The notes beneath the pieces were generated by a model. It was not told the origin of the DNA. It worked only from the letters and a program-made list of their open reading frames with translations, and made no database searches. A stretch of DNA of 64,000 bases, taken from the NCBI GenBank assembly GCA_040901445.1, contig JBBDYQ010000014.1:1-64000 (forward strand). Direction: 5' to 3'. The position numbers and the translations under genes are program-made. Source of the DNA: Thermoleophilaceae bacterium (GTDB lineage Bacteria; Actinomycetota; Thermoleophilia; Solirubrobacterales; Thermoleophilaceae). How positions within the stretch are numbered: position 1 is the stretch's first letter; each line of letters starts with the position of its first letter. Positions 1-64,000 of this stretch are shown here, piece by piece.

Positions 1-113
1 TCCATTCCAGTCATCTCAACAGCACCACTGTTGCGATGACCAATGGAGACCGCCCACTCCGTATGGCGGCCCTATCCAGGACGCTTGCCGCGGGCGGGAC
101 GCTTGAAGGGGCG

Positions 114-1409
114 CTACGCGGTGGCGCCGACGGCCTTGGCCGCCTCGCTGATCTTGTCGCCCGGCGCGGCGCCGGGGGCCTGCGACAGAACGTCGGCGGC
201 TTCCTGCAGCCTGCGCTGGTAGTCCTGGCGCTGCATGCGCGAGATCACGAGCCGCTGGACCTGTGCCGTGCCCTCGAAGATCTGGTAGATCTTGGCGTCG
301 CGGAACCACTTCTCGAGCGGGCAGTCGGTGGTCTGGGCGTAGTCGCCCACGAGGTCCATGAGCGTGGTGGTGGCCCACATCGTCACGTCGCCCGCCTTGA
401 GCTTGGACATGGAGCCCTGACCACCGGTCATGGGCACGCCGTTGCGGCCCATCCAGGCGGCGCGCCACACGAGCAGCCGGGACGCCTCGATCTCGGTGGC
501 CACGTCGGCCAGGGTCTGCTGCACGCGCTGCTGCTCCATGAGCGGGCCGTCCGCGTCGGACCTGTCCTCGAGGTAGCCGAGGGTCCACTCGTAGGCGGCC
601 TGGGCGATGCCGAGGGCGGAGGCGCCCACGAGCGGGCGCGTGATCTCGAAGGTGGCGAGCGCGCCGGACGCGCCGCCGGACTCGCCCGAGCGGGCGCGCT
701 CGAGCTTCCTGTTCAGCTTGTCCATGCCGCCGAGGAGGTAGTCCACCGGGATGCGGCAGTCCTCGAGCACGACCTCCGCGGTCTGGGACGCGCGGATGCC
801 GATCTTGTCCTCCTTCTTGCCCTGCGAGAAGCCGGGCGTGCCCTTCGGCACGACGAACGAGGCCTGGCCGCGGTGACCGAGTTCGGGGTCGACCGTGGCC
901 ACGACGACCGTGACGTCGGCGATTCCGCCGTTGGAGATGAAGACCTTGGTGCCGTTGAGCACCCACTCGTCGCCGTCGAGCTTGGCGGTGGTGCGCAGCG
1001 ACTTGACGTCCGAGCCCGCGCCCGCCTCGGTGACCGCGTAGGCGCCGAGCTTGATGTCGTCGCCCGTCCCGTAGCACTCGGGCACCCAGCGGCCGATCTG
1101 CTCCGGGGTGCCCGAGGAGGCGATGCCGGCGGCGGCGAGGCCGGATGCCGAGACGGCCAGCGCGAGGCCGGCACAGCCCCAGTGCAGCTCCTCGGCGTAG
1201 AGCACGCCGAACAGGCCGTCGGGATCGGTGGCCATCTTCTGGATGTACTCGAGCCCGGAGAGCTCCCATTCCCGGGCGGCCTTGATCACTTCCCACGGCA
1301 CCGACTGCTCGCGGTCGTGCTTCGCCGCGACCGGTCGCATGACCTCGCTGGCGAACTGCCGGCAGTGGCGCCGGAATTCGATCTGCTCGTCGGAAAGGCG
1401 GAAGTCCAT
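114..1409 (-). CDS. Acyl-CoA dehydrogenase
   Basis: This is an FAD-dependent acyl-CoA dehydrogenase that introduces the alpha-beta double bond in fatty or branched acyl-CoA in the cytoplasm. The 431-aa product starts MDFRLSDEQIEF. It has the flavin/substrate signature AVTEAGAGSD (about residues 125-134) and the C-terminal QIFEGTAQVQR block, where Glu379 occupies the catalytic-base position of medium-chain enzymes. A tail of about 40 residues follows the last signature, so it is somewhat longer than the usual 380 aa. The start has an AGGAG about 10 nt upstream. An open frame extends upstream to 2033, but that part is low-complexity and opposite the next gene. A palindrome at 1443-1462 lies just upstream and probably controls it. 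The substrate chain length cannot be read from sequence. Confidence 0.93.
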   Translation of the reverse strand: MDFRLSDEQIEFRRHCRQFASEVMRPVAAKHDREQSVPWEVIKAAREWELSGLEYIQKMATDPDGLFGVLYAEELHWGCAGLALAVSASGLAAAGIASSGTPEQIGRWVPECYGTGDDIKLGAYAVTEAGAGSDVKSLRTTAKLDGDEWVLNGTKVFISNGGIADVTVVVATVDPELGHRGQASFVVPKGTPGFSQGKKEDKIGIRASQTAEVVLEDCRIPVDYLLGGMDKLNRKLERARSGESGGASGALATFEITRPLVGASALGIAQAAYEWTLGYLEDRSDADGPLMEQQRVQQTLADVATEIEASRLLVWRAAWMGRNGVPMTGGQGSMSKLKAGDVTMWATTTLMDLVGDYAQTTDCPLEKWFRDAKIYQIFEGTAQVQRLVISRMQRQDYQRRLQEAADVLSQAPGAAPGDKISEAAKAVGATA

Positions 1410-1442
1410 ACCGGAAATCGTCTCCTGTGTCGCGCTCAGACG

Positions 1443-1462
1443 GGTTGACTGACCAGTCAACC
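1443..1462. promoter_or_regulatory. Palindromic operator, TetR-type fat-oxidation regulon (candidate)
   Basis: An inverted repeat with 8-bp perfect arms (GGTTGACT/AGTCAACC) and a 4-bp centre lies 34 bp upstream of the acyl-CoA dehydrogenase start. Its core TTGACTGACCAGTCAA differs by one base from the perfect palindrome TTGACTGGCCAGTCAA at 11692-11707, in front of the thiolase and hydroxyacyl-CoA dehydrogenase genes. Shared sequence plus shared pathway suggests one repressor, probably of the TetR family common in acyl-CoA catabolism. No such regulator gene is in this window. Confidence 0.65.
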
Positions 1463-1487
1463 AATAGGCACCATACCAACGGAAACC

Positions 1488-1537
1488 GGGGTCAGGTCTT
1501 GCACGTGCGTCCAGCGCACGATGCAAGACCTGACCCC
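1488..1537. repeat. Long perfect palindrome, REP-like hairpin
   Basis: Perfect 16-bp inverted arms (1488-1503 and 1522-1537, beginning GGGGTCAGGTCTTGCA) enclose an 18-nt loop that itself pairs (GTGCG/CGCAC). It sits 14 bp upstream of the lipoprotein start and 28 bp beyond the operator palindrome. The GGGGTCAG...CTGACCCC ends recall REP/RAYT-type extragenic palindromes (family knowledge). No second copy was seen in this window, so dispersal is unproven. It lacks a T-tract on either strand. Confidence 0.7.
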
Positions 1538-1551
1538 TATGCTGAGCCGCC

Positions 1552-2718
1552 GTGAACCGCGTCCTCGCTCTGCTCGTGCTCGCCGCCCTCGCGCTGACCG
1601 GCTGCGACCTCGGCGACAAGGACTCGACGCCGCCCCAGCTCGGCGCCAGCGCCGACGACGACGAGGCGGCGGCCAAGCTCGGCTTCCCCGCCACGGCCAC
1701 GCGGAACACCATCCGGGTGGGCGGCGGCGACCCGATCGCGGACACCGCCGGCGTGGTCAGCGCAATCTTCCCGTCCACCAGCAACGAGAGCCGGCCTCCG
1801 GCCGTGGCGCTCGTGGACGCGGACGCCTGGCAGGCCGGCATCGCGGCCGCGGCGCTCGTGGCCGACCCGCTCGGCGTGCCCACGCTGCTCAGCGACGGCG
1901 GCGACCTCCCCGCCGTCACCGAGGACGTCCTGAACCGCCTCGACCCCGCGGGATCGGACCTCTCGGAGGACGCCGAGATCATCCGAGTCGGCGATGTCAC
2001 CCCCACGCCGGACGATCGGAAGTCGGGCATCATCCGCGGCGAGGACCCCTACGAGCTCACGGCGGCCATCGACCGCTACCTGTCCGTGGCCCAGGGCGAG
2101 CCCTCCAGCGACGTCATCGTGGCGTCCGGCGAGCGCGCGGAGTACGCCATGCCCGCGGCGGCCTGGGCGGCCCGCTCCGGCGACAGCGTCCTGTTCACCC
2201 GCAAGGACCGGGTGCCCGGCGCGACCATCGAGGCCCTGCGCCGGCACGACAGGCCCGACATCTTCCTCCTCGGCCCCGAGAGCGTGATCTCCGACCGCGC
2301 GGAGCGCTCCCTGGGACGCGTCGGGCGCGTGCGCCGCATCGAGGGCGCCACCGCGGTGGAGACCGCCGTCGCCTTCGCGCGCTACCGCGGCGCCGGGTTC
2401 GGCTGGGGGATCACCGTGCCGGGGTACAACTTCAGCGTGGCGAACACCGGCCGCCCGATGGACGCGGTGGCCGCCGGCCCGCTCGGCGCGAACGGCGTCT
2501 TCGCCCCGCTGCTGCTCACCGACACCGCGGAGCGGTTGGCCCCTGGCCTCGAGAACTACTTCCTCGACGTCCAGCCCGGCTACGCGGAGGGCGACCCGGG
2601 AAACGCCGTCTACAACCGGGTCTGGATCCTCGGCGACGAGGAGGCCGTGTCGATCGCGGCCCAGTCGCGGCTCGACGAGATCACCGAGCTCGTGCCGGTC
2701 CGCCCGCGCGAGCCGTAG
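1552..2718 (+). CDS. Cell-wall-binding repeat (CWB2-like) lipoprotein
   Basis: The 388-aa product begins at GTG with a lipoprotein signal: a hydrophobic stretch ending ALTGC, with Cys18 as the lipidation site. The exported part carries two or three blocks of the CWB2 type (cell wall binding repeat 2). Typical patterns are PPAVALVDADAWQAGIAAA followed by a VPTLLSDG strand, and RRIEGATAVETAVAFARYR. In Clostridium and in actinobacteria such domains hold proteins to anionic wall polymers. Here no catalytic domain accompanies them, so it may be an envelope scaffold. It stands downstream of the large palindrome at 1488-1537 and 37 bp ahead of the next small gene, on the same strand. Confidence 0.75.
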   Translation: MNRVLALLVLAALALTGCDLGDKDSTPPQLGASADDDEAAAKLGFPATATRNTIRVGGGDPIADTAGVVSAIFPSTSNESRPPAVALVDADAWQAGIAAAALVADPLGVPTLLSDGGDLPAVTEDVLNRLDPAGSDLSEDAEIIRVGDVTPTPDDRKSGIIRGEDPYELTAAIDRYLSVAQGEPSSDVIVASGERAEYAMPAAAWAARSGDSVLFTRKDRVPGATIEALRRHDRPDIFLLGPESVISDRAERSLGRVGRVRRIEGATAVETAVAFARYRGAGFGWGITVPGYNFSVANTGRPMDAVAAGPLGANGVFAPLLLTDTAERLAPGLENYFLDVQPGYAEGDPGNAVYNRVWILGDEEAVSIAAQSRLDEITELVPVRPREP

Positions 2719-2755
2719 CCGCGGCGCGGCCCGGACAGGCGGTAGCGTTCCGCCG

Positions 2756-3028
2756 GTGAGCGAGTACGAGCAGCCCGAGCGGAGCGGCCGCGAGCCCACG
2801 GTGGAGGACGTCCGCCGGCTCATGGGCGCCTCCACCCCCCACTTCGCGCTCCAGATCCGGAACCGCATCCGCAACCTGATCGCGGACCTGCCCGCCGGGC
2901 ACCCGGCGCGCGTGGAGGGGGAGCGCGAGGTCGCCCGGCTGGAGGGGATCGCGTCCGGTGGCGAGCTGCGCGGCCCCTCGGTCGAGGGCGAGCGCGGGTT
3001 GCCGAGCATCCGCACGCCCGGCGAGTAG
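2756..3028 (+). CDS. Small conserved-looking hypothetical protein
   Basis: I do not recognise a family. The 90-aa product is hydrophilic with no signal peptide or membrane segment. The middle (VRRLMGASTPHFALQIRNRIRNLIADL) looks like one or two amphipathic helices rich in Arg; the C-terminus is Gly/Glu-rich and probably disordered. It starts at GTG, 37 bp after the lipoprotein gene on the same strand, so the two may be cotranscribed. Codon use has the strong G/C third-position bias expected of a real gene here. Confidence 0.6.
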   Translation: MSEYEQPERSGREPTVEDVRRLMGASTPHFALQIRNRIRNLIADLPAGHPARVEGEREVARLEGIASGGELRGPSVEGERGLPSIRTPGE

Positions 3029-3090
3029 CACCAACCCGGCCCGGGACCGTGCGGGTCCCCCGCAAGGGTCACGGAACGTTCACCGAATCG

Positions 3091-3121
3091 TTGGCGAAAA
3101 CGCCGGGGGCGGTGTTACGGT
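3091..3121 (+). promoter_or_regulatory. Candidate promoter, leaderless transcript of FHA gene
   Basis: TTGGCG (3091-3096) and TACGGT (3116-3121) are separated by 19 bp. The ATG of the FHA gene begins 9 bp after the -10-like box, and no Shine-Dalgarno sequence lies between. Leaderless transcripts are common in actinobacteria. The same 19-bp spacing and 9-nt distance occur at the divergent promoters at 7822-7867. Spacing is longer than the standard 17 bp, so this remains a prediction. Confidence 0.4.
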
Positions 3122-3130
3122 TGCCCGCCT

Positions 3131-4495
3131 ATGCCTGGTCCTAACTTCAGAGTCGTGTCCGGCCCCGCGGCCGGCCGGCAGATCAACATCCCTGACGAAT
3201 TCCAGATCGGCCGCGCGGCCCCCGAAGACGGGCGCCTCGGGGACGATCCCGAGCTATCGCGCGCCCACGCCAAGGTCACGCGCAACCCGCAGGGTCAGCT
3301 CGTCCTCGAGGATCTCGGATCCACGAACGGGACGGCCGTCAACGGGCAGCGCATCACCGGGGCAACCGTGCTCAAGCCCGGGGACACCGTCCAGTTGGGC
3401 AAGACCACCCTGGCGCTCCAGGACGAGGGTGGCCTGCAGGCCACCGCGCTCGGCGGCGCCGCAGGTGGCGCTGCCGCCGGGGCGGCGGCCGCGGCAGCCG
3501 CGGCTCCGCCCCCTCCCGCCCCGCCCACGGCGCCCACCCAGCCGCTTGCGGCGGGTGGCGGGCCGCAGAGCCCGGGCACCCCGCCCCCGCCCCCGCCGCC
3601 CCCTGGCGGCGGCCCCGCGTTCGGCGGCGGCCCCGGCTCCGGGGGCTCCGGCGGCCCGCCCGGCGGGCGCCCGCAGCCGGCCGGCTCCTCCGGAGGGGGC
3701 GGCAGGAAGGGCCTCTTCATCGGCCTCGGCGCGCTCGCCACCGTCGCGGCGATCGTCGTGGCCGTGCTCCTGCTCGCCGGCGGCGGCAGCGACTCCAACG
3801 ACGAGGATGACGTCCGCGCGGCGGTCACCTCGTTCTTCGAGAACGACTGCGGCGCCCTGACCGACGACTACCGCGAGGAGCTCTTCGGCGACGCCGAAGG
3901 CAGCCCGGAGGAGGCCTGCGAGGACGCTGCCGACGACGCCGAGGAGTCGGACTTCGACATCAGCGACGTGTCGGTGGACGGCGACGAGGCGGAGGCGGAG
4001 GTCGAGGTGGAGGACCAGGACGCCACGTTCGAGCTCGCACGCGAGGACGGCGACTGGAAGGTGGACGGCATCGACGCCGAGGTGGCCATGGCCGGCTCGG
4101 GCGGCGCCACCACACCCACTCCGACCGAAACCACGCCCACGCCCACCCCCACTCCCACCGAGACCCAGGAGGAGGATCCGCGCAGGACCGAGGCCATCGC
4201 CACCCTCCAGGCGCTGATCACCGCGGTCCAGGACAACGACGAGTCGGTCTTCTGCGGCCTGCTCAGCCCGCGCCAGGCCCAGCGTCTGGTGGGAGGTGCG
4301 GGCGGCGATGCCGCCATCGCCCGTTGCGTCGAGGTCGCGGCGGACGTGGACCTGGGAGAGAACGTTCCGGACGCGATCGACGTCACCGGCGTCCGCATCA
4401 CCGGCAACCAGGCATCCGTGCGCCTCACCACCGGCGAACGCTTCACCCTGGTTCGCCGCGGCGGCCGCTACGTCATCGATTCGGGGCTCGGGTAA
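3131..4495 (+). CDS. FHA-domain membrane protein with two extracytoplasmic NTF2-like domains
   Basis: The N-terminus (about residues 5-95) is a forkhead-associated phosphothreonine-binding domain: GRAAPEDGRLGDDPELSRAHA and LEDLGSTNGTAVNG contain the Arg, Ser-Arg-His and Asn-Gly positions of the fold. A Pro/Ala/Gly-rich linker leads to one membrane helix (about 194-218, GLFIGLGALATVAAIVVAVL). Outside are a domain starting VRAAVTSFFENDCGALTDDY, a Thr-Pro repeat linker, and a second similar domain (TLQALITAVQDNDESVFCGL), both like DUF4878/lumazine-type NTF2 folds. FHA proteins read signals of Ser/Thr kinases; a PknB-type kinase is encoded at 8878-10389. Transcription looks leaderless. A large hairpin overlaps the stop codon. 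Confidence 0.85.
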   Translation: MPGPNFRVVSGPAAGRQINIPDEFQIGRAAPEDGRLGDDPELSRAHAKVTRNPQGQLVLEDLGSTNGTAVNGQRITGATVLKPGDTVQLGKTTLALQDEGGLQATALGGAAGGAAAGAAAAAAAAPPPPAPPTAPTQPLAAGGGPQSPGTPPPPPPPPGGGPAFGGGPGSGGSGGPPGGRPQPAGSSGGGGRKGLFIGLGALATVAAIVVAVLLLAGGGSDSNDEDDVRAAVTSFFENDCGALTDDYREELFGDAEGSPEEACEDAADDAEESDFDISDVSVDGDEAEAEVEVEDQDATFELAREDGDWKVDGIDAEVAMAGSGGATTPTPTETTPTPTPTPTETQEEDPRRTEAIATLQALITAVQDNDESVFCGLLSPRQAQRLVGGAGGDAAIARCVEVAADVDLGENVPDAIDVTGVRITGNQASVRLTTGERFTLVRRGGRYVIDSGLG

Positions 4496-4584
4496 GCGTC
4501 GCATCGCTGCGTCCTCGGTCGCTCGCGTGCTAGCGCACGCGTCGCTTCCTGCGTCCTTGCGCTGCTCGCTTCCCGAGCCCCGAA
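4480..4584. repeat. 105-nt nested palindrome across the FHA-gene stop codon
   Basis: TTCGGGGCTCGGG (4480-4492) pairs with CCCGAGCCCCGAA (4572-4584). After one bulged T (part of the TAA stop) pairing continues AAGCG/CGCTT, giving 18 bp. A second hairpin, GCGTGC-TAGC-GCACGC (4525-4540), has almost exactly the same centre (4532). The element could be a transcription terminator, a MITE-like insertion that supplied the gene end, or both. There is no T-tract. Confidence 0.65.
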
Positions 4585-4619
4585 CGGCCTTGTTCAGCCC
4601 GGCCACACCGCCGCGCTAA

Positions 4620-4673
4620 TACGCGTGTCCGCAAGTTCCGCGTGGAACCCGCCGGAACTTGCGGATGCGTGTA
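4620..4673. repeat. Imperfect palindrome; related copy at 62575
   Basis: Arms 4620-4640 and 4653-4673 pair at 18 of 21 positions, with 13 perfect inner pairs (TCCGCAAGTTCCG). The left arm plus loop, 4620-4651, recurs with two mismatches at 62575-62606, also directly after a gene. This is therefore a dispersed extragenic repeat rather than only a local terminator. It lies 13 bp upstream of pncA. Confidence 0.75.
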
Positions 4674-4686
4674 CTAGCCTCAACGC

Positions 4687-5229
4687 GTGGCCGAGGCGCT
4701 CATAGTCGTCGACTTCCAGAACGACTTCACGCCCGGAGGCGCGCTTGCGGTGCCGGGCGGGAACGAGATCGCCGGACGCGTGAACGAGCTGATCGCGTCC
4801 GGCCGCTTCGACCTGGTGGTGGCCACCCGCGACTGGCACCCGGATCACCATGGTTCGTTCGAGGCGCAGGGCGGGCCGTGGCCGCCGCACTGCGTTCAGG
4901 ACACCGCGGGAGCCGAGCTGCACCCGGCGCTCGACAGCGCGGGAATCGACGTGGTCGTGGACAAGGGCGACGACCCCGACACGGAGGGCTACTCCGGCTT
5001 CCAGGACACGGACCTCGCGCGCGTCCTGCACGAGCGGGACGTGGACGCCGTCACGGTCGTGGGGCTGGCGACGGACTACTGCGTGCGCCACACCTCGCTC
5101 GACGCGCTGCGCGAGGGCTTCGCCGTGACGGTGGACCGAGGAGGCGTACGCGGGATCGACGCCCAGCCTGGCGACTCCCAGCGCGCGCTCGACGAGGTGC
5201 GCGCCGGCGGCGGCTCCATCACCGGCTGA
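4687..5229 (+). CDS. pncA: Nicotinamidase / pyrazinamidase
   Basis: This isochorismatase-family amidohydrolase converts nicotinamide to nicotinate for NAD salvage. The product is 180 aa, the usual size. The catalytic triad is visible: Asp9 (VVDFQNDF), Lys93 (VVVDKGDD) and the nucleophile Cys132 (GLATDYCVRHT). The metal-site motif is RDWHPDHHGSF (Asp49, His51), followed by WPPHCVQ. The start is GTG; an ATG is not available nearby in frame. It stands alone between a dispersed palindrome upstream and a proline-rich frame downstream. No other NAD-salvage gene is adjacent. Confidence 0.95.
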   Translation: MAEALIVVDFQNDFTPGGALAVPGGNEIAGRVNELIASGRFDLVVATRDWHPDHHGSFEAQGGPWPPHCVQDTAGAELHPALDSAGIDVVVDKGDDPDTEGYSGFQDTDLARVLHERDVDAVTVVGLATDYCVRHTSLDALREGFAVTVDRGGVRGIDAQPGDSQRALDEVRAGGGSITG

Positions 5230-5291
5230 GCCATCCCGACCATCGGCTCGACGGCGGTTTGGCGGGACGCCGCGACGGGGACCGGCACGGC

Positions 5292-5552
5292 ATGACCCGC
5301 CTGATGGAAGTGCCCCAGCCGGTCACGCCGGAGCAGCCGATGCCCGGGCCCGCCGAGCCGCCGGAGACGCCGACCACCCCGCCGCCGTCGCCGGAGCCGG
5401 GTGGGCCGGACCCGGTCGTTCCCGAGCCGTCGCCGCCCATGGAGCCCGACCCGGGCCGCCCCGACGTGCCGGGGACCGACCCCGCCGGGCCGGAGACGCC
5501 CGAAGAGCCGCTCCACCCGGAGCCACAGATACCGGCCGAGCCGACGCCATAG
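5292..5552 (+). CDS. Possible proline-rich small protein
   Basis: An 86-codon frame from ATG encodes MTRLMEVPQPVTPEQPMPGP and then a Pro/Glu/Gly/Thr-rich chain to the end with no hydrophobic segment. It follows pncA by 62 bp on the same strand. High-GC DNA makes such frames easily and the complementary strand is also open (Gly/Ser-rich), so coding status is uncertain. The remainder of the 430-bp interval between pncA and the next gene holds only a weak stem (TGTGGCC/GGCCACA, 5581-5621), possibly a terminator for the minus-strand gene that ends at 5660. Confidence 0.35.
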   Translation: MTRLMEVPQPVTPEQPMPGPAEPPETPTTPPPSPEPGGPDPVVPEPSPPMEPDPGRPDVPGTDPAGPETPEEPLHPEPQIPAEPTP

Positions 5553-5659
5553 TCCGCCGGCCGCCGGGGAATCGGGCCGCTGTGGCCCTTTGTCGTCGTA
5601 GCGCGACCACAGGAGGCCACACCGGACGGTGAGGCGCCGCCCGCGGCAGGCTCGGTGGG

Positions 5660-6679
5660 CTACGCGCCGACGGCGGCGCCGGAGCGCAGCGCCAGGCCCG
5701 CGACGCGGTCGCGGTGCTCGCGCGCGCCGCCGAACAGGTGGCCATCGGTCTTCGCGCGCTTGAGGAAGAAGTGCAGGTCGTGCTCCCACGTGAAGCCGAT
5801 GCCGCCGTGCACCTGCAGCGAGGAGGCGGTCACGCGCCAGCCGGCGTCGGAGGCGTAGGCCTTGGCCATCGACGCCGCCAGCGGCAGCGACTCGGGCTCG
5901 TTGTCCGCCGCCCAGCCGGCGTAGTACGTGGTGGAGCGGGCGCCCTCGACCTCGAGCAGCATCTGCGCGCAGCGGTGTGACACTGCCTGGTAGGCGCCGA
6001 TCGGGCGGTCGAACTGCTTGCGGTCCTTGGCGTACTCCACCGCCATCTCCATGGCGCGCTGCGCGACGCCCGTGAGCTCGGCGGCCAGGGCGGTGCAGAT
6101 GGCGGCGCGCGCGCCCTCGGTGTCGCTGCCCAGCGGCTCGCCGCCGGTGGCGCGCACGGAGGAGAAGCGGCGAGTGGAGTCGATGGTGGCGCGCGGCTCG
6201 ATCTCGGCGTCGGCGCCCGTGACCACGGTGCCGCCGCCGTTCTCGTCGAGCAGCACGAGGACCGCGGCGGTGTCGGCGTCCGGCACGAGCGGCGCCCCTC
6301 CGTCGCGCAGCACGCCCACCGTGCCCGTGCCCTCACCCGAGGCGATGCCCGGCAGCCAGCGCTGCTTCTGCTCGTCCGTGCCGGCGCCCTGCAGCACCAG
6401 GCCGGCGGCGGCATTGGCGAAGAACGGCGAAGGGGCGAGCGCGTAGCCCAGCTCCTCCATGAGGATGACGAGCTCGACGATGCCCAGGCCCTGGCCGCCG
6501 TGCTGCTCGTCGATGAAGATGCCGGCCCAGCCCAGCTCGGCCATCTCGGCCCAGACGGCGTCGTCGTACTCGCCCGCCTCGGCCAGCTCGCGCAGGCGCT
6601 CGGGCTTGTAGCGCGCCGCCAGGAACTCCTTCGCGGTGCGCTTGATGGCGTGCTGGTCGTCGGTGAAGTCGAAGTTCAT
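5660..6679 (-). CDS. Acyl-CoA dehydrogenase, second (non-catalytic-looking) subunit
   Basis: The 339-aa product MNFDFTDDQHAIKRTAKEFL has the acyl-CoA dehydrogenase fold: an N-terminal helical domain with EQHGGQGLG, and a C-terminal helical domain with DRKQFDRPIGAYQAVSHRCA and QVHGGIGFTWEHDL. It lacks the middle-domain T/S-E-P-x-x-GSD flavin signature, which is replaced by VGVLRDGGAPLVPD, and has no EGT catalytic block. It overlaps the upstream partner by 4 bp. Adjacent pairs like this form alpha2beta2 dehydrogenases in mycobacteria (FadE28-FadE29 and relatives, acting on steroid side chains). I infer a heteromeric enzyme; the substrate is unknown. Confidence 0.88.
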   Translation of the reverse strand: MNFDFTDDQHAIKRTAKEFLAARYKPERLRELAEAGEYDDAVWAEMAELGWAGIFIDEQHGGQGLGIVELVILMEELGYALAPSPFFANAAAGLVLQGAGTDEQKQRWLPGIASGEGTGTVGVLRDGGAPLVPDADTAAVLVLLDENGGGTVVTGADAEIEPRATIDSTRRFSSVRATGGEPLGSDTEGARAAICTALAAELTGVAQRAMEMAVEYAKDRKQFDRPIGAYQAVSHRCAQMLLEVEGARSTTYYAGWAADNEPESLPLAASMAKAYASDAGWRVTASSLQVHGGIGFTWEHDLHFFLKRAKTDGHLFGGAREHRDRVAGLALRSGAAVGA

Positions 6680-7812
6680 CGCAGCTTGGGGAGGCCGAGC
6701 ACGCGCTCGGCGACGATGTTCTTGAGGATCTCGGTGGTCCCACCCTCGATGGAGTTGGCGCGGGCGCGCAGGAAGCGGTAGGTCCACTCGCCGTCCACCA
6801 CCGGGGCCTCGGGGCCCCGAACCTCCATGGCCGTCTCGGTGAGCGACTGGTTGACATCGGACCAGTGCCACTTGCCGAGCGAGCCCTCGGGGCCGGGCAC
6901 GCCCGTCTTCATGATCTGGGTGAGCCCGCGGTAGGCGTTGAGCCGCAGCACCTCGGCCTCCGTGACGAGCTGGCCGATGCGCTGGCGGATGACGGGGTCG
7001 TCGTCCAGGCCCTCGTCGCGCACGAGCTGCACGAGCTCCGCGAGCGCGATCTTCACCTGGACCTGAAGCCCGAAGGCCAGCGTGGCACGCTCGTGCATGA
7101 GCGTGGTGATGGCCACTCCCCAGCCGTTGCCGACCCCGCCGACGACGTTCTCGTCCGGGATCTCGGCCTCCTCGATGAAGAGCTCGTTGAACTCGGCCTC
7201 GCCGGTGATCTGGACGAGCGGGCGCACCTGCACGGCCTCCTGCTCCATGTCCATCAGGAAGTAGGTGAGGCCCTGGTGCTTGGGCGCGTCCTGGTCCGTG
7301 CGCGCGACGAGCATGCACCACTTGGCGTGGTGGGCGAACGTGGTCCACACCTTCTGGCCGGTGACCTTCCAGCCGCCGTTGGACTTGACGGCCCTGGTCT
7401 TGAGCGAAGCGAGATCGGAGCCCGAATCCGGCTCCGAGAACCCCTGGCACCAGATCTCGTCGGCCGAGAGGATGGGGTCGAGGAAGCGCTGCTTCTGCTC
7501 CTCGCTGCCGTGGGTGATGACGGTTGGGCCGCCCATCGCGAGCGCCAGCACGTTGGCCTGGGCCGGCGCCTTGGCGCGCACCGTCTCCTCGTTGAAGATG
7601 GCCTGCTCGATGAGCGTGGCGCCGCGGCCGCCGAACTCCTTGGGCCACGAGATCCCCGCCCAGCCGTCCTCGTGGCACTTGCGCTGCCACGCCGTGCGGA
7701 ACTCGAACGCGGCCTCGTCGCCTTCGGGCTCCTCGCCCGGGTGGTTGGCCTCCATCCACGCCCGGAGCTCGTCCCGGAAGGCCTGCTCCTTTGGCGAGAG
7801 CGTCAGGTCCAC
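6676..7812 (-). CDS. Acyl-CoA dehydrogenase, catalytic-looking subunit
   Basis: The 378-aa product contains the flavin signature CQGFSEPDSGSDLASLKTRA, the Trp-rich loop GQKVWTTFAHHAKW, and the C-terminal RANSIEGGTTEILKNIVAER block typical of FadE-type enzymes. It begins at GTG (MDLTLSPKEQAFRDELRAWM), 9 nt downstream of a TAGGAT -10-like box, so the transcript may be leaderless. The next gene on the same strand overlaps its stop by 4 bp and encodes a shorter acyl-CoA dehydrogenase lacking this signature, hence a probable heterotetramer. It is divergent from an F420-type oxidoreductase, and both share the promoter palindrome at 7837-7852. Confidence 0.92.
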   Translation of the reverse strand: MDLTLSPKEQAFRDELRAWMEANHPGEEPEGDEAAFEFRTAWQRKCHEDGWAGISWPKEFGGRGATLIEQAIFNEETVRAKAPAQANVLALAMGGPTVITHGSEEQKQRFLDPILSADEIWCQGFSEPDSGSDLASLKTRAVKSNGGWKVTGQKVWTTFAHHAKWCMLVARTDQDAPKHQGLTYFLMDMEQEAVQVRPLVQITGEAEFNELFIEEAEIPDENVVGGVGNGWGVAITTLMHERATLAFGLQVQVKIALAELVQLVRDEGLDDDPVIRQRIGQLVTEAEVLRLNAYRGLTQIMKTGVPGPEGSLGKWHWSDVNQSLTETAMEVRGPEAPVVDGEWTYRFLRARANSIEGGTTEILKNIVAERVLGLPKLR

Positions 7813-7821
7813 GAGGCGCGG

Positions 7822-7867
7822 ATCCTACACAGTGTCTTGGCCGCGCGGCCAAAGCGGGCCGTAGTAT
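7822..7867. promoter_or_regulatory. Symmetric divergent promoter built on a 16-bp palindrome
   Basis: The perfect palindrome TTGGCCGCGCGGCCAA (7837-7852) supplies a TTGGCC -35-like box in both directions. On the plus strand TAGTAT (7862-7867) lies 19 bp on and ATG (7877) 9 nt later. On the minus strand TAGGAT (7827-7822) lies 19 bp on and GTG (7812) 9 nt later. The palindrome has the same TTGRCYG..CRGYCAA form as those at 1445-1460 and 11692-11707. A dimeric repressor bound here would shut both promoters at once. This is read from sequence; no transcript data. Confidence 0.6.
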
Positions 7868-7876
7868 CCGCGGCCG

Positions 7877-8881
7877 ATGCGGATCGGGCTCTTCCTCGCC
7901 TACTGGCCCTGGCTCTCCCCCGAGGAGCAGATCGACCTGGCCCGGATCGCCGACCGCGACGGCCTGGACTCGCTGTGGGTGTCGGAGGCGTGGGGGCAGG
8001 ACGCGGTGTCGGTGCTCGGGCGCCTGACCGGCGAGACCGAGCGCATCGGCCTCGGCGCAGGGATCCTCCAGATCCCCGCCCGCACCCCGGCGATGACGGC
8101 GATGACCGCCGCCACGCTCGACACGCTGTCGGGCGGGCGCTTCCGCCTGGGCCTGGGCGTTTCCGGCCCGCAGGTGTCGGAGGGCTGGCACGGCGTGCCG
8201 TTCGCCCGGCCCGTCGCGCGCACCCGCGAGTACGTGGAGATCGTACGAGCGGCGCTGCGGCGCGAGGGGGCCCTGTCCTATGACGGCGACGAGTTCCGGC
8301 TGCCGGCCGAGGGCGGCGGGCTGGGCAAGCCGCTCAAGATGCTGATCCACCCGCCGCGCGCCGACGTGCCGGTCTACCTCGGGGCGATGGGGCCGAAGTC
8401 GCTCGAGCAGGTGGGACGCATCGCCGACGGCTGGCTGCCGTTCTTCTTCGCCCCCGAGCACGCGGAGGAGATGCTCGCGCCGGTGCGGGCCGGCGGCCGC
8501 GACGTGGACGTATCGCCGGTGGTGCTCGTCTGCGTGGACGACGACCCGGCGCGCGCCCGCGACCTCGCCCGGCCATGGCTCTCGATCTATCTCGGCGCGA
8601 TGGGCGCCAAGGCGAAGAACTTCTATGTGGACGTGGCGGACGCCCTGGGCCACGGCGACAGCGCGCGGCGCGTGCAGGAGCTGTTCTCGGCCGGCGACCG
8701 CGAGGGCGCGGCGGGCGCGCTCAGCGCCGGGCTGATCGACGCCTGCGCCATCTGCACGACTCCCGCCGGCCTCGACGTTCGCCTGGCCGCGTACGAGCGA
8801 GCCGGCGCCGACACCCTGCTCGCGCTGCCGTTCGGCGACCGCCCGGCGATCGTGCGGATGCTGGCGGCCGCGACGAGTTAG
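7877..8881 (+). CDS. LLM-class F420-dependent oxidoreductase
   Basis: The 334-aa product belongs to the bacterial luciferase-like TIM-barrel family that mostly uses coenzyme F420 in actinobacteria. Diagnostic stretches are MRIGLFLAYWPWLSPEEQ, DGLDSLWVSEAWGQDAVSVL, RIGLGAGILQIPARTPAMTA, LDTLSGGRFRLGLGVSGPQV and PVYLGAMGPKSLEQVGRIAD. The substrate cannot be deduced; relatives reduce or oxidise small ketones, esters and lipids. Its divergent promoter shared with a two-subunit acyl-CoA dehydrogenase suggests a role in the same lipid or steroid-like catabolic pathway. Its stop overlaps the convergent kinase gene by 4 bp. The start ATG follows a TAGTAT box by 9 nt with no ribosome-binding site. Confidence 0.9.
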   Translation: MRIGLFLAYWPWLSPEEQIDLARIADRDGLDSLWVSEAWGQDAVSVLGRLTGETERIGLGAGILQIPARTPAMTAMTAATLDTLSGGRFRLGLGVSGPQVSEGWHGVPFARPVARTREYVEIVRAALRREGALSYDGDEFRLPAEGGGLGKPLKMLIHPPRADVPVYLGAMGPKSLEQVGRIADGWLPFFFAPEHAEEMLAPVRAGGRDVDVSPVVLVCVDDDPARARDLARPWLSIYLGAMGAKAKNFYVDVADALGHGDSARRVQELFSAGDREGAAGALSAGLIDACAICTTPAGLDVRLAAYERAGADTLLALPFGDRPAIVRMLAAATS

Positions 8882-10389
8882 TCGTCGTCGTCCCTGTCAC
8901 TGTTGCCACGGCCGCGGCCGTTGCCCTCGCCGTTGTCCTCACCGCGCTCACCGCGCCCGCCGCCCTGGCCGGCCTCCTCGCGCGCCAGCGCCAGCTCCTC
9001 CTCCACGGTCTCGCGCTGCTCGGCGTACTGCAGGCGCTGCTCGAGGACCGGGATCGCCTCCTGCGGGCTGCCTGAGAGGCGCAGCGAGCGTCCGAGGTTG
9101 AAGAGCGAGTACCAGTACTGGGGGGGCCTGGCGTCCTCGAGCAGGGACACGGATTCGCGCAGCACCGGGATCGCCTCCTGATAGCGCTCCTGGTTCATCA
9201 GCGCGAAGCCCTGGTCGTGCAGCTCCATGCCCTCCGCCACAGGGTCCCCGGACTGCTCCGGCTGCGGCTGATCCTCGTCCCCCGGCGGCGCGGCGTCCTC
9301 CTGCGGAGCCTGCTCGGGCTCGGGCTGCGAGGGCAGCCCGGCACCCCGCTCCGGGGTCTCGTCGCCGCCCCTGCCGGCGGCGATGCCGGCGACCACGGCG
9401 ACCACGGCCACGAGCAGCGCCAGCGGGATTGCTGCCGCGACGCCCCGGCGGCTGCGGCGCGGGGGAGGCGCGGCCGCGCGCTCGGTGCGTGACCGGGCGC
9501 CGGCGACGGGCGGCGACGGGGCCGCGGCCCCGGCGGCGAGCGGCCGGGTGGCGGCCGTGGCCCCCTCCCCCTGCTCCAGCGCGGCCGTCAGGCCGCCGGC
9601 GAGCGAGCCGGCGCTGCGCGGCCGTCGCACGGGGTCGCGGGACATGCCGCGGCGCAGCACCTCCGCCGCGCCGGGCGGGGCCTTGGGCCACGCCTCGCGG
9701 AGGTCGGGGGGCGGCTCGCTGGCCACGCGGTGGGCGATCTCCATCGGCGTGCGGCCCTCGCGCGCCTTGCGCCCGGCCAGCGTCTCCCACGCCATCGCGG
9801 CCAGGGCATAGACGTCCACCGCCGGCGTGAGCTCGCGGCCCTCGAGCTGCTCCGGCGCCATGTAGGACGGCGTGCCGAGCACGGTCCCCGTGCGCGTGAG
9901 CTGGGTGCCCTCCGCCGCCCTGGCGATCCCGAGGTCGGCCAGCTTCACCTGCTCGCCGCCGCCCAGCAGCACGTTGGCGGGCTTCACATCCCGGTGCACG
10001 ACCCCGTGTTCGTGGGCGTGGTCCAGCGCGGCGGCCACGCCGGCGATCACCTCGGTCGCACGTCCGGGCTCGAGCGGCCCGCGCCGCAGCGCGTCGCTCA
10101 GCGTCTCCCCCTCGACGTACTCCATGACGATGAGCACGCCCTCGCCGTCGGTCACGGTGTCGAACACCCCGACGACGTTCGGGTGGTTCAGCGAGGCGAG
10201 AAGCTTGGCCTCGCGCGCGAAGCGGCGCGCCGCGTCATCAGGGCTGTCGGCGTGGAGGCGCTTGACCGCCACCCTGCGCCCAAGGCGCTGGTCCTCGGCC
10301 AGGTAGACGGCCGCCATGCCCCCGCTGCCGAGCCGCTCGAGGACGCGGTAACGCCCGGCGAGCACTCGATCCCTGGTCTGCTGGGCCAC
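8878..10389 (-). CDS. PknB-type serine/threonine kinase with TPR-like sensor end
   Basis: This is a 503-aa transmembrane Ser/Thr kinase. The cytoplasmic kinase domain (about residues 14-270) has the glycine loop LGSGGMAAVYLAED, Lys43, HRDVKPANVL with catalytic Asp134, DLG (152-154, replacing DFG) and MAPEQL. A Pro/Ala-rich juxtamembrane linker leads to one helix (about 316-338). The extracytoplasmic part is acidic, then has two TPR-like helical pairs (GMELHDQGFALMNQERYQEA, YWYSLFNLGRSLRLSGSPQE), and ends in an Asp-rich tail. There are no PASTA repeats, so it is not an orthologue of mycobacterial PknB in its sensor. The FHA protein at 3131-4495 is a plausible substrate or reader. Confidence 0.92.
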   Translation of the reverse strand: MAQQTRDRVLAGRYRVLERLGSGGMAAVYLAEDQRLGRRVAVKRLHADSPDDAARRFAREAKLLASLNHPNVVGVFDTVTDGEGVLIVMEYVEGETLSDALRRGPLEPGRATEVIAGVAAALDHAHEHGVVHRDVKPANVLLGGGEQVKLADLGIARAAEGTQLTRTGTVLGTPSYMAPEQLEGRELTPAVDVYALAAMAWETLAGRKAREGRTPMEIAHRVASEPPPDLREAWPKAPPGAAEVLRRGMSRDPVRRPRSAGSLAGGLTAALEQGEGATAATRPLAAGAAAPSPPVAGARSRTERAAAPPPRRSRRGVAAAIPLALLVAVVAVVAGIAAGRGGDETPERGAGLPSQPEPEQAPQEDAAPPGDEDQPQPEQSGDPVAEGMELHDQGFALMNQERYQEAIPVLRESVSLLEDARPPQYWYSLFNLGRSLRLSGSPQEAIPVLEQRLQYAEQRETVEEELALAREEAGQGGGRGERGEDNGEGNGRGRGNSDRDDDD

Positions 10390-10439
10390 GCAGGCCTAGT
10401 TACCCGCGTGCAGCGCCGGGCGAAACTGGGGTCGCTGCT

Positions 10440-11621
10440 CTAGATGCGCTCGATGAGCGTGCCCGTGCCCAAACCGCCGCCGCAGCACATCGTGACGAGG
10501 CCGATCTCCTTGTCGGAGCGCTCCATCTCGTGCAGCAGCGTGGTGATGAGCCGCGCCCCGGTGGAGCCGAGCGGGTGGCCGAGCGCGATGGCGCCCCCGT
10601 TCACGTTCACGCGGTCCATGTCGGGATCGAGCTCGCGGCGCCAGGCCGCGACGACGGAGGCGAACGCCTCGTTGATCTCCACGAGGTCGATGTCGTTCAT
10701 CGTCATCTTGTTGCGCTCGAGGATCTTCTTCGTGGCGGGGATCGGGCCCGTGAGCATGATCACCGGGTCCACGCCGACCGTGGTCTGGTCCACGATCCGC
10801 GCGCGCGGCTTGAGCCCGAGGGCCTCGGCCTTCCTGCGCTCCATGAGCAGGACCGCGGCGGCGCCGTCGGAGATCTGGGAGGAGTTGCCGGCCGTGACCT
10901 TGCCGTCCTCCTTGAACGCCGGCTTGAGGCCCGACAGCGTCTCGAGGTCGGTGCCGGGGCGGATGCCCTGGTCGGCCACGTGCGTGTCGCCGTTCACGGC
11001 GAACGGGACGATCTCGCGCTCGAAGCGGCCCTCCTCCGTGGCCTGGTGGGCAAGCTGGTGGGAGCGCACCCCCAGCTCGTCGAGCTCGGAGCGGGAGATC
11101 TCCCACTGGTCGGCGATCATCTCGGCCGAGATGCCCTGCGGCACGAGGTTGTACCTGGCCATGAGCTCCTCGGGCCAGGGCGAGCCGACGTCGTCCACCC
11201 ACTTGAAGCCCACGCCCATCGGCACGTGGCCCATGTGCTCCACGCCCGACCCGATGACGGCGTCGTGCACGCCGGACGCCACGAGCGCGGCGCCGAAGTT
11301 CACGGCCTGCTGGGCCGAGCCGCACTGGCGATCGACGGTGGTGGCCGGCGTCTCCACCGGCAGCCCCGCCTGGAGCCACGCGTTGCGGCCCACGTTGAAG
11401 GCCTGCTCGCCGTACTGCTGCACGCATCCGGTGATGACGTCCTCGACCGCCTCGGCCGGGATGCCCGCCCGCTCTATGACCTCGGTGTAGGTCTTCGCGA
11501 GCAGGGCATTGGGATGCGTGTCCTTGTAGATGCCCTTCTCCGGGTGGCCGCGCCCGATGGGCGTCCTGACCGCCTCGACGATGACGACCTCTCGATCGCC
11601 ACTTCCGTTCTGCATCGGCAT
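10440..11621 (-). CDS. Acetyl-CoA acetyltransferase (thiolase)
   Basis: The 393-aa thiolase cleaves 3-ketoacyl-CoA or condenses acetyl-CoA in the last step of beta-oxidation. The acylated Cys100 lies in TTVDRQCGSAQQAVN. His349 lies in GGAIALGHPLGSTGAR. The second Cys379 lies in VTMCCGGGLGTG. I chose the ATG at 11621 because GGAGG stands 5 nt before it; a second ATG two codons later is possible. It is divergent from a 3-hydroxyacyl-CoA dehydrogenase, the preceding step of the pathway, and the palindrome at 11692-11707 lies in the shared promoter. It ends 50 bp before the kinase gene start. Confidence 0.95.
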   Translation of the reverse strand: MPMQNGSGDREVVIVEAVRTPIGRGHPEKGIYKDTHPNALLAKTYTEVIERAGIPAEAVEDVITGCVQQYGEQAFNVGRNAWLQAGLPVETPATTVDRQCGSAQQAVNFGAALVASGVHDAVIGSGVEHMGHVPMGVGFKWVDDVGSPWPEELMARYNLVPQGISAEMIADQWEISRSELDELGVRSHQLAHQATEEGRFEREIVPFAVNGDTHVADQGIRPGTDLETLSGLKPAFKEDGKVTAGNSSQISDGAAAVLLMERRKAEALGLKPRARIVDQTTVGVDPVIMLTGPIPATKKILERNKMTMNDIDLVEINEAFASVVAAWRRELDPDMDRVNVNGGAIALGHPLGSTGARLITTLLHEMERSDKEIGLVTMCCGGGLGTGTLIERI

Positions 11622-11675
11622 GGGTTCCTCCGAGCGGGTGGTGAGTGCTGCACGGCGTCTCGGGGACGCACTTTG

Positions 11676-11707
11676 TACTGTACCGACCCTGTTGACTGGC
11701 CAGTCAA
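11676..11707. promoter_or_regulatory. Divergent promoter and operator, thiolase / hydroxyacyl-CoA dehydrogenase
   Basis: The perfect 16-bp palindrome TTGACTGGCCAGTCAA covers 11692-11707. Its minus-strand half TTGACT is placed 19 bp from TACAGT (11682-11677), a reasonable promoter for the thiolase. On the plus strand TACTGT (11676-11681) could be the -10 for the dehydrogenase, whose ATG is at 11715, so the operator would sit over the transcription start. The near-identical site at 1443-1462 supports one regulon. Confidence 0.6.
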
Positions 11708-11714
11708 TCAACGC

Positions 11715-12476
11715 ATGAGCGAGCGGCTCGGCATCGCGGGGAGCGGGACGATCGCCTGCGGCCTGGCACGCCTCGCGGGGGAGCACGGGGACGTGGTGCT
11801 GTGGGCCCGCAGCGAGGACTCGGCGGAGCGCGCCCGCGGCAAGCTCGACGGCGCGGCCGAGGTGGTCACCGACCTCGAAGGGCTGTCCGGCACCTCGGCG
11901 GTGGTGGAGGCGGTGGTGGAGGACAGCGGGGTGAAGTGCGGGCTGCTCACCGACCTCGACGCCGCCCTGCCCGACGACGCCGTGCTCGCCACCACCACCT
12001 CGTCGCTGTCGGTGGCCCACCTGGCCGGCGCCAGCGGCCGGCCCGACCGCTTCGCCGCCCTCCACGTCTTCAACCCGGTGGAGAAGATGGAGCTCGTCGA
12101 GCTCTCGTTCCCGCCGCAGGCCTCAGACGACACGCGCCGGCGCGTGACCGGCCTGTGCGAGGCGCTCGGCAAGACCGTGGTGGAGGTGCCGGACGTGCCC
12201 GGCTTCGTGGTCAACCGCCTGCTCTTCCCCTACCTCTTCGACACGGTGCGCCTGCTCGAGCAGACCGGCCTCGAGCCCGAGGCGGTGGACACGTGCATGA
12301 CGCTCGGCGCCGGGCATCCGATGGGCCCTCTGGCGCTGCTCGACTTCGTGGGGCTGGACGTGGCGGTGGCCATCGGCGAGTCGATCGAGACGGAGATCCC
12401 CACCCGGGTGCGAGCTCTCGTAGAGTCCGGCCGGCTCGGCCGCAAGAGCGGCCGCGGGTTCTACGAGTACGCGTGA
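11715..12476 (+). CDS. 3-hydroxyacyl-CoA dehydrogenase (3-hydroxybutyryl-CoA type)
   Basis: The 253-aa NAD-dependent enzyme oxidises 3-hydroxyacyl-CoA to the 3-keto form. The Rossmann start is LGIAGSGTIACGLARL. The catalytic His117 is in LHVFNPVEKMELVEL, with Ser in TTTSSLSV and Asn167 in GFVVNRLLFPYL. The C-terminal helical domain has GAGHPMGPLALLDFVGLDV and ends GRKSGRGFYEYA, a complete stand-alone enzyme without a hydratase domain. The ATG lies 8 bp after an operator palindrome. The stop overlaps the next gene (GTGA), so the two are translationally coupled although the M42 peptidase has no obvious place in fat oxidation. Confidence 0.93.
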   Translation: MSERLGIAGSGTIACGLARLAGEHGDVVLWARSEDSAERARGKLDGAAEVVTDLEGLSGTSAVVEAVVEDSGVKCGLLTDLDAALPDDAVLATTTSSLSVAHLAGASGRPDRFAALHVFNPVEKMELVELSFPPQASDDTRRRVTGLCEALGKTVVEVPDVPGFVVNRLLFPYLFDTVRLLEQTGLEPEAVDTCMTLGAGHPMGPLALLDFVGLDVAVAIGESIETEIPTRVRALVESGRLGRKSGRGFYEYA

Positions 12477-13525
12477 TCGACGACCTCCTCCGCACCCTTC
12501 TCACCTCCCCCGGGCCTTCCGGCCACGAGCAGGCTCCGGCCGCCGCCTGGCGCGGGTCGGCCGCGGGCTTCGCCGACGTGTCCACCGACACGCTGGGCTC
12601 GGTGGTCGCGCGGGTCGGCGGCAGCGCCGGCGGGCCGCTTCTGGCGGTGGTCGGCCACATCGACGAGATCGGGCTGATCGTCACGCACGTGGACGACGAG
12701 GGCTTTCTCTGGTTCCGCGGGGTGGGAGGCTGGGACTGGCAGGTCCTCGTGGGCCAGCGGGTGGAGCTGGCCACCCGCGACGGCCGCGTGCCGGGCGTGG
12801 TGGGCCGCAAGCCCATCCACCTGCTCAAGGACGAGGAGCGCAAGAAGGTGGTGGAGATGGAGAGCCTGCACATCGACATCGGGGCGAAGGACGGCGACGA
12901 GGCGCGGTCGCTCGTGCGCGTGGGCGACACGGCGGTCATCGCCGCCGAGCCCGTGGAGCTGCCCAACGGCCGGATCGTGTCGCGCTCGCTGGACAACCGG
13001 CTCGGCGCCTGGGTTGCCCACGAGGCCGCGCGGCTGGTGGCCGAGGCCGGGGGCGCGCCCGGGGACGTGGCGGGCGTGGCCGCGGCGCAGGAGGAGATCA
13101 CGCTGGGCGGCGCGCGCACCACCGCGTTCGCACTCGACCCGGCCTGCGCGATCGTCGTGGACGTGACGCATGCCAGCGACGCCCCGGGCGTGGACCCGCG
13201 GCGGGAGGGCAAGCACGAGCTTGGCTCCGGCCCGGTGCTCACACGCGGCACGGTGGTGAACCCGCGGCTGTTCGAGCTGCTGCACGACACCGCCGAGGCC
13301 GAGGGCATCCCGTTCACCGTCGAGGCCACCGGCGGGCGGACGGGCACGGACGCGGACACCATCCACCTCTCCCGCGCGGGGGTGCCCAGCGCCGTTGTCT
13401 CCATCCCGCTGCGCTACATGCACTCGCCGGTGGAGATGGTGCAGCTCTCCGACGTGGAGGCCTGCGCCCGGCTCATCGCCGCCGCTGCGCAGAGGCTCGA
13501 GCCGGGCTTCTCCTTCGAGAGGTAG
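12473..13525 (+). CDS. M42-family metallo-aminopeptidase
   Basis: The 350-aa product is a dinuclear metal peptidase of the M42 family (glutamyl/tetrahedral aminopeptidase, often mislabelled endoglucanase). Metal ligands and catalytic residues are seen in order: His and Asp in VVGHIDEIGLIV, the bridging Asp in SRSLDNRLGAWV, Glu-Glu in AAQEEITLGGA, Asp in IVVDVTHASD, and the last His in LRYMHSPVEM. The start is a GTG overlapping the previous stop; the N-terminus (IDDLLRTLLTSPGPSGHE) is the normal family start. The last 53 bp are overlapped by a minus-strand frame. Confidence 0.92.
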   Translation: MIDDLLRTLLTSPGPSGHEQAPAAAWRGSAAGFADVSTDTLGSVVARVGGSAGGPLLAVVGHIDEIGLIVTHVDDEGFLWFRGVGGWDWQVLVGQRVELATRDGRVPGVVGRKPIHLLKDEERKKVVEMESLHIDIGAKDGDEARSLVRVGDTAVIAAEPVELPNGRIVSRSLDNRLGAWVAHEAARLVAEAGGAPGDVAGVAAAQEEITLGGARTTAFALDPACAIVVDVTHASDAPGVDPRREGKHELGSGPVLTRGTVVNPRLFELLHDTAEAEGIPFTVEATGGRTGTDADTIHLSRAGVPSAVVSIPLRYMHSPVEMVQLSDVEACARLIAAAAQRLEPGFSFER

Positions 13526-13781
13526 CCGACCTCGCCGAGCTGCGGGCCGGGTTTGCCGAGCCGGCGCAGAGGTCCCAGACCACGTCTGCCTCGCCGATGC
13601 CCTGGAGGACGGCCAGCTCCTCCACCCGGTCCCATGGCAGCTCGGCGTCCGGGAGCGGGTCCCAGCGCGCGAACTCGAGCTCCTCGAGCGCGCCGGCCAG
13701 GGAGTCGCTCAGAGCGGGCTTCTCGCCGAGCAACTCGATGAGCGCCGCGTGCTGCGCCTCTGTGAGCCTGAGCGACCACAT
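13473..13781 (-). CDS. Hypothetical protein, overlaps peptidase gene end
   Basis: I do not recognise a family. The 102-aa frame starts MWSLRLTEAQHAALIELLGE and is well-behaved (helical, acidic, Trp-containing: ELEFARWDPLPDAELPWDRV) up to about residue 75. The last 25 residues ([20 protein letters not shown]) look like read-through into the opposite-strand peptidase gene. Either the C-terminus is short and a small frameshift or sequence error hides the true stop, or the overlap is real. It follows the CNNM gene by 21 bp on the same strand and may be its operon partner. Confidence 0.45.
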   Translation of the reverse strand: MWSLRLTEAQHAALIELLGEKPALSDSLAGALEELEFARWDPLPDAELPWDRVEELAVLQGIGEADVVWDLCAGSANPARSSARSATSRRRSPARASAQRRR

Positions 13782-13802
13782 AGGGCGACCTTCCGGCTCA
13801 CG

Positions 13803-15158
13803 CTAGCCCCCGTTGCGGACGGAGCTCCCGTTGGTGTCGCGCAGCGGCTCGGATACGCGCGAATCCGGCTCGTGGTCCCGGATCCGGACGGCCTCTATCC
13901 GGTTCTCGCGCACCGACTCCACCCTCAGCGAGTAGCCGTTGGCGCGCACCATGTCGCCGCGCTTGGGAAGCCTGCCCAGCTCGGCGAAGACGAAGCCGCC
14001 GACCGAGTTGTAGGCGTCGGAGTCCACCGGCAGGTCCATGCCGTAGTCGGCGAGGTCGGTAATCGGCACGTGGCCGCGCACGTACCAGTCCCCGTTGGCC
14101 AGCTGGCGCACCTCGCCGCGGGCTGGGTCGGTCTCGTCGGCGATCTCCCCGACGATCTCCTCGATGATGTCCTCCACCGACACGATGCCCACGGTGCGGC
14201 CGTACTCGTCCACGACGATGGCCATCGGAAGGCGCTCGCGCTGGAGGTCGGCCAGCAGGTCGTCGAGCGGCTTGGTCTCGGGCACGATCATCGCGTCCTT
14301 GACCACGGGCTCGATGGACGCCTTCGCCCCGTCGCTCATGAGCAGGCGCGCGAGTGAGTTGTTGTGCACGGTTCCTCGCACGCGGTCCGTGTTGTCCTCC
14401 TCGGTGACCACGAGCCGGGTGTGGCCTGACTCGACGCAGCGCCGCAGGGCCGTCTCGACGTTCTCGGACACGTCGACGGTGACCACGGCCGGCAGCGGCG
14501 TCATCACCTGGCGCGCCTCCTGATCGTGGAGGTGGAAGACGCCCGACAGCATCACCGCCTCACCCGGGTCCAGGGTGCCGCCGTGCGCGCTGCGCGCGAT
14601 CAGCAGCTTGAGGTCGTCCGAGCTCGACGCCTCCTCGAACTCGGCCTCGGGGTTGACACCGAGCGCGCGAAGCATCCCGTTCGACACCGTGTTGAGCGCG
14701 ATGATGAGCGGCTTGAGGCTGATGCGGAACCACTCCAGGCCGGGCGCGGTGCGGCGCGACGTCCCCTCTGCGTGGACGATCGAGTAGATCTTCGGGACCT
14801 GCTCGCCGATCGTGATGTGGAGGCTGGTGGCGATCAGGTAGGCGAGCGCGAACGCGATCGCCACCGCGACGCCGTGGCTGGCCACCTCGCCGAGCGGCTC
14901 CTCCAGCAGGCTGGCGAGGGCGGGCTCGCCGAGGAAGCCGATGCCGATCGACGCCATCGTGATGCCGAGCTGGCAGGTGGCGAGGTACTCGTCGATGTGG
15001 TCGACCTGCTTGAGAGCGAGGGTGGCGCCGCGCGCGCCGTCGGCCTCGAGGGCCTCCATCTTCGAGCGGCGCGTGCGCACCAGGGCGAACTCGGCCGCGA
15101 CGAAGAACCCGTTCGCGAGCACGAGCAGGACGAGCGCGACGAGCAGTAGGGCCGTCAC
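13803..15158 (-). CDS. CNNM/CorC-family membrane protein (hemolysin family)
   Basis: The 451-aa product has the DUF21 (CNNM) transmembrane domain at about 1-190: three to four helices with ANGFFVAAEFALVRTRRSKM and GFLGEPALASLLEEP. A CBS pair follows at about 210-330 (VMTPLPAVVTVDVSEN, IVVDEYGRTVGIVSVEDIIE), and a CorC_HlyC cytoplasmic domain at about 350-430. Members are linked to Mg2+/Co2+ export or Na+-coupled Mg2+ extrusion; the hemolysin name is historical. The start is ATG. The small hypothetical gene at 13473-13781 follows closely. Confidence 0.93.
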   Translation of the reverse strand: MTALLLVALVLLVLANGFFVAAEFALVRTRRSKMEALEADGARGATLALKQVDHIDEYLATCQLGITMASIGIGFLGEPALASLLEEPLGEVASHGVAVAIAFALAYLIATSLHITIGEQVPKIYSIVHAEGTSRRTAPGLEWFRISLKPLIIALNTVSNGMLRALGVNPEAEFEEASSSDDLKLLIARSAHGGTLDPGEAVMLSGVFHLHDQEARQVMTPLPAVVTVDVSENVETALRRCVESGHTRLVVTEEDNTDRVRGTVHNNSLARLLMSDGAKASIEPVVKDAMIVPETKPLDDLLADLQRERLPMAIVVDEYGRTVGIVSVEDIIEEIVGEIADETDPARGEVRQLANGDWYVRGHVPITDLADYGMDLPVDSDAYNSVGGFVFAELGRLPKRGDMVRANGYSLRVESVRENRIEAVRIRDHEPDSRVSEPLRDTNGSSVRNGG

Positions 15159-15251
15159 GTCAATGGCGCCGGGCGGCGCCGGCTACTTCGAGGCGGTTCG
15201 TCGTCGCTCATCGGCGGACCTCGGCAACGCTAGCACGGGACCTCGACGCCG

Positions 15252-17843
15252 CTACCGGAGACGGCGGCTGCGGGCCACCGCGGCGTACACCTGCTGCGGG
15301 CCGTCGCGCTCGTCCTCCCAGGCGGCCAGCACTCCGCCGCGCGAGCAGGCAAGCCGCGGGCGCCAGGCGTTGCCGCCGCCGCGCCCGGCATCGTCCACCC
15401 GGTAGGCGGGGCCGCGGCGCTCGCCGTCCGCGAGCCGCGCGATGCGGATGTCGTTCTGGCCGGATGCCGCGTCCTGGAAGGCCACGAGCACGTCGTCGCG
15501 CGCCGCGGCGCAGGCCGCGCCGGCGAACGCCGACGCGTGGCGGGCGCCGTGCGGGTCGGCCTGGTGGACGCCCTCGGCGCCGGGACTCGCCACGTACACG
15601 TCGTACATCGGGTGCGGGCGCCGCTGCGACTCCTCGCCCGGCCCGAAGTCGGTGAATGCCACGAACGGCCGCCCGGCGCCGAGCACCGCCTGCGGCGAGT
15701 CGCCGAAGCCCTCGCCCTGTGCGTCGTTGACCTGGTCGGCGGCGCCGAAGGAGTCGCCGCCGTCGCCGGAGGCGCGCGCGAACACGTCCCAGTCGTAGTT
15801 GAGGAAGTCCGTCCACGCCACCAGCACGCGGCTGCCGCGGGCCTCGACGCTCGGCGCCCAGGCGTTGTCGAGGTTGGCCGCCGGCGGCGCGGGCTCGCCG
15901 CCGTCGAGGCGCCTCGCCGGCTCCGGCTCGCCGGCGGCGATGCGCGCGTGGAAGACCCCGGCCTGCGGGGAGCCGTTGGGATGACGGTCGCGCTCGTCCA
16001 CGAAGACCGCCTGCACGACATCGCCGGCGCCCTGGGCCAGCGCCGGCTTCCACTGCGCCACCCCGGCCGCGGGACCCGGGTCGAGGGGCGCCGCCGGGCC
16101 GAAGCCGGCGCCGAAGTCCGCCGAGCGGCTGAGATACACGCGCTCGCGCCCGCTCGAACGGTCCACCCACGCCACCGTCACCGTCCCGTCCGGGGCGAGC
16201 GCCACCGCCGGCCACCACTCGTCGGTGGCCCCGGCCGGGCGGCCGGTGGGGCGCACGCGCTCGGACCACGTGCGCCCGCCGTCATCGGAGCGCACGAGGA
16301 AGATCTGGTCGCCGCCGCCGGTGCGCTCCTCGAACGCGAGCACTGCGTGGCGGCCGCGGCGCGCCACCGCGGCGTTGCGCTGCGGATGCGGCGAGGGGCT
16401 GGCCGCACGCGACGGCGTGAAACGCGTGCGCGTGCGCCGGCCGCGCCAGCGCCGGCGCGGGCGCGAGCGCGCGACCTCCACGTCGCGGAAGAACACCCCC
16501 TCCACGTGCCCGTCCTCGCACGGCCCCGGGGGGTCGCCCTCACACTCCACACCCGACCCGGGCGCCAGCGCCTCACCGGCGAGGCCCAGCCTGCGCCGGC
16601 GCTCGTCGAAGGGCTCGCCCGGGTGGAGGGGATCGGGCACCACCCAGGGCGAGGACTGGAGGCCGGGTGCGGACGGCTGGCCCACGAGGGAGCCTCCCTC
16701 CTCCCGCCCCGTCCGTGGCTTGACGGCGACGTGCGACTGGTGGTCGGCGTAGAAGCTGAAGACGCCTCCTGTCATCTCCGGCAGGGCGAGCGCCTCGAAG
16801 GACGGGTGGCGAACCAGGTCGCTGTAGCCCGACGCCTTGAGCAGATCGGGATACCAGAGGCCGCTGGTGGACACGAGGCTGCCCACGAAGAACTCGGGCT
16901 GCACGAGCAGGTCCACATGGCGCTGGTCGAGCTTCTGCACCACGTCCGGCATCCAGGCGTCCTTGCTCGTCACGAAGCCCAGCGTGCCCACCGGGGTCTC
17001 CACGGCGCCGAGGCCGTCGCTGACCTCGCCGGGCACGAGGTCGAGACCGAGCGAGCCCTCGTCGGGGCCCAGCTCAGTGGGCGTGAGGTAGGTCTTCACC
17101 TGCTTCGAGATCAGCCGGCCATCGGGGTCGAAGACGAGCGCCATCACGGAGGGGTCGCCCCGCACCGCCTCGTACGCGTAGTCACGCGAGGGCTCGGAGG
17201 GGTCGCGCAGCAGCGCCACCCGCGCAGGGTCCTCCTCGTCGCAGCGCTCGGCGCCGGGCGGCGGCTGGAACGTGTCGCGGTCGGCGCAGACGATGCGCCA
17301 CTCGCGCACCATGTCCACGCCGGCGTGGAGATAGACGTCGTGGCGGTCCGCCATCTCGGCGAACGGCTCGATGACCGTGCGCCCGAAGGTGTCGGTGAGC
17401 GCGGTGGCCAGCAGGCGCGTCTGGACGATGCGCGTGGCGAGCTCGGGGAAGCGGGCGGCGTAGTAGGCCTCCTGCGGGGCGTATGCCGCGATCAGGGTGA
17501 CGATCGAGGCCTCCAGCGAGCCGGCCGCGCGCGCGAGCTGCGCGCGCTCACCCGTCAACGCCGCGAACAGCCCGACCGACTCCGGCCAGAGCACGAGGTC
17601 GCGCGCCGTCTCCGGCGGGCGGGCGGGGTCGTCGGGGCCGCGCAGATGCGGCTCGGCCTCCCGTTCCATCAGCCCGAACAGCTTCTCCCGGTAGCTCTCG
17701 CGGCTCTCCAGCCAGCCGATGCCGAGCCTGGGCTGCATGGCGAAGACGCGCACCTCGCGCGCCTCCGCGGCGCCGGCGGGAGCGAGCGCCAGCAGCAGCC
17801 CGAGCGCGCTAAGCCAAGCTGTCGATCTGCGTGGCAAGCGCAA
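15252..17843 (-). CDS. Secreted nitrilase-like domain fused to BNR beta-propeller
   Basis: The 863-aa product has a Sec signal peptide (1-28, ending GAAEA). Residues about 30-430 resemble the carbon-nitrogen hydrolase superfamily: LVLWPESVG (Glu88), VKTYLTPTE (Lys250) and GFVTSKDAWMPD. In the last motif the family has Cys (ICYDxxFPE), but here the aligned residue is Ser293, so ordinary thioester chemistry is unlikely. An Arg-rich joint leads to a sialidase-type propeller (about 490-863) with an Asp-box, RSDDGGRTWSE, and degenerate repeats (ASGDGGDSFGAA). The proposed start is TTG and overlaps the pterin dehydratase gene by 35 bp; the exact start is unsure. Function unknown; perhaps an extracellular binding or amide-processing protein. 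Confidence 0.7.
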   Translation of the reverse strand: MRLPRRSTAWLSALGLLLALAPAGAAEAREVRVFAMQPRLGIGWLESRESYREKLFGLMEREAEPHLRGPDDPARPPETARDLVLWPESVGLFAALTGERAQLARAAGSLEASIVTLIAAYAPQEAYYAARFPELATRIVQTRLLATALTDTFGRTVIEPFAEMADRHDVYLHAGVDMVREWRIVCADRDTFQPPPGAERCDEEDPARVALLRDPSEPSRDYAYEAVRGDPSVMALVFDPDGRLISKQVKTYLTPTELGPDEGSLGLDLVPGEVSDGLGAVETPVGTLGFVTSKDAWMPDVVQKLDQRHVDLLVQPEFFVGSLVSTSGLWYPDLLKASGYSDLVRHPSFEALALPEMTGGVFSFYADHQSHVAVKPRTGREEGGSLVGQPSAPGLQSSPWVVPDPLHPGEPFDERRRRLGLAGEALAPGSGVECEGDPPGPCEDGHVEGVFFRDVEVARSRPRRRWRGRRTRTRFTPSRAASPSPHPQRNAAVARRGRHAVLAFEERTGGGDQIFLVRSDDGGRTWSERVRPTGRPAGATDEWWPAVALAPDGTVTVAWVDRSSGRERVYLSRSADFGAGFGPAAPLDPGPAAGVAQWKPALAQGAGDVVQAVFVDERDRHPNGSPQAGVFHARIAAGEPEPARRLDGGEPAPPAANLDNAWAPSVEARGSRVLVAWTDFLNYDWDVFARASGDGGDSFGAADQVNDAQGEGFGDSPQAVLGAGRPFVAFTDFGPGEESQRRPHPMYDVYVASPGAEGVHQADPHGARHASAFAGAACAAARDDVLVAFQDAASGQNDIRIARLADGERRGPAYRVDDAGRGGGNAWRPRLACSRGGVLAAWEDERDGPQQVYAAVARSRRLR

Positions 17844-18087
17844 AGTCGTTCTCGGTGAGCCCGCCCTGCGAGTGCGTCGAGAGCGAGACCTTCACCTTGT
17901 TCCACGAGATCGACAGGCCGGGGTGGTGGTCCATCTCCTGGGCCGCGGGGGTGATCCGGTTCACGAAGTCCACCGATCCCACGAAGTCGTCGAAGGCGAA
18001 GGTGCGCTCGATCGAATCGCCGCTCCGCTCCCAGCCGGGCAGGCTCTGCAGCCGGCCGTCGATCTCCTCGTCGCTCAGAGTCGTCAT
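17809..18087 (-). CDS. Pterin-4a-carbinolamine dehydratase
   Basis: The 92-aa product is the complete small dehydratase (DCoH family) that recycles oxidised pterin cofactors. The active-site motif EMDHHPGLSISWNKV contains the paired His, Pro and Trp of the family, and FDDFVGSVDFVNRI is the preceding helix. The ATG at 18087 has GGGAGG 5 nt upstream, so the longer in-frame upstream Met is not the start. No phenylalanine hydroxylase gene is near; bacterial homologues often occur without one. It shares a very short divergent region with the BtuF-like gene and its end overlaps the nitrilase-like gene. Confidence 0.93.
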   Translation of the reverse strand: MTTLSDEEIDGRLQSLPGWERSGDSIERTFAFDDFVGSVDFVNRITPAAQEMDHHPGLSISWNKVKVSLSTHSQGGLTENDFALATQIDSLA

Positions 18088-18097
18088 GGTTCCTCCC

Positions 18098-18991
18098 GTG
18101 AGGATCGCCTCGCTCGTACCTTCCTCGACCGAGATGCTGTTCGCGCTCGGCCTCGGCGACCGCGTCGTCGCGGTCACCCATGAGTGCGATTATCCGCCAG
18201 AGGCGGCCCTCCTGCCGCATCTCACGCGCAGCGTCATCCCTCCCGGCCTCTCCACGGCGGAGATCGACCGGGCGGTGCGCGAGCACACGCAGCGCGGCGA
18301 GGCGCTCTACGAGCTCGACGAGCCGGCGCTGGACGAGCTCGAGCCGGACCTGGTGGTCACCCAGGCGGTGTGCGAGGTGTGCGCGGTCTCCTACGACGAC
18401 GTGGTCGCCGCAGCGGGCCGCATCCCGTCGCGCCCGACGGTGCTGTCGCTCGACCCCTCGACCCTCGGCGAGGTGCTGGCAGACGTCCGCCGGCTGGCCG
18501 AGGCCACCGAGTCCGAACCGGCGGGCGAGGCGCTGCTCGGGGAGGCCGTGGCCCGCATCGACCGGGTTCGCGAGGCGGTGGCCGGCGCGGACCGGCCGCG
18601 GGTCGCGGCGCTGGAATGGCTCGACCCGGTGTTCATCGGGGGTCACTGGGTGCCGACGATGATCGAGCACGCCGGAGGCGAGGACGCCCTGGGCTATGCG
18701 GGGGAGAAGTCGGCCACCGTGTCCTGGGAGGAGGTTCAGGCGGCGGCGCCGGAGGTCGTCGTGGCCATGCCGTGCGGGTACGACGCCCAGGCCGCGGCGG
18801 CGGAGGCGCTGGCGCACGCGGAGCGCCTGGCCGCGCTGGGCACCCGCGCCGTCCACGCGGTGGACGCGGCCGCCTACTTCTCCCGTCCGGGGCCTCGCCT
18901 GGTGGACGGCATAGAGCTGCTGGGCCACCTGCTCCACCCCGGGCTCGTTCCCGCGCCGCCTCCCGGGCGCTTCCGCACCATCGAGGCATAG
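18098..18991 (+). CDS. BtuF-like cobalamin/siderophore-binding protein, cytoplasmic form
   Basis: The 297-aa product is of the periplasmic-binding-protein fold of BtuF/FecB: VRIASLVPSSTEMLFALGLG, RVVAVTHECDYP, PDLVVTQAVCEVC and the second lobe RVAALEWLDPVFIGGHWVPT. It has no signal peptide or lipobox. Members of this type in Gram-positive and archaeal genomes are annotated as cobalamin-binding proteins, but without export they may not serve transport. No ABC permease is adjacent. I prefer the GTG at 18098 (MRIASLVPS is the family start); an in-frame ATG at 18086 would overlap the divergent gene start. The next gene begins 3 bp after the stop. Confidence 0.82.
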   Translation: MRIASLVPSSTEMLFALGLGDRVVAVTHECDYPPEAALLPHLTRSVIPPGLSTAEIDRAVREHTQRGEALYELDEPALDELEPDLVVTQAVCEVCAVSYDDVVAAAGRIPSRPTVLSLDPSTLGEVLADVRRLAEATESEPAGEALLGEAVARIDRVREAVAGADRPRVAALEWLDPVFIGGHWVPTMIEHAGGEDALGYAGEKSATVSWEEVQAAAPEVVVAMPCGYDAQAAAAEALAHAERLAALGTRAVHAVDAAAYFSRPGPRLVDGIELLGHLLHPGLVPAPPPGRFRTIEA

Positions 18992-18994
18992 CGG

Positions 18995-19429
18995 GTGGCG
19001 AAGCACGCCGAGCAGCGCATCGAGATCGGCGGCACCCCTCAAGCCTGCTTCGATGCCCTCACCGCCTACGAGACGTTCACGGACTGGCAGGACGCCGTGC
19101 GTTCCTGCGAAGTGCTCACGCGGGACGGCAGCGGGCGCGGCGAGGAGGTGGCGTTCGAGATCGACGCGAAGGTGCGCACCATCCGCTACCGCCTGCGCTA
19201 TCGCTACGACGAGCCCAGCCGCATCGGCTGGGCGTACCTGGACGGCGACGTCCGGGACGTGGACGGCGAGTACCTGTTCGAGGAAGCCGGCGACGGCGCC
19301 ACGCTGGCCACCTATCGCCTGGTCATCGAGACGGGCTTCTGGGTGCCCGGCCCGATCGCGCGGATGCTCACCGAGCAGGTCATGCAGCGGTCGGTGGAGG
19401 ATCTCCGCCGCCGCGTGGAGGCCGGCTGA
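18995..19429 (+). CDS. SRPBCC (START-like) lipid-binding fold protein
   Basis: The 144-aa product has the polyketide cyclase/START-like fold: an opening helix after IEIGGTPQACFDALTAYETF, the pattern WQDAVRSCEVLTRDGSGRG, antiparallel strands (TIRYRLRYRYDEPSRIGWAY) and a long C-terminal helix (MLTEQVMQRSVEDLRRRVEA). Similar proteins bind hydrophobic ligands or act as aromatase/cyclase; which applies here is unknown. It starts at GTG 3 bp after the BtuF-like gene, and its TGA overlaps the glycosyltransferase ATG, so the three genes form one operon. Confidence 0.82.
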   Translation: MAKHAEQRIEIGGTPQACFDALTAYETFTDWQDAVRSCEVLTRDGSGRGEEVAFEIDAKVRTIRYRLRYRYDEPSRIGWAYLDGDVRDVDGEYLFEEAGDGATLATYRLVIETGFWVPGPIARMLTEQVMQRSVEDLRRRVEAG

Positions 19430-20634
19430 TGGCAACGCCGCGGACCGTCGTCTACCTGCACTCGTCCGCTGGCCGCTATGGCGCGGACCTCCAGCTCGCG
19501 GCGCTCGCGGGCGGCCTGGATCGCGCGCGCTTCGTCCCGGTCTGCGTGCTGCCGGAGCGCGGCGAGCTGGCCGGGATGCTCGAGGAGCGCGGCGCCGAGG
19601 TGGTGGTGCGACCGCTGGCGGTGCTGCGGCGAGGGCTGGTGAACCCCGGCGGGCTGGCGGCGCTGGCGGGCGGCCTGCGCCGCGACCGCGGCGAGCTCGG
19701 CGCCCTCGCCCGCGAGCGCGGCGCGGCCGTCGTGCACGCCAACACCTCGGTCGTGCTCGGCGGCGGGGCGGCGGCGCGGGCCGCCGGCGCCGCGCACGTG
19801 GTGCACGTGCGCGAGATCTACACCGGCGCGGCAAACGGCGCGGCGGGGCGCCTGTGGCCGCTGCTGCGCCGGCGCCTGGAGCGCGCCGACGCCCTGCTGT
19901 GCGTGTCGGGCGCCGTGGCCGCCCAGTTCCGCCGCCGCGCCACCGTCGTCCACGACGGCCTGCTTCGCGTGCCCGAGCCCGCCGCGCGCGCCGAGGCGCG
20001 TCGCGTCCTCGACGTGCCCGAGGGCCGCTTCGCCGTGGCCCTGCTGGGGAGGGTGAGCGACTGGAAGGGACAGGACGTTCTGGCCCGTGCGCTCGCCGAA
20101 CCCGTGCTGGCCAAAGCCGGCGCGGTGGGCCTGATCGCGGGCGATGCGTTCCCGGGAAACGAGCAGATGGAGCGCGAGCTGGCCGAGCTCGGGGCGCGCC
20201 TCGGCCTGGGCGACCGCCTGCGGCTGCTGGGCTTCCGCGACGACGTGGAGAACGTGCTCGGAGCCGCCGACGCCGTGGCCGTCCCCTCCACCCGGCCGGA
20301 CCCGCTGCCCAACTCGGCGCTGGAGGCCGCCGCGGCGGGGCTGTGTGTGGTGGCCGCCGCCCACGGCGGCCTCACCGAGATCGTGCGCGACGGCGAGACG
20401 GGCCTGCTGACGCCACCGGGCGACCACGTGGCGCTCGCGGCCGCGCTGGCACGGCTGGCGGCGGACGCGGCGCTCGCCCGCCGCCTCGGGGAAGCGGCGG
20501 CCGCGGACGCCCGCGAGCGCTTCGCCCTGCCGCGGATGCTCGATGAGGTGCAGGCGGTCTACGAGCACGTGCTGGCGCGTGCTCGCCCGCGCCGGACGCA
20601 TGAACGTCCCGGAGCACCCCCCTACACGGGGTAG
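19429..20634 (+). CDS. Family 4-like glycosyltransferase
   Basis: The 401-aa GT-B enzyme begins MATPRTVVYLHSSAGRYGAD, the donor/acceptor loop of the GT4 class. The C-terminal donor-binding half has VALLGRVSDWKGQDVL, LRLLGFRDDVENVLGAADAV and the E-x7-E-like NSALEAAAAGLCVVAAAHGG. Such enzymes transfer sugars from nucleotide donors onto lipids, glycans or small molecules; the acceptor is unknown. It is translationally coupled to the SRPBCC gene (TGATG). The last codons lie inside a strong hairpin (20601-20647) that probably ends transcription. Confidence 0.9.
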   Translation: MATPRTVVYLHSSAGRYGADLQLAALAGGLDRARFVPVCVLPERGELAGMLEERGAEVVVRPLAVLRRGLVNPGGLAALAGGLRRDRGELGALARERGAAVVHANTSVVLGGGAAARAAGAAHVVHVREIYTGAANGAAGRLWPLLRRRLERADALLCVSGAVAAQFRRRATVVHDGLLRVPEPAARAEARRVLDVPEGRFAVALLGRVSDWKGQDVLARALAEPVLAKAGAVGLIAGDAFPGNEQMERELAELGARLGLGDRLRLLGFRDDVENVLGAADAVAVPSTRPDPLPNSALEAAAAGLCVVAAAHGGLTEIVRDGETGLLTPPGDHVALAAALARLAADAALARRLGEAAAADARERFALPRMLDEVQAVYEHVLARARPRRTHERPGAPPYTG

Positions 20635-20647
20635 TGCGGGACGTTCA
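20601..20647. terminator. Bidirectional hairpin between convergent genes
   Basis: Perfect 11-bp arms TGAACGTCCCG and CGGGACGTTCA (20601-20611, 20637-20647) enclose an inner stem (CAC/GTG then CCCC/GGGG). It spans the glycosyltransferase stop and lies just before the rhomboid stop (20662, minus strand), the right place for a shared terminator. No T-tract. The form also matches a REP-like extragenic palindrome. Confidence 0.6.
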
Positions 20648-20661
20648 AGCCGTTCGGGCGG

Positions 20662-21471
20662 TCAGGAACCCGCGACGGCCAGCGATCCCACCACGGCCAG
20701 CGCGCCGATGCCGGCGGCCAGCAGCGTGGGCACGATGGCCGGAAGGCCGCGCACGCGATCGCCCAGCTCGAACATCAGCAGGGCCGCCAGCGATCCGCCC
20801 ACCAGCCCGCCGATGTGGCCGCCGATCGAGATGCCCGGCACGGTGAACGTGATGAGGAGGTTGAGCCCGATCCAGAGCCCCAGCCCGCTCTCCATCGGGT
20901 TGATGCCGCGGTTGCGCATGACGATGACGGCGGCGCCCATGAGCCCGAAGATCCCGCCTGATGCGCCCACCGTGAGCGCCTCCGGCGAAGCGAGCAGGGC
21001 CCCGAAGGACCCGCCCAGCACGGACACCGCGTAGATGAGCCCGAAGCGCAGGCGGCCGACCGCCGGCTCGAGCAGCCCGCCGAGGATCCAGAGGGCGAAC
21101 ATGTTGAAGAAGAGGTGGAACAGCCCGGCGTGGAGGAAGCCGGCCGTGACTATGCGCCACCAGTCGCCCGCCTCGACCGCGGGGCCGAAGAGCCCGCCGT
21201 CGTCATTGAGGCCGCCGCGGCTTCCGGTCGTGCTCGCCCCGCTGAGCATCCCCGCGACGAAGACGAGCACGTTGATCCCTATGAGGACGTAGGTGAGCGT
21301 GGGGTCGGTCTGGAGTGATCCCGCGGTGCGCACCTGCGTGCGGTCGCGCGCGCACTCGGGACAGCGCATGCCCACCGAGGTGGGCGTCATGCAGTCCGGG
21401 CAGATGGGACGCTCGCAGTTGGAGCACGAGACGCCGGTCTCCCGGCCGGGGTGCCGGTAGCAGGTGGCCAT
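20662..21471 (-). CDS. Rhomboid-family intramembrane serine protease with N-terminal zinc fingers
   Basis: The 269-aa product starts with a B-box/zinc-ribbon-like stretch (Cys4, Cys16, Cys19, Cys24, Cys27, Cys37, Cys40; CSNCERPICPDC). A six-helix rhomboid core follows. The catalytic dyad is Ser171 in GASGGIFGLMGA and His219 in GGHIGGLVGG; the first-loop HLFFNMFALW and the oxyanion-related His119 and Asn123 are present. It cleaves membrane-spanning substrates; the target is unknown. An N-terminal zinc finger on rhomboids is common in actinobacteria. It lies 30 bp downstream of the RskA-type gene on the same strand. Confidence 0.93.
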   Translation of the reverse strand: MATCYRHPGRETGVSCSNCERPICPDCMTPTSVGMRCPECARDRTQVRTAGSLQTDPTLTYVLIGINVLVFVAGMLSGASTTGSRGGLNDDGGLFGPAVEAGDWWRIVTAGFLHAGLFHLFFNMFALWILGGLLEPAVGRLRFGLIYAVSVLGGSFGALLASPEALTVGASGGIFGLMGAAVIVMRNRGINPMESGLGLWIGLNLLITFTVPGISIGGHIGGLVGGSLAALLMFELGDRVRGLPAIVPTLLAAGIGALAVVGSLAVAGS

Positions 21472-21501
21472 TCGGCCGGTGACGATATCCAGCGGCGGCG
21501 C

Positions 21502-22209
21502 TCAGCCGGTCTCGACGGTGAGGATGGGCTCCTCGCCGGGTGCCCTGACCCCCGCGGAGCGCTCGCGCGTGACCATCACGAGGTCCACGCCCTCGATGTC
21601 GGTGATCGCGGCCCTGCCGCTGCCGTCCGGACGGACGTTGAACGACGACTCGAAGACGCGCTCGTTGCCCCGCTGGCTCCAGACGACGTAGACCTGCTCG
21701 CCGATGGTCTCGCGGAGGCCGTGCACGCTGAGCACCGCCACCTCGCCGTCGCCGCCGGGAACGATGAGCGAGCCTCCGGCCTCCGGCACACGCAACTGGT
21801 CCACGGACGCCGACAGCGTGCGTGCCCCGTCATCGTCGTCTAGGAGCATCGAGCCGCCGTAGCCGGCCAGCACCCCCGCGAGGATGATGAAGGCAGCGCT
21901 GACCCACGCCATCGCCGGACGCAGGCGAAGTGAGGGCCGGCGTGGCCGAGGTTCGCGGGCGGGCTCGACCGCGGAAGCCGCCGCCGCCTCGCCGCGCACC
22001 TCCTGCATGATCGCTTCCCTGAGCGCGGCCGGCGGCGCGAGCTGCGGCACCGCGCGCGGCAGCGCCTCGGCGGCGGGCCGCAGCCGCTCGACCTCGTCGC
22101 GGCAGCTCGCGCAGCCCATCACGTGGCGCTCGAAGACCTCGACCTCCAGCTCCGGAAGCGCGCCCAGCAGGTAGGCGCCGACGTTCTCGGTGTGCTCGTG
22201 GCCGTTCAT
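21502..22209 (-). CDS. RskA-type anti-sigma factor
   Basis: The 235-aa single-pass protein has the zinc anti-sigma motif HVMGCASC (His29, Cys33, Cys36) in an N-terminal sigma-binding domain, one membrane helix (about 101-122), and an extracytoplasmic beta-rich RskA/anti-sigma-K domain (VVWSQRGNERVFESSFNVRP). It holds the ECF sigma factor encoded immediately upstream, with which it overlaps by 4 bp, and would be inactivated by regulated proteolysis. I chose the ATG at 22209 (MNGHEHTENVGAYLLGALPE). The adjacent rhomboid protease gene is a tempting candidate for that proteolysis, but mycobacterial RskA uses Rip1, so this is speculation. Confidence 0.92.
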   Translation of the reverse strand: MNGHEHTENVGAYLLGALPELEVEVFERHVMGCASCRDEVERLRPAAEALPRAVPQLAPPAALREAIMQEVRGEAAAASAVEPAREPRPRRPSLRLRPAMAWVSAAFIILAGVLAGYGGSMLLDDDDGARTLSASVDQLRVPEAGGSLIVPGGDGEVAVLSVHGLRETIGEQVYVVWSQRGNERVFESSFNVRPDGSGRAAITDIEGVDLVMVTRERSAGVRAPGEEPILTVETG

Positions 22210-22784
22210 GACGCAAGTTCCTCGGCAAGCTCCCGGCGCATCTTGTCCAGCCCCAGGCGCATCCGGCCCTTGATTGTGCCGACGGGCGTCTCCAGCATGG
22301 CAGCGATCTGCGTGTGCGTGAACCCCCCGAAATACGCCAACTCGATGACGCGCTCCTGCTCGGCGGGCAGCGTCTCGAGCGCTGACCTCACCTCGCGGGC
22401 CTCGTCGCGGCGCACCGCCTCGACGTCGGTGAGCTCCTTCGCCTCGTGCCTCTCCTCGATGCCCTCGGCGCTCGCGCGGCGGCGCTCGTGGACGAGGTTG
22501 CGGCGCAGCCCGTCGATGCCGCGGTGATGGACGATGCCCAGCACCCACGTGCGCACGCTTCCGCGCGCGGGCTGGTAGCGCACGCGGCTGCGCCAGATCG
22601 AGAGGAACGACTCCTGGACGACGTCCTCGGCGGCCGAGCGGTTGCCCACCATGCGGTAGGCGAGGGAGAACGCCGCGCCGCCGTGACGGTCGTAGATGAC
22701 CTCGAAGGCGTCGGCCTCCCCGCGCTGGACGAGATGCATCAGCTCCTCGTCGGCGAGCTGCTCGAGTGCCTTGGGACGGCTCAT
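22206..22784 (-). CDS. ECF RNA polymerase sigma factor, SigK-like
   Basis: The 192-aa product has region 2 (AFEVIYDRHGGAAFSLAYRM, DVVQESFLSIWRSRVRYQ) and region 4 (LPAEQERVIELAYFGGFTHT, GTIKGRMRLGLDKMRRELAE). Both match group ECF19/SigK-type factors that pair with RskA. Its stop overlaps the anti-sigma start by 4 bp, so synthesis is coupled. It is divergent from a DUF4383 membrane protein, which might be a regulon member. No clear ECF promoter could be fixed in the 68-bp gap. Confidence 0.93.
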   Translation of the reverse strand: MSRPKALEQLADEELMHLVQRGEADAFEVIYDRHGGAAFSLAYRMVGNRSAAEDVVQESFLSIWRSRVRYQPARGSVRTWVLGIVHHRGIDGLRRNLVHERRRASAEGIEERHEAKELTDVEAVRRDEAREVRSALETLPAEQERVIELAYFGGFTHTQIAAMLETPVGTIKGRMRLGLDKMRRELAEELAS

Positions 22785-22852
22785 TGCAGATGGTTTCTAC
22801 GCATCACCCCGGGGGAACGGATCAGCAGGACAACGCGAGACGGAGGTGCACG

Positions 22853-23275
22853 ATGACAGGACGGTCCCCGGCGCAGGTGTACGCCCTGGTCTTCGGGGCG
22901 GTGCTCGTCGCGGCGGGCATCCTAGGCTTCTTCTACAACGCCAGCTTCGGGGCCGGGGACGAAGTCGAGCGCGACGCCATGCTCGGGATCCTCGACGTCA
23001 ACGGCTGGCACAACATCGTGCATCTCGCCTCGGGGCTCGCGTTGCTGGCGTTCGCGGGATCGCATGGGGGCGCCCGGATGTTCGTCCTCGCATTCGGCCT
23101 GGTCTACGCGCTGGTCACGGTGCTCGGCTTCATCTACGGGGACGGCGACGCGATCTTCAGCCTGATCCCCATCAACACCGAGGACAACGTGTTGCACATC
23201 CTGATCACCCTCGCCGCCTTCGCCGCCTACGCGGCCACGCCGGCGGAGCCGGCCCCCACCAGGGCGGTGACCTAG
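22853..23275 (+). CDS. DUF4383 integral membrane protein
   Basis: The 140-aa product has four predicted helices with the DUF4383 signatures YALVFGAVLVAAGILGFFYN, DVNGWHNIVHLASGLALL and NVLHILITLAAFAAYAA. The paired His residues (WHNIVH, LHI) are typical. Function is unknown; the family is frequent in actinobacteria and cyanobacteria. GGAGG 7 nt before the ATG at 22853 fixes the start; an open frame reaches further upstream to 22766 but would overlap the sigma gene. Its stop overlaps the convergent hypothetical gene by 4 bp. Confidence 0.88.
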   Translation: MTGRSPAQVYALVFGAVLVAAGILGFFYNASFGAGDEVERDAMLGILDVNGWHNIVHLASGLALLAFAGSHGGARMFVLAFGLVYALVTVLGFIYGDGDAIFSLIPINTEDNVLHILITLAAFAAYAATPAEPAPTRAVT

Positions 23276-23607
23276 CGGCCCAGCCGCTTCTCGACGTCAT
23301 GGACGACGTCGAGGACCCCGCGCTCGAGCGCCCGCAGGCCGCTGGCCTGCCGGCGCTTGTGCACCTGCCGGGCGCGCACCAGGATCAGGGCGCCGCCCGC
23401 CACGCCGACGACGGCGCCGGCCGCCACCGTGCGGCCCCAGTTGCGCGGGTCGCGCATGGCCCCGAGCTCCCAATCCGCCAGCTCGTCGGCAGCGGCGTCG
23501 GTGAGCTCGGTCAGAGTGCGCTCGAGGCGATCCGTGAGTGCCTCGGGAGGCTCCACCGGCGCGAGCGCCGTGCGCAGCAGCCTCTCGACGTCGCTCAGCT
23601 CACTCAT
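23272..23607 (-). CDS. Small membrane protein, possible partner of ECF sigma factor
   Basis: No family recognised. The 111-aa product has an acidic N-terminal helix region (SDVERLLRTALAPVEPPEAL, LERTLTELTDAAADE), one membrane helix at about 60-78 (TVAAGAVVGVAGGALILV) and a basic C-terminal helix. The layout (cytoplasmic helical N-terminus plus one helix), and its start overlapping the end of an ECF sigma gene by 8 bp, suggest an anti-sigma-like partner, but no zinc motif is present. Confidence 0.7.
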   Translation of the reverse strand: MSELSDVERLLRTALAPVEPPEALTDRLERTLTELTDAAADELADWELGAMRDPRNWGRTVAAGAVVGVAGGALILVRARQVHKRRQASGLRALERGVLDVVHDVEKRLGR

Positions 23608-24139
23608 GCTCCATCAACCCCTGCTCGAGTTGCTTGATCGCACGGTGGATGAGCACCTTGGTCGCGCCCTCCGAGCGCCCCAGCGCCCGCGCGATCTCCT
23701 TGTTGTCCATGCCCAGCGCGAAGCGCATGATCAGCGCCTCGCGGCGGTCGTCCGGAAGATTCGCCACGCCGGCCAGCACGTCCTGCAACTCCTCCCGCCC
23801 CTCCACGAGCTCCGCCGTGGTGCGCGGCTCGGCCACCACCGCCGCGTCCTCCAGCTGGGTCTGCGGCCGCCGCGAGCGGTCGCGGTAGTAGTTGGCCGCC
23901 AGGTTGTGCGCGATGCGGATGAGCCACGGCCGCAGCGGCCGGCCGTTGGACTCGCGCACCGCCCGCTCGTAGTGGCGGTAGGCCTGCAGGAAGGTCTGCT
24001 CCGTGAGGTCCTCGGCGTCGTGGTGGTTGCCCACCCGGTAGTACGCGTAGCTGTAGACGTCGCGCAGGTGCGTGCGGTACAGCTCGCTGAAGTCCCGGTC
24101 GAGGCTGGCCTTCTTCGCGGTGGCGGCCGTCTCGCTCAC
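23600..24139 (-). CDS. ECF RNA polymerase sigma factor
   Basis: The 179-aa product carries sigma region 2 (SELYRTHLRDVYSYAYYRVG, DAEDLTEQTFLQAYRHYERA, RPWLIRIAHNLAANYYRDRS) and region 4 (LPDDRREALIMRFALGMDNK, EGATKVLIHRAIKQLEQGLM). It is complete for the ECF class. It is translationally coupled to the small membrane protein at 23272-23607. It belongs to a different subgroup from the SigK-like factor 1.3 kb away, since its region 4 sequence and partner differ. Confidence 0.93.
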   Translation of the reverse strand: MSETAATAKKASLDRDFSELYRTHLRDVYSYAYYRVGNHHDAEDLTEQTFLQAYRHYERAVRESNGRPLRPWLIRIAHNLAANYYRDRSRRPQTQLEDAAVVAEPRTTAELVEGREELQDVLAGVANLPDDRREALIMRFALGMDNKEIARALGRSEGATKVLIHRAIKQLEQGLMEHE

Positions 24140-24172
24140 GCATGCGAGCCTACCTCGCAGGCAGCTCCGGCA

Positions 24173-25840
24173 TCAGGCCGCGCGGGCGGCCTTCCGCGGT
24201 GCGCACACGCCGGCGACCCACTCCTCAGGGTCGATCCGGCCTTCCACGAGCTCGGCGAGCCCCGCGACTGCGGGCGCTTCGCGCCGGCGCTCGCTCATCA
24301 GCGAGGCGAGCAGGGGGACGGTGTCGAGCGCCTCGGCGGCCTGCCCGACGAGAGCGCCCACCTCCTCGCGGCCGAGGCCGCGGCCCAGCAGCTCGCCCGC
24401 GCGGCGGTTGCGGCTGCCCTCGGCCAGCGCGGTGGCCACGAGGTCGCCCGTGCCGGCCAGCCCCACGAAGGTCTCGCTGCGGGCGCCCTCGGCGAGCGCG
24501 AGCGCGTGGACCTCGGCGAACACGCGGCCGGCCACGGCGCCCGCGGCGTTGAGGCCGCGGGGCGCGGCGGCGGCGGCGGCGAGCGCGGCGACGTTCTTGG
24601 CGCAGCCGGCGAACTCGGTGCCGGCGACGTCGTCCGTGCGGACCACGTCGAGTCCGGCGTCCGCGAACGCATCGCCGAGCTGCGTGCGCAGATGCGGATC
24701 CTCGGCTGCGAGCACCACCGAGGCCCCGGCGGCCACCGCCTCGCCGGCGTGGGACGGCCCGCCCAGGGCGGCAACGGCGCGGGCGCGCACCCGCTCGGCC
24801 ACGTAGCGCGTGGGCAGCGTGCCGAGCGGCGCGACCACTCCCTTGGAGAGCACGAGCACCGCGCTGCGGTCGCCGATCCGGCTGCCCACGTTGGCCACGG
24901 CGGCCGGCAGGTCACGCGAGGGGACGGCGAGGACGACCAGGTCCACGCCCCGGAACTCGATGGCGTCGACGGGGCCAACCGCGAGGCCGGCGGGGAGCGC
25001 CACTCCGGGCAGGTAGCGCTGGTTGAAGCCGTCGGCGGCGAGCTGCGCTGCCTGGGCGGCGGTGCGGCACCCCAGCTGCACCTCCAGGCCGGCGCGCGCC
25101 AGCAGCTCCGCGACGGCGGTGCCCATGGAACCGGCCCCCACGACGGCGGCCTTGCGCAACGGCGGCAGGCCGCCGAGCCACTCCCACTGCAGCGCCACGC
25201 AGGGCCAGATGCGGGCGGTGACCTCACCCGCGAGGTGGGCGGACGGCGTGCCCACGCGCGGATAGGTGAGCGGACGGCCGAAGCGGAGCTTGACCTTCAC
25301 CGGCCGGAAGAGGAGACCGCGGCGGGCGCGGTCGCTGCCGAAGACCGCGATCGGAACGACCGGCACCCCGGTCTCGAGCGCCAGGCGCCCGACCCCGCGC
25401 TTCGCGCGCCCCACCGAGCCGCTGCGGATGCGCGTGCCCTCCGGAAAGATCAAGACCGCCTCGCCGCGCTCGAGCAGCATGCGGGCGGTGGCCATGCAGT
25501 CCTCGTCGGACTCCCCGCGGCGGACGGGGAAGGCGCCCAGGCAGTTGAGGAACCAGCCCACCAGCCGGTTGGAGAACAGCTCGCGCTTGGCGACGAAGTA
25601 CACCGGCCGGCGCAGGCAGCAGCCGATGGCGAACGGGTCGAGGAAGCTGCGGTGGTTGGCGGCGAGGATCACACCCCCGTGGGCGGGGATGTGCTCGCGG
25701 CCCGCGCGGGAGAGGCGGAACCAGATGGCGATCGCGGGCTGCAGGATCGCGCGCGTGACCCAGTAGACGACGGGCTGGACTCCGCGGCGGCGGATGCGAT
25801 CGTGGTGGAGCGAGAGGGCCTCGGCCTGCTGCGACGGCAC
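24173..25840 (-). CDS. Fusion of 1-acylglycerol-3-phosphate acyltransferase and glycerol-3-phosphate dehydrogenase
   Basis: One uninterrupted 555-codon frame joins two phospholipid enzymes. Residues about 20-215 are PlsC-type acyltransferase, with H63-RSFL-D68 (HX4D), FPEGTR (132-137) and VPVVPIAVFGSDR. Residues about 229-555 are GpsA-type NAD(P)-dependent glycerol-3-phosphate dehydrogenase, with GAGSMG (235-240), LVVLAVPSRDLPA, LSKGV, the catalytic-Lys motif FAGCAKNVAAL and AGTGDLVATALAEGSRNRRAG. Both parts look complete and intact. GpsA makes glycerol-3-phosphate; PlsC adds the second acyl chain, so the fusion spans the entry and a later step of phosphatidate synthesis. The start is GTG. 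It lies 33 bp upstream of the ECF sigma gene on the same strand. Confidence 0.93.
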   Translation of the reverse strand: MPSQQAEALSLHHDRIRRRGVQPVVYWVTRAILQPAIAIWFRLSRAGREHIPAHGGVILAANHRSFLDPFAIGCCLRRPVYFVAKRELFSNRLVGWFLNCLGAFPVRRGESDEDCMATARMLLERGEAVLIFPEGTRIRSGSVGRAKRGVGRLALETGVPVVPIAVFGSDRARRGLLFRPVKVKLRFGRPLTYPRVGTPSAHLAGEVTARIWPCVALQWEWLGGLPPLRKAAVVGAGSMGTAVAELLARAGLEVQLGCRTAAQAAQLAADGFNQRYLPGVALPAGLAVGPVDAIEFRGVDLVVLAVPSRDLPAAVANVGSRIGDRSAVLVLSKGVVAPLGTLPTRYVAERVRARAVAALGGPSHAGEAVAAGASVVLAAEDPHLRTQLGDAFADAGLDVVRTDDVAGTEFAGCAKNVAALAAAAAAPRGLNAAGAVAGRVFAEVHALALAEGARSETFVGLAGTGDLVATALAEGSRNRRAGELLGRGLGREEVGALVGQAAEALDTVPLLASLMSERRREAPAVAGLAELVEGRIDPEEWVAGVCAPRKAARAA

Positions 25841-25885
25841 GTGTCCCCCTACCCGCGCGCGTGCGCTTCGTTACGCTCCAGCGGG

Positions 25886-26404
25886 ATGGACGTGACGCGC
25901 AGCGCCAACGGAGCGGTTGCCGGAGCCGTGGCCGCCCTCGTGTGGGCGGCCCAGCAGCCGCTCGACAAGCGCGCGTTCGGCAGCGGCTACGACGACGTCG
26001 AGCTGCTCGGCAAGCTGGCCACCCGCGACGCCGGCTGGCCGCTCGCCGGCGCCGCCATCCACGCCGCCAACGGCGCGGCGTTCGGCGCGGCCTACGCCCA
26101 GCTCCGGCCTTTCCTGCCGGGCCCGCCCGTCGCCCGCGCCGTGGCCTGCGGACTGGCCGAGCACGTGGCCCTGTGGCCGCTCGGCCGCCTCGTGGACCGC
26201 CACCATCCCGCCCGCCGAGACCTCGAGCCGATGTCCGGCAACCGCCGCGCATGGGCGCAGGCCGCCTGGCGCCACCTGCTCTTCGGCGCCGTGCTCGGCG
26301 TCCTCGAGGAGCGGCTCAACCGCCGCCGCCACGAGGAGCCGCCGCCCGTCCCCGTGTCATCCAACGGGCACGGAAACATCGAGCACGCCGTCGCAGCGGC
26401 CTGA
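25886..26404 (+). CDS. Hypothetical membrane-associated protein
   Basis: I do not recognise the family with certainty. The 172-aa product starts MDVTRSANGAVAGAVAALVW and has three or four Ala/Gly-rich hydrophobic stretches (GAAIHAANGAAFGAAYAQL, PVARAVACGLAEHVALWPLG, WRHLLFGAVLGVLEERL). The pattern recalls small conserved membrane proteins of unknown function. A divergent start 46 bp from the PlsC-GpsA gene suggests a common control region. The 132-bp gap that follows, before the Fic gene end, holds nothing I can identify. Confidence 0.65.
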   Translation: MDVTRSANGAVAGAVAALVWAAQQPLDKRAFGSGYDDVELLGKLATRDAGWPLAGAAIHAANGAAFGAAYAQLRPFLPGPPVARAVACGLAEHVALWPLGRLVDRHHPARRDLEPMSGNRRAWAQAAWRHLLFGAVLGVLEERLNRRRHEEPPPVPVSSNGHGNIEHAVAAA

Positions 26405-26536
26405 GAGTGATTGTTCCGGATTAGCTCTGACAGCGGGAGCGCGGACGATGCGCCGGAGTCTTTTACACGCTCTGCGCGGAGTTCTACACACGCGCAGGAC
26501 CAGGTCCAGCGAAGACCGCCGCGGAGGCTTGCCGTG

Positions 26537-28045
26537 CTATGCGGTCTCGGTGGTCTGCGCTGCGTCGAGCATGCGAGCGTCGATGCCTTGCTCTTCGGCC
26601 GGGTCGCGAAACGCGCCCTGGCGATGGAGCCACAGCTCCGCCGCGGCTCGGTTCGCGAAGTCCCCCTCCGCGCTTCGGGACTGGAGCCCCGCCATGACGC
26701 GGACGTAGGAACTCGCGTTGCTGTTGTGCGTCATGGCGCGAACCGCGTTCAGGTAGTCGTACCGGGAGGCGATCGGCACGAGAATGCGCTGCTTCCCGGC
26801 GGCGGTGAGTTCGGAGTTCATGAGGATCCGCGCGATGCGACCGTTGCCGTCGGCGAACGGGTGGACCTCTGACACCAGGAACATCGCGAAGACGGCGCGA
26901 TGGAAACCGGCCGGGAGCGAGTCGTAGCAGCGAAACCCCTCACGCAGTGTGCCCTCGACGAGCTGTGGCTCGACGAAGTAGGTGGAGCCAGCGCGATTGG
27001 GTTCGAGCTTGAACTGGCCGGGCCCGACGTCGGGTCGCTCGGACAGCATCATGGCGTGCTGTGAAAGAAGCACGTCGATTAACTCGTCCGCGTCAGCGGG
27101 GACCCGTTGGCGCTGCTCAACGTCCGAGACGACGCGGTAGGTGCCGAGGATGTCGTGTGCGTCCTGGGGCCGCTGTCGCGGAACCACGTGCTCGAAGACG
27201 ATGCGCTCGGCCTCTTCCAGTGTGAACTCGGTTCCCTCGATGAAGTTGGAGAAGTAGGCCTCGAAGAACGCGAACGTGCTGAGCTCGTGCACCTGATTCG
27301 CGGCCACCGACGGAGCGGCCACCTGCTGGAGGTAGCCCTGCAGCCCGCCGAAACGCTCGATACGAAGGGGGTCAAATGGGACGCCCGCGCGGCGGGCGCG
27401 GCCACGGGTTGAATGCAACGCGCCGGGGCGTGTGCCGCTCAGCGCGCCGATGAGCGCGTCGAGCCGCTCGAACTCCTCCTCGGCGTCGAGCTTGTGGGCG
27501 AGCGCCCGCGCCTCGTCGCGTAGCTCGTTCAGTGCAGACGGCCGCAGTAGCGCGTGCTGATCGAGCCGCTCTTCGAGCTCTGCGGCGCTGAGCGTCCGTG
27601 GCAGCCCGCCGCGCGCCCGCGACGACCGCATGTTCTCCAGGAAGGCTCGTGCAGGGGAGCTGAAATAGAGCTCCTCACCCATCCAACGGACATCACCTTC
27701 GACCGGCCCGTGCCCAAGCCGAGGTCGCAAGCGAAGGCCGGGAATGCGCTGTTCGTTCTTCGTCGTCGTCGCGAGCGTCACCGAACCGTCCGAGGCCGGC
27801 CCACCTTCCAGCGCCGTGCGGTCGACGACGACGGCGCCGCGGAAGTAGCCTGCCGCGATACGCGACCAGTTGCGCCGCGTGACGACTTCGAGGTCGTCCG
27901 ACAGGTTCTTCGTGTACAGCCGGGGGCCGAGCTTGCGCGCTCGCCCTTCATCAAGCAGCCCACGGATCGCGCGACTGCTCGAAGTCGTCGTGAAGAAGAC
28001 TTCCGGCTGCTCGTCTAGTGAAAAACGGGGCATACGAGGGCTCAT
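26537..28045 (-). CDS. Fic-domain protein with AbiEi-like N-terminus
   Basis: The 502-aa product ends in a Fic AMP-transferase domain with the active-site motif HPFADGNGRI (His395). It also has the self-inhibitory helix motif S-x-x-x-E-G as SNFIEG (Ser266, Glu270), which in known Fic proteins blocks ATP binding until released. Residues about 10-150 (RAIRGLLDEGRARKLGPRLY, RIAAGYFRGAVVVDRTALEG) resemble the AbiEi-type winged-helix antitoxin/regulator fold. The fusion could therefore bind its own promoter. ATG 28045 is the assumed start (ATG 28033 is the alternative). Base composition is visibly less GC-rich than the neighbours, and it stands near tRNA-Thr, so acquisition by transfer is likely. 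Confidence 0.85.
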   Translation of the reverse strand: MSPRMPRFSLDEQPEVFFTTTSSSRAIRGLLDEGRARKLGPRLYTKNLSDDLEVVTRRNWSRIAAGYFRGAVVVDRTALEGGPASDGSVTLATTTKNEQRIPGLRLRPRLGHGPVEGDVRWMGEELYFSSPARAFLENMRSSRARGGLPRTLSAAELEERLDQHALLRPSALNELRDEARALAHKLDAEEEFERLDALIGALSGTRPGALHSTRGRARRAGVPFDPLRIERFGGLQGYLQQVAAPSVAANQVHELSTFAFFEAYFSNFIEGTEFTLEEAERIVFEHVVPRQRPQDAHDILGTYRVVSDVEQRQRVPADADELIDVLLSQHAMMLSERPDVGPGQFKLEPNRAGSTYFVEPQLVEGTLREGFRCYDSLPAGFHRAVFAMFLVSEVHPFADGNGRIARILMNSELTAAGKQRILVPIASRYDYLNAVRAMTHNSNASSYVRVMAGLQSRSAEGDFANRAAAELWLHRQGAFRDPAEEQGIDARMLDAAQTTETA

Positions 28046-28061
28046 CGCGCTCAGTGTGGCA

Positions 28062-28108
28062 AAAATCTGGGCATAAGACCTGGATTTCGTCGAAAACCTG
28101 GGCGTAAG
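28062..28108. promoter_or_regulatory. Direct-repeat operator candidate upstream of the Fic gene
   Basis: AAAATCTGGGCATAAG (28062-28077) and AAAACCTGGGCGTAAG (28093-28108) match at 14 of 16 positions and are 31 bp apart, about three helical turns, beginning 17 bp upstream of the Fic start. Repeats on one face of the helix suit a DNA-binding protein such as the AbiEi-like N-terminus of the Fic product. Function is inferred. Confidence 0.5.
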
Positions 28109-28600
28109 TGTAGCGCCCGATCGGGACGGAGGGGCGAGCACGGGCTGTCGCTCCTCTGGTGACGCAGGCTCTCCAACCGCACGAAGCGGCCATCGCGCTC
28201 GACGCCCCAGACCCTCCAGCCGTTGCGGCGGCTGGTCTCGCCGGCGATGAGCCGGGCGGCGTGCGAGAGGCTGTGCGCTCGCCCGAATCCCAGGTCGTCG
28301 GCCGGGGCGCGCGATCCGGAAGTCGAGCACGACCCGCGCCGCGGCCTGCGGGCGCGGCACAGCGGGCCCAGCGAACTCAGCCCCGCTGCGGCGGCGGACG
28401 GCCTCAGCTCGGACGCCGGCGAAGTCTCGCCGCGGGCGGCCGCCGCCCCCTGGGCGGGTTGCTGCCCTCCGGCACCCAAAACGCGTCGAAACGCGAGAAG
28501 CGCGTCCGCCAACGGCCCGACAGGCCAACAGCCGCCTTCAGCGAGGCGGCCGTTGCATTTCAGGGCTATTCCCGAACTCAATCAGGGAACAGTCGCTGAG
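28109..28600. other. Gene-poor stretch between Fic gene and tRNA-Thr
   Basis: No intact gene is supported here. Frames are open on both strands because of GC bias, but their translations are low-complexity apart from the short domain-like fragment at 28156-28281. It abuts the 3' end of a tRNA gene, the usual insertion side for integrative elements. I found no integrase and no repeated tRNA 3' end. Confidence 0.5.
28156..28281 (-). pseudogene. Remnant of a DUF4357/RAMA-like domain
   Basis: Within a 490-bp stretch that has no convincing gene, the minus strand reads AHSLSHAARLIAGETSRRNG followed by GWRVWGVERDGRFVRLESLR. The pattern (SLS-AA-x-I-x-G followed by NGW-x-x-W) is like the C-terminal domains attached to restriction-modification and nuclease proteins. 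Surrounding sequence is Arg/Ala/Gly-rich noise in every frame. I read it as a decayed fragment; a chance match is possible. Confidence 0.3.
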
Positions 28601-28673
28601 AGCCCGCCCTCGGACTCGAACCGAGAACCTCTTCATTACAAGTGAAGTGCTCTGCCAATTGAGCTAGGCGGGC
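28601..28673 (-). tRNA. tRNA-Thr (anticodon TGT)
   Basis: On the minus strand the 73-nt sequence starts GCCCGCCTAGCTCAATTGGC and ends with the pairing GGCGGGC acceptor strand. The anticodon stem CTTCA/TGAAG frames the loop CTTGTAA, giving anticodon TGT for Thr ACA codons. The T-arm GGTTCGAGTCC is standard. No CCA is encoded. It lies directly beside the Fic region, with its 3' end facing it. Confidence 0.95.
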
Positions 28674-28769
28674 AGTTCGTCGTCAGCATAGATCGGCCTG
28701 TGGGCCCAGCCGGCTCACCGGACCGCTCAACCCCACTCGTACATCTGCCGATAGATCGGGCGAGGACTG

Positions 28770-31589
28770 ATGGAACGCTCTGGGGTCCAGGTGGCGACGG
28801 TGTTCGATGCGCCCTTTCGCGCGGTCGCGGAGCTGGCGACCGACGCGATGGTCGTGTCGGACGAGAGCGGGCGGCTGGCCTACGCCAACCCCGCGGCCGA
28901 GCGCATGCTCGGCTACGACCCCGGCGAGCTGAACGGGCGACCCCTCGCGGTCATCATCCCCGCGCGCCACCGGGACGCCCAGCAGCGCGAAATGAGCCGC
29001 TACCTCGAGAGCGGCGAGGCCTGCCTTATCGGGCGCACGGCGGAGATCGAGGCCCTGCACCGCGACGGTTCCGAGGTTCCCGTGGAGCTGACCATCGCGG
29101 CCCCCGAGTCGTCCGGCCAGCGCTGGTTCGCCGCGATCATGCGCGACGTGTCGGAGCGCCGCGAGGCACAGCTGGAGCTGGCGCGCAGCGAGGCCATGCT
29201 GGCGCACGCCGCACGGGTGGCCGGCATCGGGAGCTGGGAGTGGAGCGTCGCGGACGATGTGCTGACCTGGTCCGACGAGATGTACCGCGTCTACGGGCTC
29301 GAGCCGCGTTCCTTCGACGCCAGCTTCGCCGCGTTCATGGACCGCGTGCACCCCGACGACCTCGAACACGTGGCGAACTCGATCCAGTGCGCGATGACCG
29401 AGATCATCCCGTTCGAGTTCGAGCACCGGATCGTGCGGCCCGGCGGCGAGGTACGCACGCTGCACTGCCGTGGCAGCTGCTTGGCCGCCGGCGACGGGCG
29501 GCTGGAGCGCATGTTCGGCATCGGCGAGGACGTGACGGAGCGACGGGACCACGAACGCGCGCTGCAGGAGGCCGAGGCGCTGTTTCGGGGCGCCTTCGAC
29601 CAGGCCCCGATCGGCATGGCGCTCGGGCGCGCCGACGGGTCGTGGGCGCGGGCGAACGACGCCCTGGTGCGCATGCTCGGCTACTCCCGCGAGGAGCTCA
29701 CGACGAAGCGCTTCCAGGAGGTCACCCATCCTGACGACATCGACGCTGACCTGGAGGCCAAGCGCGCGATGCTCGCGGGCGAGCGCGACGGCTACTGCAC
29801 GCGGAAGCGCTACATCCATCGCGACGGCCACGTCGTCTGGATATCCCTGTCGGTCGCGCTCGTGCGCGACGGCGAGGGAGCGCCCCTCTACTTCGTCTCG
29901 CAGATGGAGGACATCACCGAGCGCAAGCGCATGGACCTGGCGCTGGGGCAGGCGGAGGAGCGCTTCCGCAGGGTCTTCGAGCAGAGCCCGGTGGGCATCG
30001 TGCTCGTGGGCGAGGACGGCCGTTTCGTGCAGGTCAACGACGCGTTCTGCTCCATGACCGGCTACGCCGAGCGGGAGCTGCTCGAGCTCAGCTTCGCCGA
30101 CCTGACCCACCCCGATGACGTCGAGCTGGACACGGGCCTTGCCGACGCGGTCTTCTCCGGCCACGTCCCGAGCTATCAGGTCGAGAAGCGCTACCTGCGC
30201 AAGGGCGGCAGCGTGATCTGGGTGGCGCTGACCGCCGCTGCGGCGCGCAGCGACGACGGCAGCGCGCCCTATGGCATCTGCATCGTCGAGAACGTCACCG
30301 AGCGCAAGCGCTTCGAGGGCCGGCTCCAGTACTTCGCCGACCACGATCCGCTCACCGGCCTCCTCAACCGCCGTCGCTTCGAGTCCGAGCTCGACCGACA
30401 GGTGACCTACACGGCCCGCTACCGGGCCTCCGGAGCGGTGCTGCTCATGGACCTCGACAACTTCAAGTACGTGAACGACACGCTCGGCCACCGGATCGGC
30501 GACGAGCTGATCCGCGGGGTGGCCGACGTGGTGCGCTCCCGCCTGCGCGGCTCGGACGTGCTCGCCCGCCTCGGCGGGGACGAGTTCGCCGTGGTGCTGC
30601 CCGAGGCCGGGCGCGACGACGCCGAGCGCGTGGCCGAGGCGTTGCGGGCCGCCGTGGCCGCCTATCCCATGACCGTGGACGGGCGCACCGTGCGCACGAC
30701 GGCGAGCATCGGCGTGACGCTGTTCGACGAGCACACCACCGGCGCCGATCGCCTGATCGTCGAGAGCGACCTCGCGATGTACGCGGCCAAGCACGCGGGG
30801 CGCGACCGGGTGATGTTCTACGAGCCGGATGGCGACGACCACACCCTCATCCGCACCGGCTTCACCTGGTCGACCCGGTTGCGCGAGGCGCTCGAGCAGG
30901 ACCGCTTCGTGCTCCACGCCCAGCCGATCGTGGACGTCTCGACGGGCGAGACCAGCCGCTACGAGCTGCTCATCCGCATGCTCGACGAGGATGGCTCGCT
31001 GGTCCCGCCCGCGACGTTCCTCTCCACCGCCGAGCGCTTCGGCTTCATCGAGCCGATCGACCGCTGGGTGGCCTGCCAGGCCATCGACATGCTGGCTGCC
31101 CGGCCCGACCTCACGCTCGAGGTCAACGTCTCGGGCAAGTCGATCGGCTCGCCCGACCTGCTCGCGGCCATCGAGCGCCGGCTGCGCGAGAGCGGCGCCG
31201 ATGCCACCCGGCTGATCTTCGAGGTCACCGAGACGGCGGCGATCACCAACATGGACGCCGCGCGCGAGTTCGCGCTCTCGCTGCGCCGCCTCGGCTGCAA
31301 GTTCGCGCTCGACGACTTCGGGGCCGGCTTCGGCTCGTTCGTCTACCTCAAGCACCTGCCCGTGGACTACCTCAAGCTCGACGGCGACTTCATCCGCGAC
31401 CTGCCCGGCAACCCCACCGACCAGCTCGTGGTCCGGGCGATGGTGGACGTGGCGCGCGGCCTGGGCCAGCGCACGATCGCGGAGTTCGTGGGCTCGGAGG
31501 AGTGCTTCGAGCTGCTGCGCGACCTCGGCGTGGACTACGCGCAGGGGTTCTGGCTGGGCAAGCCCGCCCCGCTGCCCGCGGCGGGCTGA
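28770..31589 (+). CDS. PAS-GGDEF-EAL cyclic-di-GMP signalling protein
   Basis: The 939-aa cytoplasmic protein has four PAS/PAC modules (about 15-135, 140-265, 275-395, 400-520), each closing with a DVTERK-like motif. A diguanylate cyclase domain follows, with intact GGDEF (602-606) and the product-inhibition I-site RGSD (593-596) five residues before it. The C-terminal EAL phosphodiesterase domain has ELL in place of EAL (732-734), DDFGAG (848-853), FEVTETAAI and YLKLDGDF, so most metal ligands are kept. It may make, degrade or only bind c-di-GMP depending on the PAS input. There are no membrane segments. It follows tRNA-Thr divergently and precedes a NarL-type regulator by 35 bp. Confidence 0.95.
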   Translation: MERSGVQVATVFDAPFRAVAELATDAMVVSDESGRLAYANPAAERMLGYDPGELNGRPLAVIIPARHRDAQQREMSRYLESGEACLIGRTAEIEALHRDGSEVPVELTIAAPESSGQRWFAAIMRDVSERREAQLELARSEAMLAHAARVAGIGSWEWSVADDVLTWSDEMYRVYGLEPRSFDASFAAFMDRVHPDDLEHVANSIQCAMTEIIPFEFEHRIVRPGGEVRTLHCRGSCLAAGDGRLERMFGIGEDVTERRDHERALQEAEALFRGAFDQAPIGMALGRADGSWARANDALVRMLGYSREELTTKRFQEVTHPDDIDADLEAKRAMLAGERDGYCTRKRYIHRDGHVVWISLSVALVRDGEGAPLYFVSQMEDITERKRMDLALGQAEERFRRVFEQSPVGIVLVGEDGRFVQVNDAFCSMTGYAERELLELSFADLTHPDDVELDTGLADAVFSGHVPSYQVEKRYLRKGGSVIWVALTAAAARSDDGSAPYGICIVENVTERKRFEGRLQYFADHDPLTGLLNRRRFESELDRQVTYTARYRASGAVLLMDLDNFKYVNDTLGHRIGDELIRGVADVVRSRLRGSDVLARLGGDEFAVVLPEAGRDDAERVAEALRAAVAAYPMTVDGRTVRTTASIGVTLFDEHTTGADRLIVESDLAMYAAKHAGRDRVMFYEPDGDDHTLIRTGFTWSTRLREALEQDRFVLHAQPIVDVSTGETSRYELLIRMLDEDGSLVPPATFLSTAERFGFIEPIDRWVACQAIDMLAARPDLTLEVNVSGKSIGSPDLLAAIERRLRESGADATRLIFEVTETAAITNMDAAREFALSLRRLGCKFALDDFGAGFGSFVYLKHLPVDYLKLDGDFIRDLPGNPTDQLVVRAMVDVARGLGQRTIAEFVGSEECFELLRDLGVDYAQGFWLGKPAPLPAAG

Positions 31590-31624
31590 GGCCACGCCGC
31601 GCCCGGGTCTATGCTCCCGGGCGC

Positions 31625-32284
31625 ATGGACGAGGCCGGGTCAGGCGGCGCGACGACGATCGTCGTCGCCGACGACCACCAGGTGGTGCGCAGCGGGCTGC
31701 GGATGTTGCTGGATGCCCAGCCGGACCTGCAGGTCGTGGCGGAGACGGGCGACGTGCCCGCCACCGTCCGCTCCCTGAAGGGCCACCGCCCGCGAGTGCT
31801 CATCCTCGACCTCAACATGCCGGGCGAGCCCAGCCTGCCGGCCATCCCGTCGCTGCGCGAGGCGTCGCCCGAGACGCGCATCGTCGTGCTCACCATGCAG
31901 GACGACCCCGCGTTCGCCCGCGAGGCGCTGCAGGCGGGCGCCCTCGGCTACGTGCTCAAGGAGGCCGCCGACGTGGAGCTCGTCCGCGCCGTGCGCCTGG
32001 CCGCGGAGGGCCGCACCTACCTCCACCCCGAGCTCGGCGCCCGGCTCGCGGCCGAGCCCACGCGCGATCCGCGGCCGGACGACCTCACCGGGCGCGAGAT
32101 CGACGTGCTGCGCCTGATCACGCTCGGCCACACGAACGCGGAAGTGGCCTCCATGCTCTATCTCAGCGTGCGCACGGTGGAGTCGCACCGCGCGAACATG
32201 CAGCAGAAGCTGAACATCTCCACGCGCGCCGGCCTGGTGCGCTACGCGCTCGATCGCGGGCTGCTGGCGGACCTCGACCGGTGA
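31625..32284 (+). CDS. NarL/FixJ-family response regulator
   Basis: The 219-aa product has a receiver domain with acidic pocket ADDHQVVRSGL and phosphoacceptor Asp62 (LILDLNMPG), Thr in VVLTMQDD and Lys in YVLKEAAD. A LuxR-type helix-turn-helix follows (DLTGREIDVLRLITLGHTNA, RTVESHRANMQQKL). No histidine kinase gene is adjacent; the upstream PAS-GGDEF-EAL gene is 35 bp away on the same strand and may be cotranscribed. Its DNA targets are unknown. Confidence 0.95.
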   Translation: MDEAGSGGATTIVVADDHQVVRSGLRMLLDAQPDLQVVAETGDVPATVRSLKGHRPRVLILDLNMPGEPSLPAIPSLREASPETRIVVLTMQDDPAFAREALQAGALGYVLKEAADVELVRAVRLAAEGRTYLHPELGARLAAEPTRDPRPDDLTGREIDVLRLITLGHTNAEVASMLYLSVRTVESHRANMQQKLNISTRAGLVRYALDRGLLADLDR

Positions 32285-32315
32285 AGACGGTCCTCGTGAC
32301 CGGCTGCTCGCCCGC

Positions 32316-32999
32316 TCACACGCGGGTGAGCATCGCGCGCAGCGGCTCCGGCGGCGCGTCGCGCTCGGCCAGGTGGGTCCCCACCTTGCGCTTCACGCGC
32401 TGCAGCGCGTTGTCCACCGTCTTGGTGTCGCATGCCAGCCGGTCGGCGATCGCCTCGTAGGAGTGCCCGTCCAGGTAGAGGGAGAGCACGGCGCTCTCCA
32501 GGTCGGACAGCACGCTCGACAGGCAGGCCACGAGGCTGTGCAGCTCCTCGCTGGAGATGACCTTGTTCGCCGGCTCGTGAACGTCGGGCCCGGGGAGCAC
32601 GTCCTCCAGCGTGGGCTCGGAGTCCCCGGACGCCGACGGCGCCTGCGAGAACGAGACGTATTGGTTGAGCGGCGTGTGCTTGTTGCGCGTGGCGGTCTTC
32701 ACCGCCGTGATGATCTGGCGCGTGATGCACAGCTCCGCGAAGTTGCGGAAGCTCGACTCGCGGTCCGAGCGGTAGTCGCGCACCGCCTTGTAGAGGCCCA
32801 CGAGGCCTTCCTGGATGAGGTCGTCGGCGTCGCCGCCCACGAGGAAGTAGGAGGAGGCCTTCAGCCTGACGAAGCCGTAGTAGCGCTTGACGATGCGGTC
32901 GTACGCGTCCGGCCGGCCCTGCTTGGCGAGCGCGATGAGGTAGTGATCATCAAGCTCGACTTCAGAATGAGACTTGAACGCGGTAGAGGAGATGGCCAC
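32316..32999 (-). CDS. SigH/Spo0H-like RNA polymerase sigma factor
   Basis: The 227-aa product has sigma region 2 (DDHYLIALAKQGRPDAYDRI, DADDLIQEGLVGLYKAVRDY, FRNFAELCITRQIITAVKTA) and region 4 (SDLESAVLSLYLDGHSYEAI, DTKTVDNALQRVKRKVGTHL). Length and the TRNKHTPLN motif match the Bacillus SigH (sigma-30) class rather than ECF factors. I chose GTG 32999 with GAAAGGA 8 nt upstream; an in-frame extension to 33083 is rich in Gly/Arg and unlikely. A TTGACA promoter lies upstream, giving a leader of about 135 nt. It is the last gene of the block running leftward from rlmB. Confidence 0.93.
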   Translation of the reverse strand: MAISSTAFKSHSEVELDDHYLIALAKQGRPDAYDRIVKRYYGFVRLKASSYFLVGGDADDLIQEGLVGLYKAVRDYRSDRESSFRNFAELCITRQIITAVKTATRNKHTPLNQYVSFSQAPSASGDSEPTLEDVLPGPDVHEPANKVISSEELHSLVACLSSVLSDLESAVLSLYLDGHSYEAIADRLACDTKTVDNALQRVKRKVGTHLAERDAPPEPLRAMLTRV

Positions 33000-33140
33000 G
33001 GATGGTCCTTTCTCGGGCCCGGGTGGACCCCGACGATCTGTGGCGCGCGTACCTCCCCTGGCAGCGCCCCGAATGAGCTGCACCCCGACGGTTCCTCCCT
33101 CTGGGAGCTAACCCTCTAGTGCAGCTTCAAGCTGGCGCGA

Positions 33141-33169
33141 GTATTACGGAGGTTATGGAGCCTTGTCAA
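33141..33169 (-). promoter_or_regulatory. Sigma-A-type promoter of the SigH-like gene
   Basis: On the minus strand a perfect TTGACA (33169-33164) is followed after 17 bp by TAATAC (33146-33141). The promoter overlaps the end of rlmB, so the sigma gene can be transcribed separately. The leader between it and GTG 32999 contains a small hairpin (CTCCC/GGGAG) and is long enough to hold regulatory structure that I could not identify. Confidence 0.6.
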
Positions 33170-33848
33170 GCCTGGACTGCAAGATTCCGTACACGAGTGC
33201 GGCGGCGGCGCTGGAGACGTTGAGTGAGGCGACCTTCCCGCGCACCGGCAGCGCCACGAGCTCGTCGCAGGCGTCGCGCACGCGCGGGCGCAGGCCGCCG
33301 CCCTCCGAGCCCATGACGAGCACGGTCTTCCCGGCGTAGTCCGGCCGCGTGTACGGCACGCCGCCGGGGTCGGCGCCGTACACCCAGGCGCCCGCCTCCT
33401 TGGCCTGCGCGAGCCAGTCGGCCACATTGCGCACGCGCGCAACGTGGAGGTGCTCCACGGCGCCGGCGGATGCCTTGCAGGCGGCCGGCGTGATCTCGGC
33501 GGAGCGCCGCTCGGGGATGACCACGCCCGAGGCGCCCGCACACTCGGCCACCCGGCACACCGCCCCGAGGTTGCGGGGATCGGTGACCTGGTCCAGGCAC
33601 ACCACCAGCGCGTCGTCGGCCGCCAGCAGCCCGTCCCCGTCCGCGTAGGGATACGCGCCGGCGTCGGCGCACACGCCCTGGTGATCGGGTGACCCGCAGC
33701 GCTCGGTGAGCTGGTGGTCGTCCGCCGCCTCCACAGCCACGCCCTGGAGCCAGGGCTCGCGGGCGGCGCCCTGAGCCGCCCACACACGGGTCACCCGCCG
33801 GCGCCCCCGCAGCGCCTCGCGCACCGGGTTGCGCCCGTAGAGGATCAT
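33153..33848 (-). CDS. rlmB: 23S rRNA (guanosine-2'-O-)-methyltransferase RlmB / TrmH family
   Basis: The 231-aa SPOUT-class methyltransferase begins MILYGRNPVREALRGRR. The trefoil-knot motifs are DQVTDPRNLGAVCRVAECAG (motif 1), KTVLVMGSEGGGLRPRVRDA (motif 2) and LPVRGKVASLNVSSAAAALVYG (motif 3). It methylates a guanosine ribose in rRNA using S-adenosylmethionine. It starts directly after cysS with no gap, an arrangement widely conserved in actinobacteria and firmicutes. Length is slightly short because the N-terminal substrate-binding domain is trimmed. Confidence 0.92.
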   Translation of the reverse strand: MILYGRNPVREALRGRRRVTRVWAAQGAAREPWLQGVAVEAADDHQLTERCGSPDHQGVCADAGAYPYADGDGLLAADDALVVCLDQVTDPRNLGAVCRVAECAGASGVVIPERRSAEITPAACKASAGAVEHLHVARVRNVADWLAQAKEAGAWVYGADPGGVPYTRPDYAGKTVLVMGSEGGGLRPRVRDACDELVALPVRGKVASLNVSSAAAALVYGILQSRLDKAP

Positions 33849-35219
33849 CTATGCCCGCTCGATGCGCGGGCCCTCCGGGGTGTCGCGCACAACCCAGCCG
33901 AGCGCCGCGGACTCGTCGCGCTTGGCGTCCGCGGTCTCGAAGTCGCGGGCGTCGCGTGCCGCCTGGCGCTCGTCCACCAGGCGGCGGACCTCGGCCGGCA
34001 CCTCCTCCGCGGAGCAGTCGAGCAGGCCCTCGAGGCCCAGCGCCCAGAGCATGTCGCGGAACGCGCCCACGCCGAGCGTCTCCCCGCCGTCGAGGCGGCG
34101 ATTGCCCTCGGCGATCCAGCCGAACAGCTCGCCCCGGCAGGCGCCCGCGGTGTCGAAGTCATCAGCCAGGCGGTCGAAGAAGCGCTGCTCGAACGGCGCC
34201 AGCGCATCCGGCTGCGGCGCGTCCGGGTCGAGCCGGCGGCAGAACTCGCGCACTCGGTCCACGCGCGCGGAGGCATCGGTGAGGGCGTCGGGCGAGAAGG
34301 CCAGCGGCTTGCGGTAGTGGCCGCCCACGAGGTACATGACCAGCGTGTCGCGCCCATAGGTGTCGAGTGCCTCGCTCAGCTGGAAGATGTTGCCCACCGA
34401 CTTGGCCATCTTCTCGCCCTCGATGCGGATCATCCCGTTGTGCATCCAGAGCCGGGCGAGCGGCCTGCCGCGCCCGGCCTCGGTCTGGGCGATCTCGTTC
34501 TCGTGGTGGGGGAAGATCAGGTCGGAGCCGCCGCCGTGGATGTCGAAGTCCAGGCCGAGGATGTGCTCGGCCATGGCGGAGCACTCGATGTGCCAGCCCG
34601 GGCGCCCGCGCCCCCAGGGCGCGTCCCACGCCGTGTCCTCACCCGGCTTCTGGGCCTTCCACAGCGCGAAGTCGTGCGGGCTCTCCTTGAGCGCCATCGT
34701 GACCCGCGAGTCCTCCTCCCCCTGGTCCATGTCGTCGAGCTCCCGGTTGGAGAGCTTGCCGTAGCCCTCGTGCGACGCCACGCGGAAGTACACGTCGCCT
34801 CCGGACTCGTAGGCGTGGCCCCCGTCGAGGAGTGCCTGGATGAGGTCCACGATTCCGTCGATCGTCTCGCTGGCCAGCGGCTCTGAGTCGGGGCGGCCCA
34901 AGCCGAGGCGGTCGGTGTGGTCGACGTAGTGGGCGGTCATCTCTCGCGCCAGCTCCTCACTGGTGACGTCATGCTCCCGCGCGGCGGCGTAGATCTTGTC
35001 GTTGACGTCGGTGACGTTGACCACCAGCGTGACGTCGTAGCCCTCGTGCTCGAGGAAGCGCTTGAGCAGCGAATAGACCACGTAGGGCCGGGCGTTGCCG
35101 ACGTGGATGCGCGAGTACACCGTGGGGCCGCAGGCGTAGATGCCCGCCTTGCCGGGGTCGCGCGGCTCGAGCGGGCGCTCCTCACCGGTGAGCGTGTCAT
35201 GCAGGCGGATCGTGCGCAT
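33849..35219 (-). CDS. cysS: Cysteinyl-tRNA synthetase
   Basis: The 456-aa class I synthetase charges tRNA-Cys. Seen are the zinc ligand Cys30 in YACGPTVYSRIHVGNARPYV, the HVGN form of the HIGH motif (39-42), WHIECSAMA, the GGGSDLIFPHHENEIAQTEA block and KMAKS (270-274). The C-terminal anticodon-binding domain is present. The start is ATG 35219. It follows ispF after 113 bp and runs straight into rlmB. The order ispD-ispF-cysS-rlmB is typical of actinobacteria. Confidence 0.97.
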   Translation of the reverse strand: MRTIRLHDTLTGEERPLEPRDPGKAGIYACGPTVYSRIHVGNARPYVVYSLLKRFLEHEGYDVTLVVNVTDVNDKIYAAAREHDVTSEELAREMTAHYVDHTDRLGLGRPDSEPLASETIDGIVDLIQALLDGGHAYESGGDVYFRVASHEGYGKLSNRELDDMDQGEEDSRVTMALKESPHDFALWKAQKPGEDTAWDAPWGRGRPGWHIECSAMAEHILGLDFDIHGGGSDLIFPHHENEIAQTEAGRGRPLARLWMHNGMIRIEGEKMAKSVGNIFQLSEALDTYGRDTLVMYLVGGHYRKPLAFSPDALTDASARVDRVREFCRRLDPDAPQPDALAPFEQRFFDRLADDFDTAGACRGELFGWIAEGNRRLDGGETLGVGAFRDMLWALGLEGLLDCSAEEVPAEVRRLVDERQAARDARDFETADAKRDESAALGWVVRDTPEGPRIERA

Positions 35220-35332
35220 CGGCGGGGAGCGTACCGGCGGGAAGCCGTCCGTTCGCCCGCAGGATCTTGAGCGTGTGCACCGTGATGTAGCCGCGCCAGC
35301 GACCACGGCGGCACGACCACTGCGATGACCAT

Positions 35333-35815
35333 CTAGTCGGCCAAGTCCACCGTGGCCACCGCGAGCGCAGCGATGCCCTCGCCGCGCCCCACGAAGCCCA
35401 TGCCCTCGTTCGTCGTGAACTTCACGCTCGCGCCCGCGGGCCCCAGCCCGAGCGCGCCGCCCAGGGTCTCGCGGATGTCCTCCCTGAAGCCGCCCAGCTC
35501 GGGCGCCTCGCAGATGACTGTGGCGTCCACGTGCAGCGGGCGGTAGCCGAGGTCCTCGAGCAACTCGAGCACGTGGGCCAGCAGCGCCGTGCTGTCCGCG
35601 CCCGCCCACTTCGTGTCGGTGTCCGGGAAGTGCTGGCCGATGTCTCCGAGGCCGGCGGCGCCCAGCAGCGCGTCGATGACGGCGTGGGTGAGCACGTCGG
35701 CGTCGGAGTGCCCTGCCAGGCCCCGTTCGGCGGGTATCTCCAGGCCACCGAGGATGAGCGGGCGCCCCTCCACGAAGCGATGGGAGTCGTAGCCGATGCC
35801 CGAGCGGGCGCTCAC
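35333..35815 (-). CDS. ispF: 2-C-methyl-D-erythritol 2,4-cyclodiphosphate synthase
   Basis: The 160-aa product is the fifth enzyme of the MEP isoprenoid pathway. The zinc motif is GYDSHRF (Asp, His), followed by the HSDADVLTHAVIDALLGAA signature and the substrate loops DIGQHFPDTD and KFTTNEGMGFVGRGEGI. I set the start at GTG 35815 (VSARSGIGYDSHRF); an upstream extension is Arg/Ala-rich and lies inside the PHP gene. The start overlaps the PHP gene stop by 4 bp, so ispD, PHP and ispF are tightly coupled. Confidence 0.95.
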   Translation of the reverse strand: MSARSGIGYDSHRFVEGRPLILGGLEIPAERGLAGHSDADVLTHAVIDALLGAAGLGDIGQHFPDTDTKWAGADSTALLAHVLELLEDLGYRPLHVDATVICEAPELGGFREDIRETLGGALGLGPAGASVKFTTNEGMGFVGRGEGIAALAVATVDLAD

Positions 35816-36633
35816 CCCAGCGGCTCCATCCGGCGCCGGCGGCGGTCGAACACGGCGATCTCGGACACCCCGAGCGAGCGCAGCAGCTCGACGGCGCGTT
35901 CGTAGCGGTGCCCCACGTGCCCGGGCACGTGCGCGTCGCTGGACAGCGCCACGGGCCGCCCGGCCTCCAGGCACAGCTCGAGGAAGGCCGGCGCGGGGTA
36001 GATCTCCCCCACCGGTTTGCGCAGCCCGGCAGTCGACACCTCGATGGCCACGTCCGAGTCGGCGATGCCGTCCATCGCGCGATCGTAGAAGCGCCGCAGG
36101 TCACCGTCGGGCACGGGACGGTCGGATCCCCAGACCTTCACGAGGTCCGGGTGGGCCAGGATGTCGAACATCCCGCTGCGCGCCGCCTCGCCGAGCGTCT
36201 CGAAGTAGCGCCTCCAGACGCGCTCCGGCGAGCCGCCCGTGCTCCACACGTCCCAGTCGCCGGCCATGTCCACGGCGTCATCGTGCAGGAAGTGGACCGA
36301 GCCCACCACGTAGTCCCATTCCTGCTCGTCGAGCATCGCGGCCATGCGGTCCTCGGCGCCGGGCACGAAGTCCGCCTCGATGCCCAGCTTGAGCGGCGTC
36401 TCCTCGCGCACGAAGCGGCAGTACTCCTCGATGTCGTCGGTGGCAGCGGCGCGCCAGAATGGGTGCTGCCAGACGTCGAGGGCGCGGGAGAAGCGGTGCA
36501 CGTGCTCGGACACCCCGAGCTCTGAGATGCCCCGCTCCCGAGCCGCGTCGAGGTAGCGCTCGACGTTGGCCGCGCTGCGGTAGTCGGGGTCCTCGTCGTC
36601 GGGGCGCAGGTGGACGTGGTAGTCCGTGAGCAT
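35812..36633 (-). CDS. PHP-domain phosphatase (histidinol-phosphatase-like)
   Basis: The 273-aa product has the four PHP metal motifs: DYHVHLRPDD, GVSEHVHRF, GIEADFVPGAED with VGSVHFLHDD, and DILAHPDLVKV plus SSDAHVPGHVGHRYE. It resembles HisK-type histidinol-phosphate phosphatase. I chose ATG 36633 (MLTDYHVHLRPDDEDP). It sits between ispD and ispF with 1-bp and 4-bp overlaps, an unusual place for a histidine-pathway enzyme. It may act on another phosphate ester in this organism; sequence alone cannot decide. Confidence 0.88.
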   Translation of the reverse strand: MLTDYHVHLRPDDEDPDYRSAANVERYLDAARERGISELGVSEHVHRFSRALDVWQHPFWRAAATDDIEEYCRFVREETPLKLGIEADFVPGAEDRMAAMLDEQEWDYVVGSVHFLHDDAVDMAGDWDVWSTGGSPERVWRRYFETLGEAARSGMFDILAHPDLVKVWGSDRPVPDGDLRRFYDRAMDGIADSDVAIEVSTAGLRKPVGEIYPAPAFLELCLEAGRPVALSSDAHVPGHVGHRYERAVELLRSLGVSEIAVFDRRRRRMEPLG

Positions 36634-37265
36634 CAGGCAGACATCAGAACGTCGGCGATCACCAGGTCGGCCGGGCGGGTGACCTTGATGTTCTCGGGCG
36701 GGGCCTCCACGATGCACACCGCCCCGCCGGCGGCCTCCACCAGCGCAGCGTCGTCGGTGGCGGCGGCGAGCGCCTCGTCATCGATGTCCAGCGCGCGGCG
36801 CAGCACGTCCGCGCGGAAGGCCTGCGGGGTCTGGATGGCCCACAGCACCGAGCGGTCGAGGGTGCGCAGCACGCGGCCGCCGCCGTCGGCCTCCTTCATG
36901 CTGTCGGTGACCCTGGCGGCGGCGATGGCCCCATCCGTCCCGTCGAGCGCGTCCACGCAGCGGCGCACCAGGTCCGGCGTCACGAGCGGGCGCGCGGCGT
37001 CGTGCACCACGGCGACGGTGGCCTCGGGGGCGGCCGCCAGCGCGAGGCGCACCGACGCCGAGCGCGACGGCCCGCCCAATACGCGGTCGGGCGCCTCCTC
37101 CCAGCCGGGCGGGACGGCCACCACCACGCGCTCGCACACCTCGGCGAGCGCGTCGATGCTCCAGTCCAGCAGCGCTCGGCCTCGCAACGGGACGAACGCC
37201 TTGGGACCCGGGGCCCCAAGGCGCTCTCCGCTGCCGGCCGCGGGAACGATCCCGACGACGGCCAA
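36633..37265 (-). CDS. ispD: 2-C-methyl-D-erythritol 4-phosphate cytidylyltransferase
   Basis: The 210-aa product is the third enzyme of the MEP pathway. The nucleotide-binding start is IVPAAGSGERLGAPGPKAFV with the key Lys22. Further motifs are VAVVHDAARPLVTPDLVRRC, AARVTDSMKEAD, LDRSVLWAIQTPQAF and PENIKVTRPADLVIAD. Length is typical. It overlaps the PHP gene by one base and follows carD by 22 bp, forming the carD-ispD-(PHP)-ispF unit seen, without PHP, in mycobacteria. Confidence 0.96.
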   Translation of the reverse strand: MAVVGIVPAAGSGERLGAPGPKAFVPLRGRALLDWSIDALAEVCERVVVAVPPGWEEAPDRVLGGPSRSASVRLALAAAPEATVAVVHDAARPLVTPDLVRRCVDALDGTDGAIAAARVTDSMKEADGGGRVLRTLDRSVLWAIQTPQAFRADVLRRALDIDDEALAAATDDAALVEAAGGAVCIVEAPPENIKVTRPADLVIADVLMSA

Positions 37266-37287
37266 TGTCTCTCAGCTCAGACGGGCG

Positions 37288-37908
37288 CTACTTCGCCGCC
37301 GCGGCGGCGCCGTTGCGGTCGGCGTGGGCGTCCTCGATCAGCGAGTCGAGATGCTCCTCAGCCTCGTCCTCCTCCATGTCGAGCGCGTACATCAGCTCGG
37401 ACGCGAGGATCTTCTTGGCGCGGGTGTACATCTGCTTCTCGCCCGTCGAGAGGCCCTTCTCGACCTCGCGGATGGCGAGGTTGCGCACAACCTCGGCGAG
37501 CTCGTACACGTCGCCCGTCTTGATCTTGTCCCGGTTGTGCTTGAAGCGCCGGTTCCAGTTCTTGGGCATCTCGCTCACGTCATCGCGGAGGACGGCGAGG
37601 ACCTTCTCGACCGCCTCGTCCCCGATCACGCGGCGAAGACCGGCCCTGCCGGCGTTCTCCGACGGGACCATCACGGTCATGTCGTTGTGGAGGATCTGGA
37701 TCGTGAGGTACTCGCGGCGCTCGCCGAGAACCTCCTTCAGCTCCTTCTTGAGGACCTTGCCTGCCCCGTGATGCGGGTAGACGACCTGATCCCCGATCTC
37801 GTATTCGATGTGCGGGATCTCGCGGTCGACGTCGAGGCCCTCGACTCCATCCAGCGTCTCCTCGGTGATGGTGTTCCCTCCTTCAGTCCGGCGCCGGTCC
37901 GGGCGCAC
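37288..37908 (-). CDS. carD: CarD-family RNA polymerase-binding regulator
   Basis: The product binds the RNA polymerase beta subunit and stabilises open complexes. The RID/Tudor-like domain is HIEYEIGDQVVYPHHGAGKV with REYLTIQILHNDMTVMVPSE, and the C-terminal helical domain is SEMPKNWNRRFKHNRDKIKT. The start is unresolved: GTG 37908 lies 3 bp after the disA stop without a ribosome-binding site. AAGGAGG (37883-37877) stands 7 nt before an in-frame ATC at 37869, which would give a 194-aa protein nearer the usual start. No ATG or GTG lies at that position. The gene order disA-carD-ispD is conserved in actinobacteria. Confidence 0.93.
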   Translation of the reverse strand: MRPDRRRTEGGNTITEETLDGVEGLDVDREIPHIEYEIGDQVVYPHHGAGKVLKKELKEVLGERREYLTIQILHNDMTVMVPSENAGRAGLRRVIGDEAVEKVLAVLRDDVSEMPKNWNRRFKHNRDKIKTGDVYELAEVVRNLAIREVEKGLSTGEKQMYTRAKKILASELMYALDMEEDEAEEHLDSLIEDAHADRNGAAAAAK

Positions 37909-37911
37909 GGC

Positions 37912-39021
37912 TCAGGTTTGCAGATAGCGGTCCACGAGGTTGATCTCCTGCAGCCGGCGAAGGCCCTCGCGGATGTCCTTCGCCCGCATGTCACCGACGC
38001 CGTCGACTGACTCCAGCTCCGGGTCGGTGGCGGCGAGAATCTCGTCAAGGCCCCCGAACTCCCGCACGATGCTCTGGATGACCAGCTTCGGGAGGCGGGG
38101 GATGCGGCCGAGGATGCGGTAACCCCTCGGCGAGGCGGCATGGTCCAGGGTGTTGAGCTTGCGGTCGTAGCCGAGCAGCTCGGACAGCCGCCCGAAGTCG
38201 AGCAGGTCCTGGTGCGTAAGGCGGGCGAGCGAGTCCAGCACGAGCGCGAAGCTCTCCTCGGAGTGCTCGGCGAGGTAGTCGTGCACCAGAGCGGCCTTCT
38301 CGGCGGCCACGCCCACCATGACCTCCTCCAGCTGCATCTCGATGAGCCGGCCCTCGGTGCCCAGCTCCACGATGTAGCGCTCGATCTCGACCGCCATGCG
38401 CGTGACCAGCTCGGCGCGCTGGAGCACCGTGAGCACGTCGTGCAAAGTGACGCCGCCCTCGAACTCGAGCGCGGTGAGGCGGGTGGAGACCTGATCGAGG
38501 CGGCTGCGGTACTTGTCGAGCGTGGCCAGGGCCTGGTTGGCCTTGGCGAGGATGGCCGGGATGTCCTCGAGGATGTACTTGGCGCCGTCGAGGTAGAGCG
38601 AGACCACGTCGCGGCTGCCGGAGATGGCGATCACCAGCGCGCCGGTCTGCTTGGACACGCGCTCGGCGGTGCGATGGCGGGTGCCGGTCTCCAGCGAGAG
38701 GATCGTGGGGTCCGGCATGAGCTGCACGTTGGCCCAGTTGATCTTCGTGCAGTTGGTGTTGAGGATGATCGCGCCGTCCATCTTGGCCAGCTGGTAGAGG
38801 AACGGCGGCGTGTAGTCGATGTCGAGCTTGATGCCGCCCGAGTAGAGGAAGGACAGCTCGTCCTGCTCGCCGATGCAGACGAGGGCGCCCGTGCGCGCCT
38901 GCACGATGTGGTCGATTCCCTCGCGGACCGCGGTGCCCGGGGCGATCATCTCGAGCGCCCGGACCAGCCGGGGCTCCTGACGGTTCGGTTCTGCGACGTC
39001 GTCCCCGGAGTGCACCTGCAT
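37912..39021 (-). CDS. disA: Diadenylate cyclase, DNA-integrity scanning protein DisA
   Basis: The 369-aa product makes c-di-AMP from two ATP and senses branched DNA. The DAC domain (about 15-150) has DGAIIL (82-87) and GTRHRTAER (113-121). A helical linker and a C-terminal helix-hairpin-helix domain (VIQSIVREFGGLDEILAATD, LESVDGVGDMRAKDIREGLR) follow. I chose ATG 39021 because TACAAT ends 7 nt before it and no ribosome-binding site exists, pointing to a leaderless mRNA; ATG 39051 is in frame but would lie upstream of that -10 box. It is divergent from a riboswitch that senses its product. Confidence 0.96.
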   Translation of the reverse strand: MQVHSGDDVAEPNRQEPRLVRALEMIAPGTAVREGIDHIVQARTGALVCIGEQDELSFLYSGGIKLDIDYTPPFLYQLAKMDGAIILNTNCTKINWANVQLMPDPTILSLETGTRHRTAERVSKQTGALVIAISGSRDVVSLYLDGAKYILEDIPAILAKANQALATLDKYRSRLDQVSTRLTALEFEGGVTLHDVLTVLQRAELVTRMAVEIERYIVELGTEGRLIEMQLEEVMVGVAAEKAALVHDYLAEHSEESFALVLDSLARLTHQDLLDFGRLSELLGYDRKLNTLDHAASPRGYRILGRIPRLPKLVIQSIVREFGGLDEILAATDPELESVDGVGDMRAKDIREGLRRLQEINLVDRYLQT

Positions 39022-39028
39022 CGCACCG

Positions 39029-39034
39029 ATTGTA
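39029..39034 (-). promoter_or_regulatory. -10 box of disA (leaderless)
   Basis: TACAAT on the minus strand (39034-39029) lies 7 nt before the preferred disA ATG. A weak -35 (CTGCAA) is 17 bp further upstream. This position predicts a transcript beginning at or next to the start codon. Confidence 0.5.
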
Positions 39035-39139
39035 GGGGACGTGTCCGGCATTTGCAGCCGTTTTCGGCTTTCTAGAGCGGTTCGTTGCCTGCGAAACACC
39101 GCAACTTTCCCCGCTCCGCTAGGTTTTACGCCTCAGTAC

Positions 39140-39280
39140 CGACCCTTGCTCAACCGCTTTTCGAGCCCGATCTCGGGAAGCGGCCGGGGGACCCAGGTTG
39201 TTTGGGGCGAATCGTCTCTGTGACGTAGCGCGACTCTTTCCGCGCGAGCCCGTCAGCTAACCCCGGAAGCGCTGACGAAA
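39140..39280 (+). promoter_or_regulatory. ydaO/yuaA-type c-di-AMP riboswitch
   Basis: The leader of the NlpC/P60 gene carries the conserved core of the ydaO class: CCGGGGGACCCA (39184-39195), TTTGGGGCGAATC (39201-39213) and CCCGTCAGCTAACC (39249-39262). Supporting stems are CCGCTT/AAGCGG (39154-39159, 39178-39183), CCCGA/TCGGG inside it, and GTCAGC/GCTGAC (39252-39257, 39271-39276). The class binds c-di-AMP and usually turns off cell-wall hydrolase or K+ transport genes. The coding start is about 20 nt beyond it. The c-di-AMP synthase gene disA is divergent, 276 bp from the NlpC/P60 start. Confidence 0.9.
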
Positions 39281-39297
39281 GAGAGGACCTTCCTCAC

Positions 39298-40047
39298 ATG
39301 CCGTATCGCTGCCCGCGCGCCCTGCTTGGCGTGCTCCTGGCCCTCATAGGCGTCTTGGCCCTGCCGAGCGCCGCCATGGCGTCGTTCGGCGACGAGACGC
39401 TCAGCCGCGGCGACCGCGGACACGACGTCCGCGTGCTGCAGTCCTGGCTCACCCATCTCGGGGTGGACACCGACGTGGACGGCGTCTTCGGCCGCGGGAC
39501 CGAGAGCAAGCTGAAGCGCTTCGAGAAGCGGGAAGGCTGGAAGCAGGACGGCAAGCTCAGCAAGATCAACGCGCGCCAGATGCGCAAGCTGATGGAGCGG
39601 AAGTTCGGCTCCGACGAGGGCGACGACGCTCCCGTCGGGCGCGCGCGGCTGTCACGCAACGGCCGCACCGCCGTCGCGCCGGCGGACGCACCCGAGCGCG
39701 TGAAGCGCGCCATCCACTACGCCAACAAGCTCACGCGCAAGCCCTACCGCTACGGCGGCGGCCACGCGAGCTTCCGTGACGACGGCTATGACTGCTCCGG
39801 CGCCGTGAGCTACGCGCTGCGCGGCGCGAAGACGCTGGACCGGCCCATGGACTCACGCGAGCTCATGTCCTGGGGCCGCTCCGGCGAGGGCAAGTGGATC
39901 ACCGTCTACACGAAGTCCTCGCACGCCTACGTGGTGATCGCGGGCCTGCGCTTCGACACCTCCGGCCGCGGCGAGGAGGGCCCGCGCTGGCGGCCCGAGA
40001 AGCGCTCCACGCGCGGCTACCGCGTGCGCCACTGGCGCGGCCTGTAG
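39298..40047 (+). CDS. Secreted NlpC/P60 peptidoglycan hydrolase with PG-binding domain
   Basis: The 249-aa exported protein has a signal peptide (1-28, ending SAAMA), a peptidoglycan-binding domain of the PG_binding_1 type (about 35-100: LSRGDRGHDVRVLQSWLTHL, VDGVFGRGTESKLKRFEKRE) and a C-terminal NlpC/P60-like catalytic domain with Cys166 in GYDCSGAVSYAL and His209 in SSHAYVVIAGLRFD. It cleaves wall peptide cross-bridges. The upstream c-di-AMP riboswitch places it in wall-turnover control, as for other ydaO-governed hydrolases such as Streptomyces rpfA. Confidence 0.93.
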   Translation: MPYRCPRALLGVLLALIGVLALPSAAMASFGDETLSRGDRGHDVRVLQSWLTHLGVDTDVDGVFGRGTESKLKRFEKREGWKQDGKLSKINARQMRKLMERKFGSDEGDDAPVGRARLSRNGRTAVAPADAPERVKRAIHYANKLTRKPYRYGGGHASFRDDGYDCSGAVSYALRGAKTLDRPMDSRELMSWGRSGEGKWITVYTKSSHAYVVIAGLRFDTSGRGEEGPRWRPEKRSTRGYRVRHWRGL

Positions 40048-40075
40048 CGCCCGCTCCAGACGCCGCCCGACGCCG

Positions 40076-40107
40076 CCAGCCGGCCAGCCGGCCAGCCGGC
40101 CAGCCGC
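40076..40107. repeat. Tandem 8-bp repeat (CCAGCCGG, 4 copies)
   Basis: Three exact CCAGCCGG units and a fourth with one change fill 40076-40107, between the convergent NlpC/P60 and radA genes. Each unit contains the near-palindrome CCGGCCAGCCGG, so the array can fold. It may act as a terminator or be a slippage-prone microsatellite. Confidence 0.85.
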
Positions 40108-40128
40108 AAGAGCATCGGGCCCGGGCGG

Positions 40129-41493
40129 CTACGCCGCGCGGGCCGCCTGCTCACCCGTGCCCAGGGCCGCCCCCACCGCGGCTCGCAGCGTGCGTGCCTC
40201 GCCGTCCGGCGAGAGGACCGGCTCCAGGCCGAACTTGGCGGCCTCCGCGATGCGGCGCTCGGGGTGGGCCACGTAGCGCAGCTCGCCGGTGAGGCCCACC
40301 TCGCCGAAGGCCGCGAGTGGCCGCTCGGGGGACCCGAGTGCCACGCCGCGGGCCGCCGACGCCAGCGCCAGCGCCACCGCCAGGTCCGCCCCCGGCTCGT
40401 CCACGCGGACGCCGCCCGCCAAGGACACGAACACGTCGCTCGAGCCCAGCGCCAGGCCGGCGTGGCGAGCCAGCACGGCAAGGACGAGCGCGAGGCGGTT
40501 GCGGTCCACCCCGTTGGCCACGCGCCGCGGCGGCACGAGCTCGGTTGGCGCCACCAGCGCCTGCACCTCCACGAGCATCGGCCGCGAGCCCTCCATCGCG
40601 CACAGGACGACCGAGCCCGGAGCACGCGTGGCCTCGGCCACGAAGCGCGCGGAGGCGTCCGCCACCTCGGCCAGTCCGCCCTCGCCCATCTCGAACACGC
40701 CCACCTCGTTGGTGGAGCCGAAGCGGTTCTTGAGCGCGCGCAGCGTGCGGTACGTGCGCTCGCGCTCACCCTCGAACTGGAGCACGCAGTCCACGAGGTG
40801 CTCGAGGACGCGCGGACCGGCCAGCGCACCCTCCTTCGTGACGTGGCCCACCAGCACGACGGCCACCCCGCGCTCCTTGGCCACGCGCATGAGCCGCCCG
40901 GCCACCTCGCGCACCTGGCCCACCGAGCCGGGGGCGCCGGTGAGCCCGCTGGCATAGAGCGTCTGCACGGAGTCGATCACGCAGGCGTCGGGACGCTCCG
41001 CCTCGAGCGTGGCGATGACGGCGTCGAGGTCGGTCTCCGCCACGATGGGCACCTTCAGGGCGTCGGCCCCCAGGCGCTCGGCGCGTAGCTTGACCTGCGC
41101 GGCCGACTCCTCGCCCGACACGTACAGCACGCGCCTGCCCGCGCCCGCGAGGTTGCCGAGGGCGCTGCCGGTGAGCGTGGACTTGCCGATGCCCGGCGAG
41201 CCGCCTATGAGCACGAGCGAGCCGGGCACCAGGCCGCCGCCCAGCACACGGTCGAGCTCGCCGATGCCCGTGGTGTGGCGCCGGATCGCCGGGGCCTCCA
41301 CCTCGGCCAGCAGCACCGGCCGGACGGCCTTGGCGGAGCGCCGCCCGCTGCCGCCCCCACCAGCGCCGCGCCGCGGTTCCGCGGCCCGCTCCTCCACCAG
41401 CGAGTTCCACTCGCCGCAGCCAGGGCAGCGGCCGTGCCACTTGGCGCTGTCGTGACCGCAGCAGGAGCAGACGAAGACGGTGGAGCGAGCCAT
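40129..41493 (-). CDS. radA: DNA repair protein RadA (Sms)
   Basis: The 454-aa branch-migration helicase begins with a four-Cys zinc finger (VCSCCGHDSAKWHGRCPGCG; Cys9, Cys12, Cys23, Cys26). The ATPase has Walker A GGSPGIGKST (97-106), CVIDSVQTLY (Walker B) and the RadA-specific KNRFGS (255-260). The C-terminal Lon-like domain has VFVSLAGGVRVDEPGADLAV and AFGEVGLTGELRYV; as usual it lacks a proteolytic Ser-Lys dyad. The start is ATG 41493. In many actinobacteria radA and disA are neighbours; here one riboswitch-hydrolase pair separates them. Confidence 0.96.
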   Translation of the reverse strand: MARSTVFVCSCCGHDSAKWHGRCPGCGEWNSLVEERAAEPRRGAGGGGSGRRSAKAVRPVLLAEVEAPAIRRHTTGIGELDRVLGGGLVPGSLVLIGGSPGIGKSTLTGSALGNLAGAGRRVLYVSGEESAAQVKLRAERLGADALKVPIVAETDLDAVIATLEAERPDACVIDSVQTLYASGLTGAPGSVGQVREVAGRLMRVAKERGVAVVLVGHVTKEGALAGPRVLEHLVDCVLQFEGERERTYRTLRALKNRFGSTNEVGVFEMGEGGLAEVADASARFVAEATRAPGSVVLCAMEGSRPMLVEVQALVAPTELVPPRRVANGVDRNRLALVLAVLARHAGLALGSSDVFVSLAGGVRVDEPGADLAVALALASAARGVALGSPERPLAAFGEVGLTGELRYVAHPERRIAEAAKFGLEPVLSPDGEARTLRAAVGAALGTGEQAARAA

Positions 41494-41545
41494 CCACCGA
41501 GGGTAAGCCCGCGGGTGGACGGTCCTCGCCCCTATCTTGGCGGGC

Positions 41546-42109
41546 ATGCCGCTCCCGCTGCCGCTGCCCGACCCTCCGCTCGCCGACTCGCGGGTGGCGC
41601 TGCGGCCCTGGCGCGAGGAAGACCTTCCCGCGCTGGTGGCCGAGCTGCAGGACCCCGACATCCCGCGCTGGACCTTCATCCCCTTCCCGTACGCGGAGCG
41701 CGACGGGCGGGAGTTCCTCGCCAAGCAGCGCCACGACCTCGAGGCCGGGACGGGCCTCGCACTCGCCATCGAAGCGGTTGACGGCGGCGCGCTGGCCGGT
41801 GCGATCGGCATCGAGCCGCTGGACCGCGTGGCCGGGCGCGGCGAGATCGGCTACTGGGTGGCCCGCGAGCAGCGCTGCCGCGGGATCGCCACGCGCGCGG
41901 TCAAGCTGCTGTCGGGCTGGGCCCTGGGGGAGCTCGGCCTGGAGCGGCTGGCGATCCTCCCCTTCGCCGGCAACACGGCCTCCGAGCGCGTGGCGGAGCG
42001 GGCGGGCTTCTCGCGCGAGCGGACGCTGCCCGCGCATCGGCTGCACCCGCTGAGCGGCGAGGTGCGCGACATGACCCTCTTCGGGATCACGCGCGGGCGC
42101 CCGCTCTAG
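41546..42109 (+). CDS. GNAT-family N-acetyltransferase (RimJ/RimL type)
   Basis: The 187-aa product has the acetyl-CoA fold of the RimJ/RimL subgroup: LRPWREEDLPALVAELQDPD, GRGEIGYWVAREQRCRGIAT (the R-G-x-A loop, here CRGIATRAV), LERLAILPFAGNTASERVAE and RAGFSRERTLPAHRL. The target amine is unknown. ATG 41546 is preferred; TTG three codons earlier is possible. It is divergent from radA (52 bp) and its stop overlaps the convergent CDGSH gene by 4 bp. Confidence 0.9.
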   Translation: MPLPLPLPDPPLADSRVALRPWREEDLPALVAELQDPDIPRWTFIPFPYAERDGREFLAKQRHDLEAGTGLALAIEAVDGGALAGAIGIEPLDRVAGRGEIGYWVAREQRCRGIATRAVKLLSGWALGELGLERLAILPFAGNTASERVAERAGFSRERTLPAHRLHPLSGEVRDMTLFGITRGRPL

Positions 42110-42336
42110 ATGCTGTCGTCGGCCTCCGCCACCGCCCGCTCCGCGGCGTCGAAGCCGATCTTCGAGTGGGTGCCGTCACAGAACGGCTTGGTGGTGGAGC
42201 CGCCGCAGCGGCACAGGGCGATCGACTCGCCCTCGGCGCCCACGTCGTACTCGCTGCCGTCGGCGTCGATCAGCCGGATCGGCCCCGTCACCTTGTACGG
42301 CCCGTTGTGCCGGGCCTTGATCTCCACCTCCGCCAT
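42106..42336 (-). CDS. CDGSH iron-sulfur domain protein
   Basis: The 76-aa product contains a single CDGSH motif, CRCGGSTTKPFCDGTH, with three Cys and one His as ligands for a redox-active [2Fe-2S] cluster. The start is fixed by GGGAGG before ATG 42336 (MAEVEIKARHNGPYKVTGPI). It is probably a small electron-transfer or cluster-sensing protein. It lies 17 bp downstream of clpC on the same strand. Confidence 0.92.
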   Translation of the reverse strand: MAEVEIKARHNGPYKVTGPIRLIDADGSEYDVGAEGESIALCRCGGSTTKPFCDGTHSKIGFDAAERAVAEADDSI

Positions 42337-42353
42337 GTTGCCCCTCCCGCGAG

Positions 42354-44990
<2,637 letters not shown>

Positions 44991-45147
44991 GGGAAAGAGT
45001 CCTTCTGCTCGGGATACGGCCGGGATCGGTGAGCCTCCCGGTACCCCTCAGTCATCGGCACATGCCTTCGATTTCTGAGCGAGGCCGGGACCTCTCGAAC
45101 CCGTGGGCTGAGTCTAGCAACGGGGCGCGGTCGGACTTGGGGCGTGA

Positions 45148-45168
45148 AAGGCCGCGCAATGCGGCCTT
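45148..45168 (-). terminator. Terminator downstream of lysS
   Basis: An 8-bp stem AAGGCCGC/GCGGCCTT with a 5-nt loop lies 86 bp beyond the lysS stop. On the minus strand the stem is followed by TTTC, a short U-tract, so it can work as an intrinsic terminator between lysS and clpC. The rest of 44991-45253 shows no gene. Confidence 0.5.
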
Positions 45169-45253
45169 CAGGACGGCGGCCGGCGGCCGGCGTCGCCGGA
45201 GTCGGCGCCGTGGTCGCTGCCGGCGTCAGGGGGGAAGCTGATGACCCGCGCCC

Positions 45254-46702
45254 TCAGCGCATCGCCGGGAAGAGCACGACCTCGCGGATCGAGCTGCGAC
45301 CCGAGAGGATCATCACCAGGCGGTCGATGCCGACCCCGATGCCGCCCGTGGGCGGCATCCCGTGCTCCAGCGCCTGGACGAAGTCCTCGTCGTAGGGCTG
45401 GGTCTCGTCGTCGCCCGCCGCCGTCTGGCGGCCCTGCTCCTCGAAGCGGGAGCGCTGCTCGTCGGGGTCGTTGAGCTCGGTGAACGCGTTGGCGAACTCC
45501 ATGCCCATCGCGAAGCACTCGAAGCGCTCCACCAGGCCCGGCTCCGAGCGGTGCGCCTTGGCGAACGGGGACAGCTCCACCGGATAGTCCATGACGAAGG
45601 TGGGCTGGTGGAGCGTCGGCTCGACGTGCTTGGAGAGCAGCCCGTCAACGAGCTTGGGCCAGGTCTCGGAGGGGTCGAGCTCTATTCCGCGCTCGCGAGC
45701 GGCGGCCACCAGCGCCTCGCGCTCGCGGGCGGCGAGCACGTCCACACCCGTCTCCCCGAGGATCGCGTCGCGGAGGGTGACGCGGCGCCAGGGAGGGCCG
45801 AAGTCGATCTCTCCCTCGTAGCCGACCTCTCCTGCCACGAAGGCAACCAGCTCCTCGAGCTCCTGCGCGATGTCGGTGTAGTCGGCATAGGCCTCGTACC
45901 ACTCGAGCATCGTGAACTCGGGGTTGTGCTTGTGCGAGACGCCCTCGTTGCGGAAGTCCTTCCCCAGCTCGTACACGCGCTCGAGGCCGCCGACGATCAT
46001 CCGCTTGAGGTAGAGCTCGGTGGCGATGCGCAGGTAGAAGTCGCGGCCGAGCTGGTTGTGGTGGGTGACGAACGGCCGCGCCAGCGCGCCCCCGTAGAGC
46101 GGCTGGAGCACCGGCGTCTCCACCTCCAGGAAGCCGCGCTCGTCGAGCCAGCGGCGCACCGCGGAGACCACCTTCGAGCGCAGGATGAAGAGCTCGCGCG
46201 TGCCCTCGTTGGCGATGAGGTCGAGCTCGCGGCGGCGGTAACGGGTCTCGACGTCCTCCAGGCCGTGGAACTTCTCGGGCGGCGGGCGCAGCGACTTGGC
46301 CAGCAGCGCCCAGGCGTCCACCCGCAGCGACAGCTCGCCGCGGCGGCTCTTGAAGGCCGCGCCGTCGATCCCGATCAGGTCGCCCAGGTCGAGATGAACG
46401 AGGCGCTCGAGGGCCTCGTCGCCGAGCACGTCCGCGCGCGCGTGAAGCTGGATCCGGCCCGAGCGGTCCACGAGATCGATGAAGGCGGCCTTGCCGTGCC
46501 CGCGGCGGGCCGCGAGGCGGCCGGCCACCCGGTAGACCGCGTCGGTCTGCTCGCCTGGCTCCAGCCCGCCGTGGGACTCGTGGACGTGCTCGATCGGCAC
46601 GACGCCCGGGTAGCCGTGCGGGTACGGCTCGACCCCGTCCGCGCGCAGCTTCTCGAGCTTGGCCCGGCGATCGGAAAGGGGAGAGGGGTCGGACTCCGGC
46701 AT
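45254..46702 (-). CDS. lysS: Lysyl-tRNA synthetase, class II
   Basis: The 482-aa enzyme has the N-terminal OB-fold anticodon-binding domain (VAGRLAARRGHGKAAFIDLV) and the class II core: motif 1 region (SAVRRWLDERGFLEVETPVL), motif 2 (ELGKDFRNEGVSHKHNPEFT) and motif 3 (GIGVGIDRLVMILSGRSSIR), ending FPAMR. It is complete. It is transcribed after greA, and two hairpins lie in the 98-bp gap. The order greA-lysS-clpC resembles the mycobacterial lysS-clpC1 neighbourhood. Confidence 0.97.
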   Translation of the reverse strand: MPESDPSPLSDRRAKLEKLRADGVEPYPHGYPGVVPIEHVHESHGGLEPGEQTDAVYRVAGRLAARRGHGKAAFIDLVDRSGRIQLHARADVLGDEALERLVHLDLGDLIGIDGAAFKSRRGELSLRVDAWALLAKSLRPPPEKFHGLEDVETRYRRRELDLIANEGTRELFILRSKVVSAVRRWLDERGFLEVETPVLQPLYGGALARPFVTHHNQLGRDFYLRIATELYLKRMIVGGLERVYELGKDFRNEGVSHKHNPEFTMLEWYEAYADYTDIAQELEELVAFVAGEVGYEGEIDFGPPWRRVTLRDAILGETGVDVLAAREREALVAAARERGIELDPSETWPKLVDGLLSKHVEPTLHQPTFVMDYPVELSPFAKAHRSEPGLVERFECFAMGMEFANAFTELNDPDEQRSRFEEQGRQTAAGDDETQPYDEDFVQALEHGMPPTGGIGVGIDRLVMILSGRSSIREVVLFPAMR

Positions 46703-46739
46703 GCGGACGCGGAGCCTACTCGGGGCGCCCTCCTGGATT

Positions 46740-46796
46740 GGGCACCGTACGGGTGCCCTGGGCAGGACGGTGGCCCGGCCGCGTGGGGCGGCCGGG
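46740..46796 (-). terminator. Two hairpins between greA and lysS
   Basis: GGGCACC/GGTGCCC (46740-46746, 46752-46758; loop 5 nt) and CCCGGCCGC/GCGGCCGGG (46774-46782, 46788-46796; loop 5 nt) are both perfect. The second begins only a few bases after the greA stop. Neither is followed by a T-tract, as often seen in high-GC actinobacteria. They may terminate or attenuate before lysS. Confidence 0.5.
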
Positions 46797-46800
46797 GAGC

Positions 46801-47280
46801 CTAGCCCGCTTCGATCTTCGTGATCTTGAGCTTGCGTGCGGGGCCGCGCGGGACCGGCACCGAGACCACGTCGCCGCGCTTGTGGCCGAGGAGCGCGCGG
46901 CCGACCGGGGACTCGTTCGAGAGCTTGCCGTTGGCCGGGTTGGCCTCCGCGGAGCCGACGATGGCGTACTTGTCGGACTTGTCCTTCTTCTGATCCTTCA
47001 CGTGGACGACCGTGCCCACCGACACCACATCCGTCTTGATGTCCTTCTTGTTGATGACTACCGCGGAGCGGAGCTTGTCCTCCAGGTCGGCGATCTGCTT
47101 CTCGAGCATGGCCTGCTCGTTCTTGGCCGAGTCGTACTCGGCGTTCTCCGAGATGTCGCCGAACTCGCGGGCCTCCTTGATGCGCTCGGCCACCTCACGG
47201 CGCTTGGCCGTGGACAGGTGCTCGATCTTGGCCTTGAGGTCTTCCAGGCCCTGGGGTGTGAGGACGTTCTCTCTCGGCAT
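46801..47280 (-). CDS. greA: Transcription elongation factor GreA
   Basis: The 159-aa product has the N-terminal coiled coil that enters the RNA polymerase secondary channel, with the acidic tip FGDISENAEYDSAKNEQ, and the C-terminal FKBP-like domain (ESPVGRALLGHKRGDVVSVP). It stimulates cleavage of backtracked RNA. Its length is the usual one. A lone gene flanked by dus upstream (51 bp) and hairpins downstream. Confidence 0.96.
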   Translation of the reverse strand: MPRENVLTPQGLEDLKAKIEHLSTAKRREVAERIKEAREFGDISENAEYDSAKNEQAMLEKQIADLEDKLRSAVVINKKDIKTDVVSVGTVVHVKDQKKDKSDKYAIVGSAEANPANGKLSNESPVGRALLGHKRGDVVSVPVPRGPARKLKITKIEAG

Positions 47281-47331
47281 AGGAAACCCCCGGAACCGGC
47301 CGGAGGGACGCGAGAGTGTAGCAACGGCGCT

Positions 47332-48312
47332 TCAGGCCGCCACGGGCTGCACGAGGCGTTCCAGGATGCGGCGGGCGTCGGCCGTGGTGGGGGCCGTGAG
47401 CAGGTCGTGCTGCTCCCTGCGGGTGAGCCCCAGGAGCTCCGCGTACCAGGGATAGAACTTGCGCAGGTAGCGGCCGGCGCGCTCCGCGCCCAGGTGCTCC
47501 TGGGCCCGCTCGATCACCCAGTCCAGCTCCGCGATGACCTCCACCGGGGACGGGTCGCCGTCGCGCAGGCCCAGCAGTCGCTCGAAGCGCCAGGGGTTGC
47601 CCAGCGAGCCGCGCGCGAGCATGACCGCGGCGCAGCCCGTGCGGTGCAGCACCTCCTCCACACGCTCGTCGGAGCGCAGTCCGCCGGACACGATCACCGG
47701 CACGTCGAGCTCCTCCACCAGCCGGGCGGCGAGGTCATAGTCCGGGTTGCCCTTGTGCTGCTGCGATGCGTGGCGAGGGTGGAAGCCGATGCCCGCGACG
47801 CCGGCCTTGTCCTGCAACCGCCGGGCGAGCTCGAAGCCGCTGGCCTCCCCCGGCCGGTTGCCAGAGCGCAGCTTGACGGTGACCGGGAGGCCGCTGCCCT
47901 CGCTCGCGGCGCGCGCGAGCGCCAGCGCCCGCTCGGGCTCGTCCAGCAGCGAGGCGCCGGCGCCGGTCTTGCAGACCTTGCGCACCGGGCAGCCCATGTT
48001 GAGGTCGATGAGGTCGGCGCCCGCCTCGGCCACACGGCCGGCCGCCTCGCGCATCACGCCCGGGTCGTGGCCGAAGAGCTGGATCGAGACCGGGTGCTCG
48101 TCCGGATGGATGCGCAGGAACTCGTTGAGCGTGCGCTGGTCGCCGTACTTGACGCCGAAGCTCGACACCATCTCCGAGACGCACAGGCCGGCGCCGTAGC
48201 GGCGCGCCTGCAGGCGCACGAACCAGTTGCCGATGCCCGCCAGCGGAGCCAGCACCAGCCGGTTGGGGATCTCGTGCCCGCCGAGGACCCAGCTCTCGTG
48301 GACGCGCGCCAT
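47332..48312 (-). CDS. tRNA-dihydrouridine synthase
   Basis: The 326-aa FMN-dependent TIM-barrel enzyme reduces uridines in tRNA. It begins with the FMN-site pattern NRLVLAPLAGIGNWFVRLQA. The catalytic Cys lies in DLNMGCPVRKVCKTGAGASL, followed by VTVKLRSGN, GIGFHPRHASQQHKGNPDYD and VIVSGGLRSDERV, then AAVMLARGSLGNPW. It resembles the DusB group. It is downstream of coaX (51 bp) and upstream of greA, all on one strand. Confidence 0.93.
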   Translation of the reverse strand: MARVHESWVLGGHEIPNRLVLAPLAGIGNWFVRLQARRYGAGLCVSEMVSSFGVKYGDQRTLNEFLRIHPDEHPVSIQLFGHDPGVMREAAGRVAEAGADLIDLNMGCPVRKVCKTGAGASLLDEPERALALARAASEGSGLPVTVKLRSGNRPGEASGFELARRLQDKAGVAGIGFHPRHASQQHKGNPDYDLAARLVEELDVPVIVSGGLRSDERVEEVLHRTGCAAVMLARGSLGNPWRFERLLGLRDGDPSPVEVIAELDWVIERAQEHLGAERAGRYLRKFYPWYAELLGLTRREQHDLLTAPTTADARRILERLVQPVAA

Positions 48313-48363
48313 GGCCGCGAGGTTAGCGCCGTCCTTTGCGCTGCCCCCCCTCTCAGGCCGGCC

Positions 48364-49131
48364 TCAGGCCGTGTGGCGCTCCCAGATCAGCCGCAGGCCG
48401 GTGAGCGTGAGCAGATCGTCGGTCTCGTCGATCTGGTCGCAGTGGGGCGCGATCACCGAGGCGTGGCCACCGGTGGCTATGGCCGTGGCCTCCTCGCCGA
48501 TCTCCTCGCGCAGGCGGCCGACGATGCCGTCGACCTGGGAGGCGAAGCCGTAGACGATGCCCGACTGCAGCGCCGCCTGGGTGGAGCGTCCGAGCACCGT
48601 GCGGGGCGTGGTGAGCTCGACCTTGAAGAGTCGCGCGGCGCGCTGGCTGAGGGCGTCGAGCGAGATGTCCACCCCGGGGGCGATCACGCCTCCGAGGTAC
48701 TCGCCCTCCGCCGAGACCACGTCGTAGTTGACCGCGGTGCCGAAGTCGACGGCGATGCAGGTGGTGCCCACGCGGTCGTAGGCGGCCACGGCGTTGGCAA
48801 GCCGGTCGGCGCCCACCTCATGCGGATTGTCGATCCGGATGGGCATCCCGGTGCGCACGCCGGGCCCCACCACCACCAGCGCGCCATCGAACCAGCGCTC
48901 CGACAGCAGCTCGTACTCGTGCGTGAGCAGCGGCACGACAGACGACGCGATGGCGCCGTCCACGTCCCCCAGCTTGAGCTCGCGCAGGCCGAGCAGGCCG
49001 GCGAGCTCGGTGGCCAGGCGGTCGGCCGTGGCGGAGCGGTCGGTGGCGAGGCGCCAGTGCTCCACGAGTGCGCCCTCGCGGTACATCCCGATGTGGGTCT
49101 GCGTGTTGCCGACGTCGAGCGCGAGCAGCAT
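48364..49131 (-). CDS. coaX: Type III pantothenate kinase
   Basis: The 255-aa ASKHA-fold kinase phosphorylates pantothenate, the first step of CoA synthesis. Seen are the phosphate-1 motif LALDVGNTQTHIGMYREG, GPGVRTGMPIRIDNPHEVGA, GADRLANAVAAYD, and AVDFGTAVNYDVVSAEGEYL followed by GGVIAPGVD. Unlike type I/II kinases it is not inhibited by CoA (family knowledge). It follows folK by 11 bp. A TAGGGT 8 nt before the start may be chance. Confidence 0.95.
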   Translation of the reverse strand: MLLALDVGNTQTHIGMYREGALVEHWRLATDRSATADRLATELAGLLGLRELKLGDVDGAIASSVVPLLTHEYELLSERWFDGALVVVGPGVRTGMPIRIDNPHEVGADRLANAVAAYDRVGTTCIAVDFGTAVNYDVVSAEGEYLGGVIAPGVDISLDALSQRAARLFKVELTTPRTVLGRSTQAALQSGIVYGFASQVDGIVGRLREEIGEEATAIATGGHASVIAPHCDQIDETDDLLTLTGLRLIWERHTA

Positions 49132-49142
49132 CGCGGCGGACC

Positions 49143-49622
49143 CTACAGAGGGCCGAGGCGGGTGACGCGCTGTCTCGCGAGGCGCCCGAGCATGTCCGCC
49201 AGCCGCGTGCCATCCGGCAGTGCCAGGGCGGGATCCAGCTCCAACAGGGGGGCGAGCACGAAGCGGCGCGAGGTGACCTCGGCGTGCGGCAGCGTCAGGC
49301 GCTCGGAGCGTCGCTCGAGACCGCCGAGCAGCAGCACGTCCACGTCGATCGGGCGCGGGCCGTGTCGCACTTCGCCGGCGGCGCGGCCCAGCTCGCGCTC
49401 CACGTGCTTGCAGGCGTCCAGCAGCTCCTCCGGCTCGAGGTCGGTCTCGATCTCGATGCAGGCGTTGAGGAAGTCGGGCTGGTCACGCACGTCGCCCTGG
49501 GGCTCGGTCTCGTAGACGGACGATGAGGTGACCACCGTCACGGGAAGAGCATCCCGGGCGGCGCGGAGGTTGGCGAGCCGGTCCCCGACGTTGGAGCCCA
49601 GCCCGAGGAAGCCCCGGGCCAC
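49143..49622 (-). CDS. folK: 6-hydroxymethyl-7,8-dihydropterin pyrophosphokinase
   Basis: The 159-aa HPPK of folate synthesis carries GLGSNVGDRLANLRAA, SSVYETEPQGDVRDQPDFLN, the signature RHGPRPIDVDVLLLGG and LPHAEVTSRRFVLAPLLELD. Length is standard. In mycobacteria folK directly follows folP-folB; here a receiver, an HD-GYP gene and a hybrid kinase, plus one opposite-strand gene, intervene. It is 2 bp downstream of the receiver gene and 11 bp upstream of coaX. Confidence 0.96.
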   Translation of the reverse strand: MARGFLGLGSNVGDRLANLRAARDALPVTVVTSSSVYETEPQGDVRDQPDFLNACIEIETDLEPEELLDACKHVERELGRAAGEVRHGPRPIDVDVLLLGGLERRSERLTLPHAEVTSRRFVLAPLLELDPALALPDGTRLADMLGRLARQRVTRLGPL

Positions 49623-49624
49623 GC

Positions 49625-50017
49625 TCAGGCCGTGCCGCCCATGGTGTCCACGAGGCGCAGCAGCTCGAGCGGGCTGAACGGCTTGGTGAGGAAGAGGTCC
49701 GCCCCCGCCTCCTCGGCCGCGCGCTCCATCTCGTCCCCGGAGGCCGCCGTGAGCATCACGATCGTGCAGTCCGCGGTCTCGGGGTCTTCCCGCAGGCGGC
49801 GGCAGGCGTCGATGCCGTCCAGGCGCGGCATGTCGATGTCGAGGAAGACGAGCGTGGGCGGCTCGCGGCCGGCCAGCTCGAGGGCCTCCACCCCGTCGCT
49901 GGCCTCGCGCAGCTCGAAGCGCGCGACGTCCTCCAGCGTGGTGGTGATTAGCCGCCGGATGAAGGGATCGTCATCGACGATCAGGACGGTGTCACCCTTG
50001 CGGGTACCGGCGCTCAT
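49625..50017 (-). CDS. Single-domain response regulator
   Basis: The 130-aa protein is a CheY-like receiver only: acidic pocket LIVDDDPFI, phosphoacceptor Asp60 (LVFLDIDMPRLDG), Thr in VMLTAASG and Lys in LFLTKPFSPLELL. With no output domain it must act by protein contact. It overlaps the HD-GYP gene by 4 bp and that gene overlaps the hybrid kinase, so the kinase is its probable phosphodonor. Confidence 0.94.
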   Translation of the reverse strand: MSAGTRKGDTVLIVDDDPFIRRLITTTLEDVARFELREASDGVEALELAGREPPTLVFLDIDMPRLDGIDACRRLREDPETADCTIVMLTAASGDEMERAAEEAGADLFLTKPFSPLELLRLVDTMGGTA

Positions 50018-50769
50018 CCGATCTCGCGGCGCAGCCGCTCGAGGGTCTCGTCGCTCACCGACACAAGCACGTCCACCATGCGAGGGTCGAACTGGCTGCC
50101 TGAGCCCGCGCTGATGGCCGCGCGCGCGGCCGCGAAGCTCTGCGCGGAGCGGTACGGGCGCTCCGTGGTGATGGCGTCGAGCGCATCGGCCACCGCGAAC
50201 ACGCGCGCGCTCAGGGGGATGTCCTCGCCCGCCAGCCCGTCGGGGTAGCCGCCGCCGTCCCAGCGCTCGTGGTGGTGACGGACCACCGCGCGCGCGGCGT
50301 CGAGGAACGGGATGCCGGCGAGGATGTCCCAGCCCACGGCGGGGTGGGTGCGCATGAGCGCCCGCTCCTCGGCGTTGAGCGCCTCCTTCTTGTGGAGGAT
50401 GCCGTCGGGGACGGCGACCTTGCCGATGTCGTGCAGCAGGAAGCCCATCTCGCTCTGCGGATCGTCCGCGAGAGCGGCGTCGATCACGCGCGCCAGCTCG
50501 AGCCCGTACGCGGCCACGCGCTCGGCGTGCTTGCCGGTGTAGGCGTCGCGCGCCTCGACCGCGTTGGTGAGCGCCCGCACGGTGTGGACGTAGGAGTCGC
50601 GCAGCTCCACGCTGCGCGCGCGCTCCTCCTTGAACGTGTCGTTGAGGTCCCGGGCGTAGTGCTCGAGCTGGCGCTCCTTCTCCGCCACGAGGCGCTCGCG
50701 CTCGGCCAGCTGCGCCTTGAGCCGCTCGAGTTCGTCATCCATCCCCTGCCGGGCGAGCCCCTCAGTCAT
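50014..50769 (-). CDS. HD-GYP domain protein (probable c-di-GMP phosphodiesterase)
   Basis: The 251-aa product has an N-terminal coiled coil (about 10-60, rich in Glu/Arg/Leu) and a C-terminal HD-GYP domain with LLHDIGKVAVPDGIL, LMRTHPAVGWDIL and the defining HHERWDGGGYPDGLAGEDIP (HHE and GYP motifs intact). Such domains hydrolyse c-di-GMP to GMP. It overlaps the upstream hybrid kinase by 8 bp and the receiver by 4 bp, so the three are made together. A PAS-GGDEF-EAL protein at 28770 could supply or share the nucleotide. Confidence 0.93.
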   Translation of the reverse strand: MTEGLARQGMDDELERLKAQLAERERLVAEKERQLEHYARDLNDTFKEERARSVELRDSYVHTVRALTNAVEARDAYTGKHAERVAAYGLELARVIDAALADDPQSEMGFLLHDIGKVAVPDGILHKKEALNAEERALMRTHPAVGWDILAGIPFLDAARAVVRHHHERWDGGGYPDGLAGEDIPLSARVFAVADALDAITTERPYRSAQSFAAARAAISAGSGSQFDPRMVDVLVSVSDETLERLRREIG

Positions 50770-53239
50770 CGCGCTCCAGGCTACCGGGAGCCTGCCCCGA
50801 CAGTGTGTCGAGCACCGCCGTCGCGGCCTCCTCGAGGGGCACGGGATCGGGGGTGAGGTTGGCGATGCCAGGCGCGTCGTCGCCCACCGAGAACAGCACC
50901 ACCCGGCGGCCGAGGCGGCGCCCGCGGAGATCGAGCGCGGCGAGGGCGGCCTGCGGGCTGCGCATGCCGGCGTCCACGAGCGCCACCTCGAAGCGCTCGT
51001 TCCTGCACGTCCTGGCGGCGGCGGCCGCGCTCGTGGCCCACTCGTGGACCACGCCCACGCGGTCGAGTGTGGGCTCGAGCCGCTCGCGCAGCGCCGCCCT
51101 GCCCACCACGATCACGCGGGTGCGCCCGGCGAGAACCGCGCCACCGAGCGCGTCGCCGAGCTCCTCGGCGTCGATCGGCTTGCTCACGGTCCACTCGCCC
51201 GCAAGCGCCTCGCGGCCCGACAGCACGGACACGACGACGACCGGGGTGGCCCGCAGGTTGGGGTGGGAGCGGATCTCGCGCAGCACGGCGAAGCCGTTCA
51301 TCCCCGGCATGAAGAGGTCGAGCGTCACCGCGTCGAAGCCGCCGCCGTTGAGCCGCTGGAGCGCCTCGGCGCCGCTGTGGACCTCAACCGAGGTCACGCC
51401 GTAGGGCTCGAGCTGCGCGGCGATGAGCTCGGTGATCTCGGGCTGGTCGTCCACCACGAGCACGCGCTTGCCGCGGATGGCCAGGCGCGGAGCCGCCTCC
51501 TCCCCCACGCTCGGCTCGCGCGGGAGCCGCACGGTGAACGTGGAGCCCTTCCCGGGCTCGCTCTCCACCTCGACCTCGCCCTCGTGCAGGTCCACCAGGG
51601 AGCGCACGATCGCGAGGCCCAGGCCCGTGCCGGCCGGCCTGCCGCCGGGGCCCTGGTCGTCACCGCGGTAGAAGCGGTCGAAGGCGTGCTCCTGCTCGCC
51701 GGCCGTCATGCCGCGGCCGGTGTCGGTCACCGCCAGCGCCACCCATGAGCCGTCACCGCGGGCGCGCACCGAGAGCGTGCCGCCCTCATCCGTGTAGAGA
51801 TGGGCGTTTGTCACCAGGTTGGTGAGGATCTGGCGCAGGCGGGCGGGGTCGGCGAAGGCGCGCGGCAGGCCCGACGGCACGTCGAGCTCCAGGGTCTGGC
51901 CCTTGCTCTCGAGCCGGGGGCGCATGAGCGTGGCGATCTCCTCCACCTGCTCGCGCACCTCCACGGGCCGGCGGTGCAGCTCGATCTTGCCCGCCTCGGC
52001 CCGGGCCACCTCGAGCAGGTCGTTCACGAGGTCCACCAGCCGGTTGGTGCTGAGGACGATCACGTCGACGAACTCGCGCTGGCGCACGTCGAGCGCCTCG
52101 GTGCGGCTGAGCAGCTCGGCGAAGCCCTTGATGGAGGTGAGCGGGCTGCGCAGCTCGTGCGAGGCGGTGGCCACGAACTCGCTCTTCAACCGCTCCAGGC
52201 GAGCGCGCTCGGAGATGTCGCGGATCGTCCAGACGGTGCCCTCGCCGGGGGCGCCCAGCGGCGCGGCGGTGACCGCGAGGGTGCGGCCGCCATGCTCGGT
52301 GAGCACCTCCCCCACGAGCGCGTCCCCCGCCGGCGGCAGGGGGCTCTCCCTGGCGTTCACCTTCACCCCGGGCGCGAGCTCGGGGACGAGCTCCGCCGCG
52401 CGGGGGTTGGCGGTGGTGACCACGCCTTCGGGGTCGCAGGCCACCAGGGCGTCGCCCAGGCTCTCCACCGTCACGGCCAGCTTGTGGCGCTCCTCCTCGA
52501 TCCGCCCATGGGCGGCGTGCAGCTCGTCCGCCATGGTGTTGAACGCGGTGCCGAGATCGCGCAGCTCGCGCGGGCCGGCCGGGCTCACCCGGCGATCCAG
52601 CTCGCCCGAGGACAGCCGCCGGGTGGCGCCCAGCAGATCGTCCAGCGGCCGGCGCATGCCGGCCACCAGCGTGCCCACGAGCCCGGCCACGGCGAGCACG
52701 GCCAGACCCCCGGCGATGCTCACGATGAGCAGCGCCTCGCGCGTGTCGCCGGTGGCCTGATCGCGCGCCGCGGCGCGGCGCACCTGCTGGCGCTGGGCGA
52801 TCCTCGCGCTGAAGGCCCGCGCCTCCACGAGCGAGTCCGTGAGCTCCTGCTCGCCGCGGCGACCATTTGTGCGCCGGAGCAGTTCCGCGGACGCGCGCGC
52901 CCGCTCCTGCGCCTCGATGCGCTCCCGGACGAGCTGCCGGCTCTGCGTGTCGCCTTCGGCCAGTGCGAGGGCGGCGGTGGCCTGCGCGTCGAAGGTCAGC
53001 GCGGCGCGCCGGCGGGCGTCGGCGGTGCCGCGTGCCTGCAGCGCGGCCTCCTCGATCACGCCCGCGGCGAGCACCCGCGAGGCGGCGGCCTCGAGCTCGT
53101 AGGCCTGAGCCAGCCGGTCCTCGTACTTCTGCCGGGCGTCGTAGAGCGCCCCGACACCGAGCGCGGCGATGAACGCCAGCAGGACGCAGGTGCCGAGCAG
53201 CGCGAGCTGCAGGATCCTGCCGATCGACGGTGCCTTCAT
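50762..53239 (-). CDS. Hybrid sensor histidine kinase
   Basis: The 825-aa membrane kinase starts MKAPSIGRILQLALLGTCVL. A first helix (about 8-30), an extracytoplasmic helical sensor (about 31-165, CHASE3-like), a second helix (about 168-192), HAMP, a PAS-like domain, HisKA with His361 (FVATASHELRSPLTSIKGFA), HATPase_c, and a receiver with Asp641 (VTLDLFMPGMNGFAVL) follow. The last 130 residues look like a second, degenerate receiver (RVIVVGRAALRERLEPTLDR, VALVDAGMRS). A frame extends upstream to 53461, but its start overlaps the divergent gene; ATG 53239 fits. It is coupled to HD-GYP and receiver genes. Confidence 0.94.
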   Translation of the reverse strand: MKAPSIGRILQLALLGTCVLLAFIAALGVGALYDARQKYEDRLAQAYELEAAASRVLAAGVIEEAALQARGTADARRRAALTFDAQATAALALAEGDTQSRQLVRERIEAQERARASAELLRRTNGRRGEQELTDSLVEARAFSARIAQRQQVRRAAARDQATGDTREALLIVSIAGGLAVLAVAGLVGTLVAGMRRPLDDLLGATRRLSSGELDRRVSPAGPRELRDLGTAFNTMADELHAAHGRIEEERHKLAVTVESLGDALVACDPEGVVTTANPRAAELVPELAPGVKVNARESPLPPAGDALVGEVLTEHGGRTLAVTAAPLGAPGEGTVWTIRDISERARLERLKSEFVATASHELRSPLTSIKGFAELLSRTEALDVRQREFVDVIVLSTNRLVDLVNDLLEVARAEAGKIELHRRPVEVREQVEEIATLMRPRLESKGQTLELDVPSGLPRAFADPARLRQILTNLVTNAHLYTDEGGTLSVRARGDGSWVALAVTDTGRGMTAGEQEHAFDRFYRGDDQGPGGRPAGTGLGLAIVRSLVDLHEGEVEVESEPGKGSTFTVRLPREPSVGEEAAPRLAIRGKRVLVVDDQPEITELIAAQLEPYGVTSVEVHSGAEALQRLNGGGFDAVTLDLFMPGMNGFAVLREIRSHPNLRATPVVVVSVLSGREALAGEWTVSKPIDAEELGDALGGAVLAGRTRVIVVGRAALRERLEPTLDRVGVVHEWATSAAAAARTCRNERFEVALVDAGMRSPQAALAALDLRGRRLGRRVVLFSVGDDAPGIANLTPDPVPLEEAATAVLDTLSGQAPGSLERDD

Positions 53240-53277
53240 GGAGCGAAAATAGACGGGATCGCGGCTACCATGGGGCT

Positions 53278-53931
53278 GTGGAGCTGGTCCGCACCTGGGT
53301 TCGCTGGACTTCGACCGCCCTTGGCGCGTCCCTGCTCGTGCCGGCCGCCGTGATGATCGTCGCCGCAGGCGTGGCCATCGGCGGCGGCGGCCTCGGGGGG
53401 ATCGGGGCGCTGGGCCAGCTCGTCGAGGGCCCGCGCGACCCACTCGCCGCGGTCCAGGCACTCGATCCCGCGGACGACACGCTGGCGGCCGACCCGTCGG
53501 CGCTGATCACGACCACTGCGTCGGACGACTTCGCGGCCGCGAACGGCGGCCCGGGCGGCGCGCCCGGGACCGGCGATCGCGGCGGCTCGGGCGGCGGCGA
53601 GACGGGCGGCGGCGCCCCCGGCGGCGGCGAGCGCGGAGGGGGCGCTCCCGGAGGCGGCGGCGGAGGAGGCGGCGGAACGCCCGGCGGCGACGGAGGCGGC
53701 GGAACGCCCGGCGGAGGCGGCGACGACAACCCCGCCACTTCCGGGCCCGGCCCGCTCCAGCCGGTCGAAGAGGGAGCCGACGAGATCATCGAGCAGCTCC
53801 CCGAGCCCGTCGGCCCGCTCAGCGGGGACGTCATCGACCAGGTCGTGGAGCTCGGGGAGCAGCTTCTCGGCCAGCCCGAGCAGATCCTCGGCCAGCCCGG
53901 CGACCTGCCGGGCAGCCTCGGCGGCCCCTGA
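53278..53931 (+). CDS. Glycine-rich single-pass membrane protein
   Basis: The 217-aa product has one N-terminal helix (about 14-40, TALGASLLVPAAVMIVAAGV), a 75-residue Gly/Ala/Pro low-complexity stretch, and an acidic C-terminus with the imperfect repeat GEQLLGQPEQILGQPGDLPG. No family recognised. The GTG at 53278 is preferred over a GTG at 53230 that lies inside the kinase gene start. It interrupts an otherwise minus-strand block, divergent from the hybrid kinase (38 bp) and convergent with folB (25 bp). It could be a surface linker protein. Confidence 0.6.
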   Translation: MELVRTWVRWTSTALGASLLVPAAVMIVAAGVAIGGGGLGGIGALGQLVEGPRDPLAAVQALDPADDTLAADPSALITTTASDDFAAANGGPGGAPGTGDRGGSGGGETGGGAPGGGERGGGAPGGGGGGGGGTPGGDGGGGTPGGGGDDNPATSGPGPLQPVEEGADEIIEQLPEPVGPLSGDVIDQVVELGEQLLGQPEQILGQPGDLPGSLGGP

Positions 53932-53956
53932 GCCGCAGGGCGACGCGGATCGCGGC

Positions 53957-54370
53957 TCAGGCTTCCTTCCAGACCTCCACCGAGACCTCCTGCACCGGCA
54001 GCGGGATCGGCGGCTCGGGCTTGGAGGCCCGGACCGAGACGGTGTTGGCGTCGAAGCGCTCGATCAGCCGGTCGCAGATGGCCGAACAGAGCCGCTCCAG
54101 GGTCTTGTACGAGCGCTCCTGGGCGGCGAGGTAGACCTGCTGGCAGACCTCGCCGTAGTCCACGGTGTCCTCGACGCGGTCGGTGACCGTGGCGTCGCAG
54201 TCGCCGACCTCGAATGAGATGTCGAACACCAACCGCTGCCCGACCTCGCGCTCCGCGGCCTCCACCCCGTGGTGCGTGTAGACCGACAGGCCGGCGATCT
54301 CGACGGTGACGGCCGGCTCCGTGGCCTCCTCGTCGTCCTCGCGGTCGATGTCCTCGTCGTGCTCGTCCAT
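53957..54370 (-). CDS. folB: Dihydroneopterin aldolase
   Basis: The 137-aa product has the FolB core (VTVEIAGLSVYTHHGVEAAE, REVGQRLVFDISFEV, DTVDYGEVCQQVY, LERLCSAICDRLIERF) and the catalytic Lys in RASKPEPPIPLPVQEVSVEV. Glu of the HHGVEAAE motif is the substrate anchor. A 20-residue acidic N-terminal tail (MDEHDEDIDREDDEEATEPA) is unusual and probably disordered; a shorter start is possible. It follows folP by 27 bp, the gap holding a perfect palindrome. Confidence 0.93.
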   Translation of the reverse strand: MDEHDEDIDREDDEEATEPAVTVEIAGLSVYTHHGVEAAEREVGQRLVFDISFEVGDCDATVTDRVEDTVDYGEVCQQVYLAAQERSYKTLERLCSAICDRLIERFDANTVSVRASKPEPPIPLPVQEVSVEVWKEA

Positions 54371-54381
54371 GGCTCAGCCGG

Positions 54382-54407
54382 GGATGGCTGACTCGAGTCA
54401 GCCATCC
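54382..54407. repeat. 26-bp perfect palindrome at the folP stop / folB start
   Basis: From 54382 to 54407 every base pairs with its mirror: half-site GGATGGCTGACTC, then GAGTCAGCCATCC. It covers the folP stop (TGA at 54400-54398) and ends 12 bp before the folB ATG. It could be a dimeric-protein site, a translational-coupling hairpin, or a REP-like insertion. No similar sequence was noticed elsewhere in the window. Confidence 0.8.
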
Positions 54408-55198
54408 ATGCCGACCGTAGCAGCGGCGACCGCCAGCGCATCGGCGACCTCGCGCACGTCGTGCACGCGAAACATCGTCGCCCCGCGCTCGTAGGCGAGC
54501 ACGTTGGTCGCGATCGTGCCGGGGAGCCGTTCCGCCTCGGGCCGCCCGGTGAGCTTGCCGAGGAACGACTTGCGTGACGTGCCGATCATCACGGGACGCC
54601 CGATGGCCACGATCTCGCCGAGGCGCCGGAGCATCTCGAGGTTGTGCTCGAGGGTCTTGCCGAAGCCGATGCCCGGGTCAAGCCAGACGCGCTCCTCGGG
54701 CACGCCCTCCGCGACCGCGAAGGCCAGGCGCTCCTCCAGGAAGGCGCGCACGTCGGACACCACGTCGTCGTAGCGCGGCTCGGCCTGCATCGTGCGCGGC
54801 TCGCCGAGCATGTGCATGAGGCAGCAGTCCACGCCGGCGTCTGCCACGAGGCCCGCGAGCTCAGGGTCGAAGCGGAAGGCGGAGACGTCGTTGACCATCA
54901 GCGCTCCGGCCTCCACTGCCGCACGTGCAACGGCGAGCTTGGTGGTGTCGATCGAGATCGCCGGCCCGGCGTCCGCCAGCCCCTCGATCACGGGCAGCAC
55001 CCGCCGCAGCTCCTCCGCCTCGGGGACGGGGTCGGCTCCGGGGCGAGTGGATTCGCCGCCGATGTCGAGGAAGCCCGCCCCGTCGGCGGCGAGCTCGCGC
55101 CCGTGGGCGACGGCGGCGTCGCGCTCCAGGAAGCGGCCGCCGTCGGAGAACGAATCGGGCGTCACATTGACCACGCCCATGACACGGGGCTCCCTCAT
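54398..55198 (-). CDS. folP: Dihydropteroate synthase
   Basis: The 266-aa TIM-barrel enzyme joins p-aminobenzoate to the pterin pyrophosphate; it is the sulfonamide target. It has MGVVNVTPDSFSDGGRF (pterin loop), GFLDIGGESTRPGAD, ISIDTTKLAVARAAVEAGAL, LMHMLGEPRTMQ, VWLDPGIGFGKTLEHNLEML and VMIGTSRKSFLGKL. All family blocks are intact and the length is normal. It is 26 bp after ftsH and 27 bp before folB. No folE gene was found beside it, unlike mycobacteria. Confidence 0.97.
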   Translation of the reverse strand: MREPRVMGVVNVTPDSFSDGGRFLERDAAVAHGRELAADGAGFLDIGGESTRPGADPVPEAEELRRVLPVIEGLADAGPAISIDTTKLAVARAAVEAGALMVNDVSAFRFDPELAGLVADAGVDCCLMHMLGEPRTMQAEPRYDDVVSDVRAFLEERLAFAVAEGVPEERVWLDPGIGFGKTLEHNLEMLRRLGEIVAIGRPVMIGTSRKSFLGKLTGRPEAERLPGTIATNVLAYERGATMFRVHDVREVADALAVAAATVGMDG

Positions 55199-55224
55199 GG
55201 CGAGGGCGAGTATGCCCGCTGCCG

Positions 55225-57216
55225 CTAGCGGTCGCGCTCGTCCGCGCGCATCTCGGCTGCCAGGCCGGGGCGCGGCAGGGGGCGCGGAGCCGGCTCGGGC
55301 TTGCGCGCCGGGCGCTCGGGCGTGGGCGGCGACTCCGGCGGGCGGACGGGCTCGTCCGGGCCGAACACCTCCTCCTCGGCCTTGCCGTCGAGCAGCTGGA
55401 GGAACTCCTCGCGCTCGATGGTCTCGCGCCGCAGCAGGATCTCGCTGGTGAAGTCCAGCTCCTCGCGGTGGCCGGCGAGGATGTCGCGCGCCATCTGGTG
55501 CGCCTCCTCGACGATGCGGCGGATCTCGGAGTCGATCTCGCGCGCCACGTCGTCGGAGTAGTCGGGCTCGTTGCTGAACTCGCGGCCGAGGAACGGCTGG
55601 CCGTGGTCATGGCCGAACACGCGCGGGCCGAGCTTCTCGCTCATCCCGAAGCGCATGACCATCTGCTTGGCCGTGGCGGTGACCTTCTCGAGGTCGTTGG
55701 AGGCGCCGGTGGTGACCTCGGCGAACACCAGCTCCTCCGCGGCGCGCCCGCCCAGGGTCATCGCCATCGTGTCCGACAGCTCCCCGCGCGTGGTGAGGAA
55801 CTTGTCCTCGGTGGGCAGGCTGATGGTGTAGCCCAGCGCCTGGCCGCGCGAGACGACGCTGATCTTGTGCACCGGATCGGTGTTCTCCAGGTAATGCGCC
55901 ACCAGCGCATGGCCCATCTCATGAAACGCCGTCACCCGCCGCTCCTTCTCGCTCATCACCCTCGTCTTCTTCTCCGGACCGGCGATCACCCGCATGATCC
56001 CCTCCTCCAGATGCAGATGGCCGATCTCCCTGTGGCCCTGGCGGGCCGCCAGCAGCGCCGCCTCGTTCACCAGGTTCGAGAGATCCGCGCCCGTGAAGCC
56101 GGGAGTCTGCGCCGCCAGGTTGTCGAGATCGATCTCCTTCGCCAACGGCTTGCCCCTGGTATGCACCGCCAGGATCTGAGCGCGGCCCTTGCGATCAGGG
56201 CGGTCCACCACGATCTGGCGATCGAACCGCCCCGGCCGCAGCAGCGCCGGGTCGAGGATGTCGGGCCGGTTGGTGGCCGCGATCAAGATCACGTTGTCCT
56301 TCATCTCGAACCCGTCCATCTCCACCAGCAGCTGGTTCAGCGTCTGCTCACGCTCGTCATGACCACCGCCCATACCCGCACCCCTATGACGGCCGACGGC
56401 ATCGATCTCGTCCATGAAGATGATGCACGGCGAGTTCTGCTTCGCCTGCTCGAACAGATCCCGCACCCGCGACGCCCCCACACCCACGAACATCTCCACG
56501 AAATCGCTGCCCGAGATCGAGAAGAACGGCACCCCAGCCTCACCCGCAACAGCACGCGCCAGCAACGTCTTGCCCGTACCCGGCGGCCCATACAACAACA
56601 CGCCCTTCGGGATCCGCGCCCCCAGCGCCTGGAACTTCTTCGGGTTCTCGAGGAACTCCTTGATCTCGTGCAGCTCCTCGACCGCCTCCTCCACCCCCGC
56701 CACGTCCCGAAACGTGATCTTCGGCGCGTCAACCGACATGCGCTTGGCGCGTGACTTGCCGAACGACATCACCTTCGAGCCGCCGCCCTGCATCTGGTTG
56801 ATGATGAAGAGCCAGAAGAGCAGGAAGATCACGAACGGCAGGACGTAGGTGAGCACCGTGACCCAGCCGCCGCCGCCCTTCGACTTGACGTCGATGGGGA
56901 TGTCGTTTGCCTGAAGCGTGTTGACGAGCGACTGCTCCGTGTTGTCCGGATACGCGGCCTCGTACTTGCGGCCGTCGTCGCGCGTGACGTCGATGGAGTT
57001 GTCCTTGGTGTTGAGGACGACATCCTTCACGTCGCCGCGCTCCACCTGCTGGATGAACTGGGTGTAGTTCGGGGGCGTCTCCTGCTCCCCCGGGCTGATG
57101 AGCTTCTGCGCGAAGAACGCGAGCACCACCACGATGAGAATCGGGAAGGCGGCGCTCTTGAAGAACCTGCTCACAGTGAGCTTCAACTCCTGATCGGGGC
57201 TCCCGCCCCCGTTCAC
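55225..57216 (-). CDS. ftsH: Membrane ATP-dependent zinc metalloprotease FtsH
   Basis: The 663-aa protein has two N-terminal membrane helices (about 20-40 and 118-140) around a small outer domain, an AAA+ domain with Walker A GPPGTGKT (210-217) and the SRH ([20 protein letters not shown]), and the M41 protease domain with HEMGH (432-436). The C-terminus is Pro/Glu-rich. The start is GTG. Codon use is mosaic: from about 55870 to 56745 codons such as TTG, TAT, GGT, CGT and GCT become frequent, while both ends use the GC-ending codons normal for the window. It lies between hpt (33 bp) and folP. Confidence 0.97.
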
Positions 57217-57249
57217 GGAGCAGGCATGAAACAGAGCGTAGCAGCGGCT

Positions 57250-57792
57250 CTACTGCTGCCTATCGGCCTCCAACGCCGCTACATAAGGGAGATTCCGGTA
57301 TCGCTCGGCGTGGTCCAAGCCGTACCCGATCGCGAACCTGTTGGGGATCTCGAAACCGACATAGCGGATGGGAAGGTCGACCTTGCGGCGCTCCGGCTTG
57401 GTGAGCAGCGCGCACACCTCGAGCGTGGCCGGGTTGCGCGCGTTGAGCGTCCGGAGCAGGTACGAGAGCGTGAGGCCGGAGTCCACGATGTCCTCCACGA
57501 CGAGGACATGGCGCCCCTCGATGGGCGCATCCAGGTCCTTGAGGATCCGCACGATGCCCGAGGAGTCCGTGGACGAGCCGTACGAGGCCACCGCCATGAA
57601 GTCCACCTCGCACGCCACCTCGAGCTCGCGCATGAGGTCGGAGAGGAAGAAGATCGCGCCCTTCAGGACCCCCACGAGCAGCAGGTCGCCGCGTGCGGCA
57701 TAGTCGCGCGAGACGGCGCGGCCCAGCTCGCGCACGCGGTGGGCAAGGTCGTCCTGCTGGACGAGGATCTCTCCGATCGCGGCATCGCGCAT
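57250..57792 (-). CDS. hpt: Hypoxanthine phosphoribosyltransferase
   Basis: The 180-aa purine-salvage enzyme has the phosphoribosyl-pyrophosphate motif VLVVEDIVDSGLTLSYLLRT, the flexible-loop region MAVASYGSSTDSSGIVRI, and KVDLPIRYVGFEIPNRFAIG with the base-binding end. The tilS-hpt-ftsH order is the classic one from Bacillus to Mycobacterium. The start follows hairpins at 57842-57920. Confidence 0.95.
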   Translation of the reverse strand: MRDAAIGEILVQQDDLAHRVRELGRAVSRDYAARGDLLLVGVLKGAIFFLSDLMRELEVACEVDFMAVASYGSSTDSSGIVRILKDLDAPIEGRHVLVVEDIVDSGLTLSYLLRTLNARNPATLEVCALLTKPERRKVDLPIRYVGFEIPNRFAIGYGLDHAERYRNLPYVAALEADRQQ

Positions 57793-57841
57793 CCGCCAGC
57801 CAGTCTAGGGGGCCCCCGCTCAGCGCCCGCACCTGGGCTGA

Positions 57842-57920
57842 GGGCCGGCGGAGCCGGCCCGGTCACGCGAGGCCGGACGCCGAGAGTGGGCTCGGTACCG
57901 CGGGGCTGGACGCCCCGCGG
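57842..57920 (-). terminator. Two hairpins between tilS and hpt
   Basis: GGGCCGGC/GCCGGCCC (57842-57849, 57853-57860; loop 3 nt) and CCGCGGGGC/GCCCCGCGG (57898-57906, 57912-57920; loop 5 nt) are both perfect. The second abuts the tilS stop (57923). There is no T-tract. They may end the cyclase-tilS transcript, leaving hpt-ftsH with its own promoter, or act as an RNA-processing site. Confidence 0.5.
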
Positions 57921-57922
57921 AG

Positions 57923-59200
57923 CTATCCCACTGACCGCCGGGCGGACAGGCCCACCGCGCCCGGGGCCGTCGGCTCGGCCCTAAACCGCTCCCCCACCGC
58001 CACGCCGGCGACCCACGCGATCTCACCGCCGGCCTCCACCACCGGCAGCGAGCGGCGCAGCTCGCGCGGGACCTTGCGGTCGGTGAAGAGGTCCTGGAGC
58101 GATTTGGTGCCGCCCAGCCCGGCGGGGCGCATGCGGTCGCCGTCCTGCCATGCACGCACCCCGACCACGGGCCCGAGCGCGGCGCCGTCGAGCACCACCT
58201 CGCCGGTCTCCGCAGCGCCCGCCCGCAGCTCCCAGTCCCCGAAGCGGGTCTCGCCGGGCACCGGCAGGAGCGCCGGCTCGGGCGCCGGCGCCTCGCGCGC
58301 GCGTGTGAAACGCAGGAAGCCGTACTCGGCCACGGCCCGGACCCCGCCGCCGAGGTCCAGGCTCGCGCTGCCCCCGCGCTCGCCCAGGCGCAGTGCGGCG
58401 TCGGCGTCGGAGCGCGTGAGCGCGATGCCCGCGGCCCGGCGCAGGACCAGCCGGGCGAGCGCCGGCGCCATGGCGCGAAGCTCCGCCTGCGGCAACGGAA
58501 CGCCGGGCCCACCGAGGGCCGTGAGAGCCTCGTCCACCGCCTGCTCGAGCACGTCATGCTCGTCGCGCAGCCGGCGGGCGGTCTCGGCCACGGTGCGCTC
58601 TGCGGCCGGCGCCACGTCACGCAGCGCCGGCAGGAGCCCGTACCGCACGCGCGCGCGCGCGAAACGGGAGTCGGTGTTCGACGCGTCCTCACGCCACGCC
58701 AGCCCCCGCTCGCGGCACCAGGAGCGCGTGTCCTCGCGCGTGGCATCGAGAAGCGGGCGCACGAGCCGGCCGCGGCGCGGCTCCATCCCCAGCAGGGCGC
58801 GCCGGCCCGGGGACGCGGCCAGCCGGTAGAGGACGGTCTCGGCCTGGTCGCTCGCGGTGTGAGCGGCCGCGTAGTCGCCCTCGGCGTGACGGTCGGCGAG
58901 GGCGTAGCGCGCCTCCCGCGCTGCAGCCTGCACGTTGCCCTCGCCCAGCTCCACCGGCTCCACGGCCAGCGGCACTCCGAGCTTCCCGCAGAGCCCCGTG
59001 CAGTGCTCCTCGTCGGCGCCCGCCTCGTCGCGCAGGCCGTAGTTCACGTGCAGCGCCGAGACGCGGGCGCCGAGCTCACGGGCCACGTCCAGCAGGCAGA
59101 CGGAGTCCGCTCCGCCCGACAGCAGCACGAGCAGCGGCGCCTCGGCCACCACGAGCCCGCTCGCGGCCGCGGCCTCGAGCGCACGCCCCGCCACCGTCAA
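57923..59200 (-). CDS. tilS: tRNA(Ile)-lysidine synthase
   Basis: The 425-aa N-type ATP pyrophosphatase makes lysidine at the wobble base of tRNA-Ile(CAU). The P-loop is SGGADS (28-33), followed by AAHTASDQAETVLYRLAASP, LVRPLLDATREDTRSWCRER and WREDASNTDSRFARARVRYG. The C-terminal domain has the family motif DRMRPAGLGGTKSLQDLFTD. The start is TTG 59200 overlapping the cyclase stop (TTGA); GTG 59194 is an alternative. It is essential in most bacteria. Confidence 0.94.
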   Translation of the reverse strand: MTVAGRALEAAAASGLVVAEAPLLVLLSGGADSVCLLDVARELGARVSALHVNYGLRDEAGADEEHCTGLCGKLGVPLAVEPVELGEGNVQAAAREARYALADRHAEGDYAAAHTASDQAETVLYRLAASPGRRALLGMEPRRGRLVRPLLDATREDTRSWCRERGLAWREDASNTDSRFARARVRYGLLPALRDVAPAAERTVAETARRLRDEHDVLEQAVDEALTALGGPGVPLPQAELRAMAPALARLVLRRAAGIALTRSDADAALRLGERGGSASLDLGGGVRAVAEYGFLRFTRAREAPAPEPALLPVPGETRFGDWELRAGAAETGEVVLDGAALGPVVGVRAWQDGDRMRPAGLGGTKSLQDLFTDRKVPRELRRSLPVVEAGGEIAWVAGVAVGERFRAEPTAPGAVGLSARRSVG

Positions 59201-60396
59201 TCCTTCTGGTAAGCGCGCCAGAGGGTGCGCGGCTGGTCGAACCCCTTGAGCTTGACCGAGCCGATGTTCTCGAAGGCCAGGTGGTCCGACTTGCCCACCG
59301 CCTCCAGCACGGCGTCGGTGACGAGCACCTCCTGGCCGCGCGCCCGCGCGACCACGCGGGCGGCCAGGTTCACCTCGCGCCCGAAGTAGTCCCCGTCGCG
59401 ATAGAGCGCCGCGCCGTGATGGATCCCGATGCGTGCGGCCGGACGGTCCACGAACAGCCGCTGGAAGCCCACCGCCCAGTCGGTGAGCGCGCCCACGTCG
59501 TAGCCCACGACCATCACCTCGTCGCCGATGGTCTTCACCACGCGGGCGTCCTCGGGCAGCGTCTCGGTGACGGCGTCGATGAAGCGCTCGACGTACGACA
59601 GCGCCTCCTCCTCCCCCTCCTCCTCGGTGAAGCGCGTGTAGCCCGCGAGGTCGGCGAAGGCCAGCGCCACCGACAGCCGGCCGAGGTCAGCCGACTCGTC
59701 CAGGTCGATCTCCATGTGGCCGATCACGTCCTGCTCCACGAAGTGCTGGAGGAAGCGCTGGTGCATGAAGTCCATGATCGGCGAGGTCAGCGGCAGCAGG
59801 TCGCGGGCGAGGTGCTCCATCTCCTCCGCCATCTGGAGGCCTGGGACCCCCTCGCGCATGAGCGGCTCGTGGACGTAGATGTGAAAGAGCCGCGTCTCGG
59901 CGTCGGCGATCTGGGCGATGGCCTGCCCGTAGACGCGGACGAGCTGGAGGAAGGCGACCAGCGGGAAGCCGGAGCCCAGGACCGAGGCGATGTAGCGCAG
60001 CGCCTGCACGTCGTCGTCGGTGAGGCGCTCGAGCTCCTGCTGGGGCAGCCCGATGCCGTTCCAGAGGCGCCTGATCAGCTCCGGCTCGAGCCCGGTCTGG
60101 TCCGCCACGTCATCGAGCGTGTGCCCGCCCTCGTGGCTCGGGAAGAGGTCCTCGATGAAGCCGTACGAGAGGCGACCCTGCCCGGCGGCCTCGCGGATCT
60201 CGGCCAGCGAGTGCCCGCGGTCGCGCAGGCGCGCGACGATTCGCGCGTGCGCGATCGCCGCGGGGGTCCAGCCGTCCTCGGCGGCCGCGCGCTCCGGGAT
60301 CACGCCGGTCTGGGCCCAGCGCCGCAGCGTCGCGCGAGAGACACCGGCGCGCTCGGCGGCCTCCTTCAGTTTCACCCGGGGCGGGCCGTTCTCCAT
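59197..60396 (-). CDS. MerR-type HTH / class III nucleotide cyclase
   Basis: The 399-aa product joins a MerR-like winged HTH (about 8-75: VKLKEAAERAGVSRATLRRW), a second HTH-like helical module (about 90-165: HTLDDVADQTGLEPELIRRL) like the regulatory domain of Rv1264-type cyclases, and a C-terminal class III cyclase domain (about 240-399). Catalytic positions look complete: metal Asp249 (FADLAGYT) and Asp292 (KTIGDEVMVV), Lys288, Asn343 and Arg347 (YFGREVNLAARV). It probably makes cAMP, perhaps under DNA binding. ATG 60396 is preferred; a longer frame to 60465 is Arg-rich. It overlaps tilS by 4 bp and is divergent from the SDR fusion. Confidence 0.88.
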   Translation of the reverse strand: MENGPPRVKLKEAAERAGVSRATLRRWAQTGVIPERAAAEDGWTPAAIAHARIVARLRDRGHSLAEIREAAGQGRLSYGFIEDLFPSHEGGHTLDDVADQTGLEPELIRRLWNGIGLPQQELERLTDDDVQALRYIASVLGSGFPLVAFLQLVRVYGQAIAQIADAETRLFHIYVHEPLMREGVPGLQMAEEMEHLARDLLPLTSPIMDFMHQRFLQHFVEQDVIGHMEIDLDESADLGRLSVALAFADLAGYTRFTEEEGEEEALSYVERFIDAVTETLPEDARVVKTIGDEVMVVGYDVGALTDWAVGFQRLFVDRPAARIGIHHGAALYRDGDYFGREVNLAARVVARARGQEVLVTDAVLEAVGKSDHLAFENIGSVKLKGFDQPRTLWRAYQKD

Positions 60397-60416
60397 GAGG
60401 GTCCTGACGCTACAAC

Positions 60417-60440
60417 GGCGGGGCCCTTGGGGGCCCCGCC
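60417..60440. promoter_or_regulatory. Strong hairpin in the cyclase leader
   Basis: GGCGGGGCCC and GGGCCCCGCC (60417-60426, 60431-60440) are perfect 10-bp arms with a 4-nt loop, 20 bp upstream of the cyclase ATG. On the minus-strand transcript this would fold right before the start region and could limit expression, or serve as an upstream terminator. Confidence 0.45.
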
Positions 60441-60476
60441 GTACCGCGGGCGTTACGGCCCGCATCGTTACCGGAG

Positions 60477-60497
60477 ATATGAGTCATCCGGTCATAT
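60477..60497. promoter_or_regulatory. Dyad in the divergent cyclase / SDR promoter region
   Basis: ATATGA (60477-60482) and TCATAT (60492-60497) are perfect inverted half-sites separated by 9 bp. AT-rich dyads of this layout suit MerR-family regulators, and the gene to the left encodes a MerR-like HTH. The short arms make it a weak call. Confidence 0.35.
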
Positions 60498-60594
60498 TCC
60501 GCTGCCTCGTGCACAGTGTCCCCCTCCGCGACCCCGCGAGTCAAGCCTGGCGAATAGACTCGCGCCCACTCGGAGGGCGAGAGAGGAGATGCGG

Positions 60595-62574
60595 GTGAAC
60601 TACTTCGTCACGGGCGCGACGGGCTTCATCGGTCGGCACCTCGTGGAGCAGCTGCTTGGGCGCGAGGGAACGATCCACGTGCTCGTGCGGGACGGCTCCC
60701 GCGGCAAGGTCGACGCGCTGGCACAGCGCCTTGAGGCGGGCGACCGGATCGTGCCCGTGGCCGGCGACCTGTCCAAGCCCGGCCTGGGCATCGAGGGCTT
60801 CTCCCAGCGCATCGACCACTTCTTCCACCTGGCCGCCGTCTACGACATGGAGGCCGACGACGAGACGCTGCGGCGCGCCAACGTGGAGGGCACCCGGCAC
60901 GTCGTGGAGTTCGCCAACTCGATCGACGTCGGCCGCTTCCACCACACCAGCTCGATCGCCGTGGCCGGCGCCTTCAAGGGCATCTTCCGCGAGGACATGT
61001 TCGAGGAGGACCAGAAGCTCCCGCACGCCTACCACTCGACGAAGTACGAGTCCGAGAAGCTCGTCCGCGACGGGATCGACGCCCCGCTGCGGGTGTACCG
61101 CCCGGGCATCGTCGTGGGCCACTCCGAGACCGGCGAGATGGACAAGGTCGACGGCCCCTACTACTTCTTCACTCTCATCAAGAAGCTGCGCCACGCGCTG
61201 CCGGCCTGGTTCCCGCTCGCCGGGCCCGAGGGAGGCAAGGCGTGGCTCGTGCCGGTGGACTTCGTGGCGCAGGCGATGGACCACATCGCCCACGCCGACG
61301 ATGGGGACCTCCCCGGCAACACCTTCCACCTCGTGGACTCCAAGCCGCTCAGCGTGGGCCAGACGCTCAACACGTTCGCGCGCGCGGCCCATGCACCGCA
61401 GTTCGCCATGCGGGTGGACCAGAACCTGGCCAACGTCGTTCCCAAGCCGCTGCGTACAGGGCTGCTGGCGCTGCCCACGGTGAAGGCGATGCGCAACCAG
61501 GTCCTCGACGACCTCGGCATCCCGCCGGCGGCCATCGAGAACCGCGACTTCCGCTGCGATTTCGACGCCCGCGACACCCAGCGCGCGCTCGAGGGCAGCG
61601 GCATCGTCATCCCGCCGCTGTCCACCTACGCCCACCGGCTGTGGGATTGGTGGGAGCGCAACCTCGACCCGGCGCTGTTCCGCGACCGCAGCCTCTCCTC
61701 GGCGGTCAAGGGCAAGAAGATCCTGATCACGGGCGCCTCGAGCGGCATCGGCCTGGAGACCGCCCTGCGTGTGGGCGAGGCCGGCGGCGAGGTGCTGCTG
61801 GTCTCGCGCACGCGCGAGAAGCTCGAGGAGGTGGCGTCCCAGGTCGAGGAGCTCGGCGGGACCGCCCACGCCTGCCCGTGCGACCTGTCGGACCTCGACG
61901 ACATCGACCGGCTGGCGGAGGAGGTGCTCGCCGAGCACGGCGGCGTGGACGTGCTCGTGAACAACGCGGGCCGCTCCATCCGGCGCTCGGTGGAGCGCTC
62001 CTACGACCGCTTCCACGACTACGAGCGGACGATGCAGCTGAACTACTTCGGCGCGCTCAAGCTCATCCTCGCCTTCCTTCCGGGCATGCGCGAGCGGCAC
62101 GGCGGCCACATCGTCAACGTCTCGAGCATCGGCGTCCAGACCAACACCCCGCGCTTCTCCGCCTACGTCGCCTCGAAGTCGGCGCTCGACGCGTTCGCGC
62201 GCTGCGTGGCTCCCGAGGTCATCGGGGACGGCGTGCACTTCACCACGGTCTACATGCCGCTCGTGCGCACCCCGATGATCGCGCCCACGAGCATGTACGA
62301 CGCGTTCCCGACGCTGTCCCCGGACGAGGCCGCGCAGATGCTGTGCGACGCCCTGATCGACAAGCCCAAGCGCACGGCCAGCCGCCTCGGCACCTTCGGC
62401 GAGATCCTCTACGCCGTCTCGCCCAAGACCGTGGACATCGTGCTGAACACGGCCTACAAGGTCTTCCCCGACTCCAAGGCCGCGAAGGGCGACCTGCCGG
62501 AGGGCAAGAAGGAGGAGGAGATGTCCACCGAAGCGGTGGCCATGGCCTACCTGATGAAGGGCGTGCATTTCTAG
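60595..62574 (+). CDS. Two-domain SDR, fatty acyl reductase-like
   Basis: The 659-aa product has two complete Rossmann enzymes. The N-terminal extended SDR (about 1-365) has GATGFIG (7-13) and YHSTK (Tyr146, Lys150), like fatty acyl-CoA reductase/NAD_binding_4 proteins. The C-terminal classical SDR (about 372-659) has GASSGIG, NNAGRS, NVSSIG and YVASK (Tyr524, Lys528). Mycobacterial AcrA1 (Rv3391, from memory) shares this layout and reduces acyl-CoA. I chose GTG 60595 because GAGAGGAG lies 6 nt before it, while ATG 60589 is only 1 nt from that site. SCP2 and acyltransferase genes follow convergently, suggesting wax- or ether-lipid metabolism. Confidence 0.88.
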   Translation: MNYFVTGATGFIGRHLVEQLLGREGTIHVLVRDGSRGKVDALAQRLEAGDRIVPVAGDLSKPGLGIEGFSQRIDHFFHLAAVYDMEADDETLRRANVEGTRHVVEFANSIDVGRFHHTSSIAVAGAFKGIFREDMFEEDQKLPHAYHSTKYESEKLVRDGIDAPLRVYRPGIVVGHSETGEMDKVDGPYYFFTLIKKLRHALPAWFPLAGPEGGKAWLVPVDFVAQAMDHIAHADDGDLPGNTFHLVDSKPLSVGQTLNTFARAAHAPQFAMRVDQNLANVVPKPLRTGLLALPTVKAMRNQVLDDLGIPPAAIENRDFRCDFDARDTQRALEGSGIVIPPLSTYAHRLWDWWERNLDPALFRDRSLSSAVKGKKILITGASSGIGLETALRVGEAGGEVLLVSRTREKLEEVASQVEELGGTAHACPCDLSDLDDIDRLAEEVLAEHGGVDVLVNNAGRSIRRSVERSYDRFHDYERTMQLNYFGALKLILAFLPGMRERHGGHIVNVSSIGVQTNTPRFSAYVASKSALDAFARCVAPEVIGDGVHFTTVYMPLVRTPMIAPTSMYDAFPTLSPDEAAQMLCDALIDKPKRTASRLGTFGEILYAVSPKTVDIVLNTAYKVFPDSKAAKGDLPEGKKEEEMSTEAVAMAYLMKGVHF

Positions 62575-62606
62575 TACGCGTGTCCGGAAGTTCCGCGTGG
62601 AATCCG
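62575..62606. repeat. Second copy of the dispersed repeat from 4620
   Basis: The 32 nt starting TACGCGTGTCCGGAAGTTCC match 4620-4651 with two substitutions. It starts on the base after the SDR stop codon. Here the right palindromic arm is missing, so this is a half-element. It lies between convergent genes. Confidence 0.75.
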
Positions 62607-62664
62607 GCGAGGGGCTGGGCGCGTCCAGACGCCGCCGGTGACGCCGCCGAGCGGGTGGCGGCCG

Positions 62665-63087
62665 TCAGGCCACCAGGTGCGGGTACTCCGCCTCCACCAG
62701 CTCCCGGTAGCGAGCGAAGACCGGCTTGGTGACGGGGATCAGCGCCAGCGCCTTCTTCACGTTGCCCGAGGTCTTGATGCGGCGGCGGGCGATGGCCATC
62801 GCCACGTTCTCCTTGCCCTGGAAGTAGCGGTTGGCCACTTCGGAGTCCATGGTCATCTCGACCTCGCAATCCCAGTCCACGTCGTCGGACCATTCCCACT
62901 GCAGGTTCTGGCCGTCGACCGGCTCGTCGGCGGCCGTGATGTTCACCACCAGGTCGACGTCGGGAAACTCGAACCGCTGCGGCGTCCGGGCGTCGCGCAG
63001 CTTCGGTCCCATCTCCGGGTCGGTGCTCATGATCTCGAACACCTGGTCCATCAGCTCGCGGAACTCCGCGGCGGAGGAGAAGCTCAC
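62665..63087 (-). CDS. SCP2 sterol/lipid-carrier domain protein
   Basis: The 140-aa product has the single SCP2-like domain: FSSAAEFRELMDQVFEIMST, DLVVNITAADEPVDGQNLQW, VEMTMDSEVANRYFQGKENV and the C-terminal ALIPVTKPVFARYRELVEAE. These proteins carry acyl-CoA or sterol-like lipids. I chose GTG 63087 (VSFSSAAEF); upstream extension runs into the acyltransferase gene. Its neighbours are an acyltransferase (17 bp upstream) and the convergent acyl reductase, forming a lipid gene group. Confidence 0.88.
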   Translation of the reverse strand: MSFSSAAEFRELMDQVFEIMSTDPEMGPKLRDARTPQRFEFPDVDLVVNITAADEPVDGQNLQWEWSDDVDWDCEVEMTMDSEVANRYFQGKENVAMAIARRRIKTSGNVKKALALIPVTKPVFARYRELVEAEYPHLVA

Positions 63088-63104
63088 GGGGCGGACACTA
63101 TCGG

Positions 63105-64000
63105 CTACACGAACGCCGAGCCGCGGGTGACGAGGTTCTGGTAGAGCTTTTGCTGGATCGTCTCGCGCACGCGCTCGGACAGCTCGAAGACGAGCGTGCG
63201 GTCCTCGGCCGCCTCGGGGCCGTATCCGGCGGTCGGGATCGGATCGCAGTACTCGATCCGCCAGCGCGAGGGCAGCGGCACCACGCCCAGCGGCCCCAGC
63301 CACGGGAACGTGGGCGTGAGCGGGAAGTACGGCGCGCCGATGAGGCGCGCGAGCAGGGGCGCCTCGCCGATCTTCGGATAGATCTCCTCGCTGCCCACCA
63401 CGGCCACCGGCACGATCGGGGCCCCGGTCCGCAGGGCCAGCTCCACGAAGCCGCCGCGCCCGAACCGCTGCAGCCGGTAGCGGTCGCCCCAGTCCTTGCC
63501 GGCGCCCTTCACCCCCTCGGGGAAGACGGCCACGAGCCGATCCTGGCGAAGCAGACGCAGCGCGTTGTGGGGCGAGGCCACCACCCCGCCGACCTTGCGC
63601 ATGAGCACCCCGGCGTAGGGAAGGTGGAAGGCCCAGTTGAGCACGAGGAAGCGCGGGTGCCGCGGCAGCGCGTGCTCGCGCATGATCGAGACCGCCATCA
63701 TCGTGGCGTCCCACGGCAGGATGCCCGCGTGGTTGGCCACGAGCAGAGCCCGCCCGTGGGCCGGCACGTTGTGGACGCCGGCGGCCTGCACCCGCCACCA
63801 ACGGTCGTACATGAGCTCGAAGAACGGGTAGACGGCGTCCGAGAACTCCTCGTCGAAGCCCCACTCGTCCTCGCTGTAGTCCCCGCCGAGGCGGCGGGCG
63901 GCGCGCTCGAGCAGCGCGCGCGCGTCGCGCGGGAGGCCGGCCGCGGCGCCCGTGACGGCGTCGGCGAGCCCGGCCCCCGCCTCCAGTCGCTCGCGCAGGA
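63105..64000 (-). CDS. Lysophospholipid acyltransferase-family protein (5' end beyond window)
   Basis: The frame stays open to the window edge, so only the last 298 codons are present. The acyltransferase domain has NHAGILPWDATMMAVSIMRE (the His-Asp motif of the LPLAT/MGAT-like group), VFPEGVKGAGKDWGDRYRLQ and GAPIVPVAVVGSEEIYPKIG. The upstream part (RLGGDYSEDEWGFDEEFSDA) is in the same frame and reads as real protein, so the Met at 63812 is internal. It transfers acyl chains to a lipid acceptor, probably phosphatidate, diacylglycerol or a wax alcohol. Confidence 0.88.
   Translation of the reverse strand, partial: LRERLEAGAGLADAVTGAAAGLPRDARALLERAARRLGGDYSEDEWGFDEEFSDAVYPFFELMYDRWWRVQAAGVHNVPAHGRALLVANHAGILPWDATMMAVSIMREHALPRHPRFLVLNWAFHLPYAGVLMRKVGGVVASPHNALRLLRQDRLVAVFPEGVKGAGKDWGDRYRLQRFGRGGFVELALRTGAPIVPVAVVGSEEIYPKIGEAPLLARLIGAPYFPLTPTFPWLGPLGVVPLPSRWRIEYCDPIPTAGYGPEAAEDRTLVFELSERVRETIQQKLYQNLVTRGSAFV

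Follow-up and report, generated by a model that had tools for sequence, protein, structure and literature searches.

The question raised by this locus is whether an enzyme superfamily recognised by its thiol nucleophile contains a real serine variant, or whether we are looking at a chance substitution in a dead copy. Nitrilase superfamily enzymes work by a Glu-Lys-Cys mechanism, and the Cys nucleophile is a defining feature. Within the window (the whole 64,000-nucleotide stretch analysed here, from contig JBBDYQ010000014.1 of a Thermoleophilaceae bacterium), a sequence-only reading had picked out a secreted nitrilase-like domain with Ser at the Cys position, fused to a sialidase-type propeller, and had proposed either a Ser-based amidase or a binding protein.

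The gene occupies positions 15252..17843 on the reverse strand (the strand was left unstated in that reading) and encodes 863 amino acids plus a TAG stop, from a TTG start at 17843 (or a TTG at 17837). Residues 1-28 (RLPRRSTAWLSALGLLLALAPAGAAEA; 17760..17843, reverse strand) form a putative signal peptide, with cleavage likely before REVRVFA, and the N-termini of homologues are hydrophobic at the same place, consistent with the earlier call of a secreted protein. The nitrilase-fold (CN_hydrolase) domain covers residues 29-457 (16473..17759, reverse strand) and is followed by a linker and a seven-repeat BNR/Asp-box beta-propeller, residues ~458-863 (15255..16472, reverse strand), both assigned from Pfam, profiles and an AlphaFold2 model. 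On the same strand lie an overlapping upstream gene for pterin-4a-carbinolamine dehydratase (17809..18177) and a downstream gene for a CNNM/CorC-HlyC membrane protein (13803..15158); the dehydratase adjoins the gene in all examined homologues of the window's clade, and CNNM in most. The TTG start overlaps the 3' end of the dehydratase gene by ~30 nt (17809-17843), an overlap also present in the relative L015, and translational coupling of the two genes is likely. The same genome encodes three ordinary CN_hydrolases, so the Ser-type gene is not its sole nitrilase-fold protein.

Pfam gave sub-threshold evidence for the N-terminal domain: the CN_hydrolase model scored 20.0 bits (E 4.6e-4) on the full-length protein and 22.6 bits on the domain alone, relative to a gathering cut-off of 23.2 bits, and BNR_2 matched with an E-value of 0.0013. 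The assignment of both domains therefore needed further support. A search of NCBIfam with the window protein returned no usable family, and a search of the PDB with its single sequence returned a chance match only; a profile of its relatives matched mouse Nit2, yeast Nit, plant NIT4 and other nitrilases. From an alignment of 24 relatives, AlphaFold2 produced a confident two-domain model of the whole protein (pLDDT 88, pTM 0.91) and a model of the nitrilase domain alone (pLDDT 90, pTM 0.92). The best 50 PDB fold matches to the latter were all nitrilase superfamily members, headed by Nit2 (2w1v; E 1.2e-11), and the full-length model matched sialidases and GH145/PL27-like propellers as well as Nit2. 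Judged from this predicted structure, the N-terminal domain is a nitrilase superfamily fold, as first proposed, although at 429 residues it is larger than the ~270-300 residues of PF00795 domains.

The active site can be placed on this fold with some precision. HMMER alignments set Lys250 (17094..17096, reverse strand) on Nit2 Lys112 and Ser293 (an AGC codon at 16965..16967, reverse strand) on Nit2 Cys153, where the Nit2 residue numbers were counted from the printed alignment, and the alignment with plant NIT4 agrees. Profile-profile alignment (hhalign) against Cys-type relatives lays TSKDAW on ICFDAF with a probability of 100% and an E-value of 4.8e-58. Glu88, at the catalytic Glu position (17580..17582, reverse strand), Lys250 and Ser293 are all invariant among 17 diverse members, and so is a second active-site Glu that had been overlooked, Glu257 (17073..17075, reverse strand), which aligns with the Glu of the NIT4 TALER motif. 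Glu88, Lys250 and Ser293 thus stand as originally assigned, with numbering from the TTG at 17843. The two candidates for a hidden thiol, Cys186 and Cys201, lie off the nucleophile site and are conserved in the nearest homologues only, not in the wider family; among the 17 diverse members no Cys is conserved elsewhere in the protein. Because Ser occupies the Cys position and no conserved Cys could take its place, the protein is a variant of the fold and superfamily without the status of a canonical Cys nitrilase. It shares with PF00795 members such as Nit2, plant NIT4, amidases and cyanide dihydratase the fold and the way in which Glu, Lys, second Glu and nucleophile are ordered and spaced. It differs from them in its Ser, in a Lys directly after the nucleophile position (Lys, Arg or Leu across its family) where they mostly carry an aromatic residue, in an acidic residue at 317, and in its signal peptide and C-terminal propeller.

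Relatives were collected by searches within the class and phylum, a scan of named genomes, and two further phylum-level searches with a profile. Scanning genome contigs with the single window protein gave no match; with an alignment as query, relatives were recovered. The architecture proved to belong to a widespread family and not to a singleton. Ser-type members span Actinomycetota, Myxococcota, Bacillota, Binatota and one alphaproteobacterial MAG, the organism names being those of the database records, many of which are MAGs. Among family members with the nucleophile site aligned, and with L104 (discussed below) left aside, 48 of 51 carry Ser and the other three Gly. The E-K-E residues hardly vary across these relatives. 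The named-genome scan used the peptide patterns KDAWMPD and LVQPEFF and so favours members with those loops; members recovered by profile or whole protein only (L019-L023, L056-L060, L094-L101) nevertheless show Ser and an acidic 317 just as consistently. The Ser codon is AGY in 37 members and TCN in 11, and the two codon classes are mixed even within the window's clade (TCG in L016 and L017, AGC in L018 and L052). A change between AGY and TCN takes two base changes, so Ser has been either kept by selection or regained, and from these codons it appears to be selected at this position. Two of the Gly-site members are also without Lys or Glu of the catalytic set (L063, with Ala for Glu and Arg for Lys, and L103, with Glu for Lys), which suggests that the set decays together. 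The third, L037 (7875-10331) from Polyangium sp. 6x1, keeps E-K-E intact beside its Gly, and its congeners L038 and L049 have Ser; it offers a natural S-to-G case that would be useful as a control.

The nearest relatives outside the Ser family carry Cys, and comparison with them reveals a second difference. Position 317, in a QPE/QDE/QPD motif (Glu317 in the window protein; 16893..16895, reverse strand), carries an acidic residue in 47 of 48 Ser-type proteins and in none of 37 Cys-type proteins. The residue after the nucleophile also differs, being K, R or L (one D) in the Ser type and mostly Y, F, M or E in the Cys type. The association between Ser and an acidic 317 gives a Fisher p of 2e-23 with kinship ignored, but the tree contains only about two independent pairs, so the pattern across these sequences is striking without being statistically independent. 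The closest Cys-type relatives (L091, L093, L104, L108 and L110) share the extended QPxAN and FDGQS-like motifs, but have the Cys nucleophile, Ser or Ala at 317, no propeller and mostly no signal peptide. A tree with a single origin of Ser could not be rejected (p-AU 0.238), but the best one requires two Ser/Cys changes because L104 (1246-2607), a Cys-type protein with a full E-K-E set and an FDGQS motif, is nested inside the Ser-type group; its placement is possibly a reversion or a second origin.

The initial description of the propeller can be refined. The Asp-box/BNR fold stands, but there are seven Asp-box repeats, both in the sequence and in the strand order of the AlphaFold2 model, where sialidase propellers have six blades, and the GH33 sialidase catalytic set (Arg triad, Tyr/Glu, Asp) is absent among the conserved residues of 12 propellers. 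Only P, G and F are invariant among these 12, and positions conserved at 95% or more number 5 of 406 in the propeller versus 38 of 429 in the nitrilase domain. The window propeller thus resembles those of GH33 sialidases, GH145- and PL27-like proteins and 5hx0 in fold and Asp-box motifs, but nothing in its conservation points to a glycosidase or lyase site. Being less conserved and lacking a retained polar set, it probably serves for binding or as a scaffold, without a catalytic role, and catalysis would be placed in the nitrilase domain. A C-terminal propeller of this kind is shared by proteins of the SKDAWMPD group, ~800-970 residues long, across Actinomycetota, Binatota, Bacillota, Myxococcota and the alphaproteobacterial MAG. 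In a sister group, found among relatives of the window's organism and elsewhere in Actinomycetota, the Ser-type domain either stands alone or follows a GDPD domain (E 6e-30); the GDPD fusion is seen in L019 (7997-10378; tested with Pfam), L020, L022, L056 and L057. Literature searches found nothing relevant on a nitrilase-propeller fusion and no paper describing a nitrilase-GDPD fusion.

Most Ser-type members look exported, as read from their N-termini, by Sec, Tat-like (an RRQFLK motif in L033, L036 and L040) or lipoprotein signals (L032, L037, L038, L094-L096), and the Cys-type relatives mostly have no signal. Four Nitriliruptoraceae members (L041, L044, L047, L051) have no signal peptide, and their gene follows an overlapping MFS_2 transporter gene, which suggests a cytosolic catabolic operon. 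Together with the Cys-type L108, which has a hydrophobic N-terminus, these cytosolic-looking Ser-type proteins weaken export as a strict reason for Ser. Gene neighbourhood was discarded as a general guide to function, since it varies by clade (pterin dehydratase and CNNM, MFS_2 in Nitriliruptoraceae, others elsewhere).

Serine at a nitrilase nucleophile position has natural precedents. Cephalopod proteins of the symplectin/vanin family include natural E-K-S triads (PMC5541922), but these arose sporadically and repeatedly within one animal lineage and carry a vanin-type base domain instead of a propeller. The Lnt homologue BCG_2279c also has E-K-S (PMC3850990); it and Lnt resemble the window protein in having an extracytoplasmic nitrilase fold, but are membrane-integral without a propeller, and no close sequence relation to the window protein was seen. 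Natural E-K-S nitrilases were therefore already known in sporadic form, and what is described here is a cross-phylum, mostly exported family whose main branch is fused to a propeller.

Because distant bacteria share this Ser, the other active-site residues and the propeller, the window protein looks less like the product of a random mutation, or a dead copy, than like a real, undescribed and probably active Ser variant of the superfamily. We favour, with a probability of about 0.6, an exported hydrolase or acyltransferase with an E-K-E-S site and Ser293 as nucleophile, joined to a non-catalytic propeller, its activity being inferred. By analogy with the Cys enzymes, Glu88 would act as general base and take the proton of Ser293, Lys250 would stabilise the oxyanion and Glu257 would help to position the substrate; an acyl-serine (Ser-O-acyl) intermediate would form and be resolved by water or an amine. 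Glu317, and Lys294 beside the Ser, may help to activate the less acidic hydroxyl, and Glu317 may alternatively be a source of extra basicity or a binding point for a cationic substrate. The function is probably hydrolytic or acyl-transferring, the substrate most likely being an extracellular amide or ester whose acyl group is hydrolysed or transferred, and the propeller probably binds substrate or a surface, or orders an oligomer. A broader proposal, that the family is a cross-phylum clade of true Ser-nucleophile enzymes (E-K-E-S plus the new acidic residue) that descended from cytosolic Cys enzymes and became suited to an extracellular setting in which a thiol would oxidise, is more tentative, and we would give it somewhat short of even odds.

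Evidence from other nitrilase-fold proteins cuts both ways. Some activity, though low, survives in Lnt when Ser replaces Cys (PMC10313180), and acyl-enzyme formation has been reported for such a variant in work cited by PMC3850990. Against an active Ser stand the C158S mutant of MtCPA, whose strongly diminished reactivity allowed unreacted ligand to be seen (PMC4812014), the failure of BCG_2279c, a natural C-to-S homologue, to replace Lnt on four lipoproteins (PMC3850990), and the Gly of L037 in an otherwise intact site. A binding pseudoenzyme could accommodate the same Gly protein and the same mutant behaviour, in which canonical enzymes changed from Cys to Ser still bind ligand yet hardly react (PMC4812014). 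Its Ser pocket would hold, without turning it over, a ligand such as an amide, amine or peptide, and its propeller, as propellers often are, would be a second binding module; the whole would serve outside the cell as a sensor or to bind solutes or surfaces. We regard this as the main rival, less likely but deserving of attention: a binding pocket need not keep a general base and an oxyanion Lys, yet E-K-E-S is retained jointly across phyla and through switches of Ser codon class, and loss of the nucleophile in L063 and L103 comes with loss of Lys or Glu. Of the two options first proposed, the Ser-based enzyme fits better than the binding protein with an E-K-E-S set that is conserved as a whole.

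A special case of the Ser-enzyme reading would be an Lnt-like N-acyltransferase or lipid-amidase acting on membrane lipids or lipoproteins, with the Ser ester as acyl donor. No extracytoplasmic nitrilase-fold enzyme is better known than Lnt, whose C-to-S form retains acylating activity (PMC3850990, PMC10313180), and the GDPD domain fused in the sister proteins belongs to a family that cuts phospholipid head-group diesters. The window protein, however, has no Lnt-type membrane domain, only an N-terminal signal peptide and a propeller at its C-terminus; the neighbouring genes change from clade to clade and the Nitriliruptoraceae members look cytosolic, making this special case improbable. The TTG start and weak Pfam match of the window gene might suggest that its Ser arose through an error of sequencing or annotation, or through an inactivating mutation that a single genome acquired recently. 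This reading is refuted, with next to no probability left to it: both the Ser and the architecture recur in dozens of proteins that come from independent assemblies, isolate genomes (Polyangium sp.) among them.

Engineered Cys-to-Ser nitrilases are strongly impaired, and a natural Ser clade with Cys relatives and a candidate compensating residue makes the conversion from thiol to hydroxyl testable, as well as the reason why most Ser-type members are exported. Annotators gain a family that either escapes the current Pfam and NCBIfam models or falls short of their cut-offs. Substitution of the nucleophile also extends beyond the Ser family, with Gly at this position in the nitrilase-like proteins L107, L124 and L128.
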